Shown: positions 1 through 58,972 of the stretch, one piece after another | How the letters are laid out: each line of letters begins with the position of its first letter | Position numbering within the stretch: the first letter of the stretch is position 1 | NCBI RefSeq assembly: GCF_003121485.1 | Contig: NZ_QAVX01000024.1 | Coordinates: 15,927 to 74,898, forward strand | Direction: 5' to 3' | DNA from: Dyella sp. C11 | GTDB taxonomy: Bacteria > Pseudomonadota > Gammaproteobacteria > Xanthomonadales > Rhodanobacteraceae | DNA length: 58,972 nt | Translations under genes and position numbers: made by a program | Notes under the pieces: model-generated | Seen by the model: only the letters and a program-made list of their open reading frames with translations | Databases searched by the model: none | What the model was told of the DNA's origin: nothing

Positions 1-26
1 TAACAGCGTCTGCGTCAACGCTTTCT

Positions 27-110
27 TGTAGGAGCGCACTTGTGCGCGACCGTAGCGTCCAACCACGCGACTGATTGAAGCCTCTGGTCGCGCACAAGTG
101 CGCTCCTACA
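27..110. repeat. REP-like palindrome, type A
   Basis: Two perfect 25-bp inverted arms (27-51 and 86-110), starting TGTAGGAGCGCAC, flank a 34-bp loop. The same element recurs at 371-454 and, diverged, at 57832-57932. Such extragenic palindromes are common in Lysobacterales genomes and are usually spread by REP-associated tyrosine transposases; none is encoded in this window. Confidence 0.85.
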
Positions 111-123
111 GGTCAGAGACGTG

Positions 124-200
124 GTGGGAGCGCACCCTGTGCGCGACAGGTCCTGTCGATACCGCTCCGTAGGATCGTCGCGCACAGGGTGCGCTCCCAC
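124..200. repeat. REP-like palindrome, type B
   Basis: Perfect 24-bp inverted arms at 124-147 and 177-200, beginning GTGGGAGCGCACC. The core GGAGCGCAC is shared with the type A palindrome just upstream, so the two belong to one family. A second copy lies at 468-544, part of the 344-bp duplication. Confidence 0.85.
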
Positions 201-225
201 AGAGATTCCCGCAGCGGAAAGCGAA

Positions 226-330
226 TCAGTTCTTTCGCGGCACCAACCCGCGCTCGGTCGCCATGCGGTAGAGATCCAGTTCCGAACCCGCACCCAACTT
301 GCCCATCAGGCCGGCGCGGTGGATGCAGGG
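226..330 (-). pseudogene. Orphan 3' fragment of a LuxR-type response regulator gene
   Basis: The minus strand encodes a tail reading MGKLGAGSELDLYRMATERG and ending RKN-stop, almost identical to the end of the intact regulator encoded at 570-1205 (one S/G and one L/V difference). Nothing upstream of this segment matches the rest of the gene, so it is a non-functional fragment carried by the 344-bp duplication. The fragment's left limit is the stop codon; the right limit is where similarity ends. Confidence 0.8.
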
Positions 331-569
331 AGCGGGCGCGGGTCTAACAGCGTCTTCGTCAACGCTTTCTTGTAGGAGCGCACTTGTGCGCGACCGTAGC
401 GTCCAACCACGCGACTGATTGAAGCCTCTGGTCGCGCACAAGTGCGCTCCTACAGGTCAGAGACGTTGTGGGAGCGCACCCTGTGCGCGACGGGTCCTGT
501 CGATACCGCTCTGTAGGATCATCGCGCACAGGGTGCGCTCCCACAGAGATTCTTGCGACGGAAAGCGAA

Positions 570-1205
570 TCAGTTCTTCCGCGGCAACAACCCGCGCTCG
601 GTCGCCATGCGGTAGAGATCCAGTTCCGAGCCTGCCCCCAGCTTGCCCATCAGGCTGGCGCGGTGGATGTAGACCGTCTTCTGCCCGATCCCCAACTCGC
701 CAGCCACCTGCTTGGGCGCACGACCGGCGGCCAGCAGCAGGAACACCTCGCGCTCTCGTGCGGTAAGCCGGTGAATGGGATCGCGCGATTCACTCGGCCG
801 CTCGGCGCGACGCTTGCGCAGGTCAGAACTGAGGAAACATTCGCCCTGCATCACCGCGCGCAGGCCGGCAACCAATTCCTCCGGCGCCACACCCTTGGTG
901 ACGTAGCCACTCGCGCCGCGACGCAATGCTTCGGATACGTACGGCTCGCCGTCGTGCATGCTCAGCACCACGATGCGCGTGTCGGAAGCAACGCTGCGCA
1001 GATGCTCGATCAACGGCAACCCGCTGCCGTCAGGCAGCGAGAGATCGAGTGCCACGAGGTCGGGACGGTGCTGGCCAATCGCTTCCACCGCATCGTCGGC
1101 GCTGCGGCATTCCGCAACGACCTCCAGATCCGGTTCCATCTCGATCAGCCGCTTGAACCCCTCTCGGACAATGGCATGGTCATCGACCAGGACAATGCTG
1201 TACAT
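570..1205 (-). CDS. LuxR/UhpA-family response regulator
   Basis: A 211-residue DNA-binding response regulator. The N-terminal receiver domain shows the acidic pair DD (8-9), the phospho-acceptor Asp54 in ALDLSLPDG and the conserved Lys104 in YVTKG. The C-terminal LuxR-type helix-turn-helix contains LTAREREVFLLLAAG and the recognition stretch QVAGELGIGQKTVYIH. The start at MYSIVLVDDH is chosen because the receiver fold begins there; the open frame extends 23 codons further upstream without homology. It is transcribed divergently from the histidine kinase at 1273 across 67 bp, so it is almost certainly that kinase's partner. Its 3' end was duplicated at 226-330. The signal and target genes cannot be read from sequence. 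Confidence 0.9.
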   Translation of the reverse strand: MYSIVLVDDHAIVREGFKRLIEMEPDLEVVAECRSADDAVEAIGQHRPDLVALDLSLPDGSGLPLIEHLRSVASDTRIVVLSMHDGEPYVSEALRRGASGYVTKGVAPEELVAGLRAVMQGECFLSSDLRKRRAERPSESRDPIHRLTAREREVFLLLAAGRAPKQVAGELGIGQKTVYIHRASLMGKLGAGSELDLYRMATERGLLPRKN

Positions 1206-1272
1206 GCTGCATGTATAGCAGCCCCGGGGATGGCCGCCTATACCCCCGCCCACGCCATGTACCATCGCCGGC

Positions 1273-2868
1273 ATGCGATCGAAACCTTCCGTACTGCCCG
1301 GCTCCGACCTTCTTCTTGCGATTGGCTATTTTCTGCTCTGGTTGCTGCTCTGGCCCACCGAGCAGCCTTATTGGATGCTTCCCTACGGCCTGCGCTTCGG
1401 CGCACTGCTGCTGGCGCCGTTTCGCATGTGGCCGTGGCTGCTCGGCGCGGAAGTTGCCGCCAGCGCGCTGATTGCCTCGTTTCACCCGCTACCCCTGGGC
1501 TGGCTTGGATTCTTCCTGGGTGAATTGCCCGAACCCATCGTTGCCGCCATCTGCCTGTGGCTGATGAGACGCGCCAAGCTGCACGCAAGCCTGCGCGATC
1601 CGGAAGATGTCGCTCGCCTGCTGCTTTCCGCCGCGTTCACGGTAGCGGCCACCACGGCGACCGACGCCGTATTGCTGGCGCTGATCCACGCCGCACCCAG
1701 CACCGACCTGATGATGCAGGCATTGGGGCAGGATCTGCTGGGCAACTACGTGGGCGTGCTGCTGCTCGTGCCGCTGCTGGTGATGTTGCTGCGAGCACGC
1801 CTGGACAAGCGCGGACTGGGACGCCTGTTGATGGACGGCCTGCTCGTGCTGATGCCTTCGCTGGCCATCCTTCTGGTGCTCTCGTCCCACGAGGCTCCGC
1901 AGCCGCAGTTCGCGCGGGTGCTGTCGCTGGCGCCGGTGCTGTTCTTCGCGTTCCGCCACGGCTGGCGTGGCGCCAGCCTGGCGATGCTGATTTCCAGCCT
2001 GGGCATGACACTGGTCGACCACCTGTCCGGCCACGGTGCACCGGGCGCCGCGGGCGAATTGTTCCTGGCCGTGGCTGGTACGGGCGCGCTGATGCTCGGC
2101 TCGGCCACCGATGCCCTGCGCCGCAGCAGCGAGCGCGTGGCAGAACAGAACGTCTACCTGGCCGCCGTGAATCGTCGCCTGGATCATCTTGCCCGCCAGC
2201 TGCGCGATGCGGCACGCGGCAACCTCCGCACGGAGGAAAACCAGCGCCGCCACATGGCGGCCGAGCTGCACGACGAGCTGGGACAGAACCTTACAGCCAT
2301 CCAGACCCACCTCAAGCTCGCGCAGTCGCGTTTGGCGCAGGGAGGCATGGACGACATCGGCGTATCGATCAACACCATCCTCGGCCATATGCGACGCGCC
2401 CTGCACCGCCTGCTCGACGACCTGCGGCCCGCGGTGCTGGACGAATTCGGCCTGTTGCGCGCTTTGGATGAAGGCCCCATCCGAGACCTGTTGAACGCGG
2501 CGGGTGTGGCCTACCGCACCGACCTGCACGGCGACCCGCGATTGCTGGATGACGACACCCGCACCGTGGTCTATCGCCTGGTCCAGGAAAGCGCCACCAA
2601 CGCGGTGAAGCACGCCCACGCCGATACCTTCCAGCTGCGCCTGCGCATCGGCGAGCGCCAGGGCGTGGCCCTGGCCCTGCTGGATATCCGTGACAACGGC
2701 ATCGGCCTGCCGGCCCGCATGCCCCGGGGTGGGCGCGGCATGCAAGGCATGCGCGACCGGGTCACCTCCCTGGGTGGCCTGTTCAGGGTCCGGCCCGAGG
2801 CCCAGGGCGTTCATCTTCGGATCTTGTTGCGCAGCAACACACAAACTAGTGACGCAGCTCGCACTTAG
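1273..2868 (+). CDS. MASE1-domain sensor histidine kinase (UhpB/NarQ-like)
   Basis: A 531-residue membrane sensor kinase. Roughly the first 290 residues are hydrophobic helices of a MASE1-like integral membrane sensor. A short linker follows, then a HisKA_3 dimerisation domain with the phospho-accepting His333 in AAELHDELGQNLTAIQ. The C-terminal HATPase domain has the N box (ESATNAVKHAH), G1 box (DNGIGLP) and G2 box (GRGMQGMRDRV). This is the architecture of kinases that pair with LuxR-type regulators, and such a regulator is encoded divergently at 570-1205. The MASE1 ligand is unknown for most of the family. Confidence 0.9.
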   Translation: MRSKPSVLPGSDLLLAIGYFLLWLLLWPTEQPYWMLPYGLRFGALLLAPFRMWPWLLGAEVAASALIASFHPLPLGWLGFFLGELPEPIVAAICLWLMRRAKLHASLRDPEDVARLLLSAAFTVAATTATDAVLLALIHAAPSTDLMMQALGQDLLGNYVGVLLLVPLLVMLLRARLDKRGLGRLLMDGLLVLMPSLAILLVLSSHEAPQPQFARVLSLAPVLFFAFRHGWRGASLAMLISSLGMTLVDHLSGHGAPGAAGELFLAVAGTGALMLGSATDALRRSSERVAEQNVYLAAVNRRLDHLARQLRDAARGNLRTEENQRRHMAAELHDELGQNLTAIQTHLKLAQSRLAQGGMDDIGVSINTILGHMRRALHRLLDDLRPAVLDEFGLLRALDEGPIRDLLNAAGVAYRTDLHGDPRLLDDDTRTVVYRLVQESATNAVKHAHADTFQLRLRIGERQGVALALLDIRDNGIGLPARMPRGGRGMQGMRDRVTSLGGLFRVRPEAQGVHLRILLRSNTQTSDAART

Positions 2869-2924
2869 GAACGTTACATAGGAAATTTTCCGATACCCGA
2901 GGTGTGAAGGGTTCGTTACGCTGG

Positions 2925-3123
2925 ATTCATCGATGTGGGGGAGCCACCATCGCAAGATGGTGAGCCATGCCAACCGTGGGGACGGTGGGCATGAAGAGCG
3001 GCAGGATGCCGTTCCGCCGGAATCGGTGGCAAAACCGGGATGTGCGAGCAACTCGCCTCCCAGGAGCCATCCGGTAACGGATCAAGCCGCAGGGCGGACA
3101 GGAGTCCTCCCGCGGCTTTTTTT
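2925..3123 (+). ncRNA. Candidate structured non-coding RNA with intrinsic terminator
   Basis: This ~200-nt stretch between convergent genes has no credible reading frame but a run of compact hairpins: 2945-2962 (7 bp, GCAA tetraloop), 2966-2993 (11 bp with one mismatch, GGGG loop), 2999-3011 (5 bp, GGA loop), 3044-3056 (5 bp, CAA loop), 3069-3082 (5 bp, GTAA tetraloop), then a GC-rich hairpin at 3085-3117 followed by seven T. Several loops of the GNRA class and a terminator at the end argue for a discrete transcript. I do not recognise the family: it lacks the hallmarks of 4.5S, 6S and RNase P RNA. The 5' end is a guess; no strong promoter is visible. Confidence 0.55.
3085..3123 (+). terminator. 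Intrinsic terminator
   Basis: Stem AGCCGC/GCGGCT extended inward by GGG/CCC with one bulged A, followed by seven T at 3117-3123. It closes the candidate structured RNA and could also stop read-through from the histidine kinase gene. Confidence 0.8.
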
Positions 3124-3203
3124 ATGGGCGGCATTTGGCCTCGGGCACGAAAAAGGCCGGCAGCTTCCGCCACCGGCCCTCGAAAACCGCCCTTTCCGCT
3201 TGC

Positions 3204-3620
3204 TTACTTGCTGCCCTTCTTGGGGCGCACATACAGCACCAGGCTGTGGTCCTCGATGACATAGCCATGCCGGGCGGCGATCTCGGCCTGCAGGCGCTCG
3301 ATCTCCTCGCTGACGAACTCGATGACCTTTCCGCTGTCCACATCGATCATGTGGTCATGATGCTTGCCACGGTCCAGCTCGTAGACGGCCTGGCCGCCCT
3401 CGAAGTTGTGCTTGACGACAATGCCTGCCGCCTCGAACTGGGTCAGCACCCGGTAGACCGTGGCCAGGCCAATGTCTTCCTGATGGGCCAGCAGGCGTTT
3501 GTAGATATCTTCGGCGGTGAGATGGTGCGCCTCCTCATCCTCGAAGATCTGCAGGATCCGCATGCGGGGGTGGGTCACCTTCAGCCCGGCTTTGCGCAGT
3601 TCTTTTGTTTCCTGTTCCAT
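3204..3620 (-). CDS. fur: Ferric uptake regulator Fur
   Basis: A 138-residue Fur repressor. The N-terminal winged helix includes GLKVTHPRMRILQIFE and the DNA-recognition region around DIGLATVYRVLTQFE. The metal-binding and dimerisation part contains the HHDHMIDVDSGKVIEF stretch. As in Xanthomonas Fur, the CxxC pairs of E. coli Fur are absent here. I chose the start MEQETKELRK (ATG at 3620) because it matches the family N-terminus and has a GGAG ribosome site a few bases upstream; the open frame runs 8 codons further. It is divergent from bamE across 76 bp, the classical fur-omlA arrangement. It represses iron-uptake genes when bound to Fe(II). Confidence 0.95.
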   Translation of the reverse strand: MEQETKELRKAGLKVTHPRMRILQIFEDEEAHHLTAEDIYKRLLAHQEDIGLATVYRVLTQFEAAGIVVKHNFEGGQAVYELDRGKHHDHMIDVDSGKVIEFVSEEIERLQAEIAARHGYVIEDHSLVLYVRPKKGSK

Positions 3621-3696
3621 AGCAAGCTCCACGCACACGGCCAAACGAGGCCGTTAGTGTATCATCCGACACCTTTACGATCCGGACGCAACACGC

Positions 3697-4170
3697 ATGC
3701 ACAAGCTGATTCGCACGCTGGGTTTCGCCATGCTGGCACTGTCGCTGGCCAGCTGCCGCCTCATCTATACCCCCGACGTGCAACAGGGCAATTTGCTCGA
3801 CAAGAAGAATGTGGATCAGCTGCAGCCGGGCATGACCAAGCGTCAGGTGCTGGTGCTGATGGGTTCGCCTTCGGTCAATTCCCCGTTTGCCCAGAACGAG
3901 TGGGACTACGTGTCCACGCAGCAGCACCGCGGTGGTGACATCAAGGTGCGCGCGCTCAAGCTGACCTTCAACAACGACGTGCTGGTGCGCACGGAAGGCG
4001 ATTTCTTCGCCGAAGACGCGCAGAAGCTGGTCAACGACACCAAGAAGTACCACGCCAGCTACCCGGTTGACGAAACCAAGGGTGACAAGAACACCGGCGG
4101 CTCCAGCGGCGGTGACAAGGGTGGCGACAACGGTGGCGGTGACAACGGCGGCGGCAACGACGGCCACTAA
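3697..4170 (+). CDS. bamE: Outer-membrane assembly lipoprotein BamE (OmlA)
   Basis: A 157-residue lipoprotein of the beta-barrel assembly (BAM) complex. The signal peptide ends in the lipobox LASC (Cys20), so the mature protein is lipidated. The SmpA/OmlA domain follows, with the characteristic PGMTKRQVLVLMGSPSV and WDYV segments. The C-terminus carries a low-complexity Gly/Asp/Asn tail (GGDKGGDNGGGDNGGGND), which is an unusual extension beyond the conserved domain and probably flexible periplasmic sequence. The neighbour fur is divergent, as in Xanthomonas, where this gene was first named omlA. Confidence 0.93.
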   Translation: MHKLIRTLGFAMLALSLASCRLIYTPDVQQGNLLDKKNVDQLQPGMTKRQVLVLMGSPSVNSPFAQNEWDYVSTQQHRGGDIKVRALKLTFNNDVLVRTEGDFFAEDAQKLVNDTKKYHASYPVDETKGDKNTGGSSGGDKGGDNGGGDNGGGNDGH

Positions 4171-4186
4171 GGCTGCATGGCCGGCG

Positions 4187-4468
4187 TCAGCCCTCGTGGG
4201 CGCGGCGCCGGCGAGCTTCTTTCGGATCAAGCGTGAGCGGCCGGTAGATTTCCACCCGGTCGCCCTCGCCTACCACATGCTCCAGCGTGACCTTGCGGGC
4301 GAAGATGCCCAGCCGGGACGGATCGACCACCAGTCCCGGAACATCGCGCGGCAATCCTGATGTCTCGATGGCCTGGGCCACCGTGCTTCCAGCCGGCAAC
4401 GTGACCTTCCGCAACCAGTGCTGTGCCGGTTCGGCGTAGACCACTTCCACGGTGACCTGCTCAGCCAT
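4187..4468 (-). CDS. rnfH: RnfH family protein
   Basis: A 93-residue ubiquitin-like beta-grasp protein of the RnfH (UPF0125) family. Typical segments are VEVVYA near the N-terminus, GLPRDVPGL in the middle and GEGDRVEIYRPLTLDPKEARRRRA at the C-terminus. The precise role is not settled; the family is found either in rnf operons or, as here, directly downstream of ratA and next to smpB. The start overlaps the end of ratA by 8 bp, so the two are translationally coupled. Confidence 0.92.
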   Translation of the reverse strand: MAEQVTVEVVYAEPAQHWLRKVTLPAGSTVAQAIETSGLPRDVPGLVVDPSRLGIFARKVTLEHVVGEGDRVEIYRPLTLDPKEARRRRAHEG

Positions 4469-4943
4469 AGGTGCGTTCGGCCTCGCGGCAGAAATCGTCC
4501 ACCATGCGGCCGGCCAGCCCCTGGAAGCCCAGTTTCAGCGCGGTGCCGCCGAGTTTCCCGGCGTAGTCGAAATCCAGCGCAAACGACACCTTGCAACCCG
4601 CGTCGCCCAGCGCAATGAACTCCCAAAGCCCGTCAAGGCTGCGGAACGGGCCATCCACCAGGCTCATGTGCAGGCGGCTGGGACGCACGGTAGTGTTGCG
4701 CGTGGTGAAGCTCTGGCGAAAGCCGGCGTACTTGAGATCCAGGCGCGCCACCAGCACATCATCGCCTCGCTCCAGAATCTCGGCACTGGAACACCACGGG
4801 AACCGCTTTGGGTATGCTTCGACCTCATTGACCAGATCAAACATCTGGGCTGGCGAATATCGCACCAGGGCGCTGCGGCGGATTTCGATCACTTCAGCCT
4901 CTTCTTGAGCATCATCTGGGTCCCGCGACGAAGGGCCCGTCAT
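4461..4943 (-). CDS. ratA: RatA/COQ10-type START-domain protein
   Basis: A 160-residue protein of the polyketide cyclase/SRPBCC (START) fold. Conserved elements are [29 protein letters not shown] near the N-terminus and the C-terminal [10 protein letters not shown]. Homologues are described either as the toxin RatA, which blocks 70S association, or as a COQ10-like ubiquinone-binding protein; sequence alone does not decide between them. The rnfH overlap downstream and the divergent smpB across 29 bp are the usual gammaproteobacterial arrangement. An N-terminal extension of about 16 polar residues precedes the conserved domain, so the start could be slightly downstream. Confidence 0.9.
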
Positions 4944-4972
4944 CAGGGCATAGAGCCCGAAGTTTAACGGAC

Positions 4973-5461
4973 ATGGCCAAGCCCAAGGACAAAGACAAAA
5001 ACTCCGGCACCATTGCGCTCAACAAGCGCGCGCGCCACGAATATCACATCGACCAGCGCTTCGAGGCAGGACTCGAGCTGCAAGGCTGGGAAGTGAAATC
5101 GCTACGCGCCGGCCGCATCAATTTCGGCGACAGCTACGCCATGGTGATCCAGGGCGAACTGTTCCTCGTGGGCACGTCCATTCCGCCGTTGATCAGCGCT
5201 TCCACCCACGTGGTCGCGAACGATCGCCGCACGCGCAAGCTGCTGCTCCACCGCGAAGAAATCGACACGCTCATTGGCGCCGTCGAACGCAAGGGCTACA
5301 CGCTCATCCCCATGGCCCTGTACTGGAAGGGCAACAAGGTGAAGGCGGAAATTGGCCTGGCCAAGGGCAAGCAGGCGCACGACAAGCGCGATACGGAGAA
5401 GGAACGCGACTGGCAGCGCGAGAAACAACGCACCATGCGTGCTCACAACAAGCACGCCTGA
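4973..5461 (+). CDS. smpB: SsrA-binding protein SmpB
   Basis: A 162-residue tmRNA chaperone. The core begins with [33 protein letters not shown] and includes [10 protein letters not shown]. The basic C-terminal tail ([24 protein letters not shown]) is the part that enters the mRNA channel of stalled ribosomes. Its RNA partner ssrA lies about 630 bp downstream on the same strand, separated by an opposing acetyltransferase gene. Length and sequence are typical of the family. Confidence 0.96.
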
Positions 5462-5466
5462 TTCGC

Positions 5467-5979
5467 TCAGCCAGCCACCCTTCGCCACGAGCCGGGCTCG
5501 CCCTCAGATAGCCCGATCACGCCCTGGTGCAATGTCATGTTCATGGCGTCCACCGAGGTGCCGAAGCCGAAGCGCTCGTACAACTTGTGAGCATCGGCGG
5601 TGGAATGGAGGTTGAGCGAGTCGACCTCCTGCTCCCTTGCCGCGGCGCCCACCGCGGCCAATAAAGCCGCCGCCGCGCCCTGCCGTCGATGGGCACTCCT
5701 CACGTACATGTTCAAGATGTACCAGCCCACGCCGCGGCGAAAATAGGCGGAAGGCAAATGCGTGTACGGATGCACCATCACGCACCCCGCGGCACGTCCA
5801 TCCCGCTCCGCCAGCCCCGCCAGCAGGCGCCCTTCCGGCATGGCGTCCTCGATCCAGCCGCGCAGCTGGTCGGCAAAGCCGTCCGGCAGCCGCTGTTTCA
5901 ACTCTTCTTCCAGAAACGCGCAACGCAAATCCGTCAACACACCTGCGTCGTGCAGCCCTGCCTGACGTATCCGCACCAT
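5467..5979 (-). CDS. GNAT-family N-acetyltransferase
   Basis: A 170-residue GNAT-fold acetyltransferase. The acetyl-CoA-binding motif A is visible as LNMYVRSAHRRQGAAAALLAA (V-R-x-x-x-R-R-x-G-x-A form), and the C-terminal motif B region contains LNLHSTADAHKLYERFGF. Substrate is unknown. The gene is convergent with smpB (stop codons 5 bp apart) and divergent from ssrA. It was not obviously acquired with the island, which begins beyond ssrA. Confidence 0.85.
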   Translation of the reverse strand: MVRIRQAGLHDAGVLTDLRCAFLEEELKQRLPDGFADQLRGWIEDAMPEGRLLAGLAERDGRAAGCVMVHPYTHLPSAYFRRGVGWYILNMYVRSAHRRQGAAAALLAAVGAAAREQEVDSLNLHSTADAHKLYERFGFGTSVDAMNMTLHQGVIGLSEGEPGSWRRVAG

Positions 5980-6032
5980 GGTCGATTCCTGGGGTGGGTA
6001 GGTGCCGGCAACAATACCCGGGTCATGCAGCC

Positions 6033-6062
6033 TTGATGAAAGCCCGGCGACCTACATATACT
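6033..6062 (+). promoter_or_regulatory. Probable sigma-70 promoter of ssrA
   Basis: A -35-like TTGATG at 6033-6038 and a -10 TATACT at 6057-6062 are separated by 18 bp. Transcription would start near 6069, leaving a ~20-nt leader for RNase P to remove from the tmRNA 5' end at 6089. The boxes are read from sequence; the start site is inferred. Confidence 0.65.
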
Positions 6063-6088
6063 GACGGGTCAGTTATCTGGTTTTCCCC

Positions 6089-6441
<353 letters not shown>

Positions 6442-6467
6442 ACTCAACGTCCACGGACGTTCCAAGA

Positions 6468-6512
6468 AGGCCGGAATCCCTAGCAATACCAAGGGTTCCG
6501 GCCTTTTTCTTT
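6468..6512 (+). terminator. Island-borne terminator downstream of ssrA
   Basis: An arm at 6468-6481 (AGGCCGGAATCCCT) pairs with 6492-6504 with a single unpaired base, and is followed by TTTTT-C-TTT. It sits within the island just past attL and so supplies transcription termination for ssrA after integration has separated the gene from its native terminator. Confidence 0.85.
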
Positions 6513-6546
6513 GTCCAGCAATGTCCCAGAAGATTTCTTGAAATCC

Positions 6547-6605
6547 GGGGGCAAGTGGGGGCAAGATCGGGGGCAACACGGACGTCACCTTTTACAGTTG
6601 CCCCC
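6547..6605. promoter_or_regulatory. Cluster of GGGGGCAA repeats (candidate integrase arm sites, left)
   Basis: GGGGGCAA occurs at 6547-6554, 6557-6564 and 6569-6576 in direct orientation. An inverted copy, TTGCCCCC, at 6598-6605 ends immediately before the integrase ATG at 6606. Two more direct copies lie at the other end of the island (19301-19308 and 19313-19320). Short repeats near both ends, with 10-12-bp spacing, are what arm-type integrase sites look like. The copy abutting the start codon suggests autorepression. Function is inferred. Confidence 0.6.
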
Positions 6606-7802
6606 ATGCGCCTAACGAACGTAGCAATCAGTAAAGCCAAGCCCACTGGCAAGACCCAACGCCTATCCGATGGCGGCGGCATGTATCTAGAAATTGCCCC
6701 AAGTGGCGGGAAGTGGTGGCGACTGAAGTACCGCTATGGCGGCAAAGAAAAACGTATCTCCCTTGGCACCTATCCGGACACCAGCCTCGCGGAGGCTCGC
6801 GAGAAACGCGATGTTGCGCGGAAACTGCTCGCGTCCGGTGTCGATCCAGCGGAGCAGCGAAAGGCCACCAAAGCGGCCGGCATAGAACGCTCTGCCAATA
6901 GCTTTGAAGTTGTGGCACGCGAATGGCACGCCAAGCAATCAACCACATGGGTGGAGCAGCATGCCAGTCGAATCATGCTTCGTTTGGAAAATGACGTATT
7001 TCCGTGGCTAGGTAACCGCCCAGTTGCAGAGATGAGTGCTAAGGAATTTCTCGCCACAGTAAATCGCATTGAAGCCCGCGGAGCTATCGAATCCGCACAT
7101 CGAGTACTTCAAAATTGCGGGCAAGTGATGCGCTACGCCATTGCTACCGGCCGGGCAGAACACAATCCCGTCGACAATCTGCGAGGCGCTCTTTCCCCCG
7201 TAAAGCCCAAAAACCTCGCAGCAATTACTGATCCTTCGGCAATTGGCGGCCTGTTACGTGCCATTGATGCTTATCAGGGCACCTTCATTACAAAGTGCGC
7301 GCTGAGGTTAGCGCCGCTGGTGTTCGTTCGCCCGGGTGAACTAAGGCATGCTGAGTGGCCTGAGTTCAATTTGGAGACCGGGGAGTGGAACATTCCCTCT
7401 GAGAAAATGAAGATGCGCTTACCGCATCTAGTCCCACTCGCCCCTCAGGCTGTGGAAATTTTGCGCGAGCTTCAGCCACTCACCGGTACCGGTCGGTACC
7501 TATTTCCTAGCGCACGTAGCCCAAAGCGCCCGATGAGCAACAATGCCGTACTCTCCGCCCTCCGCAGAATGGGATTTGCTAAGGAAGAGATGAGTGGGCA
7601 TGGCTTTCGGGCGATGGCTCGCACGGTCTTGGACGAAGTTCTCGGCTTCCGCCCAGACTATATCGAACATCAGCTAGCACACACGGTCAAAGACCCCAAT
7701 GGCAGAGCCTACAACCGCACTGCTCACCTAAGTGAACGACGCAGAATGATGGCAGCTTGGGCAGATCATCTTGATCACCTACGTCTGCTACGCGCTGAGT
7801 AA
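6606..7802 (+). CDS. int: P4-type tyrosine integrase
   Basis: A 398-residue site-specific recombinase. An N-terminal DUF4102-like arm-binding domain (LSDGGGMYLEIAPSGGKWWRLKYRYGGKEKRISLGTYP region) leads into a core-binding domain and a catalytic domain. The active-site set is visible as Arg in VRPGELRHAEW, His-x-x-Arg in GHGFRAMART, His in HQLAH and the nucleophile Tyr in GRAYNRTAHLSERR. The start MRLTNVAISK is chosen because it matches family N-termini and lies directly after an inverted GGGGGCAA site; the open frame extends 17 codons upstream. It lies beside attL in ssrA and should catalyse island integration and, with an excisionase such as the AlpA-like protein, excision. Confidence 0.95.
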   Translation: MRLTNVAISKAKPTGKTQRLSDGGGMYLEIAPSGGKWWRLKYRYGGKEKRISLGTYPDTSLAEAREKRDVARKLLASGVDPAEQRKATKAAGIERSANSFEVVAREWHAKQSTTWVEQHASRIMLRLENDVFPWLGNRPVAEMSAKEFLATVNRIEARGAIESAHRVLQNCGQVMRYAIATGRAEHNPVDNLRGALSPVKPKNLAAITDPSAIGGLLRAIDAYQGTFITKCALRLAPLVFVRPGELRHAEWPEFNLETGEWNIPSEKMKMRLPHLVPLAPQAVEILRELQPLTGTGRYLFPSARSPKRPMSNNAVLSALRRMGFAKEEMSGHGFRAMARTVLDEVLGFRPDYIEHQLAHTVKDPNGRAYNRTAHLSERRRMMAAWADHLDHLRLLRAE

Positions 7803-7873
7803 GCAACGTTGGAGTTTCCGAAGATCCGAGGTCCGGTTAGAGCCACACGGAAAATGCCATAGAGGATGGAACC

Positions 7874-9388
7874 TTGAGCACCAAGAAACGCAATCAAAAA
7901 GAACAAGATCGACGGATTCTTGGGATCTACAACCCCAAAGATGGACCTACAGCAGTGGGAGAACTGCGGCTAGAGGGCTCCAACACTTTGCTCAAGGTAC
8001 ATGCTGACTTCCCATTAGACTCTTTCGCACAAGCCGCCAACATCACTGGGACCTCCTTTACCGGCAAGCAGATAACACTAATCGACTGTTTCAGCCCCGG
8101 TGTAGGCCATACGCACTTTCAGGGGAAACCGACTAAGTATCACGCAGATATCTTTCCTCACTATGTTGCCATTGGTCACGGCCATATCGAGCCAAACGAT
8201 CGTTACGTCAAGGCCATCCATTTCACGACCAATGACCTGACACATCTTTTCTACGACTTCGACGCCTTCAGCAACTTGATTGATGCGAAAGCGGTGATTG
8301 AAGAGGTGTTGAAAGAACGCCGAAAGATGAGGCCTGTCGAAACAGGCGAACACCCGCAGATAGCTTATTTCACCGGAAAGACGCAGATTGTCGAGACCGA
8401 AACTACTATCGGCAAGGTATCTGTTCATCATCGGCCAACCCATAACTTAGGCGGCCCTGCTGGCGTTTACATTAAAAACAGAATGGTCGTCACCATTGAG
8501 CCCGATGAACCCATCGCCTTTGATGACGCCATAGACAGGATGTACGTAGTTGCTGCATTTCTGTCGGTGGCGGCAGGTCGCAGGCAGGGCATAAAACACG
8601 TCCAAATTGCTACTCTCGATCACGACAACGGAGTACCTCGAACACTTCAGGTACACCCGAGCTATCGTTGGAAAGCAAGCAACAAGATCGAGCTCTTTAA
8701 GCCTCATCCCGGCGATTTACCGCTGGACCCTATCCAACATAGCGTTGAATTCGAAACAGTCTTTTGTAACTGGATAGCGCGACATAAAGGCTGGAAGGTT
8801 GCGCGCTCCAGATATATCGATTGCCTACAAAAATCTAATGAATACGACGGCGGAAGGCTTGTTGCCGCCGCGAATATGTTCGATATATTGCCAGTGGAGG
8901 CGACCCCGGCCCCGTCAACGCTGACAGGTGACTTGGCCAAGACTAGAGACGAGTGTCGCGCCCTATTTCGCAAGCTCCCAGCTGGGATCGATCGAAACAG
9001 CGCCCTTGATGCGCTTGGCAGACTCGGAAAACCGTCTCTTCCCAAAAAGGTGGCCTATCGAGTATCGATCGTCGAATCGAGACTCGGCGCAATCTTCCCT
9101 GACATCCAAATTCCGGCAGCCGTTGCAGTTAAGTGTCGGAATTATCTCGTACATGGAAGCGCTGGAGATATTGACTACTCAAGAGTGGAACCACTTCTTC
9201 CGTTTCTTACAGACACGCTAGAGTTCGTCTTTGCCGCATCTGATTTCATTGAAAGTGGATGGAACACTCAACGATGGGCGTCATCTTCATATGGATGGGG
9301 CCATAGCTTCACGCGGTATCGCGCTGAGTATTCAGTAGCGCTGGCCAAGCTTCGAGGCGTTCTGCTAGACGACACTCCTAGCTCCTAA
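7874..9388 (+). CDS. ApeA-like HEPN-domain protein (predicted anti-phage RNase)
   Basis: A 504-residue protein with a TTG start preceded by GAGGA at 7862-7866. The N-terminal half resembles the ApeA N-terminal domain: ILGIYNP at 15-21, the beta-rich GELRLEG segment and ITGTSFTGKQITLIDCF at about 57-73. The C-terminal ~150 residues resemble a HEPN domain with the catalytic-type Arg-x4-His motif RNYLVHG (Arg422, His427). ApeA proteins are single-gene abortive-infection defence factors, thought to be RNases of the HEPN class. The identification rests on motif pattern, not alignment, and this copy may be a diverged subtype. It is tail-to-tail with the SIR2-STAND unit, in a region of lower GC. Confidence 0.75.
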   Translation: MSTKKRNQKEQDRRILGIYNPKDGPTAVGELRLEGSNTLLKVHADFPLDSFAQAANITGTSFTGKQITLIDCFSPGVGHTHFQGKPTKYHADIFPHYVAIGHGHIEPNDRYVKAIHFTTNDLTHLFYDFDAFSNLIDAKAVIEEVLKERRKMRPVETGEHPQIAYFTGKTQIVETETTIGKVSVHHRPTHNLGGPAGVYIKNRMVVTIEPDEPIAFDDAIDRMYVVAAFLSVAAGRRQGIKHVQIATLDHDNGVPRTLQVHPSYRWKASNKIELFKPHPGDLPLDPIQHSVEFETVFCNWIARHKGWKVARSRYIDCLQKSNEYDGGRLVAAANMFDILPVEATPAPSTLTGDLAKTRDECRALFRKLPAGIDRNSALDALGRLGKPSLPKKVAYRVSIVESRLGAIFPDIQIPAAVAVKCRNYLVHGSAGDIDYSRVEPLLPFLTDTLEFVFAASDFIESGWNTQRWASSSYGWGHSFTRYRAEYSVALAKLRGVLLDDTPSS

Positions 9389-9477
9389 GGCACACATTAC
9401 GGTGCGCCTAATGTTGCGACACTAGTACGAACAATATTGTGTGCTGCCACGATGAGACGGATCGTGGCGTAAGCGAC

Positions 9478-9957
9478 CTACAGCGATTTGGCGGACCGAT
9501 ACGAATAACTAGAAGGCTCTAAGCGAAAAAGCGTGGACGAGATATCCAAGAAGGCCGTGTCGTTACGTTCGTTTCCGATGCTCTCCCTTATCCGCTGACA
9601 TAGCCGAGTAAAGGCAAGAATCTCCTCTTCCTTCTCCAGAGTCCCGCCAAGCCGCCAGAAATCTACCAAAGCTTCAACCACATACACATCAGCGCACATA
9701 CAAATTCGCACTTTCGCATCGTTCAACACGGCAAGATCGCTTATCAGATCCGAGGTACTGCCCATTCTGCGCGCTGCAACAAGTTGGGACGCAGCCGAGA
9801 TGAAGTCAGCATAGGCCTTCAGCCGAAAGCCATCCAAAGAATCTTTTCGGCTACGTCGTTGGGCGAGAACGTGCCCAAGTACGACACCAACGGCGGCTCC
9901 TAGAGCCCCACTTAGCAGAGACAAAACAGCAACGGAAATCGTTGGCATGGCGAACAC
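9478..9957 (-). CDS. Small membrane-anchored protein of unknown function, SIR2-STAND partner
   Basis: An N-terminal transmembrane segment (residues ~5-30, VAVLSLLSGALGAAVGVVLG) is followed by a basic stop-transfer patch (AQRRSRKDS) and a ~125-residue helical cytoplasmic domain containing conserved-looking Trp/Arg/Glu positions. No family is recognised. The frame opens with GTG at 9957; an ATG three codons in (9948) is an equally good start. It begins 20 nt downstream of the giant SIR2-STAND gene on the same strand, so the two are probably co-transcribed and may act together at the membrane. The domain arrangement (one helix plus a soluble tail) recalls membrane effectors or regulators of defence operons; this is inference. 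Confidence 0.7.
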   Translation of the reverse strand: MFAMPTISVAVLSLLSGALGAAVGVVLGHVLAQRRSRKDSLDGFRLKAYADFISAASQLVAARRMGSTSDLISDLAVLNDAKVRICMCADVYVVEALVDFWRLGGTLEKEEEILAFTRLCQRIRESIGNERNDTAFLDISSTLFRLEPSSYSYRSAKSL

Positions 9958-9977
9958 GATGAAGTTAGAGGTTCGGG

Positions 9978-12900
9978 CTAGCTAAGAACCGTCAAATTAC
10001 GAGCCGCGGGACCAAAGAATGAGAACCCTAGGGTGACCGAAACACGATCTCCAATGCTAGGCAACTCCTCCTCATCCCCGAGCGATCTGTTGTCGAAATA
10101 GCAGTGAATGTGATTGTGATCGAGCTCTATGAAGCCATAAGAGCCAAATCGCTTCACCACAGTTCCGTTGAAGATTCGTGGAGTTGTCCGATCCCTCAAC
10201 ACCTCTTCCTTGACAGCACTCTTCGCAGCGAAGGGCACGGGAGCAGCCTTTAGTCCGTCATAGAGAACTTTCGCTTCAGAAATCCTGCCAGCCAAACTCA
10301 ACTGCCGAGCACACAATAGTTGTGCCCTATAGTTCTTATCTCCCTTGGCGAAAGACCGCTGATAGTAGCTCAGCAAGAAATCAGGGCGTTCGGCATCAAT
10401 CGAAGGTTCGATAAGCCTCGATATCTGCGCAAAGTCGAAATTGAGGTCTTGGCTACCGGGGTTATATTCGAGTGCCTGCCGCAAGACCTCCCTAGCCTCT
10501 TCAAGCTTGCCCCTTGCCCTTAGGACAATTGCATAGCGACGAGCGATGAGCTGGCTTCTTTTGTTGCCTTCAAATGCTCGATGAAGAGCACGCTCTGCTC
10601 GCTCGTCGTTTTCCAAAAGGCGCGCAAGCGTCGCCTCTTCCGTAAGCAGATGTGAGTCCCCGGGAAACCTCTTTAGTCCATTTCGAATTGTCTCTTCGGC
10701 CGACTTGATCGCATCACTGACTGCATCTGCCGAAAGCTGATCTTCCACCTCTGAATCCATCGCATCAGAAAGCGCTTGGATGTGCGCTTTTGCAATGGTG
10801 TGGTAAGCGTAAGAGCCATTTGATGCGGCCAAAAGCGTTTGAGCTTTTGTAACCGCCTCATTGCGCCATGCCGCACGCTCGATGGGATCGGTAGATATTC
10901 GAGCACGCGTAAGTGCTAGCTCCGCGATTGAGTGCCGGATAGTTCGATCTGTCGGCGCCAATTCCGCAGCTTCCAACAGGGCATCTTCGGCTAGCGCGAG
11001 GCCCTCGATATCACTGGCGACCCTCATCAGATATATGCCCTTCTGATGAAGGATGTAATGCTCCTCACCCAGCGCAGACAATGCGAGATCGTATAGCGCA
11101 ACACCTCGGTGCGATTCGGTGAGAAGCTCAGCCAGCCGACTTCCTCGCAACAAGTCGCCGATAATTCTCCGATCATACGAGTACGTAGGATTGAGGCGCC
11201 CAATCAACTTGGCCAAGTTGTCCAAACGTTCGTCTTCGGTCTTAAATACCTGACCGTAGAGTATTTCCGCGATGTAGGGGTGCCTTGAACGATAGATCCA
11301 ATCGCCGTTACGTGAATCGACCTCCAGCGAAACTACCTGTTCCAGCGGCCGAAAGAACCGCTCATGGAACTGCTCAAAGCTAATGCCGTGAACGCGCGAA
11401 ATGAGACCCGCACGCACCGGCGAACCGAACCTATGCAGCGCACAGATGTCCGCATACAAGACCTGAGCTTCCCTCGGAACTATCTTGCTGTACTCGTCGA
11501 AGATGACGTCCCGGAAGTGACCATTCCTAGTGGCCTCGTGCAGCGCGACAAGGAGTTGCCGCCCATAGACCTCTTCAAGTTGCTTGAGCTGTTGGTCATG
11601 CGGAAGATGTTTAAGCTCCCCGAGACAGTCGTTCAACTCCAGCTGCACAAGAAGATCTTCCGTCTCCTTGTGCGACATGTACCGAAGCTCGTATTCAGCT
11701 GTGACGCTACTATCGAGATTCTGCGAACGAATGTTCCACTCGTTAAAGCGAGCCCCACCAATGATCACTATTGGCAGCTTGTCCTGCTTAGCTGCGCTCA
11801 GAAGTCCCGCAACCCCCTCGGAAACTTGGGTGATGTCGTCGATCACCAAGAACAAGGGTTCTTGCGCAAGAGTTACCAGCTCCTGCAAGGCCTCAATATT
11901 TATGTAGCCGGTACTCGGCACAAAGACAACGAGCTTATTGAGCCTGCGCGACGCATCCCAAGCCAATCGGCGCAACATGACGCTTTTGCCTGCCCCCGCG
12001 TGGGCCTTGAGGACAACAAGCCGCGGCCCGGTCAATTGTCCGGTCACTACAACCTGCTCTTGCAAAATGGCCTGAGTCAACGGGCGAGCGAAATCGAGCT
12101 CCTTCTCGATTGGATACCATCCTAGATCGAACCCGTTGAAGAACCTCTGCGGCGTCCCATCCGGAGACACTGTTTCTGCAGAAACATGCTCTGCACCTGT
12201 CTCCAGATAATTTCTGAGGAGCGAACTTTCTCTCCGGTGGCTTGCGATATAGGTCGTGAGCGAAGTGGGTTCTTCGCTCTTTGCCACCGCAAGTTTTCGC
12301 AATGCACCGGGAATGGAAGCATCCAGTTCGTCGATGAAAGCTTCGAACGTTGAGTCAATGAGCGTGAAACGGCGTTCCTGCCAGTACTGCCGTTCAACGT
12401 CGAGCACACCTTTTTTAACGATATAGTGCCGCGGCCGGGCGTCACCATCCTTAATAATTTCGTCTAGAAGAAGCCTCAAGTTGTAGTCGCGCAAGCTGTA
12501 GCCCGCAAAGATCAATGTCTTTACTTTGGCCCATTCGAGCAGCTGGCTAAATTGAGCGGCCCTTCCCTCTTTATGTCGAAGTATCCGTTCTGTGCTGTAA
12601 ACCATGCCCGGATTCAGCTGTTCAAACGCAGTGACACAGCCATGCAACTTCAAATAGAGGAGGTCTCCCTTCTCCATCGTGTCTATGAAGTCCGGCGTGT
12701 CTCTGACTAGCGGACGCAATCTCTGCAATCGATCCGGCTCTTGCTCGTATGCCCGCTCAACCACAAGGTCAAAATTGGTCGTCGCCATTCCTGCCCAATG
12801 GAAGGTAGGAATCTTTCTATGGAACCGTGCAGGCTGGAAAGGCGTTAGCGTGTCGTGGATAAAGCGCTGCAGCTCACGGCCACTTTTGGCCGTGGCGGCG

Positions 12901-13097
12901 TAGTCGCATATCTGCACGAAGTCGAGGTCAGTTACACCCGGACCGAGAAAGGATTCAGCAATAGCCTTCCCAAGCGCCTCTGTACCCGGGATGGTGTGAC
13001 CTTTTCCGTCCGATGCGCCCAACGACGCCCCTGCTCCGAGAAAAAGTACCGCTCTGCCACCTTTCACTTCTTCAATTAGATTCGCATCCAAGGGCAT
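9978..13097 (-). CDS. SIR2-STAND-TPR protein with C-terminal cold-shock domain (predicted anti-phage defence)
   Basis: A 1039-residue protein. Residues 1-260 look like a SIR2-type NAD-binding domain: FLGAGAS (19-25), TTNFD (106-110), LKLHG (149-153) and FAGYSLRDYNL (197-207). Residues ~340-560 form a STAND-type P-loop NTPase with Walker A AHAGAGKS (365-372) and Walker B LFLVIDDI (415-422). Residues ~670-950 are TPR-like helical repeats. The last ~65 residues (FNGTVVKRFGSYGFIELD and GDRVSVTLGF) look like a cold-shock/S1-type nucleic-acid-binding domain. SIR2-STAND proteins such as Avs5 and DSR-type proteins kill infected cells by depleting NAD+. The terminal cold-shock domain suggests a nucleic-acid ligand. 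It is followed at 20 nt by the membrane protein gene at 9957-9478. Confidence 0.85.
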   Translation of the reverse strand: MPLDANLIEEVKGGRAVLFLGAGASLGASDGKGHTIPGTEALGKAIAESFLGPGVTDLDFVQICDYAATAKSGRELQRFIHDTLTPFQPARFHRKIPTFHWAGMATTNFDLVVERAYEQEPDRLQRLRPLVRDTPDFIDTMEKGDLLYLKLHGCVTAFEQLNPGMVYSTERILRHKEGRAAQFSQLLEWAKVKTLIFAGYSLRDYNLRLLLDEIIKDGDARPRHYIVKKGVLDVERQYWQERRFTLIDSTFEAFIDELDASIPGALRKLAVAKSEEPTSLTTYIASHRRESSLLRNYLETGAEHVSAETVSPDGTPQRFFNGFDLGWYPIEKELDFARPLTQAILQEQVVVTGQLTGPRLVVLKAHAGAGKSVMLRRLAWDASRRLNKLVVFVPSTGYINIEALQELVTLAQEPLFLVIDDITQVSEGVAGLLSAAKQDKLPIVIIGGARFNEWNIRSQNLDSSVTAEYELRYMSHKETEDLLVQLELNDCLGELKHLPHDQQLKQLEEVYGRQLLVALHEATRNGHFRDVIFDEYSKIVPREAQVLYADICALHRFGSPVRAGLISRVHGISFEQFHERFFRPLEQVVSLEVDSRNGDWIYRSRHPYIAEILYGQVFKTEDERLDNLAKLIGRLNPTYSYDRRIIGDLLRGSRLAELLTESHRGVALYDLALSALGEEHYILHQKGIYLMRVASDIEGLALAEDALLEAAELAPTDRTIRHSIAELALTRARISTDPIERAAWRNEAVTKAQTLLAASNGSYAYHTIAKAHIQALSDAMDSEVEDQLSADAVSDAIKSAEETIRNGLKRFPGDSHLLTEEATLARLLENDERAERALHRAFEGNKRSQLIARRYAIVLRARGKLEEAREVLRQALEYNPGSQDLNFDFAQISRLIEPSIDAERPDFLLSYYQRSFAKGDKNYRAQLLCARQLSLAGRISEAKVLYDGLKAAPVPFAAKSAVKEEVLRDRTTPRIFNGTVVKRFGSYGFIELDHNHIHCYFDNRSLGDEEELPSIGDRVSVTLGFSFFGPAARNLTVLS

Positions 13098-13261
13098 AGG
13101 TCGTTACGGTCCCTGCATCGACTAAGGCAACCCGAGGATATGGGTTCCTTAACAAAGTCGCTAGGCATCCTTCTCTTTTTGTATACCTTCTGATCCACCC
13201 GAGAAGGCCTATCAAATCTCTTATCAAAATGATATTCTCACATCATCTAGGAGATATGATA

Positions 13262-13825
13262 ATGAGCGAAATCGTAGGGTACGCCCGCGTCAGTAGCGTC
13301 GGCCAATCACTCGACGTCCAGCTGGATAAGCTGAAGCGGGCCGGCTGCACACGGATTTATGCCGAAAAACGGTCAGGCAAGCAGGCTGATAGCCGTCCAG
13401 AACTACAGGCATGCCTCCAGTTTCTCCGGGAAGGGGACACCGTCGTCATTTCACGCTTAGACCGCATGGCACGTTCCGTCTTGGACTTGGCGAAGATCGC
13501 GGACCTGCTGAAGAAAAAAGGCGTGGCCCTTCGGGTGGTGGATCAGGCTATTGATACAGGTACGCCTGAGGGAAAGCTAATGTTCTCCCTGCTCGCAGGA
13601 TTTGCTGAATTCGAAAATGACATCCGAGCCGAGCGTCAGGCCGATGGGATTGCGAAGGCAAGGGAAAAGGGTGTGGCCTTCGGTCGGAAGCGTGCCCTGA
13701 CCCAAGAGCAATGCCAGCGGATCAGGACGCTGCGGGAAGAAGAGAAGTTCTCTGTTCCCCAGCTGGCAGAACGGTTCAACGTTGGACCCGCAACAATTTA
13801 TAGGGCTTTGCAATCCACCGAATGA
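13262..13825 (+). CDS. Serine recombinase (resolvase/invertase family)
   Basis: A 187-residue small serine recombinase. The N-terminal catalytic domain starts IVGYARVSSVGQSLDVQ, with the nucleophilic Ser in ARVSS, then SRLDRMARSVLDL and the EFENDIRAERQADGIAKA helix. A C-terminal Hin-type helix-turn-helix follows (FSVPQLAERFNVGPATIYRAL). I chose the ATG at 13262 because AGGAG at 13249-13253 is 8 nt upstream; an in-frame ATG at 13256 is too close. It probably resolves or inverts DNA at a nearby site; a plausible site is the AT-rich stretch with TATCA repeats at 13206-13262, though no clear res or inversion pair was found. Confidence 0.92.
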   Translation: MSEIVGYARVSSVGQSLDVQLDKLKRAGCTRIYAEKRSGKQADSRPELQACLQFLREGDTVVISRLDRMARSVLDLAKIADLLKKKGVALRVVDQAIDTGTPEGKLMFSLLAGFAEFENDIRAERQADGIAKAREKGVAFGRKRALTQEQCQRIRTLREEEKFSVPQLAERFNVGPATIYRALQSTE

Positions 13826-13954
13826 CGAGTCGCCCAAAGGAGGCTTGGATCGAACTCGGTCGGGTACGCCACCGGGTTCGGCTGTCTCGCCGATATGTTG
13901 TTATTTGCGAGAGCACTTAAGATGGGCCCAACATTATTCGGAACAGAGGGCCCG

Positions 13955-14950
13955 ATGAAAAAGCTTGCACTCTTCAACAACAAAGGTGGCGTCGGAAAGA
14001 CCACCCTTACAGTCAACTTGGCGGACGCTTTCGAAGAGTTAGGGAAAACGGGCCTTCTCGTCGACGCCGACCCACAATGTAATCTGACGTCGTTCTACAT
14101 TAACGAGGATGAACTGGAGAAGCTCCTCGGCGACTCAGATAACGAGGACTCTGCAGACACTCTGTGGTCAGCGATTAAGCCAGTTGTGATCGGCAGAGGC
14201 GGTACAAAAGAGCCACCGATATGGACCGTTCCGAAGCGAAACATTCATCTCCTTCCCGGTGACGTCCTCTTGTCGGAGTACGAAGAGACGCTGCCCGCTG
14301 CTTGGACTGACAGCTTCGCACGTAAGACTCGCGGGTATGACGTTACTACTGCACTGGCGAAAGTCGTCGGGGAAGCAGCCGAAAGCGTTGGGGCGGATAT
14401 TGTTATGTACGATGTCGGACCAAATGTCGGCGCACTCAACCGCGTCGTCCTTATGGACTGCGACAATTTCATTACACCGGTTGCGGCAGATCTATTCTCT
14501 CTTCGGGCCCTCTCAACCGTTGGTCGATCCATTGCGAAGTGGGCAACCGATTGGGCAACGATTCGCGGAATGGCGAGCGATGAAGACAAGGAGGCGCTGT
14601 TCGCGGGTGTGCCCCACTATCTTGGGTATATAACGTCGGCCTACAAGATTGGACGAGGGGCGAAGGCTAGTGACGCTCATACCGGGTGGGAGAAGGATAT
14701 CGGCCCCCGAGTCCGCTACCGCGTAATTGATCAACTCCGCAAAGCCAACCCAGCCCTTGCGACCCCCGGACAGAGCAAGCTAGGCGGGATTCGCAATTAC
14801 CATAGCCTTGCTCCTGACGCACAGCGATACGGGGTCGCCATTGGTAAGCTTAGAGGGCTGATCAACTCCGGCCAAAACGCGCACATCGAGGACGCCCGTC
14901 AGGAATTTCTAGACCTCGCCAGCGAAATCATCCAAAGAATAGGTGACTAA
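13955..14950 (+). CDS. Orphan ParA-family ATPase
   Basis: A 331-residue MinD/ParA-type ATPase. It has the deviant Walker A KGGVGKTT (10-17), the A' motif LVDADPQCN and the Walker B region IVMYDVGPNVG. The start MKKLALFNNKGG is set by the family N-terminus; AGAGGG precedes it at 7 nt. The sequence contains inserts (ENDELEKLLG-type acidic stretch and the 230-280 region) that typical plasmid ParAs lack. No ParB or parS was seen within the island, so partitioning of an excised form is uncertain. A small ORF follows at 15174. It may act in positioning, in element stability, or as a regulatory ATPase. Confidence 0.88.
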   Translation: MKKLALFNNKGGVGKTTLTVNLADAFEELGKTGLLVDADPQCNLTSFYINEDELEKLLGDSDNEDSADTLWSAIKPVVIGRGGTKEPPIWTVPKRNIHLLPGDVLLSEYEETLPAAWTDSFARKTRGYDVTTALAKVVGEAAESVGADIVMYDVGPNVGALNRVVLMDCDNFITPVAADLFSLRALSTVGRSIAKWATDWATIRGMASDEDKEALFAGVPHYLGYITSAYKIGRGAKASDAHTGWEKDIGPRVRYRVIDQLRKANPALATPGQSKLGGIRNYHSLAPDAQRYGVAIGKLRGLINSGQNAHIEDARQEFLDLASEIIQRIGD

Positions 14951-15173
14951 CACCATGGCGTGGGGCGGGATGCCATCCTGAGTTCTGGAGGCATCTTGGC
15001 TTTCTAGCGGCTCGTGCGCCTTGAAGCTCTGGCTTCCATCCGCATCATTAGCGGTTCGGCTCGTCTGGGGCCAATATCTTTCCTTAAATACGCGCTTCCT
15101 TGCGACAGCTGCGGAGCAGCTGTAAGCGAGCAAGTCAGCGCTGCTCTAGCCACACTCATCTTTAGGGGGGTCT

Positions 15174-15443
15174 ATGATTACAATCGATTCAAAAGAATTC
15201 CGCGACTTGATCGGACAGGCAGTAATCCAGCGAGATCTTGGGTCCTACGAAGTGGCGGCGATGGTGCTGGAGCAGACGATGCCAAGCTTCGATCAGCCAG
15301 CAAAAGAAATCGCACTATTGCAGCTCATCTACATTTACGATGCCGCTGGAGATACGACCAAGCGCAAAGCGTCTGCCGAAAAGCTGGCGAAGTACGATTC
15401 GGAAATTCCTTCTGTAAAGAAGGTGCTTGGTACGTACATGTAG
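15174..15443 (+). CDS. Small helical protein of unknown function
   Basis: An 89-residue acidic-to-neutral protein with a strong ribosome site (AGGGGGG at 15163-15169) before the ATG. The sequence (RDLIGQAVIQRDLGSYEVAAMVLEQ and LLQLIYIYDAAGDTTKRKASAEKL) reads as two or three amphipathic helices with TPR-like spacing. No family is recognised. It lies 223 bp downstream of the orphan ParA on the same strand and could be its partner; the intervening gap argues against a tight operon. Confidence 0.55.
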   Translation: MITIDSKEFRDLIGQAVIQRDLGSYEVAAMVLEQTMPSFDQPAKEIALLQLIYIYDAAGDTTKRKASAEKLAKYDSEIPSVKKVLGTYM

Positions 15444-15822
15444 CCTGCGACAAGCCGCAGGATCACGTACAAGTTCAGATGTCTGCTTTCTAAAGCGAAG
15501 CGGACATCCCTCCCCCCGAAAATGTAAATTTCACTGCCTGTTCTCGAACGGAAGAATTGAGGCAGATGCAAATGCAAATGCAAATGCAGAATGGAGCTTC
15601 GCGAAGTTTGCTCGTTGGATTAGCCGTAGCTGCTGCGCATCTGCTTCGGAAAAAAAGCAACTCTCGAAATTTCCAAACTTGTTTTCATCTCAGGCCGACG
15701 GACTAGTCCAACGTGACCGACTAAATTCGTCACTTAGAGATGCTTTCTAGTGATAGTTGTCAGCCATCATATGGTGGCCCCGGTGGAAGCAGGGGGCCAT
15801 ATCTCCCTCCCTTGATGGCTAC
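15444..15822. other. Gene-free stretch in island with short tandem repeat
   Basis: No convincing coding sequence is seen. An open frame of about 107 codons at 15427-15750 has no ribosome site and a repeat-derived Asn-Ala stretch, and looks spurious. At 15566-15588 there are nearly four copies of ATGCAA. A weak hairpin (15445-15462) follows the small gene without a T tract. Confidence 0.6.
15566..15588. repeat. ATGCAA short tandem repeat
   Basis: Nearly four copies of ATGCAA in the gene-free part of the island between the small helical gene and the lipoprotein gene. A possible slippage site; no gene uses it. Confidence 0.85.
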
Positions 15823-16308
15823 TCACCTCGATTGCTTAGGCTTGACCCAACAGTTGAATTCACCATTGGCTGCAACAGTCATCGCCGCAACATATCCCTG
15901 ATACTCAACCGAACCATACGGGTTGTTCGGAAGTGTCTTGCGGAACTGATCGAACATAGTAGTAACGAGGGCATCCGCCGTTTTAGCTGGAATGCCTAGC
16001 GCGGCCTGAACCGTCTGAAGGCATAAAGCGATGGAGCTCGATCGATCCATCGTTGCGACCTCGAAGGTATTGTTCTCCGCATACACAGCCGCGTTTGGCA
16101 GGCGGGCTTCATTTCTGCCTAGACGGTTCTTCCGAAATTCATCGATATGGTAGGAGGCGTCAGTCTGGCTGTTCCATCGCTCTTGGAAGGTCGTTGCCGT
16201 GTTTGCCCAACCAGTATTGCCGCTTGCTGATGCTCCGCAACCAACTAGGACAGCCAAGGCTGTGGCTGCTAAGCCGGACAGCAACGCCTTAAATGCGTTA
16301 TCGGACAT
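15823..16308 (-). CDS. Hypothetical lipoprotein
   Basis: A 161-residue protein with a signal peptide ending in the lipobox LVGC (Cys24), so it is predicted to be lipidated and exported. A Gly-Ser-rich linker is followed by a ~120-residue domain with EERWNSQTDASYHIDEFRK-like helical and VAAMTVAANGEFNCWVKP beta-strand segments. No family is recognised. A purine-rich ribosome site (GGGGGAAGAA) precedes the ATG. It is divergent from the XRE regulator, and two palindromes in the gap probably control it. Its role could be surface exclusion or another accessory function; this is speculative. Confidence 0.7.
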   Translation of the reverse strand: MSDNAFKALLSGLAATALAVLVGCGASASGNTGWANTATTFQERWNSQTDASYHIDEFRKNRLGRNEARLPNAAVYAENNTFEVATMDRSSSIALCLQTVQAALGIPAKTADALVTTMFDQFRKTLPNNPYGSVEYQGYVAAMTVAANGEFNCWVKPKQSR

Positions 16309-16335
16309 TTCTTCCCCCTATCGCTCATCCAAAAG

Positions 16336-16377
16336 CTAAGAAAAACTTAGTCTTGGAGAATGCTAAGTATTCCTTAG
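16336..16377. promoter_or_regulatory. Twin palindromic operators CTAAG-N5-CTTAG
   Basis: Two identical half-site palindromes, CTAAG-N5-CTTAG, lie at 16336-16350 and 16363-16377, spaced 27 bp start to start, between the divergent lipoprotein and XRE genes. Their placement, repetition and symmetry fit binding sites of the adjacent XRE-family protein. The pairing with that protein is inferred. Confidence 0.7.
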
Positions 16378-16435
16378 TATTCGGTCAACCTCCTCACCTA
16401 GCACGCTGGCATCCGTTTAGCCCACGGATCGCCAA

Positions 16436-16792
16436 GTGCCCCACTCAAGGGACAATCCAACAAGCCTTTCAACAGCTGGGATAGTAGCCCGTAGGCTAAG
16501 GCAAGCTAGGGAAGCTGTCGGCTTGTCTCAGCGAGACCTTGGAGTGAAAGCTGGTCTAGATCCCTCAGTAGCCTCTCCTCGCATTAATCAGTACGAGCGT
16601 GACAGGCATATCCCCAATCCTGCAGTGCTTGGGCAGCTTGGCGCAGTACTGGACGTTCCAGTGGCTTACTTCTTTGCGGTGGACGACGATCTAGCGCAGG
16701 CGATCATGGCGATCCATCGGGCAGCTCCCAGTCGCCGCAAACATTGGCTGCAAGCGCTGCTTGCTGAGACCAGCCCAACCCGGAAGGCATAA
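16436..16792 (+). CDS. XRE-family transcriptional regulator
   Basis: A ~118-residue protein with a Cro/C1-type helix-turn-helix: RLRQAREAVGLSQRDLGVKAGLDPSVASPRINQYERDRHIPNP. A short C-terminal helical segment follows (DDLAQAIMAIHRAAPSRRKHW). The only upstream start in this frame is a GTG at 16436; the ribosome site is weak, so the start is uncertain. It is divergent from the lipoprotein gene and probably binds the CTAAG-N5-CTTAG pair to control both genes. Confidence 0.85.
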   Translation: MPHSRDNPTSLSTAGIVARRLRQAREAVGLSQRDLGVKAGLDPSVASPRINQYERDRHIPNPAVLGQLGAVLDVPVAYFFAVDDDLAQAIMAIHRAAPSRRKHWLQALLAETSPTRKA

Positions 16793-17159
16793 AGTTGATG
16801 CGGACTGTCCGTAAGTCTTGCTCACGTCATGTCGGCTAAGTGCCGGCTTATCATCGCGGCCGGGCAATCTGCCTCCCCCGCAGACTTACCCTAGCTACCA
16901 ACAACGAGACCTCGCGGACGCGTTGCTGCGTCTTGCGATGTGGAGACTACACGAGGGACGAGGCACTGACACCGGCACGTATATGTGCTCGCAAAGCATC
17001 CGAAGTCAGCTCTGAACTGGACCATATGGGCCAGTTCCACACGATGCTTCGCACCACAAAAGCACAACCTTCTAATTTTTCGAATCGCTGACAGGTTGAA
17101 AGCCTCCACCTCGATTTAGATGAAGGCCGCTTTCGCGTGCCATTTTGGCTCCAGACCGA
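16793..17159. other. Gene-free stretch in island
   Basis: About 370 bp between the XRE gene and the unknown gene at 17160-17927 hold only short frames without ribosome sites or recognisable motifs. No RNA gene or strong repeat is seen. Confidence 0.55.
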
Positions 17160-17927
17160 TCAGCGAATCGTCAGATTTTCTTCTATGGCCGGCACCCCGA
17201 TGTCTGCAGGTCGAACGAAAACGATGTCGTGGACATTCGGACCAACAAAGCGAGTACTCATCCCTATTGGTGTGCCCAGTGCGGTCTGACCTAGTTGATA
17301 GCTCAACCAAGACCCAGATGCCTCAGCAATGTTGATCGCACCCACTTCACTGCCTGCGTCCACAAAACAAAGCGCGTCGAGAGCTTCTTTGATTCGGCCT
17401 TCGAATAACTTGGCCGCAAACAACTCTGCTTTTAACGAACCGTCCGCATGGAACAACAGGTTGTCCTCGATCCACATGTGAATGAGGTGCCACCCTGCTG
17501 AGAATGTCCTGCTACCTGAAGGATCAACAACAGCAAGGTGCCCCTGAAATGATCCCGGGCAATTATCAAAGTGGCCGTGTTCTTGGTAGTGCAGTGCAGC
17601 GACCAAGTAGCTAAGTGCCGCCTCTAATTTCTCAAGGGATTTGGCCGAGTACTCAATATCAATGCGGATCAAATACGGTCCGTCACGATATACCTCCCCC
17701 TTCAAGCTTTTTAACCCACCGCACACATGCGCCGGGAGTTCAAGAACGGTAATTTGCTTACTTGCTTCAAGGTGTGTTGCTTGGTTTATCATTTTGATGT
17801 GATTCCTATATAGATTTTGGAGCAAAGCATCTGCTGTCCGCCGTTGCTCAAGCCGGCGAATGCGAAGATGTTCGGGAGTTGCCAATTCATCCAGAGCGGC
17901 ATGAAGGCTATGAAATTCAAAGGTCAA
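17160..17927 (-). CDS. Protein of unknown function
   Basis: A 255-residue soluble-looking protein. The N-terminal ~60 residues (LDELATPEHLRIRRLEQRRTADALLQNLYRNH) look helical and basic, the middle contains YLIRIDIEYSAKSLEKLEAALSYLVAALHYQEH, and the C-terminus has LSYQLGQTALGTPIGMSTRF. No motif or family is recognised and there is no signal peptide. It begins 40 nt after the stop of the HUH Rep-like gene on the same strand, so it is probably in one transcript with it and may serve the replication or stability of the element. Confidence 0.65.
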   Translation of the reverse strand: MTFEFHSLHAALDELATPEHLRIRRLEQRRTADALLQNLYRNHIKMINQATHLEASKQITVLELPAHVCGGLKSLKGEVYRDGPYLIRIDIEYSAKSLEKLEAALSYLVAALHYQEHGHFDNCPGSFQGHLAVVDPSGSRTFSAGWHLIHMWIEDNLLFHADGSLKAELFAAKLFEGRIKEALDALCFVDAGSEVGAINIAEASGSWLSYQLGQTALGTPIGMSTRFVGPNVHDIVFVRPADIGVPAIEENLTIR

Positions 17928-17967
17928 GGCTGCTGCCAGAGCCCTGTCTGTTCGTTCTTAAAAGACG

Positions 17968-18567
17968 TCAGATTCCGTCTTTGCCTAGGTAGAACACTCG
18001 GTCATCCCAACGCCAATTCTTCAAGCCGACTTCCTTCGCAACATACTTGCAAAAGGCAGGGCTCTCGCCGGACCCAATAGCGATGACATTGACACCATGC
18101 TTGCTGACCAACTGCCTACGACGATTGGGTGCTGTCAGCTGCTTGGCTGCATCGGTAAAAGCAAGGAATAGCTTGGCCGCGGCCGCCAATGCATCCCTAG
18201 GAAGGCTAGGATGATCATGGACTAGGAGATGGTAGTGACAACTGCCGAACTCACGACTAGACCTATCAAAGATCTGAGCCTTCTCCATGACTGCTATACC
18301 TGTCATGGGATTGACACCCTTTTTGATCCAGCGCCTGCCAAGAACCTTCTTCATTGTGCGGCGCCATACCTTAGCTATCGCCTGCTGGCCTTCCTCGTCC
18401 GAAATCTCGTACTGAAAAGTCAGGGTTAGGAAGAATCCGTATGGCCCGCAGCCGTCCAAGACCTTCCTTATCTGTACGTAGTCATCCCATCTTGGGTGAT
18501 GACCAAACTTGTTTGCCTCTTCCTCATAGATATGAGTTGGAATGTTGTAATCAACTATTTTTTTCAT
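17968..18567 (-). CDS. HUH-type replication protein-like (YagK/YfjJ or inovirus Gp2-like)
   Basis: A 199-residue protein with three motifs of rolling-circle initiators: motif 1 FFLTLTF (~45-51), motif 2 SCHYHLLVHDHP (His-x-His) and motif 3 KYVAKEVG with a candidate nucleophilic Tyr. This fits HUH endonucleases; the small size and the context with AlpA and a P4-type integrase resemble the YagK/YfjJ proteins of cryptic E. coli elements. It could nick the excised island for replication. The family assignment is by motif only. The gene is followed by the unknown gene at 17927 and preceded by AlpA. Confidence 0.7.
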   Translation of the reverse strand: MKKIVDYNIPTHIYEEEANKFGHHPRWDDYVQIRKVLDGCGPYGFFLTLTFQYEISDEEGQQAIAKVWRRTMKKVLGRRWIKKGVNPMTGIAVMEKAQIFDRSSREFGSCHYHLLVHDHPSLPRDALAAAAKLFLAFTDAAKQLTAPNRRRQLVSKHGVNVIAIGSGESPAFCKYVAKEVGLKNWRWDDRVFYLGKDGI

Positions 18568-18736
18568 ATTCGTACCGCTCCTTATATGTTTTCTTTAGGT
18601 AATAAAACTCCATCTGATCGGCCCTCGGGCCTACCAGTTCTCGTTCAAAGTTGTGGGAGGTTGCGGCCTAGTTTCACCATATGGCCGCGAGACGCTCGGT
18701 CTCTATTTAGAGACTTCTAGGCTGTGTTGTATCGGG

Positions 18737-19054
18737 TCAACTAGAAGTTTTGCTCTTAGCAGAACTGGCTACTCGCCCAGCCATCCACTCGCGGACCTTA
18801 GATTGAGGCCACGCAACGCTGCGTGTGCTCAATTTTATGCTCTGAGGGAAGCGCCCCTCGCCCATGAGCTTATAGACCTGTGTGCGGGATATGCCGCACG
18901 AATTGCGCACCTCGGGGAGCTTTAGAAAGCGCTCATCGTTAATTGTTGTATCCACCGTCACCTCGTTGTTTGTTGTGGTGCGCACATGATCTGCTGCAAC
19001 CGCCTCCACGTAAACTATGAAGTTTCGCCATATCAGTGACTTAGAGAAATTCAC
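18737..19054 (-). CDS. AlpA-family regulator (excisionase-type)
   Basis: The last ~65 residues form a MerR/excisionase-type helix-turn-helix: RFLKLPEVRNSCGISRTQVYKLMGEGRFPQSIKLSTRSVAWPQSKVREWM. This is typical of AlpA proteins, which activate integrase expression or act as excisionases in P4-type elements. The frame opens with GTG at 19054, but the first ~40 residues are not conserved; internal GTG codons at 18985 or 18961 may be the true start. It is the last gene before the right attachment site. Confidence 0.85.
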   Translation of the reverse strand: MNFSKSLIWRNFIVYVEAVAADHVRTTTNNEVTVDTTINDERFLKLPEVRNSCGISRTQVYKLMGEGRFPQSIKLSTRSVAWPQSKVREWMAGRVASSAKSKTSS

Positions 19055-19300
19055 TAGATCTCCCAGTCAAACCAAGCGAAAAAGCCGCGCCACTCGAGGT
19101 AAATGGACCGTGAGCGCATCCGAGGCTCGCTGAGAACGTCCTGCTTAGTCTCAGACGCGTTCAAGGACCGTGGCGACGGGTGAAAACTTTGTGATGAAGT
19201 TTCACTGAATGATGTGCGCTCCTGACGGGTTTGAACCCTTTCTACCAAGCCCTAATCGGCCACCAAGTCGCTGAGCATTACAACTTGCGTCCAACAGGTT

Positions 19301-19320
19301 GGGGGCAACTTTGGGGGCAA
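19301..19320. promoter_or_regulatory. GGGGGCAA repeats near attR (candidate integrase arm sites, right)
   Basis: Two direct copies of GGGGGCAA lie at 19301-19308 and 19313-19320, about 65-80 bp inside attR. They match the three direct and one inverted copies beside the integrase gene (6547-6605). Being present at both ends makes them candidates for the integrase or its accessory factors. Confidence 0.6.
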
Positions 19321-19383
19321 CAGTTGGCACCCCTCAACAACCAAGCCTTATTTGGTATGACACACACGGCTTAAGTTGATAGA

Positions 19384-19397
19384 CGCCACCTCCACCA
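19384..19397 (+). other. attR: 14-bp core direct repeat
   Basis: Exact copy of the last 14 nt of ssrA (CGCCACCTCCACCA). Immediately after it comes the displaced native ssrA terminator, which proves that this is the right-hand junction. Confidence 0.9.
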
Positions 19398-19408
19398 TCA
19401 ACGAAGAA

Positions 19409-19436
19409 GCCCGGCGAGCCATCGCCGGGCTTTTTT
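19409..19436 (+). terminator. Displaced native ssrA terminator
   Basis: Perfect 8-bp stem GCCCGGCG/CGCCGGGC with a 6-nt loop, then six T. It lies 12 nt beyond attR with no gene ending nearby on this strand. Excision of the island would place it about 12 nt after the ssrA CCA end, so it is the gene's original terminator. Confidence 0.88.
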
Positions 19437-19527
19437 GTCAGCGGACAACGTATATTCGCGACGCCGGCCTTGTCCCCTGCCCCTGTTCAGCCCTCCCCTC
19501 CACGACACGAGTACTGAGGTGTGTTCC

Positions 19528-19854
19528 ATGGCGATGACCGCTGAGCTGCAAGTACGTACCCTGGGCAAGGTCATTGTTTCCGCCGTCATGTTTTGCACGG
19601 CTACGCTCACGCTGCTCACGACCGTGCAGGACGGACGGCCGCCCCAGCTCCTGTCGTCGGGAGTGGCATCAACGGGCCTGTATGTGCTGCTGATGATCTT
19701 CGCTGGCTATCTGGTCAGGACATGCTGGAAGCGCGAGGAAGCGGCGGATGCCGTCGACGCCTCGCTCTGGCGTGTCGTTGCAACGTTCCTCAGTGCCCTG
19801 GCCTTCGTGATGTTCCTGGTGTCGCTTGGCTACGACGCGGTGATCAGCGCATAG
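19528..19854 (+). CDS. Small multi-pass membrane protein
   Basis: A 108-residue protein with three predicted transmembrane helices (KVIVSAVMFCTATLTLLTTV, GLYVLLMIFAGYLV and VVATFLSALAFVMFLVSLGY). The ATG at 19528 is chosen over the upstream open frame because GAGGT lies 7 nt before it. No family is recognised. It is 102 bp ahead of the DUF4239 gene on the same strand. Confidence 0.7.
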   Translation: MAMTAELQVRTLGKVIVSAVMFCTATLTLLTTVQDGRPPQLLSSGVASTGLYVLLMIFAGYLVRTCWKREEAADAVDASLWRVVATFLSALAFVMFLVSLGYDAVISA

Positions 19855-19956
19855 GGTGGCCTCGGGAACATCTCCTTTCCGCTTCACCTCCGCTTCGCGA
19901 GAGCCGCGACACTGTTCAGCCGTCCGGACCAGCCGCGTCCGGCAAGGGGATTACGC

Positions 19957-20721
19957 ATGAGCTTTACGCTGAACCATCCATGGGTGGTGTTCGTCGCGTC
20001 GTTCGTTGTCATGCTGATCGCCGAGCTCATCGGCCACGGGCTGTCGCGGCGGCAGTCCGATGATGTGGAGTCGCATGACACCTTCAACGTTATCCAGGGC
20101 GCCACGCTCACCCTGCTCGGGCTGATCATCGGCTTCAGCTTTTCCATGGCGATCAGCCGCTACGACCAGCGCAAGAATTACGAGGAAGCGGAAGCAAATG
20201 CCATCGGTACGGAATACGTGCGACTGGATCTGCTGCCTCCCGAGGACGCCGTGCGGCTGCGTCCGCTCTTGAAGACGTACCTGGAACAACGCATTCGCTT
20301 CTACGAAACCACCGATCGCAGCCAGCTACCCGCTTTGGCTGTGCTGAAGAACCAGTCGCAATCGGCACTGTGGAGTGGCGTCACGGCGCCCGCCAGTCAA
20401 CAACCCAACCCCATCCAAGCGTTGGTGGTGTCTGGCATGAACGACGTGTTGAATTCGGAAGGCTATACGCAGGCGGCTTGGTGGAACCGCATACCCGTCG
20501 CCGCGTGGTTGCTGATGGGCCTGATCGCCCTGGGTTGCAACGTCATGGTGGGCATGGGCGCACGCCGACTGTCGTCGCGACGAGGATTGCTGCTGGTGCT
20601 GCCGCTCGTCGTCTCGATTTCTTTCATGCTCATTGCGGACATCGACAGCCCACGTGGCGGGCTGATTCGCGTGAACCCGCAGAACCTGCATGCCTTGCTG
20701 GAAAGCCTTCCCCATGGCTGA
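19957..20721 (+). CDS. DUF4239 (bestrophin-like) membrane protein
   Basis: A 254-residue membrane protein with paired N-terminal helices (VVFVASFVVMLIAEL and LTLLGLIIGFSFSMAISRY) and paired C-terminal helices (AAWLLMGLIALGCNVMVG and LLLVLPLVVSISFMLIADID), separated by a ~100-residue soluble region. The FSFSMAISRYDQRKNYEEAEANAIGTEY segment is typical of DUF4239. Function is unproven; the fold is reported as bestrophin-like, suggesting an ion channel. AAGGGGA precedes the ATG. Confidence 0.82.
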   Translation: MSFTLNHPWVVFVASFVVMLIAELIGHGLSRRQSDDVESHDTFNVIQGATLTLLGLIIGFSFSMAISRYDQRKNYEEAEANAIGTEYVRLDLLPPEDAVRLRPLLKTYLEQRIRFYETTDRSQLPALAVLKNQSQSALWSGVTAPASQQPNPIQALVVSGMNDVLNSEGYTQAAWWNRIPVAAWLLMGLIALGCNVMVGMGARRLSSRRGLLLVLPLVVSISFMLIADIDSPRGGLIRVNPQNLHALLESLPHG

Positions 20722-20755
20722 GCGATGACGTCAGGCCATGAAGGCCCCCGTGATG

Positions 20756-21094
20756 TCAGTCGGGACCATCGACATTCAACACGGTCGCGAGCGCATCCAC
20801 TTCACAATGATAAAGCGCTGTCTGGTCGTTGACGCTCGCCGCGAAGGTGAACTGCTTTCCCCCGGCGTTCGCCTCTTCGTCGACAAGACGCCAGCCGTCG
20901 ATCTCGCCCTGCAGCCTGGGACGGATCTGTTCTTCGCATGAGGCGACCTGGCGATCATGCCGGGTCAGGGCAAGCACGGTGGAGGCATCTTCAGGCTGAT
21001 GCCAGCGATGCCAGCCCGCAGCACCAACCAGGACGCCCATCACCAGAACGGTAATCAGCGTGCGGACAATGCGCCGTCTTGTACGTCGTTTCAT
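20756..21094 (-). CDS. Hypothetical membrane-anchored protein
   Basis: A 112-residue protein with a very basic N-terminus (MKRRTRRRIVR), one transmembrane helix (TLITVLVMGVLVGAAGW) and a ~75-residue exported domain with two Cys residues (ASCEEQ, YHCEV). No family is recognised. It is 44 nt downstream of the hypothetical gene at 21139-21510 on the same strand. Confidence 0.6.
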   Translation of the reverse strand: MKRRTRRRIVRTLITVLVMGVLVGAAGWHRWHQPEDASTVLALTRHDRQVASCEEQIRPRLQGEIDGWRLVDEEANAGGKQFTFAASVNDQTALYHCEVDALATVLNVDGPD

Positions 21095-21138
21095 GCATGC
21101 ACTCCGCCCATCCCATCGACGAAGAAGCCCGGAATCGC

Positions 21139-21510
21139 TCAGTCACCGCCGGAGCGGTCGGCCATGTTCTGCTTGTACGCGTTGGCACGCGTGAGTATCG
21201 CCAGCGTTTCGCGGAAAATGTCCTGCACGGGTGCCGGCAGGTTTTCCTGCTGGCGACAGGCCTCCCAGTCACCTTCCGCACCGGTGATCAGCTCTTCGAT
21301 AAGGCCGGGCTCCTTCATGTCCATGCGTTGAAGCAGGCTGAGCAGAATGTAGGAACAGGCGTGAGCCTTGGCGTCGGCTCGCGTGAATTCATCGGCCATG
21401 GTGGCTACCCGGGTCGCGTGGACGGATTCGGCAAATGTACTGCCGTTCGGTTTCAACGCGGCCATTTTCCGTGCCGCAAGCTTTGGCGCCGCGGGAAAGG
21501 GATAAGCCAT
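21139..21510 (-). CDS. Hypothetical protein
   Basis: A ~123-residue protein starting MAYPFPAAPK at the ATG at 21510 (the frame extends to a GTG at 21591). It reads as a helical domain: ADEFTRADAKAHACSYILLSLLQRMDMKEPGLIEELITGAEGDWEACRQQ. No family is recognised. It is divergent from the diguanylate cyclase gene. Confidence 0.55.
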   Translation of the reverse strand: MAYPFPAAPKLAARKMAALKPNGSTFAESVHATRVATMADEFTRADAKAHACSYILLSLLQRMDMKEPGLIEELITGAEGDWEACRQQENLPAPVQDIFRETLAILTRANAYKQNMADRSGGD

Positions 21511-21593
21511 GCCGAGGCTGTCGTCGCCCACGCCGCCGTCACGGAGTGCCGCTGAGACTGTCGCCGGGGCGGACACCAGGACCACGTACACCT

Positions 21594-23348
21594 ATGCCAT
21601 CCACGCTACCTATGGGTGAGTCGATCAACCGTCGTTTTCGAATCATCGTCACCGTGCTGTACATGGTGGTGGTCGGGCTGCTGCTCTGGCTGTTTGCTAC
21701 GCAATGGCGTGGTTACTGGGACGCTCAAGAGGCCCTGAAAGAATTCAACGTTGTAGAGGCCGCACTGCGGGCCATGGCGGACGTATCCAGCGAACGCCGT
21801 CCCACAGTTGCGGTTGTCATGCTGAAGGACGCGCCGCCACAGGTTTATCTCGCCGCCCAGCAGGCGGCCCGTCGACAAACCGATGCGCACATGAGCGATC
21901 TGGATGCCGCGCTGCGTGATCCCGACTGTCGCAACTGCGGGGCCATCCTGCCGCAATGGGAGGAAACGAGAACCCAGCTGGCACAGGCGCGACAAAACCT
22001 GGATGCCCTGGCGAACAACACCGGCACCACGGCCGAGATTGTCGACGGCTTCAAGCGCATGGTGGCCGTGATACCCATGCTGTCTTCCATCGCCCAGACC
22101 AGCTCGACGGGCGTCATACGCGAAAACGCGGACGTCCAGAGCTTTCTTCTCGTGGCGCGCCTGTCCGGCCTGTTGCGCGAGCAGGCCGGCATGATTGGGC
22201 AACAATTTGCCCCGGCGCTGGTGATGCACAGGCAGCTCACGGATGAGGAAGACGTTGCCATCATCGCCACCGTGGGCAAGATCGAACAATTGCAGCAACT
22301 TCTGCTACCGAGCATACGACTGCTTCCGCCCAGCCTTCAGGCTGACTACGCTGATATGGAACGACGCTATTTCGGCGAAGCCATCAGCCAGGTGCAAAAA
22401 CTTCGCAGTGATGCATTGAGCGCAAACGGCTCGGACGAAACGCTCATGCAACTGGCTGATCGTTACGGCCCGCTGGTAGCACCGATCAACAAGTTCCGCG
22501 ACGACTCACTTGCACTGGCCGGTCAGACCATTGATGAAAGCCTTCATTTGCACCTGATCTATTTGATCGCCAGTGGCGTCCTTGCGCTGGCGCTCACCGC
22601 GCTGTTGTTGCTGATGATCTGGCGCTTCCGCGAAAAAGTCATCCGCCCGTTCGCGGAAGCACGGCGATTCATCCTGGCCATCGCCGCGGGTGACCTGGCG
22701 GTGGCACTGCCGACCAAGCATTACGGCAGCGAAGTACGCGAACTGTTCAGCGCCTTGAAAGTGCTCAAGGAAAACGACGCCAAGCGCCAGCGCCTGGAAC
22801 TTGAACGCAACCGCCTCATTGACGAACTTCGCATCCTTGCTGAAACCGATACGCTCACCGGCCTGCTCAATCGTCGCTCCTTTGAAAGCCGCGCAAAGAT
22901 GCTTCTGTCGGACAAGCGCGGCGACGAGCAGGTCATTGCACTGATGATGCTGGACATCGACTTCTTCAAGCGCGGGAATGACACCTACGGCCACGAAAGT
23001 GGTGACAAGGCCCTGGTGATGCTTGCCACGCTCTGCAGGCAAACCGTGCGCACTGAAGATGTGGTGGCACGCTTCGGCGGCGAAGAGTTCGTGATACTGC
23101 TGCGCGTACGCGCCGCATCGCAAGCCCTGGCCATCGCGGAACACCTGCGGCAGCGGTTGCACGAGGAAACCGTAACCAGCACGGATGGCAGGGTTTTCAA
23201 TGTCACCGTAAGCGTGGGCATTGCCTATGCGAAGCGCACCGGATCGGCCATTCTCGATACCGAGCAGCTTCTGCGCGAGGCGGACGCCCTGCTCTATCGC
23301 GCCAAGGAGAACGGCCGGGATCGCATCGAAACCGCTGCAGACCTCTGA
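21594..23348 (+). CDS. Membrane GGDEF diguanylate cyclase
   Basis: A ~584-residue c-di-GMP synthase. A first transmembrane helix (IVTVLYMVVVGLLLWLF) and a second (HLIYLIASGVLALALTALLLLMIW) bracket a ~300-residue periplasmic sensor. A HAMP-like linker (VIRPFAEARRFILAIAAGDLAVALP) leads into the GGDEF domain. The active signature is GGEEF in RFGGEEFVILLR, so catalysis is predicted to be intact; the I-site RxxD is replaced by RVRA in the expected region (low certainty). The start is ATG at 21594; an in-frame ATG at 21612 is possible. It lies 3' to 3' with the cellulose operon, a plausible local c-di-GMP source for BcsA. Confidence 0.9.
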   Translation: MPSTLPMGESINRRFRIIVTVLYMVVVGLLLWLFATQWRGYWDAQEALKEFNVVEAALRAMADVSSERRPTVAVVMLKDAPPQVYLAAQQAARRQTDAHMSDLDAALRDPDCRNCGAILPQWEETRTQLAQARQNLDALANNTGTTAEIVDGFKRMVAVIPMLSSIAQTSSTGVIRENADVQSFLLVARLSGLLREQAGMIGQQFAPALVMHRQLTDEEDVAIIATVGKIEQLQQLLLPSIRLLPPSLQADYADMERRYFGEAISQVQKLRSDALSANGSDETLMQLADRYGPLVAPINKFRDDSLALAGQTIDESLHLHLIYLIASGVLALALTALLLLMIWRFREKVIRPFAEARRFILAIAAGDLAVALPTKHYGSEVRELFSALKVLKENDAKRQRLELERNRLIDELRILAETDTLTGLLNRRSFESRAKMLLSDKRGDEQVIALMMLDIDFFKRGNDTYGHESGDKALVMLATLCRQTVRTEDVVARFGGEEFVILLRVRAASQALAIAEHLRQRLHEETVTSTDGRVFNVTVSVGIAYAKRTGSAILDTEQLLREADALLYRAKENGRDRIETAADL

Positions 23349-23351
23349 CGC

Positions 23352-23549
23352 TCAGCGATCCTTACCGCCAGTCTCTTCCGCGGGATACAGCACGTCGGCA
23401 AGCAGCGGCCAGCGTTTCCGGGCGGCGAGCCAGACTTCGCGCGCCTGGCTGTCGAAGTAGCGCGCCGGGTCAACGCCGTCGACATAACGTGCATACGTTT
23501 CGATATCGCTGGGCGACAGCTTGGCGTGGGGATCTTGCGGCGTAGCCAT
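23352..23549 (-). CDS. bcsR: BcsR-like small protein
   Basis: A 65-residue protein whose C-terminal half (AARKRWPLLADVLYP) resembles the KRWPLLAEF motif of E. coli BcsR, a regulatory subunit that works with BcsQ in cellulose secretion. The ATG at 23549 overlaps the stop of bcsG (TGATG), so it is the last cistron of the operon. In E. coli bcsR is first, beside bcsQ; here it is at the far end. Annotation rests on the short motif and the operon. Confidence 0.75.
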   Translation of the reverse strand: MATPQDPHAKLSPSDIETYARYVDGVDPARYFDSQAREVWLAARKRWPLLADVLYPAEETGGKDR

Positions 23550-25132
23550 CACTTGCCCTCCATCCACACGCCATCGGGCGTGTGGATCACGTAACCATTG
23601 GCGGTCGTCAGGGTGATGGTGTTCTCGTTCTCGCCGACCATGCGCGTCTGCGGCAGGTCGTGCGCGTACTGATCGAGTGCCGGTGCGTCCGCCTTGAACG
23701 GGCTGTTGGCCACCAGGTTCGACATGAGCTGTGCCAGCGCAAGGTAGCTGGTAGGCGTATCGATGGAAATGGCCTTTCCTTGCGGTGCCTTGCCCGCCGG
23801 GAGACCCACCAGCTTTACACCCACGGGAATGTGCACGATGCGCGGCGTGGGAATTTCACGCAGGCCGGAAATCTGGCCCGCATCGCCGCGCAATGCCGCA
23901 CCGTGTTCGGGCACGAAAATGATCACTGCTTTGCGGCCCGAATGGGCTACGACGTCGGTGAAGCGATCGATGTCACCCAACAGGCGCGTAAGGCGGATGG
24001 GATACGACTGCAGGCTGGTCAGATTGCTGTCCGGAAGACGATTGCCGTCGTGCATGGACACGGTGTTGTAGTAGAGCGCCACCGGGCCGCCGCCCTTCGC
24101 CGTGCGGTCCTGGTACCACTTGGCCAACGCGTCGTAATCGTCGACCAGCTGCGAGCCGTCGAATTCGCGCATGAACGGCGGCAACCCTTCCGTCGATTCC
24201 GGCTGGATGCCGGGCCGACCGATCTCGCGCTCCACGATGCCGCGGAAATCGTCGAAGCGGCCATTGTGGTTCATCATGAACTGCACGTCGTAGCCGGCCG
24301 CGGCCAGGTCGGCGAACACGTGACATTCCTGCGGATCGCTGCTGTACAACTCCTGGTGCGATTCCTGGCCGCACGACGCACGCAGCAGGCGAATGGCCGC
24401 AGGTCCGCTGTAGCTCGCCGCGCTGCTGAAATTCTTGAAGACGTAGTCGAATTTGCCGAACAGCGGGTTGTCCCGCATGTTGGCCACGTCCAGGTCATCC
24501 CACGACAGCGAACAGATGTGGATGACGATGATGTCGAACTGCGCGGCAGCATCGGTACTCATCGGGAAGAACGACACGCGCCGGCTCTTCTCCGCGTGAT
24601 GAAACGCAGCCAGTTGTTCGTCGTAGCTTCCCGTCGAACCATCCGCTCCGGCATTCGCCGCATTGGCATCCGCACGCGGATTGGCGGCCACGCTGCCCGC
24701 GGTGTTCGACTTGGCGATCAACGTGCCCATGCCTTGCCAGAGTGGAAAGATCACCAGTGCCAGCAGCACGAAGGTGGTCACGCGCACCCAACGATTGATG
24801 ATGGCGTACACCACGATGACGATCAGCGGGATGTAGACCATGGCCGGATGGAAGATGCGGCGCGCCAATTCCATCATGTAGCCCGGTGAAAAACCGGCCA
24901 ACGCGGGAATCTGCTTCAGCACATAGCCAAACGGCGGCAGGCTGGACTCGTGGTACAGCAATGCCGCGCCCACCACGATGGCCACGATCTGTCGTGTCAC
25001 CCGCTGCCAGCGCCGGTGGAACGGCACCAGCAGCGCCAGCGCGAACAGAAGATTGAGCCACCACATCGGCTCGATCGTGCCCACGGAGGCCAGGTAAAGC
25101 TTGGCGATGAAGTAGAGATTCCAGAAGCCCAT
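23549..25132 (-). CDS. bcsG: Cellulose phosphoethanolamine transferase BcsG
   Basis: A 527-residue inner-membrane enzyme. The N-terminus has several transmembrane helices (MWWLNLLFALALLVPF, PAMVYIPLIVIVVYAIINRW, LLALVIFPLWQG). The periplasmic alkaline-phosphatase-fold domain has IIVIHICSLSWDDLD, the Ser nucleophile region NFSSAASYSGPAAIRLLRASCGQ and the metal-ligand His in FVPEHGAALRGD. It transfers phosphoethanolamine to nascent cellulose. It starts 11 nt after the stop of bcsA. Confidence 0.93.
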   Translation of the reverse strand: MGFWNLYFIAKLYLASVGTIEPMWWLNLLFALALLVPFHRRWQRVTRQIVAIVVGAALLYHESSLPPFGYVLKQIPALAGFSPGYMMELARRIFHPAMVYIPLIVIVVYAIINRWVRVTTFVLLALVIFPLWQGMGTLIAKSNTAGSVAANPRADANAANAGADGSTGSYDEQLAAFHHAEKSRRVSFFPMSTDAAAQFDIIVIHICSLSWDDLDVANMRDNPLFGKFDYVFKNFSSAASYSGPAAIRLLRASCGQESHQELYSSDPQECHVFADLAAAGYDVQFMMNHNGRFDDFRGIVEREIGRPGIQPESTEGLPPFMREFDGSQLVDDYDALAKWYQDRTAKGGGPVALYYNTVSMHDGNRLPDSNLTSLQSYPIRLTRLLGDIDRFTDVVAHSGRKAVIIFVPEHGAALRGDAGQISGLREIPTPRIVHIPVGVKLVGLPAGKAPQGKAISIDTPTSYLALAQLMSNLVANSPFKADAPALDQYAHDLPQTRMVGENENTITLTTANGYVIHTPDGVWMEGK

Positions 25133-25143
25133 GCGTTTCCCCG

Positions 25144-27711
25144 TTAACCCGACTGACGCGGCCGACGCATCACCACGGCCTCGGTGGCATCCAGGCAGGC
25201 ATCGAACAAGCGAAGCACGCCCTGGTAGCCCATCTCGATCACTTCAACAAAACTGTGCAGTGGCGCGTCGGGCACCAGCTCCTCTTCCCAGCGCACCCAC
25301 GCATCCGCTCGACCGAAAGTGCACTGGATCAGCTGCGTCTCTTTCTCGTGCGACCATTCTTCGAACTTCAAGCCCAAGTGGATGCCACTGTTGCGCGCCA
25401 CCACGGCCGGAAAGTAGTAGTCGATGTCGCCACGGGAAAGCGCCACGCCCAGCGGGTCGCCGCGCTCAAGCTTCAATGCTTCGGGAAGCACGATACCGAT
25501 GCCGCCTGTGGAATAGTTCTCGGTGTTGCACGCGATGGTCTTGCCATTCGTCAGCACCAGCGTTGCCGGCACACGCAGCGGTACATGGTGCGATACACGC
25601 ACCTGCCTTGCTTCCTTGGCCACGCCCACCGCGGCGCCAAGCATGGCCACGTTGAACAGCGACCACACCATGTTCATCAGCACCGTGGCCGGCTCGTCGC
25701 GCTGCGTGGTGAACATGCGGATGACGCCGGCAAGCAGGCCTGCAAGGTTAAGCGCCAGCAACCACACATAGGGCTTGGATGTGGCCCAGTCGAGATATTC
25801 CTGCTCGATCAGGCCGCCTTTCGCCGTGACGTTGAACTTGCCCTTCTTGGGATTGATGAACGCGATGGTGGTAGGCAACACCGTGTACCACGCCAGCACC
25901 GACTCGTAGACCTCCGCCCAGAACGAATGGCGGTACTGGCCCTGGATGCGTGAATTGGCCAGGCCGGACACGAACAGGTACGGGAACACGTAAGCCATGA
26001 CCGAGATGGCGTCCGCGCCGAACACGTGCAAACCGAAGAACAGATAAGCGCCCGGCATGCACAGGAAGATCAGTCGCGGAATACCGTAGAAGAAGTGCAG
26101 CATCGCATTGCTGTAGCAGATGCGCTGGAAAAAGGTCAGGCCCTTTTTCAACCAGGGGTTGTCGATGCGGAAAATCTGCGCCATGCCACGTGCCCAGCGA
26201 ATGCGCTGGCCAATGTGTCCCGAAAGGCTTTCCGTGGCCAGGCCTGCCGCCTGCACGATGCGCAGATACGCCGTCCGATAACCCTTGCGGTGCATCTTCA
26301 GCGAGGTATGCGCGTCTTCGGTCACGGTTTCCACCGCAATGCCACCCACCTCCATCAGCGGCGCGCGGCGTATGACGGCACAGGATCCGCAGAAGAACGT
26401 GGCATTCCAGAAATCGTTGCCATCCTGGATCAGGCCGTAGAACAGGCTGCCCTCGTTGGGAATGCGCAGGAACGTGTCGTAGTTGCGCTCGAACGGGTCG
26501 GGCGAGAAGAAGTGATGCGGCGTCTGAACCATCGCGCACTGCGGATCGGCGAGGAACTCGCCCATCGTGGTCTGCAGGAAGGCGCGCGTAGGAATGTGGT
26601 CGCAATCGAAAATGGCAATGAATTCGCCGCTGGTCAACGACAAGGCGTGGTTGATGTTGCCAGCCTTGGCGAAGCGATGCTCTTCGCGCGTGAGGTAACC
26701 CACGCCCACCTCGTTGGCGAAGCGGTGAAACTCTTCGCGGCTGCCATCGTCCAGCAGGAAAACACGCAGCTTCTCCGCCGGCCAGTCCATGCGCTTGGCC
26801 GCGAGCACGGCGGGGCTCACCACCGACAGGGGCTCGTTGTACGTCGGAATATAGACATCCACCGTCGGCCAACTCTCGATGGCGTCCGGCAGCGGCTTGG
26901 GCTGCCGGTTCAAGGGCCATGCGGTCTGGATGTAGCCAAAGAACAGCACGATCCACGTGTTGATTTCGGCAGCGAAAAGCAGATAGCCGAAGAACGCCTC
27001 GACCGGCGTCGCGAAATTGAGTGTCTGGGTGATGCGCCACCACATGTAGCGCCCTGTCATCAGGATCGACAACGACACCAGCAGCATGGTTGGCCAGCGC
27101 CCGGGAATGCGCCGGGCAAGAATCATCACCACGCAGACGAGAATGAACAGGCGGAATTGATCGGCAATGGCCAGCGGTGTGGTCCAGAACGCCACCGCCA
27201 CCATGAAGGCGAGCAGCAAAATCACCTGCTTCAGATAAGGCACGCGATCGAGCCAGGACGACCAGTGGTTCACGCGATCGCCGATGCCCGCCCATGGCAC
27301 CGTAGGCAAACGCGACGTCACGGCCTGCCCTGCGCGCCCCACCGCACCGGTCACCGGCGCAAACCAGTGACCTATGCGGCCCAGCAGCATGGAACGACGA
27401 CGCGCGCCGCGATGGTGTCGCGAACTGCGCAAATTGGCAGCGAGTCGCACACGACGACGGCGCGGCCGGAAGAACAGGCGCTTGAACCACGTGCCGGTGC
27501 TTTCGTCGTCACGCAGCGCCAACTCGAACTGGAGGTGCCGGCCCAGGCGATGCGCCCACAACGCAGGCCAGTCCCGCTGGCCCGGCCGTGGCGCGCGAAA
27601 CACCAGCCGTAGCAGCCAGGCACCGCGATCCGCATCAGCATCCACGCCCAGCTGCTGCGCCACGGTATGGCGCAGGCGCGCGAACATCGACACGGAGCCT
27701 GGCGACTTCAT
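25144..27711 (-). CDS. bcsA: Cellulose synthase catalytic subunit BcsA
   Basis: An 855-residue inner-membrane GT2 synthase using UDP-glucose. Catalytic motifs are LLDDGS, FDCDHIP, VTEDAHTSLKMHRKGY and the QxxRW box QRIRWARG. A C-terminal PilZ domain has the NxSxxG motif in TENYSTGGIGI. The canonical RxxxR of c-di-GMP binding reads R705-V-S-H-H709, so the second Arg is His. The start is ATG at 27711, overlapping the bcsQ stop (ATGA); the frame runs further upstream into bcsQ, and that extension is rejected. A long N-terminal cytoplasmic part precedes the membrane helices, as in E. coli-type BcsA. Confidence 0.95.
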   Translation of the reverse strand: MKSPGSVSMFARLRHTVAQQLGVDADADRGAWLLRLVFRAPRPGQRDWPALWAHRLGRHLQFELALRDDESTGTWFKRLFFRPRRRRVRLAANLRSSRHHRGARRRSMLLGRIGHWFAPVTGAVGRAGQAVTSRLPTVPWAGIGDRVNHWSSWLDRVPYLKQVILLLAFMVAVAFWTTPLAIADQFRLFILVCVVMILARRIPGRWPTMLLVSLSILMTGRYMWWRITQTLNFATPVEAFFGYLLFAAEINTWIVLFFGYIQTAWPLNRQPKPLPDAIESWPTVDVYIPTYNEPLSVVSPAVLAAKRMDWPAEKLRVFLLDDGSREEFHRFANEVGVGYLTREEHRFAKAGNINHALSLTSGEFIAIFDCDHIPTRAFLQTTMGEFLADPQCAMVQTPHHFFSPDPFERNYDTFLRIPNEGSLFYGLIQDGNDFWNATFFCGSCAVIRRAPLMEVGGIAVETVTEDAHTSLKMHRKGYRTAYLRIVQAAGLATESLSGHIGQRIRWARGMAQIFRIDNPWLKKGLTFFQRICYSNAMLHFFYGIPRLIFLCMPGAYLFFGLHVFGADAISVMAYVFPYLFVSGLANSRIQGQYRHSFWAEVYESVLAWYTVLPTTIAFINPKKGKFNVTAKGGLIEQEYLDWATSKPYVWLLALNLAGLLAGVIRMFTTQRDEPATVLMNMVWSLFNVAMLGAAVGVAKEARQVRVSHHVPLRVPATLVLTNGKTIACNTENYSTGGIGIVLPEALKLERGDPLGVALSRGDIDYYFPAVVARNSGIHLGLKFEEWSHEKETQLIQCTFGRADAWVRWEEELVPDAPLHSFVEVIEMGYQGVLRLFDACLDATEAVVMRRPRQSG

Positions 27712-28514
27712 GCGCTGCCTCCCGAGACGGGCGCCGCGGTCTGATAAGCGCTTCGAATCCAGCTCGACAGCCACGACGCCAGGCCCTGCATGTCATGCGC
27801 CGCCTGCGAATGTGGCGCGGCGTGCACGAAACTCTCGTTGCGCGCCAACGCTTCGGGGATGCCGCTGTCGGCATGCACGCGATACGTGGAAAGCGCGGTG
27901 CCCAGGGTGTCGCGTAACAGGGCGACGATATCCGTATGCAACTGCGAAGCCGGAGACACCGCATTGGCGACGTACACCGCCTGTTTGCCCAGCGCGTTCA
28001 GCTCGCTCTTCAGGCGCGGCAGCGTGGCACAGGCGAGCGGCTCGGGAGGCACGACCACCATCACCAAGTCGGCTGCTGCAATGGCTTGTGATGCATGCAC
28101 GGAAGGCCATGCCGCCGTATCGACCAGCGCCACCGCGTGGCCCGGCAGATCCACGCGGGCAATCAGGTCGCGCAGCCACATCGGTTCCTTGTGCAAGGAA
28201 GCAGCAATGCTGGCGCTGGCTTCTGCATCCGGCCCACGACCCTCGCCACGTGCACCGCCCCATGGCAGCCATAGCGCGCCATCATCCGTTTGCAGCGCGG
28301 CGTCGCTCCAGTCGTCCGTGGGCGCCAGCACGTGCGATACCAGGCCTTGTCGCGCTGGCGTGCGCAATCCGCAGTAAAGCGTCAACACGTTGCGGGGATC
28401 GCACTCAACGGCCAGCACGGCGTGACGGCGCGCCATCAACAGGCCGGCCAGGGCAGCGGTGAGCATGGTGCGACCCGCACCCCCCACGGAGGAAACAATG
28501 GCGATCGTCTTCAT
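27708..28514 (-). CDS. bcsQ: Cellulose biosynthesis ParA-like ATPase BcsQ
   Basis: A 268-residue MinD/ParA-like protein. The P-loop reads SSVGGAGRTMLTAALAGLL, with Arg at the usual Lys position (GGAGRT instead of GGVGKT); other BcsQ proteins also depart from the canonical loop. The Walker B-like region HAVALVDTAAWPS follows. BcsQ works with BcsE/F/R to assemble and polarly position the synthase. It overlaps bcsA (ATGA at 27708-27711) and bcsF at its start (ATGA at 28511-28514). Confidence 0.92.
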   Translation of the reverse strand: MKTIAIVSSVGGAGRTMLTAALAGLLMARRHAVLAVECDPRNVLTLYCGLRTPARQGLVSHVLAPTDDWSDAALQTDDGALWLPWGGARGEGRGPDAEASASIAASLHKEPMWLRDLIARVDLPGHAVALVDTAAWPSVHASQAIAAADLVMVVVPPEPLACATLPRLKSELNALGKQAVYVANAVSPASQLHTDIVALLRDTLGTALSTYRVHADSGIPEALARNESFVHAAPHSQAAHDMQGLASWLSSWIRSAYQTAAPVSGGSA

Positions 28515-28711
28515 GCCTTTTTCCCGGTGCCTCCCTGTCGCTTGCCAAGAATCACCAGGCCTTCCAGCTGCGCCGGCAACTGGATGGAGCGCCGCCGGAA
28601 CAGCGTGCGTGACTGTGACAGCCAGTAACCCAGCCGAAACCGCCAGCTAAGCCACCATAACGGCGCGGCGAGTATCAGGCCCCAGACAAACCAGCCGAGG
28701 AAGGTGCTCAT
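28511..28711 (-). CDS. bcsF: BcsF-like small membrane protein
   Basis: A 66-residue protein with one transmembrane helix (FLGWFVWGLILAAPLWWLSW) and a basic cytoplasmic tail (RTLFRRRSIQLPAQLEG, GKRQGGTGKK). Size, topology and position between bcsE and bcsQ match BcsF, the membrane anchor that recruits BcsE. Sequence similarity over so short a protein is weak, so the symbol rests largely on context. ATGA overlap with bcsQ. Confidence 0.7.
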   Translation of the reverse strand: MSTFLGWFVWGLILAAPLWWLSWRFRLGYWLSQSRTLFRRRSIQLPAQLEGLVILGKRQGGTGKKA

Positions 28712-28718
28712 GGCGCCA

Positions 28719-30479
28719 TTACCTCCGCGCCTTCAGCGGCAGCGATGCCGTGCGTGGTGCACGGCGAGTGGTGACGGCCGCGTCTGTCGTAGCGGCATCG
28801 GATGCTCCCCAGATGGGCAGGTTGGCAGGAGTCACCGCGGCAGACGCCCGGTTTTCGTCTTCGGCCGGTGGCGTCACATCGTGTGACACCACCGGTATGG
28901 CGGGCTCGACCAGCCCGGTGTAATCGGGTGGCGGCAACTCCGCGATCTGGTCCGACAGTTCGTTGAGCGCGCCATTGATGGTCTCGCGATCACCGCAACG
29001 CAGTTCGCCCTGGAAAAAATCCTGCAGCGGGACATCGAACACCTTCTCCATGGCCTTGCTGGCGTTTTCCACGTGGCAGGCGAAAAAGAAGATGTACAGG
29101 CTGTCGCCAGTGGCCGTGCACAGGTCACCCGTGCGGCGAATGTGACATGCCCTGAGTGCGTCGATGCCGGCAACATCGTGTTCCAGCGGCAGCTTCAGCA
29201 GCACGTTCGGCAAACGGATCGGACGGCTGCGTTCCACCGCCTGGCGGACGAGTTCAATGAAGCGATGCGCCGGCAGGTAGCCTGTGGTGGAGTCGCGCAT
29301 CGCCGCGGAGAGCGCGCTGCGATAGTCGTCTGGCACGGGGCGGGAGAACAGCTGCCCCTGCACGCCATCCACGGTAATTTCCACCTGCGCCAACGGCATG
29401 CTGCGCGGAATGATGGCGTTGGCGCCCAGCGTGAGCATCAGCAGTTCATAGCGGATGCTGACGTTGTCCTCGCGGATAAGGATCTTCAGCGCCTTGCCGC
29501 ATTGCCGACGCAGGAAGTTCACCTGCTTGGCCAGCGTCGCCAGGCTCACGTCGATGCCGTAATGCAGGATCACCGTGGCGGCCACGGCGCGGCTTGCCGC
29601 AGACACCAGCGCATCGTTGTCCGGCAATACCTGCCAGCCTTTGGGGATGACGCGTTCGCGCGCCACGGCTTCGTGCGACACCATCACCACCGATTCGTCC
29701 GGTGCCAGCATGCCGACGCCGGTTGCGCTTTCGCTATCGGTGTCCACCACAGCGACCAATCGGTGATCGTTGGCGGAGAAGCGCAGGGGAATGGATTCGT
29801 TCGCCGACAGCGCGCCGCGATTGTCACGCCAGAACGCCACTTCCCAGCGAAACTCGCCCTGCACGTGTACCAGCTGTGCCGCACCGGCAAACTGGATCTG
29901 GAAATCGGTGAGCGGACGAAAATCGCCACTCTGTTCAACCAGGGGCGGCAGCATCACCAGCAACACCGAATGGCGAGTCTGTGCGCACCAGCCGGCGAGC
30001 GCGGCGCCCTGGCGGATCAACGCAGCGCGGTCATGCCAGGCAAAGCATGTCGCCACGCCTTCCACCAGGAACTGGCTGGCAGGCGTCGCCACCTGCTCGG
30101 ACAACGCCTGCAACGACTCCATCAGCACGTCGCAGCCGTCGCGGTTTTGTGGGAGATGCAACGAACACACGTTGGATCTCGGATGCACCGCACCCGGCTG
30201 GTCGATATCCATGCCGTGCTGGCGCAGCGCTTGCGCCACGTCGGCAGCGGGCCGCGTGGAGAGGACGGTCACCGGCGTCAGCAACGCGTTGGCCGCGGTT
30301 TTCCAGAACAGTGCATCGCGCGCGGGCGAGCGGCTCGCGTACACCGCATACACATGCCCGGTCGCCAGCGCCGAAAGCGATGGCGGCAATCCTTCGATCG
30401 CCAGCGATTGGTTCAATCGCAGGCGCGCTCGCGACAAGGCGCGTTCGTTGGATTCGGCAGATGGCGGAAGTGGCGTCAC
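28719..30479 (-). CDS. bcsE: c-di-GMP-binding cellulose regulator BcsE
   Basis: A 586-residue cytoplasmic protein. The first ~230 residues are a degenerate ATPase-like domain, the middle a REC-like domain, and the last third the GIL domain with the I-site-like RxGD in CHIRRTGDLC. BcsE binds c-di-GMP and boosts cellulose output. The C-terminus ends in a variable Ala/Pro-rich, basic tail. Translation begins at GTG (30479), 33 nt after the bcsC stop. Confidence 0.92.
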   Translation of the reverse strand: MTPLPPSAESNERALSRARLRLNQSLAIEGLPPSLSALATGHVYAVYASRSPARDALFWKTAANALLTPVTVLSTRPAADVAQALRQHGMDIDQPGAVHPRSNVCSLHLPQNRDGCDVLMESLQALSEQVATPASQFLVEGVATCFAWHDRAALIRQGAALAGWCAQTRHSVLLVMLPPLVEQSGDFRPLTDFQIQFAGAAQLVHVQGEFRWEVAFWRDNRGALSANESIPLRFSANDHRLVAVVDTDSESATGVGMLAPDESVVMVSHEAVARERVIPKGWQVLPDNDALVSAASRAVAATVILHYGIDVSLATLAKQVNFLRRQCGKALKILIREDNVSIRYELLMLTLGANAIIPRSMPLAQVEITVDGVQGQLFSRPVPDDYRSALSAAMRDSTTGYLPAHRFIELVRQAVERSRPIRLPNVLLKLPLEHDVAGIDALRACHIRRTGDLCTATGDSLYIFFFACHVENASKAMEKVFDVPLQDFFQGELRCGDRETINGALNELSDQIAELPPPDYTGLVEPAIPVVSHDVTPPAEDENRASAAVTPANLPIWGASDAATTDAAVTTRRAPRTASLPLKARR

Positions 30480-30511
30480 GGCATGCGTCCCAGGAGTCGA
30501 ATGTCACCGGT

Positions 30512-33500
30512 TCAATACGAGGAATACGGTTTGACCGGATCAGGCGGATACGGCACCGGCATCCGCTGTTGATCGAAGAAATAGCGCAGATAGATCGTGC
30601 CAAGGTTCGGAGCGTAGTCACGTGAACGATCGAGCTTGAAGCGCGTACCGATGACCCAGTGTGGCGTGAGGCGATATTCCAGCGCACCGGCCACCGTGTA
30701 ACTGAAACCGCCACCGGAACCGGTGCCGAAGTACGGCGAGCCCAGGTCGGCTGCCGCCATGCGCGCGATGGCCTGCTGTTGAAGATCGGGACGCGTCGGG
30801 AAATACGGCGCCTCGTCTTCGCGCGTGGACGAGGTACCCACCGATGCCTCCAGCTCCCACGCCCAGCGCTTGTAGCGGCCGGTCCAATCCAGCGGGATGG
30901 AAATGGATGCGTACTTGCCCGGGCTGTAGTAGCCGCCGTTGCCGAACGTGTAGAAGTGCTGGTTGTTCGCGTAATGCCAGTAATTCAGTACCAACCCGCT
31001 GCTGAAGCGCTGGTCGGTGCTGACGTACACCGGCCAGTCGACGCCGGTGCGCACCTTGAATTCGTGATTGGTCTCGGTGTTTTCGCCGGTGAGCACACCA
31101 AAGCCCACCGAAGCGAACAACGTGGTGATGCCCACATCCTGTGCGCCGCGCACGGTGACACCGCTGCGCACCACACCACCCCATGCCTCGCCCGTCACCG
31201 GATCGCGCGCACCGGCGTACGACACCAGGCTGCTTGTCACAGGGCGTCGCGATACATCCACCGTCAACGACGAACTGTAGAAGTCGTGCCGGTAAAGGAA
31301 GCCACCCAGGATGTTGTTGACGGTGAAGCCAATCGGCGTGGTGCCAATGTCCGCCCGCCAGCTGTTGCTTGCACCACTGAAGTCGTAGCCCGCCGCCAGC
31401 GCCACGCCCTTGTCGGTCTGGTTGATCGGTCGCAGGCCGTCGTTGCCGAGTGCGGCGATCTTGCCGTACTCGTAGGCGGGGTCCAGCCGATCTGCGGGCA
31501 AGGTGCCGGCGTTGAGCAGCACGGTATCCGCATGGAAAAAGTAGTGACCGGTGTAGCCATCGGGAATACGCAGGTACAGCGGAATTTCCGTGGCATCCAG
31601 TCGCGACATGCCGCTGCTGCCCGACTCGTTCGACTGGATGACGCCCGTGGCCACCTGCCCCTGCCGACGATCATCCAGACCCTGCAAGGCACGTTGCGCG
31701 GAAGTCAGGCCGTCTACCGGACTCGGCGTTTCGCCTTCACCCTGTTCTTGCGTTTGCGCCGTGCGATACAGCTGCGCGGCGTCGTCATAGCGACCCTGCG
31801 CCTGCGCGTTGCGTCCCGATTGCATGGTGACGTCCGAACGATCCGGATACTGCGCACGCAGCGGATCGACGATGGCCGAGGCCTGCTCGTTGCGTCCGAT
31901 GGCCGTGTAGCGACGTGCGATGGCCAGGCGCGTATCGACATCGTCCGGCGGCGTATCTGCCAAGACCTCGTCCACCATGGCCTGGGCGGTCTTGCGGTGG
32001 CCCATGCGTTCTTCCATGCGCGCAATGGTGAGCCGCGCGTCGACGTCGCCGGGGTGATCGACCAGCACCGCGCGTGCGGATGCCTCGGCGCCGCGATAGT
32101 CGCGATGCGCTTCACGCAGGTCGGCCTGGGCAAGCAGCCAGCGCTTGTCCTTCTTGCTGGCCTCCGGCACCTCATTGAGCGTCGCGGCAGCACCGGCGAG
32201 ATCGCCGGCATCGATCTGCCTTCCGGCCTTGCGCAGGGTCAGACGCAGCAACTGATCATCGAACTGCGTCTGCTGCTCCGGTGTCACGCCCGGGCGCCGG
32301 CGTGAGTCGGCAATCCAGGCGCGCCATTCGTCGTCGCGGTTGGCTGCGCCCAGCAATTCGCCGTACCGCAGACGCACGCCAATGGCGGGATCATCCGGAT
32401 GCGCATCGAGCCAGTCGCTCACCAGCTTCAGGCCCTTGTCGGGTTCACCGAGCGCGATCCACTCGCGTCCCACGCTGGCCAGCATTTGCGGATCGTCACG
32501 CACGTCGACGGCAATGCGGTCGAGCAGGGCGCGCGCTTCGGCTTGCTTGCCCTGCGCTTCGAGCTGCCTAACTTCGCGCAAATCGCCTTGCGCCTTGAGG
32601 TTGGCCGCCAGCTCGCGCATACCTTCGCTGCGCTGGCTTTCAGGCACCTGCGCCAGCACGCGGCTCGCCGTGTCGATGTCATCCAGTGAATTGAGGTACA
32701 GCGCCGTGGCGTAACGCATGTCGGGCGTGGGGGCGTCGCGCAGCCCATCTTCCATCACCGAACGCCCGAGTGCGGGGAGTCCCATGTCGCGGTACTGGCG
32801 CGCCAGCGTGTAGCGCAGCCATGCATCCTGTGGCGTCAGGGTCACGGCGTCTTCCAGCCGCAATACGGCCGCACCGCTCTTGCCTTCGGCGATCAGCTGA
32901 TCGGCCTCGATGGACAGCAGCTGTGCGCGCAGCTTGATCATGGCCTCGCTGGAGCCCTTGGTGCGCTGCTCCGCCTGGGCGATGAGCGGCGTGAGATCGT
33001 CGGTGCGATGCGTGGCGATCAGGCATTTGGCGAGCAATTCCAACGCGTCGACATCGGGCTCTTTCGCTTCCACCATCGGACGCAGGATGGCCTCGGCCTG
33101 CGGCCATTTTTTCTGCGCCACCAGCGATGTCGCCAGCACCTTCTGCGCATCGGCCTGCCCGGGTTGTTGCTTCAGGGCATCGCGCGCCAATACCTCGCCC
33201 TGCTCCGGATGCCCTTGGTCATTGGCGGCGCGCGCCTTGGACAACGTGCCCCAGAACGTGGCCGTCGCCATGAGGCTGCGCCACTTCCCGGCGTTGTCCG
33301 GATCGAGCTTCATCGCCTGCGCGAACAACACACGTGCTTCGTCGTGCTTGCCCTCGCGAAGCTTTGCCAGTCCCTGTTCGCCCAGCGCCTCGCCGCGCCG
33401 CGAGGACGCCGATGACACAGACGATGATGGTGCGCGCGACGCTGGCGCGCTTTCCGAAGGCGCCGTCCCCTTGGGCGGGGGCACGTAGTTGGCACCGCCC

Positions 33501-34333
33501 TTCTTCGCCAGCGCAGCCAAGGCTTCCTTGGCGCTGTCGTCGTCGGGCACTTCCTTGAGGTAGCGCTGGTACCACACGTAGTACGCCGGATCGTCACTGC
33601 CCGCGCTGTTGAGCGCTCGGCGCCAGAGCTCAAGCGCCTGCTGGCGGTTGGCATCCTGCCGCTGGTAGACGCGGTAGATGATGTCCAGGCCTTCCAGTCG
33701 CGACGACGCACGATCGGTCAGCAAGTCCGCCAGCGTCAGCGCGAGGCCCAGATCATCGGGATTCTGGCGCACGCGATCGCGCAATTCACTCAAGGCGCGA
33801 TCGCGTTGACCTGCCGCCGACATCGCGCGGTAGTAGTCACCCGCCATGGGACCGTTGGGTGCACCGCGTGGAAACAGCGCCTGCATTTTCTGCCACGCCT
33901 CGTCGGGCTTGCCGGCGCGTGAGGCAAGGCGCGCTTCGGCCAGCGCCGTCTTGTCGGTGGTGGCAAGGCGATAGGCATCGGCAAGCTGCAGCGTGGCCGG
34001 ATGCGTGGGATAAAGCTTCTGCATCTGCGCGAGCACTTTCCCCGCTTCGGCCGGTCGATTGGAGCTGAGTTCGACCTGGCCCATCACGCCCAGCGCGTCC
34101 GGCTGCGTGGGATCGATAAGCAACGCCTTTTCCACGATGCCGCGCGCCATGTCGGGCCGGTTCTTGGACAGCCACACGCGCGCCGAATCCAGCAACTGTT
34201 TCATCTGCGGGCTGGGTGCCTGCGCATCAGCCTGTGCGAGCGCAAGCGACGGCATCGCGCTGCCGGCCACCAGCAGCACGATGGCGGGTGCGAACAAGTC
34301 GTTCAGTGCGCCGCGGGACATGTGGACATCCAT
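30512..34333 (-). CDS. bcsC: Cellulose export outer-membrane protein BcsC
   Basis: A 1273-residue exporter. A signal peptide (VLLVAGSAMPSLALAQA) is followed by about 900 residues of TPR repeats that scaffold the periplasmic complex. The C-terminal ~340 residues form the BcsC-type outer-membrane beta-barrel (ending WVIGTRFKLDRSRDYAPNLGTIYLRYFFD). The ATG at 34333 overlaps the end of bcsZ by ~30 nt; an in-frame ATG at 34321 is also possible. Length is typical of the family. Confidence 0.95.
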   Translation of the reverse strand: MDVHMSRGALNDLFAPAIVLLVAGSAMPSLALAQADAQAPSPQMKQLLDSARVWLSKNRPDMARGIVEKALLIDPTQPDALGVMGQVELSSNRPAEAGKVLAQMQKLYPTHPATLQLADAYRLATTDKTALAEARLASRAGKPDEAWQKMQALFPRGAPNGPMAGDYYRAMSAAGQRDRALSELRDRVRQNPDDLGLALTLADLLTDRASSRLEGLDIIYRVYQRQDANRQQALELWRRALNSAGSDDPAYYVWYQRYLKEVPDDDSAKEALAALAKKGGANYVPPPKGTAPSESAPASRAPSSSVSSASSRRGEALGEQGLAKLREGKHDEARVLFAQAMKLDPDNAGKWRSLMATATFWGTLSKARAANDQGHPEQGEVLARDALKQQPGQADAQKVLATSLVAQKKWPQAEAILRPMVEAKEPDVDALELLAKCLIATHRTDDLTPLIAQAEQRTKGSSEAMIKLRAQLLSIEADQLIAEGKSGAAVLRLEDAVTLTPQDAWLRYTLARQYRDMGLPALGRSVMEDGLRDAPTPDMRYATALYLNSLDDIDTASRVLAQVPESQRSEGMRELAANLKAQGDLREVRQLEAQGKQAEARALLDRIAVDVRDDPQMLASVGREWIALGEPDKGLKLVSDWLDAHPDDPAIGVRLRYGELLGAANRDDEWRAWIADSRRRPGVTPEQQTQFDDQLLRLTLRKAGRQIDAGDLAGAAATLNEVPEASKKDKRWLLAQADLREAHRDYRGAEASARAVLVDHPGDVDARLTIARMEERMGHRKTAQAMVDEVLADTPPDDVDTRLAIARRYTAIGRNEQASAIVDPLRAQYPDRSDVTMQSGRNAQAQGRYDDAAQLYRTAQTQEQGEGETPSPVDGLTSAQRALQGLDDRRQGQVATGVIQSNESGSSGMSRLDATEIPLYLRIPDGYTGHYFFHADTVLLNAGTLPADRLDPAYEYGKIAALGNDGLRPINQTDKGVALAAGYDFSGASNSWRADIGTTPIGFTVNNILGGFLYRHDFYSSSLTVDVSRRPVTSSLVSYAGARDPVTGEAWGGVVRSGVTVRGAQDVGITTLFASVGFGVLTGENTETNHEFKVRTGVDWPVYVSTDQRFSSGLVLNYWHYANNQHFYTFGNGGYYSPGKYASISIPLDWTGRYKRWAWELEASVGTSSTREDEAPYFPTRPDLQQQAIARMAAADLGSPYFGTGSGGGFSYTVAGALEYRLTPHWVIGTRFKLDRSRDYAPNLGTIYLRYFFDQQRMPVPYPPDPVKPYSSY

Positions 34334-35475
34334 GCGGGAACAAGCGCGCCATCACCATCGAACCGGTACAGGCCGTCGAGAAAGCCGAGCCCGAACAGCG
34401 ACAGCACCTGACTGTAATAACCCGGTGGCGATTGGGTAGCGAGCGAGCGGGAGCGCTGTACTTGCGCCTGTGCGAGATCGTTGCGGCCCAGCGCGGCGAG
34501 ATAAGGCGCAACGGCGGCGGAGAAGCCGCTGTTGCCATCGTTGGCGCCCGGCGTGCCGCTCTGCGTGTCGACCCGTTCGGGCGGCGCACCGTGCGCGGCA
34601 ACGTAGTCCGCCAGCGGACGAAACGCGTCGAGCACGCTGGAACGCCCGGCGGCATCCGGTGCCAGCATGCCGGCCCACAGATAGACGCGAATGGCGTTGT
34701 ACGCGCTCTCGGCCTTGGTCTGCTCGTCAGGCGCGAAGCCCTTGCCACTCTGATAGAGCACCCAGTCCGGCGAATAACCATGCGGTGCCGTGGCAGTCAC
34801 CAGCGTCGCAGAACTCGCCTGCATGGCTTTCCATTCCACCTGCTGCGGCAACGCAGTGGCCAGGTGCCGCATCACTTGTAACGGCACGTAGCTGGGATTG
34901 AGTCGCCACACGTCGTCCTTCGGATGAAAACCGGCGGGCCCCGGCAGCACGGTGCGTCCCAGACCGGGTATCACGGCGGTTTCCTGCGCCACGATGGCGC
35001 GCGCCATGGTGGTGCCCAGTGCGGTGTAGCTGCGTTCGTGCCACAGGCGTCCTGCTTCGAGCAGGGTGTAGGCGATCCAGATGTCCGCGTCGGAGGCGGG
35101 ATTGCTGTCCAGCACGCCCCAGGCCGGCGCACTCTTGTCGCCATCCTTCGCCTCGTGGCGACCCCACTGCCATGCCGGCAAGTGTTTGGTGAGATCGCCT
35201 TGCGCCAGGTTGTTCTGCGTCCAATTGAGCACGCGGTCGAACATGGCGCGGTCATTGGCTACCAACGCGAAGAACAGCGCATAGGCCTGGCCTTCGGACA
35301 CGGTGACCTGCTCGGGTGTGCTGGCATCGATGACGCGACCATCGGCACTCACCATGCCCTGCTTGAAGTGGTCCCAGTCCGGCCACGTGCACGACACAGC
35401 TGCCGCGCTACCGGATGCAAGCATCACGGCAGCGGACAACAGCACGCGCAGCAGCGGGGTCATGGCGCGTCGCAT
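34303..35475 (-). CDS. bcsZ: Periplasmic endo-beta-1,4-glucanase BcsZ (GH8)
   Basis: A 390-residue secreted glycoside hydrolase of family 8. A signal peptide (LLRVLLSAAVMLASGSAAAVS) precedes the (alpha/alpha)6 barrel. The catalytic acid Glu is in TVSEGQAYALFFALV and further hallmarks are WQWG and DSNPASDADIWIAYTLLEA. BcsZ trims cellulose during secretion. AGGTGA precedes the ATG at 35475, which lies 3 nt after the bcsB stop. Confidence 0.95.
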   Translation of the reverse strand: MRRAMTPLLRVLLSAAVMLASGSAAAVSCTWPDWDHFKQGMVSADGRVIDASTPEQVTVSEGQAYALFFALVANDRAMFDRVLNWTQNNLAQGDLTKHLPAWQWGRHEAKDGDKSAPAWGVLDSNPASDADIWIAYTLLEAGRLWHERSYTALGTTMARAIVAQETAVIPGLGRTVLPGPAGFHPKDDVWRLNPSYVPLQVMRHLATALPQQVEWKAMQASSATLVTATAPHGYSPDWVLYQSGKGFAPDEQTKAESAYNAIRVYLWAGMLAPDAAGRSSVLDAFRPLADYVAAHGAPPERVDTQSGTPGANDGNSGFSAAVAPYLAALGRNDLAQAQVQRSRSLATQSPPGYYSQVLSLFGLGFLDGLYRFDGDGALVPAWMSTCPAAH

Positions 35476-35478
35476 GGC

Positions 35479-37764
35479 TCACCTTTCAAGGCGATGTGCG
35501 GCGAGTCGACCCAGCGCCCAGAACACCGTCAGCGCCACGAACAAGCCCGCAAGGATGCCGGCCAGCGCCATCAGCGCGGGGTACTTGGAAATATGCACCC
35601 ACAACCAGGCGTACCACGGCAGGTGTCCCACGTAATATGTGTCGCCGACGGTAAGGCTGGCCACGATCTTCTGCCGCACGACAGTCAAATCGCCACGCAC
35701 CTCGCCGACCTTGGCGTCATCGCCCAGCACATCGAGCAGATCGCCAAGGCGGTCGGACGAGTTGGCTGCCAGCGCCACCACGCTCCTGCCCTTGGTGTAC
35801 GGCGACTGGAACGCCACGAAAGCTGCTGTCGGTCCATTCACGCTCATCGCTGCGCGACCGAGTGGACCATTGGGTTTGGGTCGATCCGTGGCTTCGCGCA
35901 GCGCGAGATCGTTCTCGCTGCGTTCGATCAGCATGGGCAGGCCTTTGCCCCACTTCGCCATCAGCTCGCCGGCGCTGCCGGTGGCGATGACCAGAAGATC
36001 GCGATCGCGCACGGATTCCACCGCACTGGCCGGCACCAGCGACACGCGCAATGCGGGCAAACCGCTCCAGCGCCCCATCTGGCCCAGCATGGTGAGCATG
36101 GCTTCGATGTCGTGTGCGTCCGGCGTATCGGACATCACCACCGCGGTGTCGGCCATGTCGGCCATGCGGGTGAACGGAAAACCGCTGGTCGCAAAGAACG
36201 CCAGGTTCGGCATGGCCGTGTAATGCACGAACTGGCTGAAGTCGATGGTGGAGTCGGGATCGACCGCCGCCCGTGCGCTATCCGTGGCGGCAGAGACACA
36301 CAGCCCGGTCTTCTGCGAATCCATGTGGAACTGGAACTGGAACTGGTTGGTGCTGCCGATGCGCAACGCCGGCACGCGCAGCTCTTCCGCGCCACGCGCC
36401 TCCGAACCGGACAACAGCGGCACGTTGAACTGGCGTTCGACACCCGAGGGATCGGCGGGACGCAACCGCACCGAACGCAGCAGCTGATCGTTCACGCCGA
36501 TGTTGAGCACGGAGTCGTTGTAGCTGGACGGCGCCGTGTAGCGGTAATGGACATTAAGCGGCACGCTGTGGCGCGCCCACGCGAACAGATCAGGTGGCAG
36601 GCGCATGTCCACGCGAATGGCCGGCGGATTGAAGCCCGCGGCTTCGAGCTGCGAGGGATCGGTCACCAGTTCCTTGAAGGTCACCGGGCGATCCACCGGC
36701 GACCAGTTCGGTGCATCGTAAGGACGACGGTCAGGACCGAGGTCCACCGATTTCACGATGGCCTGGTCACCCGACATGCCAACCTGGCCCAACACCAGCG
36801 CGTTGGCTGCCTCCTGCAATTCCTTCGTGTCGCGACCGGCAATCACCAGCAGCTTGCGGCCCGATTCCGGAGGGCTCGCCGGGTTGGGCATCACGATGAC
36901 GGTGGGGCCCTTGATCTCGCCGAGCTTCAATCCATCCGGCATCGCGTTGGGCAACGCGAAAGCAATGGCATGCGCGTCGGCAGGCGGCGCCTGCACCACG
37001 GGGAAACGTGCACCGCGCCAACCGGCCAGCGCACCGAACCACGACGACACCACGCCCGCCGCGCGCAAGGTCTGCGGGTCGGCATGCGCAGGCAGCACGA
37101 ACGGAACGAGCAGCGCACGGTTGTCGCGACGGTCGAAGAACGGTGCCGGCAACAATGCAAGGCTGTTGGGCAACGCAATGCTCGATGTCGTCAGCGTAAG
37201 CGTCGTGTCCGGGCTGATATCCGTCCACAACGACGTGTGATACGGGTCTTCGCAGTGATCCAGCGTGTAGTGCGCGATCATCTGCACGCCGATGCGATTG
37301 AAGTCGGTGAACAGGCGCGGGTCCAGGTCCACGTCCTTGGTCACCGTCTGCCCGGCCAGGTCCTTGTCCATGGGCAGCGTGGCGATGACTTCACCATTGA
37401 GGAATATCTTCAGGTGCGACAGCGAATAGATGAGCGACGGCGAGTAGGTGTAGACCAGCCGCAGCCTGGCGCCTGTCACCACCTCGTCGTTGCGCACGGC
37501 AACGTTCAATGTGCCGTTGGGGTCTTGTCCACGCAGCTTGATGGGACCAAACACGCCCATCTGCTTGAGCGTGAGTTCGCGTGCGACACCGGCAGGTGCC
37601 GAAGGCGCTGCAGGAACCTCGGCACCGGGTGGCGTTGTTGCGGAGGTAGCAGGAGCCGGTGGCGTCGCAGGGCGAGCCACCTCGGCAGGCAGCGCGTGGG
37701 CTCCCTGTGCCATCCAACAGCCGACCAGCAGTAAAGACCACCAAACACGACGAATTGGCTGCAT
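35479..37764 (-). CDS. bcsB: Cellulose synthase periplasmic subunit BcsB
   Basis: A 761-residue protein with an N-terminal signal peptide (WWSLLLVGCWMAQGAHA) and an Ala/Pro/Thr-rich linker. Two repeats of carbohydrate-binding and flavodoxin-like domains follow, with features such as KIFLNGEVIATLP and the PSYNDSVLNIGVNDQLL segment. A single C-terminal anchor helix (LMALAGILAGLFVALTVFWALG) docks on BcsA and completes the catalytic core. Here it is the first gene of the operon, separated from bcsA by five genes. Confidence 0.95.
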   Translation of the reverse strand: MQPIRRVWWSLLLVGCWMAQGAHALPAEVARPATPPAPATSATTPPGAEVPAAPSAPAGVARELTLKQMGVFGPIKLRGQDPNGTLNVAVRNDEVVTGARLRLVYTYSPSLIYSLSHLKIFLNGEVIATLPMDKDLAGQTVTKDVDLDPRLFTDFNRIGVQMIAHYTLDHCEDPYHTSLWTDISPDTTLTLTTSSIALPNSLALLPAPFFDRRDNRALLVPFVLPAHADPQTLRAAGVVSSWFGALAGWRGARFPVVQAPPADAHAIAFALPNAMPDGLKLGEIKGPTVIVMPNPASPPESGRKLLVIAGRDTKELQEAANALVLGQVGMSGDQAIVKSVDLGPDRRPYDAPNWSPVDRPVTFKELVTDPSQLEAAGFNPPAIRVDMRLPPDLFAWARHSVPLNVHYRYTAPSSYNDSVLNIGVNDQLLRSVRLRPADPSGVERQFNVPLLSGSEARGAEELRVPALRIGSTNQFQFQFHMDSQKTGLCVSAATDSARAAVDPDSTIDFSQFVHYTAMPNLAFFATSGFPFTRMADMADTAVVMSDTPDAHDIEAMLTMLGQMGRWSGLPALRVSLVPASAVESVRDRDLLVIATGSAGELMAKWGKGLPMLIERSENDLALREATDRPKPNGPLGRAAMSVNGPTAAFVAFQSPYTKGRSVVALAANSSDRLGDLLDVLGDDAKVGEVRGDLTVVRQKIVASLTVGDTYYVGHLPWYAWLWVHISKYPALMALAGILAGLFVALTVFWALGRLAAHRLER

Positions 37765-38245
37765 GGAATGTTGCCTTGGGTCAGTGGCGGAATGTCGGGA
37801 ACGGATCGGCCCGCATGGCAGATCCAGCGTCCTGCAGTCCTGCCTTTACCAACGAACCCACACGAACCGCGGAACCCCGGCTGCAACGCTATGGCGTGCA
37901 GCGATGGGGCGCATCCACGTTCATGCCCCTGCTGACGATGACCTTTGCGCACCACCCTCCGGTGAAGCGTGCACCGCACGTGTGAGCTGGCCAATCATGC
38001 GCCTCGCGTGCGAGCCATCGAACATCGTCACTTCAAAGAAACGATTAAAGAAACAAGCATAAAAGGAACGTGAAATGTGCAGCCCAACTGTACGCATTTC
38101 CGGCATGACAAATAAAGCTGGGCCCCGCAGGAAAACACGCCATGCCAAAACGCGCTCGCCATCGACGCCGATGCGCGTTGACGGAAGTGGAAGGTGATGC
38201 ATTCGGTTACCTACCAAAGTCCGTATCGGCTTCTGGAGATCGCGC
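37765..38245. promoter_or_regulatory. Intergenic region upstream of the bcs operon
   Basis: About 480 bp between divergently read boundaries: bcsB starts leftward at 37764 and the SDR gene ends at 38246. Only the operon's promoter is expected here. Part of it (38030-38140) is AT-richer than its surroundings. No convincing gene, RNA or activator site was recognised. Confidence 0.4.
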
Positions 38246-39031
38246 TTAAATCACGCTGGTCTTTCCACCATCCATCGGGATCACGGCGCCAGTGACATAG
38301 CTGGCCAGCGACGAGGCAAGGAACACCGCGACATGGGCAATTTCGTGTGGCTCAGCCATGCGACCCATCGGGATCTCGGCGAGCTGCTCTTCAAGCAAGA
38401 CATCAGGAGAACGACCACTCGCACGCGACGCAGCATCGAGCCCCTCCTGCACGCGCCCGGTGCGCGTCAGTCCCGGGTTGATCACATTCACGCGCACGCC
38501 CTGGGATGCGTACGCGTTTGCGTAGCCCACCGATGCGAGCATCAAGGCCGCATTGGCCGCGCCACCACCGATATGCAAGGGGTTCACCTGCCGGCCACCC
38601 TGCCCGACCACGTTGACGATGCTGCCCTTGCCCCGCGACGCCATGCGGCGGATTACCGGATCGATCATGTGCATATAGGTGAAGTACTTCGCCTGCATCG
38701 CATCGCGCATGGCATCGGCATGCAGGTCGGCCACGGGCGTGCGTCGCGCGGCGCCGGCGCAATTGACCAGCACGTCGATCGGTCCGAATTCGTTCTCCAC
38801 GTAGTCGGCCACCATGTGTGCCGCCACGCTTTCGCGCAGGTCCGCCGCGGCGACATCCATATGCAGGCCCTCGCGTTGCAGATCGTGCTGGGCGGCATGC
38901 AGGTGATGGAGATCCCGCGATATGCCAATGACCTTCGCGCCTTCCCGTGCGAAGGCAAAGGCGCAAGCCAGACCCATGCCCTTGCTGGCACCGGTGACAA
39001 CCACGATCTGCCCGGCGAGACCTGTATCCAT
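38246..39031 (-). CDS. Short-chain dehydrogenase/reductase-fold protein lacking the YxxxK motif
   Basis: A 261-residue Rossmann-fold protein. The cofactor motif TGASKGMG is intact, and the structural LVNCAGA and the NVVGQGG stretch are present. The canonical catalytic Tyr-x3-Lys, expected at the start of the helix after PLH, is replaced: the segment reads HIGGGAANAALM, so Tyr and Lys are Gly and Asn. Enzymes of this kind do exist in the SDR superfamily, but ordinary reductase chemistry is doubtful. The ATG at 39031 has AGGAG upstream; the frame runs 13 codons further. Substrate is unknown. Confidence 0.85.
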   Translation of the reverse strand: MDTGLAGQIVVVTGASKGMGLACAFAFAREGAKVIGISRDLHHLHAAQHDLQREGLHMDVAAADLRESVAAHMVADYVENEFGPIDVLVNCAGAARRTPVADLHADAMRDAMQAKYFTYMHMIDPVIRRMASRGKGSIVNVVGQGGRQVNPLHIGGGAANAALMLASVGYANAYASQGVRVNVINPGLTRTGRVQEGLDAASRASGRSPDVLLEEQLAEIPMGRMAEPHEIAHVAVFLASSLASYVTGAVIPMDGGKTSVI

Positions 39032-39263
39032 GGCGTCGCTCCTTTCGCGTCGAAGACGGCATTGAAGCACGGCCTTCGCCGCGCCCGCGTGAGGTGATGG
39101 GTGTCATCCGCGATGGCTGATGAGCAGCCCTGCCGCCGGCCAGCCCGGCTGGCCAACATGAGCGCCACCTTCCGGGTGGCGGCCGTGCCCGGATCTCGTT
39201 CAGGTTTATAGGCCATCAGTCATGTTGCGAATTTCGACCCGACCCATTGACGCCTCAGGATAT

Positions 39264-39287
39264 GGTGTTATAGTACACTACAACACC
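39264..39287. promoter_or_regulatory. Palindromic operator GGTG-N16-CACC (GntR/YtrA-type)
   Basis: GGTG at 39264-39267 and CACC at 39284-39287 are 16 nt apart, and the arms extend as GGTGTT/AACACC with further inner symmetry (TAGT/ACTA). This lies just upstream of the operon whose second gene is a GntR/YtrA-type regulator. I recall a GGTG-N16-CACC operator for YtrA-like regulators in Xanthomonas; that recall is not verified here. Confidence 0.75.
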
Positions 39288-39317
39288 GGTCCACGAGGTC
39301 ACTAAAGGAGACCCGTC

Positions 39318-39641
39318 ATGAAAGCGAACAACCTGCTAGCTCTGACCGCCGCCGCTCTGTTCACCACGGTAGGCCTGGCCGCCATCCACTCGAACGTCAA
39401 CCCCGTCCCTGTCAGCGAAATCAACGGCGTCAAGGTCATCAACCTGGCTCCGGTCGACGTCCGCCCGACGGCCGAGGACATGCGCACTGCCCTGCTCGCC
39501 GACGCGGGTGTTGCCTCAGCCACCGTGGTTTCCCCGCTGCTGGCGCCGGAGGCTTCCTCCCACGCCGTGCTCGGGAGCCAGCTGGCCATGCCCTACTATT
39601 CATTTGGCAGCAACAAGTTCGGCCGTATCAGCAAGGAATAA
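39318..39641 (+). CDS. Small secreted protein, first gene of the YtrA-type operon
   Basis: A 107-residue protein with a signal peptide (NLLALTAAALFTTVGLAAIHS). A Val/Asn-rich domain with the repeated INGVKVINLAPVDVRP motif follows, and the C-terminus is AMPYYSFGSNKFGRISKE. No family is recognised. AAGGAGA precedes the ATG. It is separated from the GntR gene by 4 nt and is placed first in the operon directly behind the palindromic operator, so it should be among the most strongly regulated genes here. Confidence 0.8.
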   Translation: MKANNLLALTAAALFTTVGLAAIHSNVNPVPVSEINGVKVINLAPVDVRPTAEDMRTALLADAGVASATVVSPLLAPEASSHAVLGSQLAMPYYSFGSNKFGRISKE

Positions 39642-39645
39642 CCGT

Positions 39646-40032
39646 ATGACCATTACCTGGAACGACAGCGTCCCGATCTACCGCCAGCTCCGCGAACGCG
39701 TGGTGGCGATGATTCTGGACGGCGCCTTGAACGAGGGCGCCCCGCTGCCGTCAGTACGCCAGGTGGCCGCGGATTTCCAAATCAATCCGCTCACCGTGTC
39801 CAAGGCGTATCAGGAACTGGTCGATGATCAACTGGTTGAGAAAAGGAGGGGCTTGGGCATGTTTGTCATCGATGGAGCCAGGGAAGCGCTGCTCAAATCC
39901 GAGCGCGAGCGGTTCCTGCGCGAAGAATGGCCGGCGCTTTTTGCCCGCTTGCAGCGCCTGGGGCTGGATTTGAAGACCCTGATGCGCGAAGCACCCGACA
40001 ACGCGGCCGGCCCGGAAGGGAGCCAATCATGA
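39646..40032 (+). CDS. GntR-family regulator (YtrA subfamily)
   Basis: A 128-residue regulator. The winged-helix domain (VPIYRQLRERVVAMILDGALNEGAPLPSVRQVAADFQINPLTVSKAYQEL) is followed by a short C-terminal helical region, as in YtrA, rather than a full FCD or UTRA effector domain. It probably represses its own operon through the GGTG-N16-CACC palindrome at 39264-39287. The stop overlaps the ATPase start (ATGA at 40029-40032). Confidence 0.92.
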   Translation: MTITWNDSVPIYRQLRERVVAMILDGALNEGAPLPSVRQVAADFQINPLTVSKAYQELVDDQLVEKRRGLGMFVIDGAREALLKSERERFLREEWPALFARLQRLGLDLKTLMREAPDNAAGPEGSQS

Positions 40033-40886
40033 ATGCGGTGGTGACGGCCAACGGCCTGACCAAGGCCTACAAGAACTCGCTGGCGCTGAACGACGTGAGC
40101 TTCCGCATCGAGTCCGGCCGCATCGTGGGGCTGATCGGCCCCAACGGTGCCGGCAAGACCACGGCACTGAAGGCCATCCTCGGCCTCACCGATTTCAAGG
40201 GCGAGCTGAATGTGCTGGGTTTCGACCCGCGCAGCCAGCGCGACCAGCTGATGGAACAGGTGTGCTTCATCGCCGACGTGGCGGTGCTGCCCCGCTGGAT
40301 ACGGGTACGCGAAGCCATCGATTTCGTGGCCAACGTGCATCCGCGCTTCAACCGCGCCAAGTGCGAGGCGTTCCTTGCCCGCACCAAGCTCACGCCCAAC
40401 CAGCGTGTGAAGCAGATGTCCAAGGGCATGATCGTGCAGCTGCACCTGGCGCTGGTCATGGCCATCGACGCCCGCCTGCTGGTGCTGGACGAACCCACGC
40501 TGGGCCTGGACATCCTCTACCGCAAGCAGTTCTACCAGAGCCTGCTGGAAGACTACTTCGACGAGAACAAGACCATCATCGTCACCACGCACCAGGTCGA
40601 GGAGATCGAACACATCCTCACCGACCTGATGTTCATCCGCGATGGAAAGATCGTGCTGGATACCGACATGGACACCGTAGGCGAACGATTCGCCGAAGTG
40701 CTGGTAGGCGCCGACAAGGCGGCCGCCGCACGCAGCATGAAACCGCTGGACGAACGCCAGGTGTTCGGCAAGAGCATCTTCCTGTTCGACGGCGCCGATC
40801 GCGCCACGCTGGAAAGCATGGGCGAAGTACGTCGCCCCACGGTCAGTGACCTGTTTGTTGCCACCATGAAGGGAACCTACGCATGA
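40029..40886 (+). CDS. ABC transporter ATP-binding protein
   Basis: A 285-residue ABC ATPase. Walker A is GPNGAGKTT, the Walker B/D-loop is LLVLDEPTLGLD and the H-loop His is in TTHQVEE. The signature reads KQMSKGMIVQLHLAL in place of LSGGQ, which is usual for YtrB-type ATPases. It forms an exporter with the permease at 40883. It is translationally coupled to both neighbours by ATGA overlaps. Confidence 0.92.
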   Translation: MNAVVTANGLTKAYKNSLALNDVSFRIESGRIVGLIGPNGAGKTTALKAILGLTDFKGELNVLGFDPRSQRDQLMEQVCFIADVAVLPRWIRVREAIDFVANVHPRFNRAKCEAFLARTKLTPNQRVKQMSKGMIVQLHLALVMAIDARLLVLDEPTLGLDILYRKQFYQSLLEDYFDENKTIIVTTHQVEEIEHILTDLMFIRDGKIVLDTDMDTVGERFAEVLVGADKAAAARSMKPLDERQVFGKSIFLFDGADRATLESMGEVRRPTVSDLFVATMKGTYA

Positions 40887-41848
40887 ACACCTTCTTTTGG
40901 CTGCTGAAGCGCGAATACTGGGAACACCGCGGCGGCTTCCTGTGGGCGCCGGTGGTCACCGGCGGCATCTTCCTCATCCTCAACCTGATGGCCATCATCA
41001 CGGCCGAAGTATTGAGTGCGCGCCACGGTGTGCGCATCGGCGGCAACGACATCCAGATGATGATGCGCCACGCCGATGCGGGCGACATGGCGCAGGTCGG
41101 TGCCGCCGCGGACGTGGCGATGATCTCCTCGATGGGCATGATCGGCATCGTCATGGGCATCGTGGTGTTGTTCTACTGCCTGGGCTCGCTCTACGACGAC
41201 CGTCGCGACCGCAGCGTGCTGTTCTGGAAATCGCTGCCGATTTCCAACACGAGCACCGTGCTGTCCAAGGTGGTGAGTGCCGCGGTGGTGGCACCGGTGA
41301 TCGCGGTGGTGGTGAGCATCATCTGCGGCCTCCTGCAGCTCTTCATGTTCGCCATCGTGCTTTCGTTCCACGGCATCAACGTGTGGCAGCTGCTGACGCT
41401 TTCCCATCCGCTTCGCGCCGTGGGTTCGCTGTTGAGCAACGTTCCGCTGTACGCCCTGTGGGCACTGCCCGCCATCGGCTGGCTGATGCTCTGCTCGTCC
41501 GGCGCACGCAGCAAGCCCATCCTGTGGGCCCTGGCGGTACCGGTGGTGTTGGGTCTGCTGGTCACGTGGTTCGGCATCATGGGCCTGTTCAACCTGCCGA
41601 CCGCCTGGTTCTGGACCAACGTCGTGCAACGTGTACTGCTCAGCGTGTTCCCGGGTTCCAACCTGGTGTTCGACAAGCACGGCTTCACGGACATGAGTGG
41701 CATGGACGACAACAACCCGCTGATGTACCTGTCGCCGGCACACACTTACGGCCTGCTTGCCTCGCCCAACCTGTGGATGGGTGTACTCGCCGGAGCCCTG
41801 CTGATCGGCGGCGCCATCTGGTTCCGCCGGGTCCGCGACGACAGCTGA
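40883..41848 (+). CDS. ABC transporter permease
   Basis: A 321-residue membrane protein with about six transmembrane helices, beginning with a cytoplasmic WLLKREYWEHRGGFLWAPV motif and helices such as GGIFLILNLMAIITAEV, SMGMIGIVMGIVVLFYCLGSLY and VVAPVIAVVVSIICGLLQL. The YDDRRDRSVLFWKSLP loop is typical of ABC-2-type (YtrC/D-like) permeases. The transported substrate is unknown; related operons respond to cell-envelope-active compounds. Confidence 0.9.
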   Translation: MNTFFWLLKREYWEHRGGFLWAPVVTGGIFLILNLMAIITAEVLSARHGVRIGGNDIQMMMRHADAGDMAQVGAAADVAMISSMGMIGIVMGIVVLFYCLGSLYDDRRDRSVLFWKSLPISNTSTVLSKVVSAAVVAPVIAVVVSIICGLLQLFMFAIVLSFHGINVWQLLTLSHPLRAVGSLLSNVPLYALWALPAIGWLMLCSSGARSKPILWALAVPVVLGLLVTWFGIMGLFNLPTAWFWTNVVQRVLLSVFPGSNLVFDKHGFTDMSGMDDNNPLMYLSPAHTYGLLASPNLWMGVLAGALLIGGAIWFRRVRDDS

Positions 41849-41879
41849 TCTCCTAACGCATCTGCAAGGAAAGCACTCG

Positions 41880-42566
41880 ATGAAGACTCACGTTATTGCC
41901 AGCAGCCTTATCGCCATGACGTTGTTGCTGCCGCTGGCCGCCTGCAGTCAGTCCGACCAGGACAGCAAGAGCGGACTGGCGCAGGCGGCGAAAGAAGTGG
42001 ACCAGCAGATGTCGCCGTCCATGATCGGTGCGGAAATCCAGAAGGGCATCGACCAGGCCAAGCAGGAGCTGGCCACCAAGGACATCGACGTGAGCAACGT
42101 GCACATCGGCGAGCATATCGATACGAGCAAGGCGCCGAAGGCCGTCATCACGCCACAGGGCAACCTGGTCATCGCCGGTACGCCCGTGGATGCCTCGCCC
42201 GAACAGCACGCCATGTTGCTGGACTACCGCCAGCAGGTCATCGGCATCGCCGAAGACGGCATGGACATCGGCGCAAGCAGTGCCAACATGGGTGTGGGCA
42301 TTGCCAAGCAGGCCATCGTCGGTGCGCTGTCGGGCAAGAGCGACAAGGAAATCGAGGACAGCATCAAGCCGCAGACCGATCGCATCGAGGCCGCCGCCAT
42401 GAAACTGTGCAGCCGCATGCCTGGGTTGATGGCGGCACAACAAAAACTGGCCGCTGCCCTGCCCGCGTTCCAGCCCTACGCCACGATGACGCAGAAAGAC
42501 GTCGACGATTGCGGCAAGCACACTGACAAGAACGGCAAGTCCGGTATCGCCGTTTTCTCGGAATAA
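41880..42566 (+). CDS. Lipoprotein of the YggN/DUF2884-like type
   Basis: A 228-residue lipoprotein with lipobox LAAC (Cys22). The mature part has a repetitive acidic helical region (KEVDQQMSPSMIGAEIQKGIDQAKQEL) and a beta-rich VHIGEHIDTSKAPKAVITPQGNLVIAGTPVD motif, then a C-terminal helical section with two Cys (KLCSRM, DDCGKH). The lipoprotein at 42970-43542 has the same general plan. Located 31 nt after the permease, it may be part of the operon. Family assignment is tentative. Confidence 0.75.
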   Translation: MKTHVIASSLIAMTLLLPLAACSQSDQDSKSGLAQAAKEVDQQMSPSMIGAEIQKGIDQAKQELATKDIDVSNVHIGEHIDTSKAPKAVITPQGNLVIAGTPVDASPEQHAMLLDYRQQVIGIAEDGMDIGASSANMGVGIAKQAIVGALSGKSDKEIEDSIKPQTDRIEAAAMKLCSRMPGLMAAQQKLAAALPAFQPYATMTQKDVDDCGKHTDKNGKSGIAVFSE

Positions 42567-42646
42567 AGTTCCACCCGATGCCTGCCGCCGCATGGCCGGC
42601 TGCCAGCGCCACGGGCTGCTTCGAATGACAGTTGAGTGACGGTCCT

Positions 42647-42699
42647 GTTCCGCCAGCTTGTTCCGCAAGGATGCGGAGAAGCTGGCGGAACAACTTTTT
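42647..42699 (+). terminator. Intrinsic terminator after the YtrA-type operon
   Basis: A perfect 13-bp stem (GTTCCGCCAGCTT, arms 42647-42659 and 42679-42691) encloses a smaller hairpin (CCGCA...TGCGG) and is followed by a T5 run at 42695-42699. It lies ~80 nt after the first lipoprotein gene and so ends that operon before the second lipoprotein. Confidence 0.8.
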
Positions 42700-42969
42700 C
42701 GCGTCGCCGAAAATTCATGGCGAACACGGCAGCGACATGCGCCGCCCCTCTTTCTTCATCGTCAATGCTGAAGACTTCCGACGGACAAGCCTGAAACCAT
42801 CAGGCAGCCCGCAGACACCCGTCCCTCACGTCGGCGTCACGTCTGGCCCAACTTGTTGCACATGGTTCCGGGGCCGCCACTCCTTACGATCAAGCCGAAT
42901 GGAGCGAGGAAGCACGCGCCAGCGTCGCCACCTTGCATGGCATTGCCTTCCAGCTGAGGAGTTCAACGT

Positions 42970-43542
42970 ATGACTGCCCATCGCCTTCTGCCCGGCGTAC
43001 TTGTCCTGGCACTGCTGGTTTCGGCGTGCAACGGCTCGGGCGACGACGTCCAGGTATTCGGTGGCAGCACCGACGTGGTCAACAACAGGATCACGTTGCA
43101 TGACGGCCTCGTCTCCATCAAGGCATCCGGCGCGCCCGATGCCACGGTGGATCAAGCGGGGCAACTGATCATCAACAACCAGCCGGTTGCCGTGAATGAC
43201 GCGCAGCGTGCCTTGCTGCAGCGCTACAACGGCGCCGCGCGACAGATGCGCGAAGACGCCATCGCCACGGGCAAGGCCGGCGTGGCCACGGCAACGAAGG
43301 AACTGGGTGCGGTGGCCGGCAAGATGACCGGCGCGACCACCAGTGAACAAGCCAGCCAGCAGGCCGAAGAAGCGTCGCGCGCCGTTGAACTGGCCGCGGC
43401 ACGGATCTGCGATGACATCGCCAGCATGAAGTCGGCCCAGGACGATCTGGCCGGGCAACTTGACGCATTCAAACCGTATGCCCAGGCACTCACCGATGAA
43501 AACGTCGAGAAGTGCCACAAGGGTACGAGGCCGAAGAACTGA
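42970..43542 (+). CDS. Second lipoprotein, paralogue-like of the one at 41880
   Basis: A 190-residue lipoprotein with lipobox VSAC (Cys20). The segments ITLHDGLVSIKASGAPDATVDQAGQLIINNQPVAVND and the closing DAFKPYAQALTDENVEKCHK correspond in order and tone to ITPQGNLVIAGTPVD and AFQPYATMTQKDVDDCGK of the lipoprotein at 41880-42566. The two are therefore likely distant paralogues (YggN/DUF2884-like). GAGGAG precedes the ATG at a proper distance. Confidence 0.75.
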   Translation: MTAHRLLPGVLVLALLVSACNGSGDDVQVFGGSTDVVNNRITLHDGLVSIKASGAPDATVDQAGQLIINNQPVAVNDAQRALLQRYNGAARQMREDAIATGKAGVATATKELGAVAGKMTGATTSEQASQQAEEASRAVELAAARICDDIASMKSAQDDLAGQLDAFKPYAQALTDENVEKCHKGTRPKN

Positions 43543-43640
43543 GGCCCGTACGGAGATCAGATCGTCAACGACACCTCGCCGTCATTCCCGCCAAAGCGGA
43601 AATGACGGCATGCCCAACCGCTTGATTCGGCAGCGACCGA

Positions 43641-45038
43641 TCAGCCGCCACCGCCACCACCGCCGTGGATGCCACCGCGCGTCAGCGTCAGCGGGTCCAA
43701 CAGCTTTTGCAGCTCCGCCTTTGACAGTCCCGTCGTTTCCAGGGCCACGTCCATGATGGGACGCTTTTCCTTGTACGCCTGCTTGGCTGTCGCCGCGCCC
43801 TTCTCGTAGCCAATCACGGGATTGAGCGCGGTGACCAGGATGGGATTCTTGTCCAGCGCCTCTTTCACGCGCTCCGTATTCACCCTGAAACCCGCGATGG
43901 CCTTGTCGGCCAACAGCACCGTCACCGTGGAAAGAATGGTGATCGACTGCAACAGATTGTGCGCCACCAGCGGCAACATCACGTTGAGCTGGAAGTTGCC
44001 CGACTGACCCGCAATGGTGATGGCCGCATCGTTGCCGATCACTTGCGCGGCCACCATGGCCGTGGCTTCCGGAATCACCGGATTCACCTTGCCCGGCATG
44101 ATGGACGAACCCGGCTGCAAGGCCGGCAGTTCGATTTCACCAAGACCAGCAAGCGGACCGGAATTCATCCAGCGCAAATCGTTGGCGATCTTCATCAACG
44201 CCACGGCAAGCGTCTTCAGCTGGCCTGACAATTCCACGGCGGCATCCTGCGCGGCCATGCCTTCGAAGAAGTTCTCCGACGCGTCGAAACGCACACCGGA
44301 AAGCTTCTTCAGCTCGCGTGCCACCGCCGCACCAAACTTCGGATCGGCATTGATGCCCGTACCCACCGCCGTGCCACCCAACGGAAGACGACGCATGCGC
44401 TTCAGGCTGTCTTCGATGCGTTCGATGGCCGTGCCGATCTGCGCCGCCCAACCCGAAAGTTCCTGCCCGAACGTCACCGGCATGGCATCCATCAGATGCG
44501 TACGTCCCGTCTTCGCCACATTGCGCAACTCACGGGCACGACGCTCGATGGTGCGCTTCAGATGCTTGAGCGCCGGCAGCAACTGCTCGCTGGTGGTGAG
44601 CGTGGCGCTGACGTGGATGGCGGTGGGAATCACATCGTTGGAGCTTTGCCCGTAATTGACGTGATCGTTCGGGTGCACCTTGCCGCCACCGCGATTCGCC
44701 AGATGGGCAATCACCTCGTTGGCATTCATGTTGGTGCTGGTACCCGACCCGGTCTGGAACACGTCGATGGGAAACTGATCGTCGAATTCCCCCTCTGCCA
44801 CCGACAGCGCCGCCTTGCGAATGGCGTGCGCCTGATTCTTCTTCAAGTGCCCCAGCAAGAAATTGGCGTCGGCGGCAGCGGCCTTGATAAGACCCAGCGC
44901 GCGAATGAAGGCGCGCGGCATGTGCATGCCCGAAATGGGAAAGTTGTCCACGGCACGCTGCGTCTGCGCGCCATACAGCGCCTTGGACGGCACCTTCAGC
45001 TCGCCCATGCTGTCGTGTTCAATGCGGAACTGGCTCAT
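43641..45038 (-). CDS. fumC: Class II fumarate hydratase
   Basis: A 465-residue cytoplasmic enzyme of the TCA cycle (fumarate to L-malate), aspartase/fumarase superfamily. Motifs are TGSGTSTNMNANEVIA, HVNYGQSSND, KTGRTHLMDAMPV and the signature GSSIMPGKVNP near residue 310. The protein ends in a run of glycines (GGIHGGGGGGG), an odd low-complexity tail beyond the family C-terminus. Isolated gene; the neighbouring intergenic DNA upstream is a repeat block. Confidence 0.96.
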   Translation of the reverse strand: MSQFRIEHDSMGELKVPSKALYGAQTQRAVDNFPISGMHMPRAFIRALGLIKAAAADANFLLGHLKKNQAHAIRKAALSVAEGEFDDQFPIDVFQTGSGTSTNMNANEVIAHLANRGGGKVHPNDHVNYGQSSNDVIPTAIHVSATLTTSEQLLPALKHLKRTIERRARELRNVAKTGRTHLMDAMPVTFGQELSGWAAQIGTAIERIEDSLKRMRRLPLGGTAVGTGINADPKFGAAVARELKKLSGVRFDASENFFEGMAAQDAAVELSGQLKTLAVALMKIANDLRWMNSGPLAGLGEIELPALQPGSSIMPGKVNPVIPEATAMVAAQVIGNDAAITIAGQSGNFQLNVMLPLVAHNLLQSITILSTVTVLLADKAIAGFRVNTERVKEALDKNPILVTALNPVIGYEKGAATAKQAYKEKRPIMDVALETTGLSKAELQKLLDPLTLTRGGIHGGGGGGG

Positions 45039-45099
45039 GTCCTTGCGATTCCTGCGGGAGGGAGGGATGTGGGGAATATAGGTCGGGGCGTGTTAGGGC

Positions 45100-46417
45100 G
45101 TCGCCAAGGGGGATGGGGTCTTTGGTGGCTTTCGCTTTGTCGTTGGCCTTCTATCCCATCACCGTTATTTATTTCGGGACCGCCACCTATCCCATCACCT
45201 TCGTCCCGGTGGACGCCTTGCCATTCCGTCACCGTCACTCCCGCGAAGGCGGGAGTCCAGTGACTTTGCTTCTGTTTTTTTGCGCTGTGCTCGGGTATCG
45301 CTTCTTCGAGCGTTCCTGCGATCTGGCCGCTCACGCCGCGGCGGCGTTTCGATCGTCTGCCGACGCTCGAGTCACTTTTCTTTTGCTGGCCCAAAAGAAA
45401 AGTAACCCAAAGAAAATGGCCTAAGAGCCAAGGCTCGTAGCATTGCGCTGGGATAAGCCCGCACGGTTGAGGTGCGTTGGTGCTTGGCAACCTCCGCCGA
45501 GACACAGCGGGTACTCCCAAGCGCTTCGCAACGCGCCGTTGCGAAGAGGGCTTAAAGCAGGTGTTCGCTCCGCTTCCCGACCACTGCGATGGTTCAAAGC
45601 GAACGCTACGCTTCCCACCGCTTGGGTGGGGTAAAGCCCGCGCGCTGCTTTCCGACCGCAGGGTCGATTCAAGAGATGCGCTTCGCTTTCCGACCGCCGT
45701 GGGCCATGAACTCCGGTGCGCGCGGCGGTGCGCAACCGCAGACGTTGCTCCCTCTCCCCTCCGGGGAGAGGGCTGGGGTGAGGGGCGAACCTGGCCTCTC
45801 CCTTCCAAACGATCCTCGCTGCAAAGGTAGGAGCGTAGCGACCCGCTCACGACGCGATGTGCAGCGCAGCTGCACGAGCCGTCCGCTCCGCCTTGGATCT
45901 TGGGCCCCCTGTGCGGCGGTGAGGGGTGGACGAGCAGGCCCCGCAGGGGTGCCTGGCAGGACGCCAGGCACTTTTCGTCCGGGCAGGAGCCCGGTCGAAA
46001 AGCCCGGCCGCCTCTCACGGACTGGCTGGGCTGTAAGCCCAGGCAGCGCCAAGTGGGGGTGCCCTTTCTTTTGGTTACTTTCGACGCGAAGCTAGTCCCG
46101 TGGGATCTTTGGGCAAGCAAAGAAAAGTGACCCGGCCTCCGGCAGGAGGTCGGAAGCCCGCCGCAGGCGAGCCAGGTCGCGGAGAGGCCGAAAAGAGCCG
46201 ACGAGCAAAGTCACTGGATTCCCGCCTTCGCGGGAATGACGGTGAGGGGTAGAGACGCCGTTGTAAGGATGACGGTGAGGGATAGGGACGGCATCGCGAC
46301 AATCGCAGTGATGCCATTGCCAGGATGGCGGTGAGGGATAGAAACGGCATCGCGAGCACCCGCCCCTCACCCCAACCCTCTCCCCGAAGGGGAGAGGGAG
46401 CAACGCAAAGCGGAGCG
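45100..46417. repeat. Gene-free composite of nested inverted repeats
   Basis: About 1.3 kb between fumC and the S9 peptidase holds no credible gene. It is built of mirrored parts. A CCCGCGAAGGCGGGA-type palindrome with TCCAGTGACTTTGCT (45237-45270) is matched in inverse orientation at 46205-46240. Inside that, GTCACTTTTCTTT at 45371-45383 matches AAAGAAAAGTGAC at 46119-46131, and AAAAGTAACCCAAAGAAA (45397-45415) matches the inverse of CTTTCTTTTGGTTACTTTC (46064-46082). A GGGGAGAGGG palindrome lies at 45748-45792 and, inverted, at 46363-46409. Short imperfect tandem units (GACGGTGAGGGATAG) fill 46240-46350. Confidence 0.8.
45370..45416. repeat. Hairpin of CTTTTCTTTTG/CAAAAGAAAAG
   Basis: The perfect 11-bp inverted pair CTTTTCTTTTG (about 45375-45385) and CAAAAGAAAAG (45392-45402) with a 6-nt loop. 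It is followed by TAACCCAAAGAAAATGG, whose inverted counterpart is at 46062-46083. Such purine/pyrimidine-rich hairpins are widespread in intergenic DNA of Lysobacterales. Confidence 0.7.
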
Positions 46418-48850
46418 TTACTGCTTCACCGGCTTCACATACGTATTGAACAACTCATCAATACGGCGGTACTCGTCATACCAGGAATCCGGATGCGTGA
46501 AGCCATGGCGTTCCATGGGATACAGCGACATCCAGAAGTTGTTCTTGTGCAGCTCGATGAAACGCTGATACAGGCGAATGGTGTCGCTGGTCAGCACGTT
46601 GTCGTCGATCAAGCCATGCTGCATCAACAGCGGGTCCTGCAGCTTGTCGGCGTAGTTGATCGGCGAGCTGATCTGGTACGACTCCGGATCGAGCTGAGGA
46701 TCGTTGAGGATGTTCGATGTGTATTCGTGGTTGTAGCTGGTCCAGTCCGTCACCGGACGCAGTGCGGAGCCCGCCGCGAATTCACCCGGTGCGCGCAGCA
46801 GCGAGATCAGCGTCATGAAGCCGCCGTAGCTGCCGCCGTAGATGCCAACACGCTTGGGATCGACGTTGTGGTTCTTCACCAGCCACGCCTTGCCGTCGAG
46901 CAGGTCTTCCAGTTCCGGATGCCCCATCTGGCGATAGATCGCCGTGCGCCACGCACGACCGTAGCCGTCGGAGGCGCGGTAATCCATGTCCAGCACCACG
47001 TAGCCCTGCTGCACGAGCAGGTTGTGGAACATCTGTTCGCGGAAGTAGTTGGAGTACGACAGCGTGACGTTCTGCAGGTAGCCCGCGCCGTGCACGAAGA
47101 TCACTGCCGGACGCGACGCCGCCGATTCATCCGCTGGGCCGTAGTACTTCGCCCAGACCGTGCCGGCACCATGCGAGGAAGGCACGCCGATGATCTTCGG
47201 TTGAATCCACTGGCGCGCGGTGAAGGCCGGCTTCATGGTGTTGGTGAGTTCGCGCGGCGTACCACCGTCGGCGCTCTGCACCGCCAGCTGGGCGAGCGTG
47301 TACGGCGAGGAATGCAGCACGGCGAGCTGGAGACCATCGGGCGACAACGCGAAATCGTCCATGCCCTGGTACTGCGTGAGGCGCGTGAGTTCACCACCTG
47401 CGCTCGGTACGCGATACACGTCGTAGCTGTATGGCGCGACCTGGTTGGTACGCACGTAGAACCACTGGCCGTCTTCGCTCAGTGCCGGATGGCTCACTTC
47501 GAACTTGCCCGTGGTCAACGCCTTGGCCTTGCCGCCGAGCGTCTTCGAATACAGCTGCGAATAGCCGGTTTCTTCGCTGAGGTACCACAGCGTGCGGCCG
47601 TCCTTGAGGAAGCCGAAATCGTTGAAGTTCCAGTTGATCCACGCGTTGTCGGTGAGGCGGTGCTCGTTCACCAGCGCGTGCTTGCCGAAATCGACGCTGG
47701 CGATCCAGCGATCCTTGTTGTCGATGGCGCGCAGCTGGATGGCCACGTTCTGGCCGTCGTCGCTCCACACGATGCCGCCGCCACCGCCATCATCGGCGCC
47801 GGAGACAATGCGCACGGCGCGAACATCCGGTGCCTTCAGCGCCTTCGCCTCATCGGCCTTGCCGTCCTTCTGCAACGCGGCGATGGTCTTGGCGCGGATG
47901 TCCTTGAGCGGGTCGTCCTTGATGCCGGGCAGCGCGTCGGTCTTGAGCGGATAGAACTTCGCGGTGGTCAGGTCCACCAGCACCAGCGACTGCGGCGCGG
48001 GATCGTTGCGGCCCACGTAGACGCGCGTTTCCTGCTGCTCGGCGTAGCCCGAATCGGTGACGTAGTGGGTGAGCTCGGGACGCTTGCCTTCCTTCGCGCC
48101 CTTGGGCTTGGTGACGACCACCATCCAGCGACCATCGGGCGAGAGCTCGGTGTCGGCCGGTTCGCCGCCTTCGCCGAGATAGATGGGCTTGGGCGCGCGA
48201 TTGGGATCGGCGGCGATCAGCGCCTCTTCGTTGTCGCGCGCGGCGTCCTTGTCGGACTTGTTTTCGCGCAGCGACTTGAACAGCTCCAGCTGCATGTCTT
48301 TCAGCTGGTCGGGCTTCTTTTCCTGCGGATCGTCGGTGAAGCGCAGCACGGCGGCCGGCGCGCTCACGCCGGAGGCCAGGTTGTAGACGAACCAGTTGTT
48401 GGCCTGGCGGTATTGCAGGCTGCGGCCATCGGCGGAGAAACGCGGCGAGGATTCCGCCTCGGTCGACTGGGTCACCTGCACGCGGCGACCGCTGGACAGG
48501 TCAACCACGAAGATGTCGCCGTGCATGACGTAGGCGGCGTGGCGATGCGTGCGGTCGTACACGGCCTGGCCTTCGGCCTGGGCCATGGCGGCGGGATCGA
48601 GCTTCACGCTCTGGCCGCTGGCGGCGTCCACGCGATACAGGTCGCGCACCTTGCTGCCGTCGCGCTTCAACGAGTAGTACAGGCTGTGGCCGTCCACGCT
48701 CCAGTAGGGCTGTTCCACCGCCGCGCCGATCCAGTCGGGATTCGCCATGATGGTTTCCAGGTCCAACTGGCCGCCGGACGAGGCAGGCGACAGGGCCGCT
48801 GCAGGCAAGGTGGCGAGGGCGGCAAGGCCGGCGAACAGCGTTCGGCGCAT
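46418..48850 (-). CDS. S9-family prolyl oligopeptidase-like peptidase
   Basis: An 810-residue secreted or periplasmic serine peptidase, dipeptidyl-peptidase-IV-like. A signal peptide (LFAGLAALATLPAAALS) precedes an N-terminal beta-propeller (DPQEKKPDQLK, SPDGRWMVVVTKPKG-type blades). A C-terminal alpha/beta-hydrolase has the nucleophile motif GIYGGSYGGFMTL, Asp in LLMQHGLIDDNVL and His in MERHGFTHPDSWYDEY. The ATG at 48850 is chosen for its signal peptide and GGAG ribosome site; the frame extends 25 codons upstream. Substrate specificity is not readable. Confidence 0.93.
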   Translation of the reverse strand: MRRTLFAGLAALATLPAAALSPASSGGQLDLETIMANPDWIGAAVEQPYWSVDGHSLYYSLKRDGSKVRDLYRVDAASGQSVKLDPAAMAQAEGQAVYDRTHRHAAYVMHGDIFVVDLSSGRRVQVTQSTEAESSPRFSADGRSLQYRQANNWFVYNLASGVSAPAAVLRFTDDPQEKKPDQLKDMQLELFKSLRENKSDKDAARDNEEALIAADPNRAPKPIYLGEGGEPADTELSPDGRWMVVVTKPKGAKEGKRPELTHYVTDSGYAEQQETRVYVGRNDPAPQSLVLVDLTTAKFYPLKTDALPGIKDDPLKDIRAKTIAALQKDGKADEAKALKAPDVRAVRIVSGADDGGGGGIVWSDDGQNVAIQLRAIDNKDRWIASVDFGKHALVNEHRLTDNAWINWNFNDFGFLKDGRTLWYLSEETGYSQLYSKTLGGKAKALTTGKFEVSHPALSEDGQWFYVRTNQVAPYSYDVYRVPSAGGELTRLTQYQGMDDFALSPDGLQLAVLHSSPYTLAQLAVQSADGGTPRELTNTMKPAFTARQWIQPKIIGVPSSHGAGTVWAKYYGPADESAASRPAVIFVHGAGYLQNVTLSYSNYFREQMFHNLLVQQGYVVLDMDYRASDGYGRAWRTAIYRQMGHPELEDLLDGKAWLVKNHNVDPKRVGIYGGSYGGFMTLISLLRAPGEFAAGSALRPVTDWTSYNHEYTSNILNDPQLDPESYQISSPINYADKLQDPLLMQHGLIDDNVLTSDTIRLYQRFIELHKNNFWMSLYPMERHGFTHPDSWYDEYRRIDELFNTYVKPVKQ

Positions 48851-49064
48851 GGAAGGCTCCACAGTCAAAACGCCGAAGCATAGCCAAGGGAACGGCCTGC
48901 ACAAGCGCCGTTGGTCCCGGTTCAAACTGGCGTCCTGGGCAGCTAATCTTCCGGGTTACCCCTGCCGCCCTGTCGGCCAACCCGCGGCCCATGCGTTCCG
49001 TGAGGTTCTCCCGCGTGTCTTCCAGGCATGCTGTCCCCCGTAGTCCCCAGCCCGGCGAACCACC

Positions 49065-49730
49065 ATGCCCCTGCCCACCGTTGAAATCGAAACCGCCCCG
49101 AATCCCGGCCACAGCGTGATCTGGCTGCATGGATTGGGCGCGGATGGCAACGACTTCGCCCCCATCGTGCCCGAGCTGGTGTCCCCGTCGTGGCCCGCGC
49201 TGCGCTTCGTGTTCCCGCATGCGCCGGTGCGACCGGTGACGGTGAATGGCGGCATGCCGATGCGCGCGTGGTACGACATCGTGGGCGTGGACCTGATTTC
49301 CCGCCAGGACGAAACCGGCATGCGTGCGTCCATCGCCAGCGTGGATGCGCTGATCGCCCGCGAAAACGAGCGTGGCGTGCCCACCGATCGCATCCTGCTC
49401 GCCGGCTTCTCGCAGGGCGGTGCCATCGCGCTCTCGGCAGGCCTGCGCCATGCGGAGAAGCTGGCGGGCATCATCGCCTTGTCCACCTACCTGCCGTTGC
49501 AGGAGGCCTTTGCAACCGAACGCAGCCCGGCCAACGGGCAGACGCCGGTGTTCTGGGGCCACGGCACGGCCGACCCCATCGTGCCGCTCACACGCGGTGT
49601 CAATTCGCGCGACCTGCTGCAATCGCTGGGTTATTCGGTGAGCTGGCACACGTATCCGATGCCGCATTCGGTCTGCGCGGAAGAAGTGGCCGACCTGCGC
49701 CAGTGGATGACGGTGCGCCTGGGCGCCTGA
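49065..49730 (+). CDS. Carboxylesterase/phospholipase-type alpha/beta hydrolase
   Basis: A 221-residue cytoplasmic esterase of the carboxylesterase family that includes EstB and acyl-protein thioesterases. The sequence has WLHGLGADGNDFAPIVPEL, the nucleophile motif GFSQGGAIAL, Asp in HGTADPIVPL and the terminal His in TYPMPHSVCAEEV. Length is typical (~220 residues). Confidence 0.93.
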   Translation: MPLPTVEIETAPNPGHSVIWLHGLGADGNDFAPIVPELVSPSWPALRFVFPHAPVRPVTVNGGMPMRAWYDIVGVDLISRQDETGMRASIASVDALIARENERGVPTDRILLAGFSQGGAIALSAGLRHAEKLAGIIALSTYLPLQEAFATERSPANGQTPVFWGHGTADPIVPLTRGVNSRDLLQSLGYSVSWHTYPMPHSVCAEEVADLRQWMTVRLGA

Positions 49731-49795
49731 GCACACCACTGCGGCTGGGACGAGCCGCAAGAAAGCCTCCACAGGCATGCGGCATACTTCTTCGC

Positions 49796-50842
49796 ATGAG
49801 GGAGTCCACCGCCGCACCAACCACGCCGGGTCGCGCCGAACATCACCCGCTGCCTGATTTCTGCAGCGGTCCGGTGGTGTTTGCGCTGCTGATCACGGCC
49901 TCCATCACGGTCACCGTGATGTGGCTGGCGCCCAACAACGGGCACGGCTGGCGCGGTTACAGCGTGGGCATGCTGTTCGCCGACTGGCTGGCGGTGGTGA
50001 TGGGCGTGGCGTTGTGCAAGCTGCGGCCCTTGTTTGCGCGATTGCCCGGCAATGCGTCCTACGCTGCCGTCTGGCTCGCCATGGTGGCCATCGTGGCCGG
50101 CGGCAGCGTGCTGGTGTACTGGATGGATGGCGTGATGCAGATGGAACTGCTGCAGGACACCGCCGGCGACTTCGTGCGCAACAACACGCTGATCGCCGCC
50201 CTGCTCGGCGCGGCGATGTTGCGCTACTTCTACCTGCTCGCGCAGTGGCAGACCCGCCTGGAAGCCGTATCACAGGCGCAAGTGGCCGCGTTGCAGGCAC
50301 GCATCCGGCCGCACTTCCTGTTCAACAGCATGAACACGGTGGCCGCGCTGGTTCGCGTGGACCCCGATGCCGCCGAACGCACGGTGGAAGATCTCTCCGA
50401 ACTCTTCCGCGCCGCGCTGGGCGAGCACAGCACGCGCGATGGCACGCTGGCGGAAGAACTGGGGCTGGTCGACCGCTATCTTGATATCGAGCAGTTGCGC
50501 CTCGGCGAGCGCCTGCGCGTACGGCGCGAACTGGACGACCTGCCCGGCGATTTCCCGTTGCCGCGCCTGCTGCTGCAACCGCTGGTGGAAAACGCAGTGC
50601 GCCATGGCATCCAGCCGCTGCGCGAAGGGGGAGAGGTGATCCTGCGGGGGCGTCGCGAGGGCAGCGGCGTGCTCATCGACATCGACAACCCCCTGGCAAG
50701 CACGCCCGCGCCGGGAGGCCACGGCCACGGCCTTGATAACGTGCGTCGTCGCGTCGCTTTTCGTTATGGTCCGCGCGCACGTGTCACTGCCGGCCCCAAG
50801 GGCGAGCGGTTCATCGTTCGGCTTGAGCTGCCGGCACCCTAG
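49796..50842 (+). CDS. algZ: LytS/AlgZ-type sensor histidine kinase
   Basis: A 348-residue membrane kinase. About four transmembrane helices (GPVVFALLITASITVTVMWL, AAVWLAMVAIVAGGSVLVYW and others) lead into a His_kinase domain with His173 in RPHFLFNSMNTVAALVRVD and a HATPase domain with PLVENAVRHGI and GHGLDNVRRR. It is the AlgZ (FimS) type, paired with the LytTR regulator 12 nt downstream. The start at 49796 is the first ATG of the conserved protein; the upstream frame lies in the carboxylesterase gene. AlgZ/AlgR control type IV pili and alginate in Pseudomonas; the role here may differ. Confidence 0.92.
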   Translation: MRESTAAPTTPGRAEHHPLPDFCSGPVVFALLITASITVTVMWLAPNNGHGWRGYSVGMLFADWLAVVMGVALCKLRPLFARLPGNASYAAVWLAMVAIVAGGSVLVYWMDGVMQMELLQDTAGDFVRNNTLIAALLGAAMLRYFYLLAQWQTRLEAVSQAQVAALQARIRPHFLFNSMNTVAALVRVDPDAAERTVEDLSELFRAALGEHSTRDGTLAEELGLVDRYLDIEQLRLGERLRVRRELDDLPGDFPLPRLLLQPLVENAVRHGIQPLREGGEVILRGRREGSGVLIDIDNPLASTPAPGGHGHGLDNVRRRVAFRYGPRARVTAGPKGERFIVRLELPAP

Positions 50843-50853
50843 AACGGATACCC

Positions 50854-51558
50854 ATGCGCGTACTTATTGTTGACGACGAACCCCTGGCACGAGCACGTCT
50901 CGCGGCGCTGCTCGGCGAATGCAGCGACGTCGATGTCGTGGGCAGCGTGGGCGATGGCGAAGCCGCGCTTGATGCACTCGGCGAGCTGCAGCCGGACGTG
51001 CTGTTGCTGGATATCAACATGCCCGGCATGAGCGGCACGGCGCTCGCGCAACGGCTGGCCGGATGCAAGCGGCCCGTGGTGGTGTTCTGCACCGCGTACG
51101 AAAGCCACGCGTTGCATGCCTTCGAACTCGGCGCCGTCGATTACCTGCTCAAGCCGGTGCGCCTGGAGCGCCTCAACGAGGCGCTCCAGCGCGCGCGCCA
51201 GCGCTTGCAGCACGCACCGCGCGATACCGGTGGCTATCTGCACGGTCGCCTGCGCGGCGAACAGGTGCGCGTGGCGCTGGACGATGTCATCTGCCTGCTG
51301 GCGGAAGAAAAATACGTGGTAGTGCAGCACCGTGGCGGCCAGCTGCTGCTGGAAGAGTCACTGAAGCAGCTTGAGGAAGCCTACGCGGACAACCTTATTC
51401 GTCTTCATCGCAACTGCCTGGTGCCGGCACAACGGCTGCTGGGCCTGAAGACACTGGCCGACGGCCGCGTGCTGGCACGGCTCGGTGGCACCGAGTTGAT
51501 GCCGGAAGTCAGTCGCCGCAACCTGCCTGCGCTGCGCAAGCTGCTACGGATGAGTTGA
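50854..51558 (+). CDS. algR: LytTR response regulator (AlgR-type)
   Basis: A 234-residue regulator. The receiver domain has VDDEP at 6-10, phospho-acceptor Asp53 in LLLDINMPGMSG and the Lys in LLKPVRL. The LytTR DNA-binding domain starts near residue 135 (VRVALDDVICLLAEEKYVVVQH) and ends DNLIRLHRNCLVPAQRL. It starts 12 nt after algZ, so they form one operon, the normal arrangement upstream of hemC in these bacteria. Confidence 0.93.
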   Translation: MRVLIVDDEPLARARLAALLGECSDVDVVGSVGDGEAALDALGELQPDVLLLDINMPGMSGTALAQRLAGCKRPVVVFCTAYESHALHAFELGAVDYLLKPVRLERLNEALQRARQRLQHAPRDTGGYLHGRLRGEQVRVALDDVICLLAEEKYVVVQHRGGQLLLEESLKQLEEAYADNLIRLHRNCLVPAQRLLGLKTLADGRVLARLGGTELMPEVSRRNLPALRKLLRMS

Positions 51559-51562
51559 ACGA

Positions 51563-52231
51563 TCAGCGGGCGGCGAGAGCGTGCGGATCGGTCTTGCCCG
51601 GTTGTTCCGCAAAGCCGATCAGTTGCCGGATCAGGGTACGCTCGCGCGGCGTCCAGTGCAGGGTTGTGCGCAACGTGGCGTTGTCCGTGCCAAAACGCAG
51701 CGGATCACTTTGCGCGGCTGCGCGATACCAGGCGAGGGCGGCATCGCGTTGGCCGGACGCCGTATAGGTCAGCGCCATGGCCATGGGCACCCATTGCGGT
51801 CGCTGTTCCGGACGGAACGAGAGATTGCGCTGGAACGCTTCCAGTGCGCACGCCGGATCGTTGAGGTTGATCATGCCCCAGCCATACGCCCACAGCAGGC
51901 GGCGATCGTTCGGCTTGATGCGCAGCGCACGATGGAAATTGATCTGCGCGGCACTGGCGCGCTGGTTGCTCGCCGCCAGCCAACCTTCATCGGTAAGCCT
52001 GGTCACCGGCGAAATCTGCGGATACGCACCCGGCGGGCCCACCTGGTGAAACGCGGACGCTTCAGGCAAGCCACGCGCCGAGACATCGGCATCGGTGTAG
52101 GGCCGGCCGTCGGGCAACAGTACGGGCAACGTGATGACGTCCACGCCTGCCGTTGCGGGAATGTCCGCGGCAAACGCGGCGTGGCCGGCCATGGCGAAAA
52201 ACATCGTGCAGATCAGTCTGCGGGTCTTCAT
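51563..52231 (-). CDS. Secreted TPR-like protein
   Basis: A 222-residue protein with a signal peptide (LICTMFFAMAGHAAFA). A short DAD-rich segment leads to a domain with two TPR-like repeats: SAAQINFHRALRIKPNDRRLLWAYGWGMINLNDPACALEAFQRNLSFRPEQ and AALAWYRAAAQSDPLRFG. The ATG at 52231 has AGGAG upstream; the frame extends 19 codons further. Function is unknown. The stop is 4 bp from that of algR (convergent), and it is divergent from hemC. Confidence 0.75.
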   Translation of the reverse strand: MKTRRLICTMFFAMAGHAAFAADIPATAGVDVITLPVLLPDGRPYTDADVSARGLPEASAFHQVGPPGAYPQISPVTRLTDEGWLAASNQRASAAQINFHRALRIKPNDRRLLWAYGWGMINLNDPACALEAFQRNLSFRPEQRPQWVPMAMALTYTASGQRDAALAWYRAAAQSDPLRFGTDNATLRTTLHWTPRERTLIRQLIGFAEQPGKTDPHALAAR

Positions 52232-52368
52232 GACAACACTCCTTGCTGTCCCCACCCCGCGCACAGCATAGCCCGCCTGCGGCGCCATACCTAATGCAGC
52301 CGCGGCAGTAATTACGCAACAATGGCGTACCCCGCCGAAGCCCCGCGCGACGCCCCACCGAGAACACC

Positions 52369-53286
52369 ATGACGCCTACGACGCTGCGTATCGCCACCCG
52401 CAAAAGCGCGCTCGCCCTTTGGCAGGCCGAACACGTCGCCGCGGAACTGCGCGCCGTCCATCCGGGATTGATCGTGGAACTGGTGCCGCTGTCGACGCGC
52501 GGCGATGAAATCCTGGACAAGCCGCTGGCCACCATTGGCGGCAAGGGCCTGTTCCTGAAGGAACTGGAAGTGGCGATGCTGGAAGGCCGCGCCGACCTGG
52601 CCGTGCATTCCCTCAAGGACGTGCCCGCCGAACTGGAACCGGGCTTCACCTTGCCGGCCATCCTGCCGCGCGCCGATGCGGCTGATGCCTTCGTCAGCAA
52701 CGACTACGCGGACCTCGCCGCGCTGCCGCTGGGCGCGCGCGTCGGCACGTCATCACTGCGTCGCCAGGCGCAGCTGCGCGCCGTGCGCCCGGACCTGACC
52801 TTGCTGGACCTGCGCGGCAACGTGGGCACGCGCCTGTCCAAGCTCGACGCCGGCCACTACGACGCTATCCTGCTGGCCTGTGCCGGCCTGGAACGACTGG
52901 GCCTGGCCTCGCGCATCCGCAGCCGCCTCACCGCACCCGACTGGCTTCCCGCACCGGGGCAAGCCGCCATCGCCATCGAAGCGCGCTCGGATCAACCGCA
53001 GGTACTCGAATGGCTGGCCGCGCTGGACGATGCGCAGACGCGCCTCGCCGTGACCGCCGAGCGATCCATGAATCACGCCCTGGGCGGCAGCTGCACGGTG
53101 CCGGTGGGCGCCTGGTGCACCGTCACCGAACGCGGCTTGCACTTGCGCGGCATGGTGGGCGACGTCAGCAGCGGTCGATTGCTGCACGCGCAGGCCGACG
53201 CCGAAGGCGATCAGGCTGAAGCGTTGGGCAAGCGGGTTGCCCAGGCGTTGTTTGACCAGGGCGCCGGCCCGCTGCTGCAGGCCTGA
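52369..53286 (+). CDS. hemC: Porphobilinogen deaminase (hydroxymethylbilane synthase)
   Basis: A 305-residue haem-pathway enzyme making hydroxymethylbilane from four porphobilinogens. The N-terminus is [18 protein letters not shown], the middle has RRDEIL-like STRGDEILD and [10 protein letters not shown], and the dipyrromethane cofactor is attached to Cys242 in [13 protein letters not shown]. Residue numbering matches E. coli. Located next to algR, as is common in gammaproteobacteria. Confidence 0.97.
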
Positions 53287-53290
53287 GGCG

Positions 53291-53335
53291 AAAAAAAACC
53301 GCCTCGCGCGCCGTCGAAACGGTGCGGAGGCGGTT
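53291..53335 (-). terminator. Terminator of the DUF481 gene
   Basis: On the minus strand the stem AACCGCCTCCGCACC...GAGGCGGTT is followed by eight T (complement of A at 53291-53298). It lies between the convergent hemC and DUF481 genes and points leftward; on the plus strand there is no T tract. Confidence 0.8.
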
Positions 53336-53356
53336 GGAGATGGGCAGCGCGAACGC

Positions 53357-54193
53357 TTAGAAGTTGTAGAGCAGGTTCGTCGTCACCAGCGAATCGGTGC
53401 TCTGCGTACCCGGCTGCACGTCGCTGTTGTAGCGCACCTGGTAACCCAGCTTCAGCGCCACCTTCTTTGTCATGCTGACCGACAGGCCGATGTCGTTCTG
53501 GTAGTACTTGTTGTCGGCGCCCGCTTCGATCAGCAGCGTGTCTTCGAACGCCGTGTTGTCGGTAAGGCGGTACTTGTAGTTCACCAGGCCACGGCCTACG
53601 GCTTCGCTCACCGTGTTCTGGCGCACGCGCACGGTTTCCGTGGCGGTGGTGCCGTCGGGCTGGTTCACCGTCACCGACTGGTCGACGTCGGCGGGGCGGT
53701 AACGCTTGTAACCGGGACCGGCTTCGAAGGAGAGCTCGGTGCGATCGGTCTTCAGCGCGATGTAGCCGTAGCCGACCGAGACAATGCCCTGCCACAGGTT
53801 GGCACCGAAGTCGTCGTGCTCATAACGCGCGGCGGTCACGATGTAGCTGCGCGGATCGAGCTTGTAACCCACCGAGGCGCCGGTGTCGTAGCGGTTCGCC
53901 GTGGTGGTCAGGCGGTCAATGGTGTTGCCTTGCTGATCCTGCACCTGCACTTCGCCCTTCGAACGCAGGCCGTTGAGGAAGAAATTGTTCTTCCACAGGT
54001 CGTTTTCCTGGTTCAGGCCGAGCTTGGCGTTGATGTTTTCGGAGCGGGAATTGCCGTAGGAGGACGCGAAACCGAATTCGCCCTGACCCGTCCATCCGCC
54101 GTTGTTGGCCGGATTGGATGACGCGTCGTCGGCTTGAGCGCCAAACCTGGCCAGCGCTGCGAGCAGGGCGCCCGTCATTAGGGTGCTTTTCAT
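53357..54193 (-). CDS. DUF481 outer-membrane beta-barrel protein
   Basis: A 278-residue protein with a signal peptide (LMTGALLAALARFGAQA) and a DUF481 beta-barrel: GEFGFASSYGNSRSENINAKLGL at the N-terminus, RYDTGASVGYKLDPRSYIVTAARYEHDDFG in the middle and KVALKLGYQVRYNSD...LVTTNLLYNF at the end, finishing in Phe as outer-membrane proteins do. Family members are poorly characterised (YdiY-like). Convergent with hemC. Confidence 0.9.
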   Translation of the reverse strand: MKSTLMTGALLAALARFGAQADDASSNPANNGGWTGQGEFGFASSYGNSRSENINAKLGLNQENDLWKNNFFLNGLRSKGEVQVQDQQGNTIDRLTTTANRYDTGASVGYKLDPRSYIVTAARYEHDDFGANLWQGIVSVGYGYIALKTDRTELSFEAGPGYKRYRPADVDQSVTVNQPDGTTATETVRVRQNTVSEAVGRGLVNYKYRLTDNTAFEDTLLIEAGADNKYYQNDIGLSVSMTKKVALKLGYQVRYNSDVQPGTQSTDSLVTTNLLYNF

Positions 54194-54306
54194 CGCTGAT
54201 TGTTCCTTTTTCGTTAAAAGATGGAGGCCGCCACCTTAACGGGGCGGATTGAACTGCCTGTGAACCGGGGGAGGTTTTGTTCAGCGCAAGCGCGCTGCAG
54301 GGCCGT

Positions 54307-55209
54307 TTATGGCCCGCCTGGCAGGGCGGCCAGGGCTTCATCATACAAACTTAGCTCGATGGCCATACCCAGGGTGCAGCTGACGGCCGCCAGCGAGGCC
54401 AGGACCAGCCAGGCGGCGTCCATGCTCATCAGCAGCAACGAGCTGCAGGGAATGGCGTAAACCAGCACGGCGGCCAGATAGCGCTTCGGCTGTAATTCCA
54501 GCCGCCCGGGCGGCATGGCGGACCGTTGCAGGGCAGCCTGCCAGCGGAGGTTTTCCACCAGCCCACGCAGCAGCGCCAGCACGAGCAGGCCGGTGATCCA
54601 CGCCACCGGATGCAGGCTGCGCTCATCGGTGTCCTGGCCTGCGGTGCACAGCCAGAGCCACAATCCGCCGCCATACGTGGCCGACACCACGCGACTGAGA
54701 GGCAGCTGCGTGGCCAGCTGATGATCCATGTCCGGCGCCTGGCGCCACGCAGCGGCGTACGTGGTGACAATGAGGCTGCACAGACTACACAACGCCATGG
54801 CGGCACCCGACAGGCGCGTAGCCCAAAATGTGTTGTCGCCACGCGCCAATCCTGCAACGGCCAGCGCAGGCAAGGCGCACGCGAGCGCGATGAGTGCATC
54901 GCGCGTCGGCCAGGAGCCTTTGGCGATGACCCACCCGTGCCAGTGCGGCATCCATCGCGAATGCACGCACGCCGCGAGCAAACCCACCGCAACCAGCACA
55001 CCACCCAACGTCACCGGCACCAGCACATCGCCGCGCCCGTCGGGATAGACGCCGATCGCCAATGCCAGGCCAAGCACCATCCACAAGCCAAACCCGTCGT
55101 AACCGCACACGTGCAGCAGCGTTGCCGGCCACGGACGCGGCCGTGCCCGTTCGGGCCGTTGTCCATCGGCGTGGGCAGGCTGCGATTGAGCGTGTTGTCG
55201 CGGTTTCAT
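54307..55209 (-). CDS. Multi-pass membrane protein
   Basis: A ~300-residue protein with about eight hydrophobic helices, such as GLWMVLGLALAIGVYP, LVPVTLGGVLVAVGLLAACV, ALIALACALPALAVAGLA, WITGLLVLALLRGLV and IPCSSLLLMSMDAAWLVLASLAAV. The overall helix pattern and size resemble DmsC-type anchor subunits, but no diagnostic motif was seen and the similarity is weak. The ATG at 55209 is preferred; the open frame runs 37 codons upstream. It is divergent from the WYL regulator. Confidence 0.65.
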   Translation of the reverse strand: MKPRQHAQSQPAHADGQRPERARPRPWPATLLHVCGYDGFGLWMVLGLALAIGVYPDGRGDVLVPVTLGGVLVAVGLLAACVHSRWMPHWHGWVIAKGSWPTRDALIALACALPALAVAGLARGDNTFWATRLSGAAMALCSLCSLIVTTYAAAWRQAPDMDHQLATQLPLSRVVSATYGGGLWLWLCTAGQDTDERSLHPVAWITGLLVLALLRGLVENLRWQAALQRSAMPPGRLELQPKRYLAAVLVYAIPCSSLLLMSMDAAWLVLASLAAVSCTLGMAIELSLYDEALAALPGGP

Positions 55210-55352
55210 GAGGGTGGCGTCTTTGGTACGTGAAGGGCGGATCACGCGCACGTGACCAAGGTGTGGTCTTGCTGAATCCCACCATCTGGTGGACTTGCGG
55301 CTACCGCCAACGGTGCGCATGCTACGCGGAGGCAGCCGTCGAAAGTCATTTC

Positions 55353-56324
55353 ATGGATCGTTACGAGCGCATTCTCACCCTGCATCGACTGCTCAAGTCG
55401 GCGCACTATCCCGTGCCTCTTCCTCGCCTGATGGACGAGTTGGAGTGCTCGCGCGCCACGCTGTATCGCGACGTGGCGTTTTTGCGCGACGCGCTGGGCG
55501 CGCCCATCGAAAGCGCGGGCGGCGAACATGCCGCATTCCGCTATGCCATCGGCGAAGGCGAACGCTTCGAGCTTCCGGGCTTGTGGCTGACCTCCGACGA
55601 ACTGGCCGCGTTGCTCGCGCTCAACGAACTCATCGGACGCAGCGGTCCCGGTGTGCTTGCCGGCGCGCTCGCGCCATTCAAGGCGCGCATCGAGCACCTG
55701 CTCTCCGATCAGGGCACCGGCAAGACGCTGCCGATCGAACGCATCCGCGTCATTGCCTGGGGCGAGCGCAAGCTCGACCAGCAGGTGTTCCGCGTGGTGG
55801 CGGGCGCCGTGCTGGAACGAAAGCAGCTGCGTTTCCGCTATCGCGCGCGCACGACCAATGCGGACAGCCATCGCCGCGTGTCGCCGCAGCGCCTGACGCA
55901 CTATCGCGACAACTGGTATCTGGACGTGTGGGATCACGACCGCGAGGCACTGCGCAGTTTCGCCGTGGATCGCATCGCCGAACCGCAAGCACTGGAAGAA
56001 CCTGCGCGCGACGTGCCCGAGCAGGAACTCAACGACGCACTGGCATCCAGCTACGGCATCTTTGCCGGCAAGCCGAAGGCATGGGCCACGCTGCGCTTCT
56101 CGCAGCATGCCGCGCGCTGGGTCGCCGACGAGCATTGGCATTCGCAGCAGAAGGGCGAATGGGTGCCCGATGGTCGCTACGAACTGCAGGTGCCCTACTC
56201 CAATTCCAAGGAACTGCTGATGGACGTACTCAAGTACGGACCGGATGCGGAAGTGGTGGCGCCGTTGTCGCTGCGCGAGGAAATGAAGATCCAGCTGCAG
56301 CTGGCACTGGGTGGCTATCAGTGA
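55353..56324 (+). CDS. WYL-domain transcriptional regulator (YafY-like)
   Basis: A 323-residue regulator. The N-terminal winged HTH (RYERILTLHRLLKSAHYPVPLPRLMDELECSRATLYRDVAFLRDALGAPIES) is followed by a WYL domain with LRFRYRARTTNADSHRRVSPQRLTHYRDNWYLDVWDHD and a WCX-type C-terminus (ELLMDVLKYGPDAEVVAPLSLREEM). The ATG at 55353 is the family start. WYL domains bind small ligands or nucleic acid; the ligand and targets are unknown. It is divergent from the membrane protein and upstream of the patatin gene on the same strand, spaced 94 bp. Confidence 0.92.
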   Translation: MDRYERILTLHRLLKSAHYPVPLPRLMDELECSRATLYRDVAFLRDALGAPIESAGGEHAAFRYAIGEGERFELPGLWLTSDELAALLALNELIGRSGPGVLAGALAPFKARIEHLLSDQGTGKTLPIERIRVIAWGERKLDQQVFRVVAGAVLERKQLRFRYRARTTNADSHRRVSPQRLTHYRDNWYLDVWDHDREALRSFAVDRIAEPQALEEPARDVPEQELNDALASSYGIFAGKPKAWATLRFSQHAARWVADEHWHSQQKGEWVPDGRYELQVPYSNSKELLMDVLKYGPDAEVVAPLSLREEMKIQLQLALGGYQ

Positions 56325-56418
56325 CAAAAGTGAGTAAACAGGCATGAGTGGCAAGAGAAAGCCTTGAAACCCTCTCTCGCTCCTTACGCCTTTCCACTCA
56401 CTTTTTGTTGCTTGAGCC

Positions 56419-57384
56419 ATGAGCGCCACTGACATCGCCGATCCGTCCACGCTTCCTGCTGAAGCCACGCTTCCCAAGAAACCGACCGTCGCGCTGGCGC
56501 TTGGTTCCGGCGGCGCGAAAGGGCTGGCGCACATCGGCGCCATTGAAGAGATCCAAGCGCAGGGCTTCGAGATCGTCGCCATTGCCGGCACGTCGATGGG
56601 TGCGCTCATCGGCGGCATCTACGCGGCAGGCAAGCTGGACATCTACCGCGACTGGGTGTGTTCGCTGGCGAAGATAGATGTGCTCAAGCTGGTCGACTGG
56701 ACGTTTTCCGGCGGCGGCCTGATCAAGGGCGAGCGCATTATCGAGACCATGCGCGGCCTGATCGGCGATGTTTCCATCGAAGAACTGCCCCTGGCGTATA
56801 CCGCCGTCGCCACCGACCTGGACCGCGAACGCGAAGTCTGGCTCACGCGTGGCCCGTTGTTCGACGCCATTCGCGCGTCCATCGCCATCCCCACCATTTT
56901 TCGTCCGCATACGCTGTCCGAGCGTCGCCTGATCGACGGCGGCCTGCTCAATCCGGTGCCCGTGACGCCGTTGATTCGCGAACCGGCCGACTACCTGTTT
57001 GCGGTGAGCATGGACGGCCCACCCGATTCGGGCACGCCCGACGAAGTGCCCGCCACGCCGACCGAGAACGACGACAACCGTCGCTCGCGCATCGGCGATT
57101 TCATCAGCAAGCTGATACCGCACGGCGCCGACAAGGAAAAGCCGCGCGAGCCCGGCATGCTGGAACTGCTGATGCAGTCCATGGACCTGATGCAGGCCAA
57201 TCTGTCGCGGCTGCGCCTGGCGGCGTATGAGCCGGACCTGCTGATCCGCATGCCGCGCAACGTCGCCACCGTGTACGAGTTCTACCGCGCCGCGGAATTG
57301 ATCGAGATGGGTCGCCGGCAAGCGCGCCAGGCGTTGGCCAATTGGCAGCCCACCCACGCGGGCCTGTTCAGCGGCCGCGCATGA
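56419..57384 (+). CDS. Patatin-like phospholipase
   Basis: A 321-residue protein of the RssA/patatin family. The oxyanion loop is GSGGAKGLAHIGAIEEI, the nucleophile elbow is GTSMGALIGG and the catalytic Asp lies in DGGLLNPVPV (DGG). A long C-terminal helical part ends with FYRAAELIEMGRRQARQAL. Substrate is unknown; it may hydrolyse membrane lipids. It starts 94 bp after the WYL gene. Confidence 0.92.
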   Translation: MSATDIADPSTLPAEATLPKKPTVALALGSGGAKGLAHIGAIEEIQAQGFEIVAIAGTSMGALIGGIYAAGKLDIYRDWVCSLAKIDVLKLVDWTFSGGGLIKGERIIETMRGLIGDVSIEELPLAYTAVATDLDREREVWLTRGPLFDAIRASIAIPTIFRPHTLSERRLIDGGLLNPVPVTPLIREPADYLFAVSMDGPPDSGTPDEVPATPTENDDNRRSRIGDFISKLIPHGADKEKPREPGMLELLMQSMDLMQANLSRLRLAAYEPDLLIRMPRNVATVYEFYRAAELIEMGRRQARQALANWQPTHAGLFSGRA

Positions 57385-57388
57385 TGGA

Positions 57389-57757
57389 TCAGCGCACGGC
57401 GTGCGCTTTCAACAGCGCATCCAGGTAGCTCTTCAACGCCACGGCGTTGTTGTGTTCTTCGTCCTTCGCGCCGAACAACAGCGTGACGCGATGACGCGCC
57501 GCCTGCGTGATCAACGGACGCCAATGCTCGGCAGCGTCATCGAGTTCAGACGCATAGCGATGACGAAAACCTTCCCAGCGCGCCGGGTCGTGCCCGAACC
57601 ATTTGCGTAGCGCGGTGGAGGGCGCCAGCTCCTTGCTCCACGCATCAAGGGCGGCGTCCTCTTTCTTCATGCCGCGCGGCCACACGCGATCCACCAGGAT
57701 GCGATAACCATCGCTCTTGGCGGGCGGATCGTAGATGCGCTTGATCGCAATGGTCAT
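57389..57757 (-). CDS. DUF488 family protein
   Basis: A 122-residue protein typical of DUF488: IKRIYDPPAKSDGYRILVDRVWPRGMKKEDAALDAWSKELAPSTALRKWFGHDPARWEGFRHRYASEL and VTLLFGAKDEEHNNAVALKSYL. Function is uncharacterised. Convergent with the patatin gene, with stop codons a few bases apart. Confidence 0.92.
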   Translation of the reverse strand: MTIAIKRIYDPPAKSDGYRILVDRVWPRGMKKEDAALDAWSKELAPSTALRKWFGHDPARWEGFRHRYASELDDAAEHWRPLITQAARHRVTLLFGAKDEEHNNAVALKSYLDALLKAHAVR

Positions 57758-57831
57758 GGGCGGGCGGCCTCCCGAAGACGCGAATCATCAGCATACGCCG
57801 ATGAAAGGCGCGTCGAAGACTCGCCCACTTT

Positions 57832-57932
57832 TGCAGGAGTGCGCTTGCGCGCGACCGTCGTACCGCAAAGATGATGTCTGTAGACCGCGGCGACCATGCC
57901 ATGCCGCGGTCGCGCACCAGTGCGCTCCTACA
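57832..57932. repeat. REP-like palindrome, type A (diverged copy)
   Basis: Arms at 57832-57856 and 57908-57932 with the family core (AGGAGTGCGC / GCGCACCAGTGCGCTCCTACA), imperfect because of two or three substitutions. It lies between DUF488 and the glycosyltransferase gene. Same family as 27-110 and 371-454. Confidence 0.8.
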
Positions 57933-57947
57933 GAGGAAACGCGGCGA

Positions 57948-58664
57948 TCAGATCTCTTCGACCTGGGTGACCTTGCCACGGCGCATCAGCCACGCCACGC
58001 CACGCAGATCGGCAATGCCCACCCACAGGCGGTCGAGCATGCCGTACTTGGACGTGCCCGCCGTGCGCGGACGATGGCCCACCGGCACGCTGGTGCTCTG
58101 GTAACCCGCGCGCTTCACCAGCGCCGGCAGGTAACGATGCATGTGGTCGAAGTAGGGCAGACGCAGAAAGACGTCGCGATCGAACAACTTCAGGCCGCAC
58201 CCGGTATCCGGCGTCGAGTCCTGCAGCATGCGCGAGCGCACCGCGTTGGCGATCTTCGAGGAGATGCGCTTGTTGAAGCTGTCACGACGCGTGGTGCGCC
58301 AGCCCGCAAACAGGCGCACCGGCGGCGCGGCCTTGTCGCGCTCGGCGAGCAGCTTGGGAATGTCGGCCGGATCGTTCTGGCCATCACCGTCCAGCGTGGC
58401 GATCCACGGCGAACGCGCCGCACGCACGCCATTCCACACCGCCGTGCTCTGGCCGCTGCGGGTCAGATGACGAACCACGCGCAGCTCCGGGTACTTCGGC
58501 TTTTCCGCCGCCAGCACGGCCACGCTGTCATCGCTGGAATCGTCGTCCACATAGACAACCTCGAAATCGACCTTGCCACGCAAGGCGGCGGCGATCTCGG
58601 CAAGCAGCGGCGGAATGTTGTCGCGCTCGTTGAATACCGGCACGACGACGGACAGTTGTGGCAT
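57948..58664 (-). CDS. GT2-family glycosyltransferase (dolichyl-phosphate-mannose synthase-like)
   Basis: A 238-residue enzyme with the GT-A fold: SVVVPVFNERDNIPPLLAEI, the nucleotide-binding VVYVDDDSSDDS, ATLDGDGQNDPADIP with the metal-binding Asp motif, and DTGCGLKLFDRDVFLRLPYFDHMHRYLPAL. It has no transmembrane tail, so it resembles the shorter DPM1/ArnC-type core. The sugar and acceptor are unknown; it may act in lipid-linked sugar transfer. Confidence 0.9.
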   Translation of the reverse strand: MPQLSVVVPVFNERDNIPPLLAEIAAALRGKVDFEVVYVDDDSSDDSVAVLAAEKPKYPELRVVRHLTRSGQSTAVWNGVRAARSPWIATLDGDGQNDPADIPKLLAERDKAAPPVRLFAGWRTTRRDSFNKRISSKIANAVRSRMLQDSTPDTGCGLKLFDRDVFLRLPYFDHMHRYLPALVKRAGYQSTSVPVGHRPRTAGTSKYGMLDRLWVGIADLRGVAWLMRRGKVTQVEEI

Positions 58665-58972
58665 GGGGAAGGCCTAGTCTGGAACAGGGGGCGCGCGGCG
58701 CCAGGGCGCCATTCTAGTGGCGGGAAGGCTTGGCGTCAGGGGAGGGGTGTGGGTGGCGCCAAATCAAAGCTTGAGGGTGCAGGTTCCTCTTCTCTCCGAT
58801 TAAAGAGCCGAGGCGTTGCGGCCTTTCCGGTTACGAAGGGCGAGTGCTGGAGAAATCACGGCCAACCCGAGCTTTGGCTTTGGCTTTTGGCTTTGGCTTT
58901 GGCTTTGGCTTTGGCTTTGACTTTGGGCTTTCCGGGCCCCGTAGGGCAGAGGCGAGAGGCTGAATGTTCAGC
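58665..58972. other. Gene-free terminal stretch
   Basis: About 300 bp after the glycosyltransferase start contain no credible gene. The notable feature is the hexanucleotide repeat at 58871-58931. Anything extending past the window edge cannot be judged. Confidence 0.5.
58871..58931. repeat. GCTTTG hexanucleotide tandem repeat
   Basis: Two copies of GCTTTG, one interrupted copy (GCTTTTG), five further perfect copies and then two diverged ones (ACTTTG, GGCTTT). A 6-bp unit would keep a reading frame, but no gene spans it here. Such tracts can vary in copy number. Confidence 0.9.

What the first reader, a model, noticed from the sequence alone, without database searches (positions are those of the whole stretch)
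9478..13097. SIR2-STAND-TPR protein ending in a cold-shock domain, with a membrane partner: candidate defence system
The 1039-residue product has a SIR2 NAD-binding N-terminus, a STAND P-loop core, TPR-like repeats and, unusually, a cold-shock/S1-like domain at the extreme C-terminus. Known SIR2-STAND defence proteins (Avs5 type) sense phage proteins; a terminal nucleic-acid-binding module would suggest an RNA or DNA trigger. A 20-nt gap leads to a 159-residue single-helix membrane protein of no recognised family. The pair lies in a mobile island beside an ApeA-like gene. The domain order is read from sequence; the joint function and trigger are inferred.
Basis: partly seen in the sequence, partly recalled or inferred. 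Interest (0 to 1): 0.85.

Follow-up and report, generated by a model that had tools for sequence, protein, structure and literature searches.

The report
SIR2-STAND immune protein with cold-shock tail
A single large bacterial protein combines an NAD-destroying type of enzyme, an immune-type molecular switch, a repeat sensor and a cold-shock (RNA/DNA-binding type) tail; it is a widespread, untested candidate anti-phage protein whose layout matches the core of the human antiviral protein SAMD9.

The parts
9978..13097 (-). SIR2-STAND-TPR-CSD protein, 1039 aa, ATG start
   Evidence: Pfam nSTAND_NTPase5 and SIR2_2; 54-row full-length family alignment; AF2 model mean pLDDT 88.0, pTM 0.60
12297..13097 (-). 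SIR2 NADase-type domain, about residues 1-267; N108 in TTNFD and H152 in KLHG
11127..12185 (-). STAND NTPase with winged helix, about residues 305-657; Walker A GAGKS 368-372; conserved H606
10218..11120 (-). TPR-type helical solenoid, residues ~660-960
   Evidence: helical pairs in the AF2 model; TPR_19 in 43 of 46 scanned rows
9981..10205 (-). C-terminal cold-shock domain (OB fold), residues 965-1039; aromatic face Y987, F989, Y1000
9478..9957 (-). 159-aa single-helix membrane protein; next gene downstream, judged NOT part of the system
   Evidence: no homologue beside any relative locus held; homologues in 3 other genomes of 369 of the class
7874..9388 (+). ApeA-like HEPN protein, separate defence gene in the same island
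   Evidence: Pfam ApeA_NTD1 1.3e-20, HEPN_Apea 7.3e-9
6442..19397 (.). genomic island inserted at the 3' end of ssrA (tmRNA 6089-6441); 14-nt repeat at 6428-6441 and 19384-19397; tyrosine integrase 6555-7802
   Evidence: bases from 19398 on lie at the tmRNA 3' end in 6 of 10 fetched loci from the genus, own included in the ten

Best explanation
A single-gene STAND immune effector that works like Avs5. At rest the TPR-CSD C-terminal half holds the NTPase switch closed. On infection a phage-derived ligand binds that half, ATP-bound NTPase modules oligomerise, the SIR2 domains come together and hydrolyse NAD+, and the cell stops supporting the phage (abortive infection). The cold-shock domain at the tip of the solenoid most likely adds recognition of single-stranded RNA/DNA or of a phage ribonucleoprotein. 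Shown here: predicted fold and order of the four domains, conservation of the NADase and Walker residues, family-wide presence of the CSD-like tail, presence on mobile elements, no conserved partner found. Inferred: NADase activity, oligomerisation, anti-phage function, the nature of the trigger.
Against: No activity data for this family. The window's own CSD has D1002 at the RNP2 histidine position and net charge -2, while 34 of 54 rows are positive, so nucleic-acid binding is not well secured in this very member. The known PaAvs5 trigger is a protein (PMC12931631 abstract). The PADLOC count is inflated by many models per protein, only the first 25 of 165 were shown, the control held defence-type hits too (AbiEii, QatD, GajA, DrmC), and it came from the window's order, not from the relatives' own genomes. 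Whole-model TM-scores are low (about 0.2-0.45 for these rows).
Confidence: 0.6

Rival explanations
1. Same NADase-STAND defence, but the trigger is a phage protein bound by the TPR solenoid, as in PaAvs5; the CSD is a cap, a protein-protein module or an autoinhibitory brake.
For: PaAvs5 senses a phage protein (abstract) and a section heading states that its C-terminal repeat domain is essential for activation (section not read); cold-shock folds can sit in protein complexes (the SXL-UNR complex is the top match); the window CSD is net acidic.
Against: RNP-type aromatics all kept in 47 of 54 rows, and the CSD-like tail stays at the same place in all 54 although its overall identity is low.
Confidence: 0.3
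2. Two-gene system: the 159-aa membrane protein is the sensor, anchor or second effector of the SIR2-STAND-CSD protein.
For: Same strand, 20-nt gap.
Against: No homologue in any relative locus held; homologues in G320, G416, G513, none of which has the big gene at 1e-30; of 61 relative loci with a next ORF downstream, 28 have it on the same strand and 7 on the same strand within 60 nt, by a simple ORF caller.
Confidence: 0.04
3. Not anti-phage: an NAD-linked stress or mobile-element maintenance regulator that uses the CSD to bind host mRNA.
For: Carried on plasmids and islands with partition, toxin-antitoxin and recombinase genes.
Against: The characterised SIR2-STAND protein Avs5 is antiviral (PMC12931631); restriction genes sit directly upstream in one plasmid and neighbours match many defence models.
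Confidence: 0.08

Closest known systems
Avs5 (AVAST type 5; EfAvs5 PDB 9jap, AVAST5 filament PDB 9nc9)
   Different: NTPase falls in nSTAND_NTPase5, not nSTAND3; an added CSD from residue 965, beyond the part aligned to EfAvs5; PADLOC Avs5 model matched by 2 of 46 rows and not by this protein.
SAMD9 / SAMD9L family (human antiviral factors; PDB 9zjr, 9zjs)
   Same: Same core order SIR2-like, STAND P-loop, TPR, C-terminal OB most similar to cold-shock proteins (PMC5445408); second-best Foldseek match, 2.0e-19; weak CSD profile match near the end of a SAMD9 chain (E 0.25).
   Different: No SAM or AlbA/tRNase domain; canonical GxGK[S/T] Walker A in 54/54 rows instead of GG[T/S]; SIR2 catalytic positions kept, so the effector is probably NADase, not tRNase.
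ThsA, DSR2, KomC (SIR2 NADases)
   Same: SIR2 fold and motifs.
   Different: ThsA is SIR2-SLOG (PMC11204291 abstract in the listing) and DSR2 has a long helical sensor (recalled); this STAND plus CSD layout is not theirs.
CoCoNuT Type IV restriction systems with cold-shock domains
   Same: CSD-like OB folds fused to defence NTPases and read as RNA-binding modules (PMC11090510, passages).
   Different: McrB GTPase/McrC nuclease systems, CSD at the N-terminus in Type I; SIR2 not mentioned in the passages seen.

Membership tests
Avs5 | N-terminal SIR2-like effector (PF13289) | tested here: met
   SIR2_2 1.2e-17; 46 of 46 rows
Avs5 | nSTAND3 NTPase (PF20720), as given in PMC12931631 | tested here: not met
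   Not among the window protein's matches at E<=1; instead nSTAND_NTPase5 6.5e-24; nSTAND3 weakly in 9 of 46 rows, best 2.2e-6
Avs5 | C-terminal helical repeat sensor | tested here: met
   AF2 model helices ~660-960; TPR_19 in 43 of 46 rows
Avs5 | NAD+ hydrolysis on sensing a phage protein | not testable with these tools
   Catalytic-position residues present; activity untested
SAMD9 | Core order SIR2-like, STAND P-loop, TPR, C-terminal cold-shock-like OB | tested here: met
   against PMC5445408
SAMD9 | Walker A with GG[T/S] in place of GK[T/S] | tested here: not met
   GAGKS at 368-372; K in 54 of 54 rows
SAMD9 | AlbA_2 (tRNase) domain before SIR2 (said to be lost in some members) | tested here: not met
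   SIR2 fold begins at the N-terminus; no such Pfam match
SAMD9 | Sequence homology across the core | tested here: inconclusive
   Foldseek E 2.0e-19 on the whole model, no ranges given; by sequence only E 0.25 over 28 residues in the CSD
Cold-shock domain (PF00313) | Sequence profile and OB barrel of the CSP type | tested here: met
Cold-shock domain (PF00313) | Binds single-stranded RNA/DNA through RNP1/RNP2 aromatics | not testable with these tools
   Aromatics at 987, 989, 1000 all kept in 47 of 54 rows; binding not measured

The most novel reading that the evidence does not exclude
The family is a prokaryotic SAMD9-type sensor with all its enzymes intact: an NADase switched on by nucleic acid bound at the TPR-CSD end, and a plausible bacterial root of the animal SAMD9 core, in which the NADase and NTPase later decayed and an AlbA/tRNase effector took over.
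Probability: 0.25. Interest if true: 0.88.

Novelty: new variant of a known kind. Interest (0 to 1): 0.62.

Why it matters
SAMD9 and SAMD9L are human antiviral factors; the functions of their bacterial kin are called harder to predict (PMC5445408, PMC13245274), and what their C-terminal half senses is, to my knowledge, open. A compact, single-gene bacterial family with the same core order, an intact NADase site and an intact NTPase can be put into a laboratory E. coli strain and asked directly what the C-terminal cold-shock domain senses. It also adds a STAND NADase clade that PADLOC 2.0.0 matched only through its SIR2 and TPR parts in this protein.

Tried and rejected
Two-gene system rejected; one search is a pattern scan that finds close relatives only, and one search scored only the two best candidates per genome, so rare misses are possible. 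Avs5 membership rejected on the NTPase family. The idea that the CSD is a chance reading or a recent fusion is rejected. SAMD9 membership left open: Walker A differs and sequence homology is unproven; I had no SAMD9 sequence to align and did not type one. The full-length profile against the PDB mostly returned SIR2 and TPR proteins (60 of 322 shown); the STAND region alone gave EfAvs5 as the only strong hit (60 of 144 shown). VIA on the whole model shows no SAMD9 row among its 50, which says nothing either way. The att search: two 16-nt places scored 14/16 (19382 and 43644), only the first with 14 contiguous matches; longer seeds gave nothing clear, and the repeat finder with a 20-nt minimum did not list it. 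PHROGs gave no match for six proteins of the island. No phage record matched the big protein. Of 61 genomes of own and close relatives searched with it, 9 matched, but the eight other than the own genome are weak part matches to SIR2 or TPR stretches. Literature: five searches aimed at this architecture or at cold-shock domains in defence listed no paper on this family; long lists were capped at 20 to 30 rows. Read: PMC12931631 outline, abstract, section 7 part 1 of 4 and passages; PMC5445408 parts 1-2 of 4; PMC13245274 and PMC11090510 passages. All other papers were seen as listings only. No bioRxiv library and few subscription papers are held.

Full report
WHAT IS THERE. Pfam places nSTAND_NTPase5 (PF25199) at 317-460 (6.5e-24) and SIR2_2 at 105-247 (1.2e-17), with TPR matches near 853-892 below the curated cut-offs. 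No library names the whole protein: NCBIfam gave nothing over its cut-offs, PHROGs nothing, and PADLOC's best was ThsA at 1.9e-11 through the SIR2 domain. Residue numbers count Met as 1; the model and alignment rows lack Met, so their ranges are one lower.

THE FAMILY. tblastn found 17 plasmid records, 14 covering at least 80% of the query, all below 60% identity. A scan of viral contigs gave 9 loci, 7 of them nearly full length. I aligned 53 of them with the window (A4, 54 rows), leaving out three near-copies. Because rows were chosen by length, cut and broken copies are not in the counts below. The nearest relative is 70% identical (L028, a gammaproteobacterial MAG); a 93% identical fragment (residues 1-223) lies near a contig end in a Rhodanobacter denitrificans MAG (L063). 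All 46 rows scanned (size limit; of 54) match nSTAND_NTPase5 and SIR2_2.

TREE. On the first 690-720 residues (SIR2 plus NTPase), 61 rows fall into 51 CSD-bearing rows and 10 rows of about 800 aa without a CSD-like tail (judged by eye from their C-terminal letters), split at 100/100 by a branch of 3.06. One row named short, L079, is a cut CSD-bearing copy. The CSD clade carries 11 phylum labels including two archaeal rows, one on a 3.8-kb MAG contig (L033) and one on a very long branch (L098); Pseudomonadota need 8 changes on the tree, which fits horizontal spread but does not prove it. So the CSD is an old, fixed part of a clade.

THE SUPPOSED PARTNER. tblastn of the 159-aa protein at E 0.01 found nothing in any relative locus held and nothing in plasmids; a pattern scan of viral contigs found no relative. 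Of 61 full-length big-gene loci 57 had at least 560 nt downstream. Among 147 family genomes only the own one has it. Among 369 class genomes 4 do: own, G320 (46%), G416 (28%), G513 (25%, one stop inside). The big gene at 1e-30 is in own, G507 (5-1035), G385 (5-886) and G234 (463-801) (same number of genomes and same listed handles, so I take it as the same draw). Overlap: the own genome alone. In G320 the homologue stands near a transposase-like ORF (family recalled). Genes downstream of relatives vary in strand, size and distance. It is a real small protein with one predicted membrane helix (read from the sequence), but not a conserved partner.

THE ISLAND. tmRNA lies at 6089-6441. Its last 14 bases recur exactly once in the window, at 19384-19397. 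A tyrosine integrase follows at 6555. G+C in 1-kb bins is 0.50-0.57 from 6 to 19 kb against 0.61 for the window. Of 20 genus genomes searched with the right flank, 13 matched somewhere (own included); of the ten loci fetched, six (L110-L113, L115, L116) have the bases from 19398 on at the 3' end of their own tmRNA, as their coordinates show, i.e. an empty site; the other four (L107 own, L108, L109, L114) show no tmRNA. The matching stretch is short (33-41 nt) and terminator-like. The island also carries ApeA, a resolvase, ParA, AlpA and a below-cut-off Rep match. Integrase homologues also lie in the flanks of L022-L025, L060, L074 and L079.

DEFENCE SURROUNDINGS. I scanned 129 neighbour ORFs from 42 relative loci with PADLOC at 1e-10: 165 models matched, and the 25 shown include type II and III methyltransferases, a restriction enzyme, ZorD, DpdE, DruM, PD-T4-6 and mad2. 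129 of 131 ORFs called alike from 17 arbitrary stretches of genomes of the window's genus, family and order matched 15 models, among them AbiEii, QatD, GajA and DrmC. Models are redundant, so this shows a direction, not a rate; and the control is not from the relatives' own genomes.

MECHANISM. Read together, the best account is an Avs5-like, single-gene NADase switch with an extra cold-shock module at the sensor end. PaAvs5 senses an early phage protein and hydrolyses NAD+ (PMC12931631 abstract); Avs5 clades differ in the phages they restrict, an ssRNA phage among them (section 7 part 1). Defence systems with CSDs read as RNA binders exist (PMC11090510, passages). What the CSD does here is open: RNA/ssDNA sensor (favoured), protein module, or brake.

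SAMD9. Mekhedov and colleagues describe the SAMD9 core as AlbA, variant SIR2, STAND P-loop with GG[T/S], TPR and a C-terminal OB most like cold-shock proteins, with bacterial members known (PMC5445408, parts 1-2 of 4). The present family has the same order from SIR2 onward, but a canonical Walker A and conserved SIR2 catalytic positions. The Avs5 paper already noted similarity of PaAvs5 to SAMD9; the CSD makes this family a closer architectural match than Avs5. Common descent of the whole core is not shown here.

Noticed in passing
window 6442-19397: 13-kb island in ssrA with integrase, ApeA-like gene, resolvase, ParA, AlpA and a below-cut-off replication-protein match; looks like an integrative mobilisable or satellite-type element.
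   Followed up: partly
L092, L094, L095, L097, L099, L100, L102-L105: Sister group of about 800-aa SIR2-STAND proteins without the cold-shock tail, separated by a very long branch; no literature looked up.
   Followed up: partly
L012, L013, L014, L015, L051, L059, L061, L062, L066: A serine recombinase similar to the window's 13229-13825 lies in the flanks of several relatives; possibly a shared mobile context.
   Followed up: no
L134 1462-1935: Homologue (46%) of the 159-aa membrane protein near an IS200-type transposase ORF (family recalled); a small membrane-protein family of unknown role.
   Followed up: partly
L098 6989-10204: A methanogen isolate (Methanogenium marinum) carries a very divergent member that still ends in a CSD-like tail.
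   Followed up: no
window 15014-15493, 15823-16308, 17160-17927: Island ORFs without any Pfam match at 0.01.
   Followed up: no
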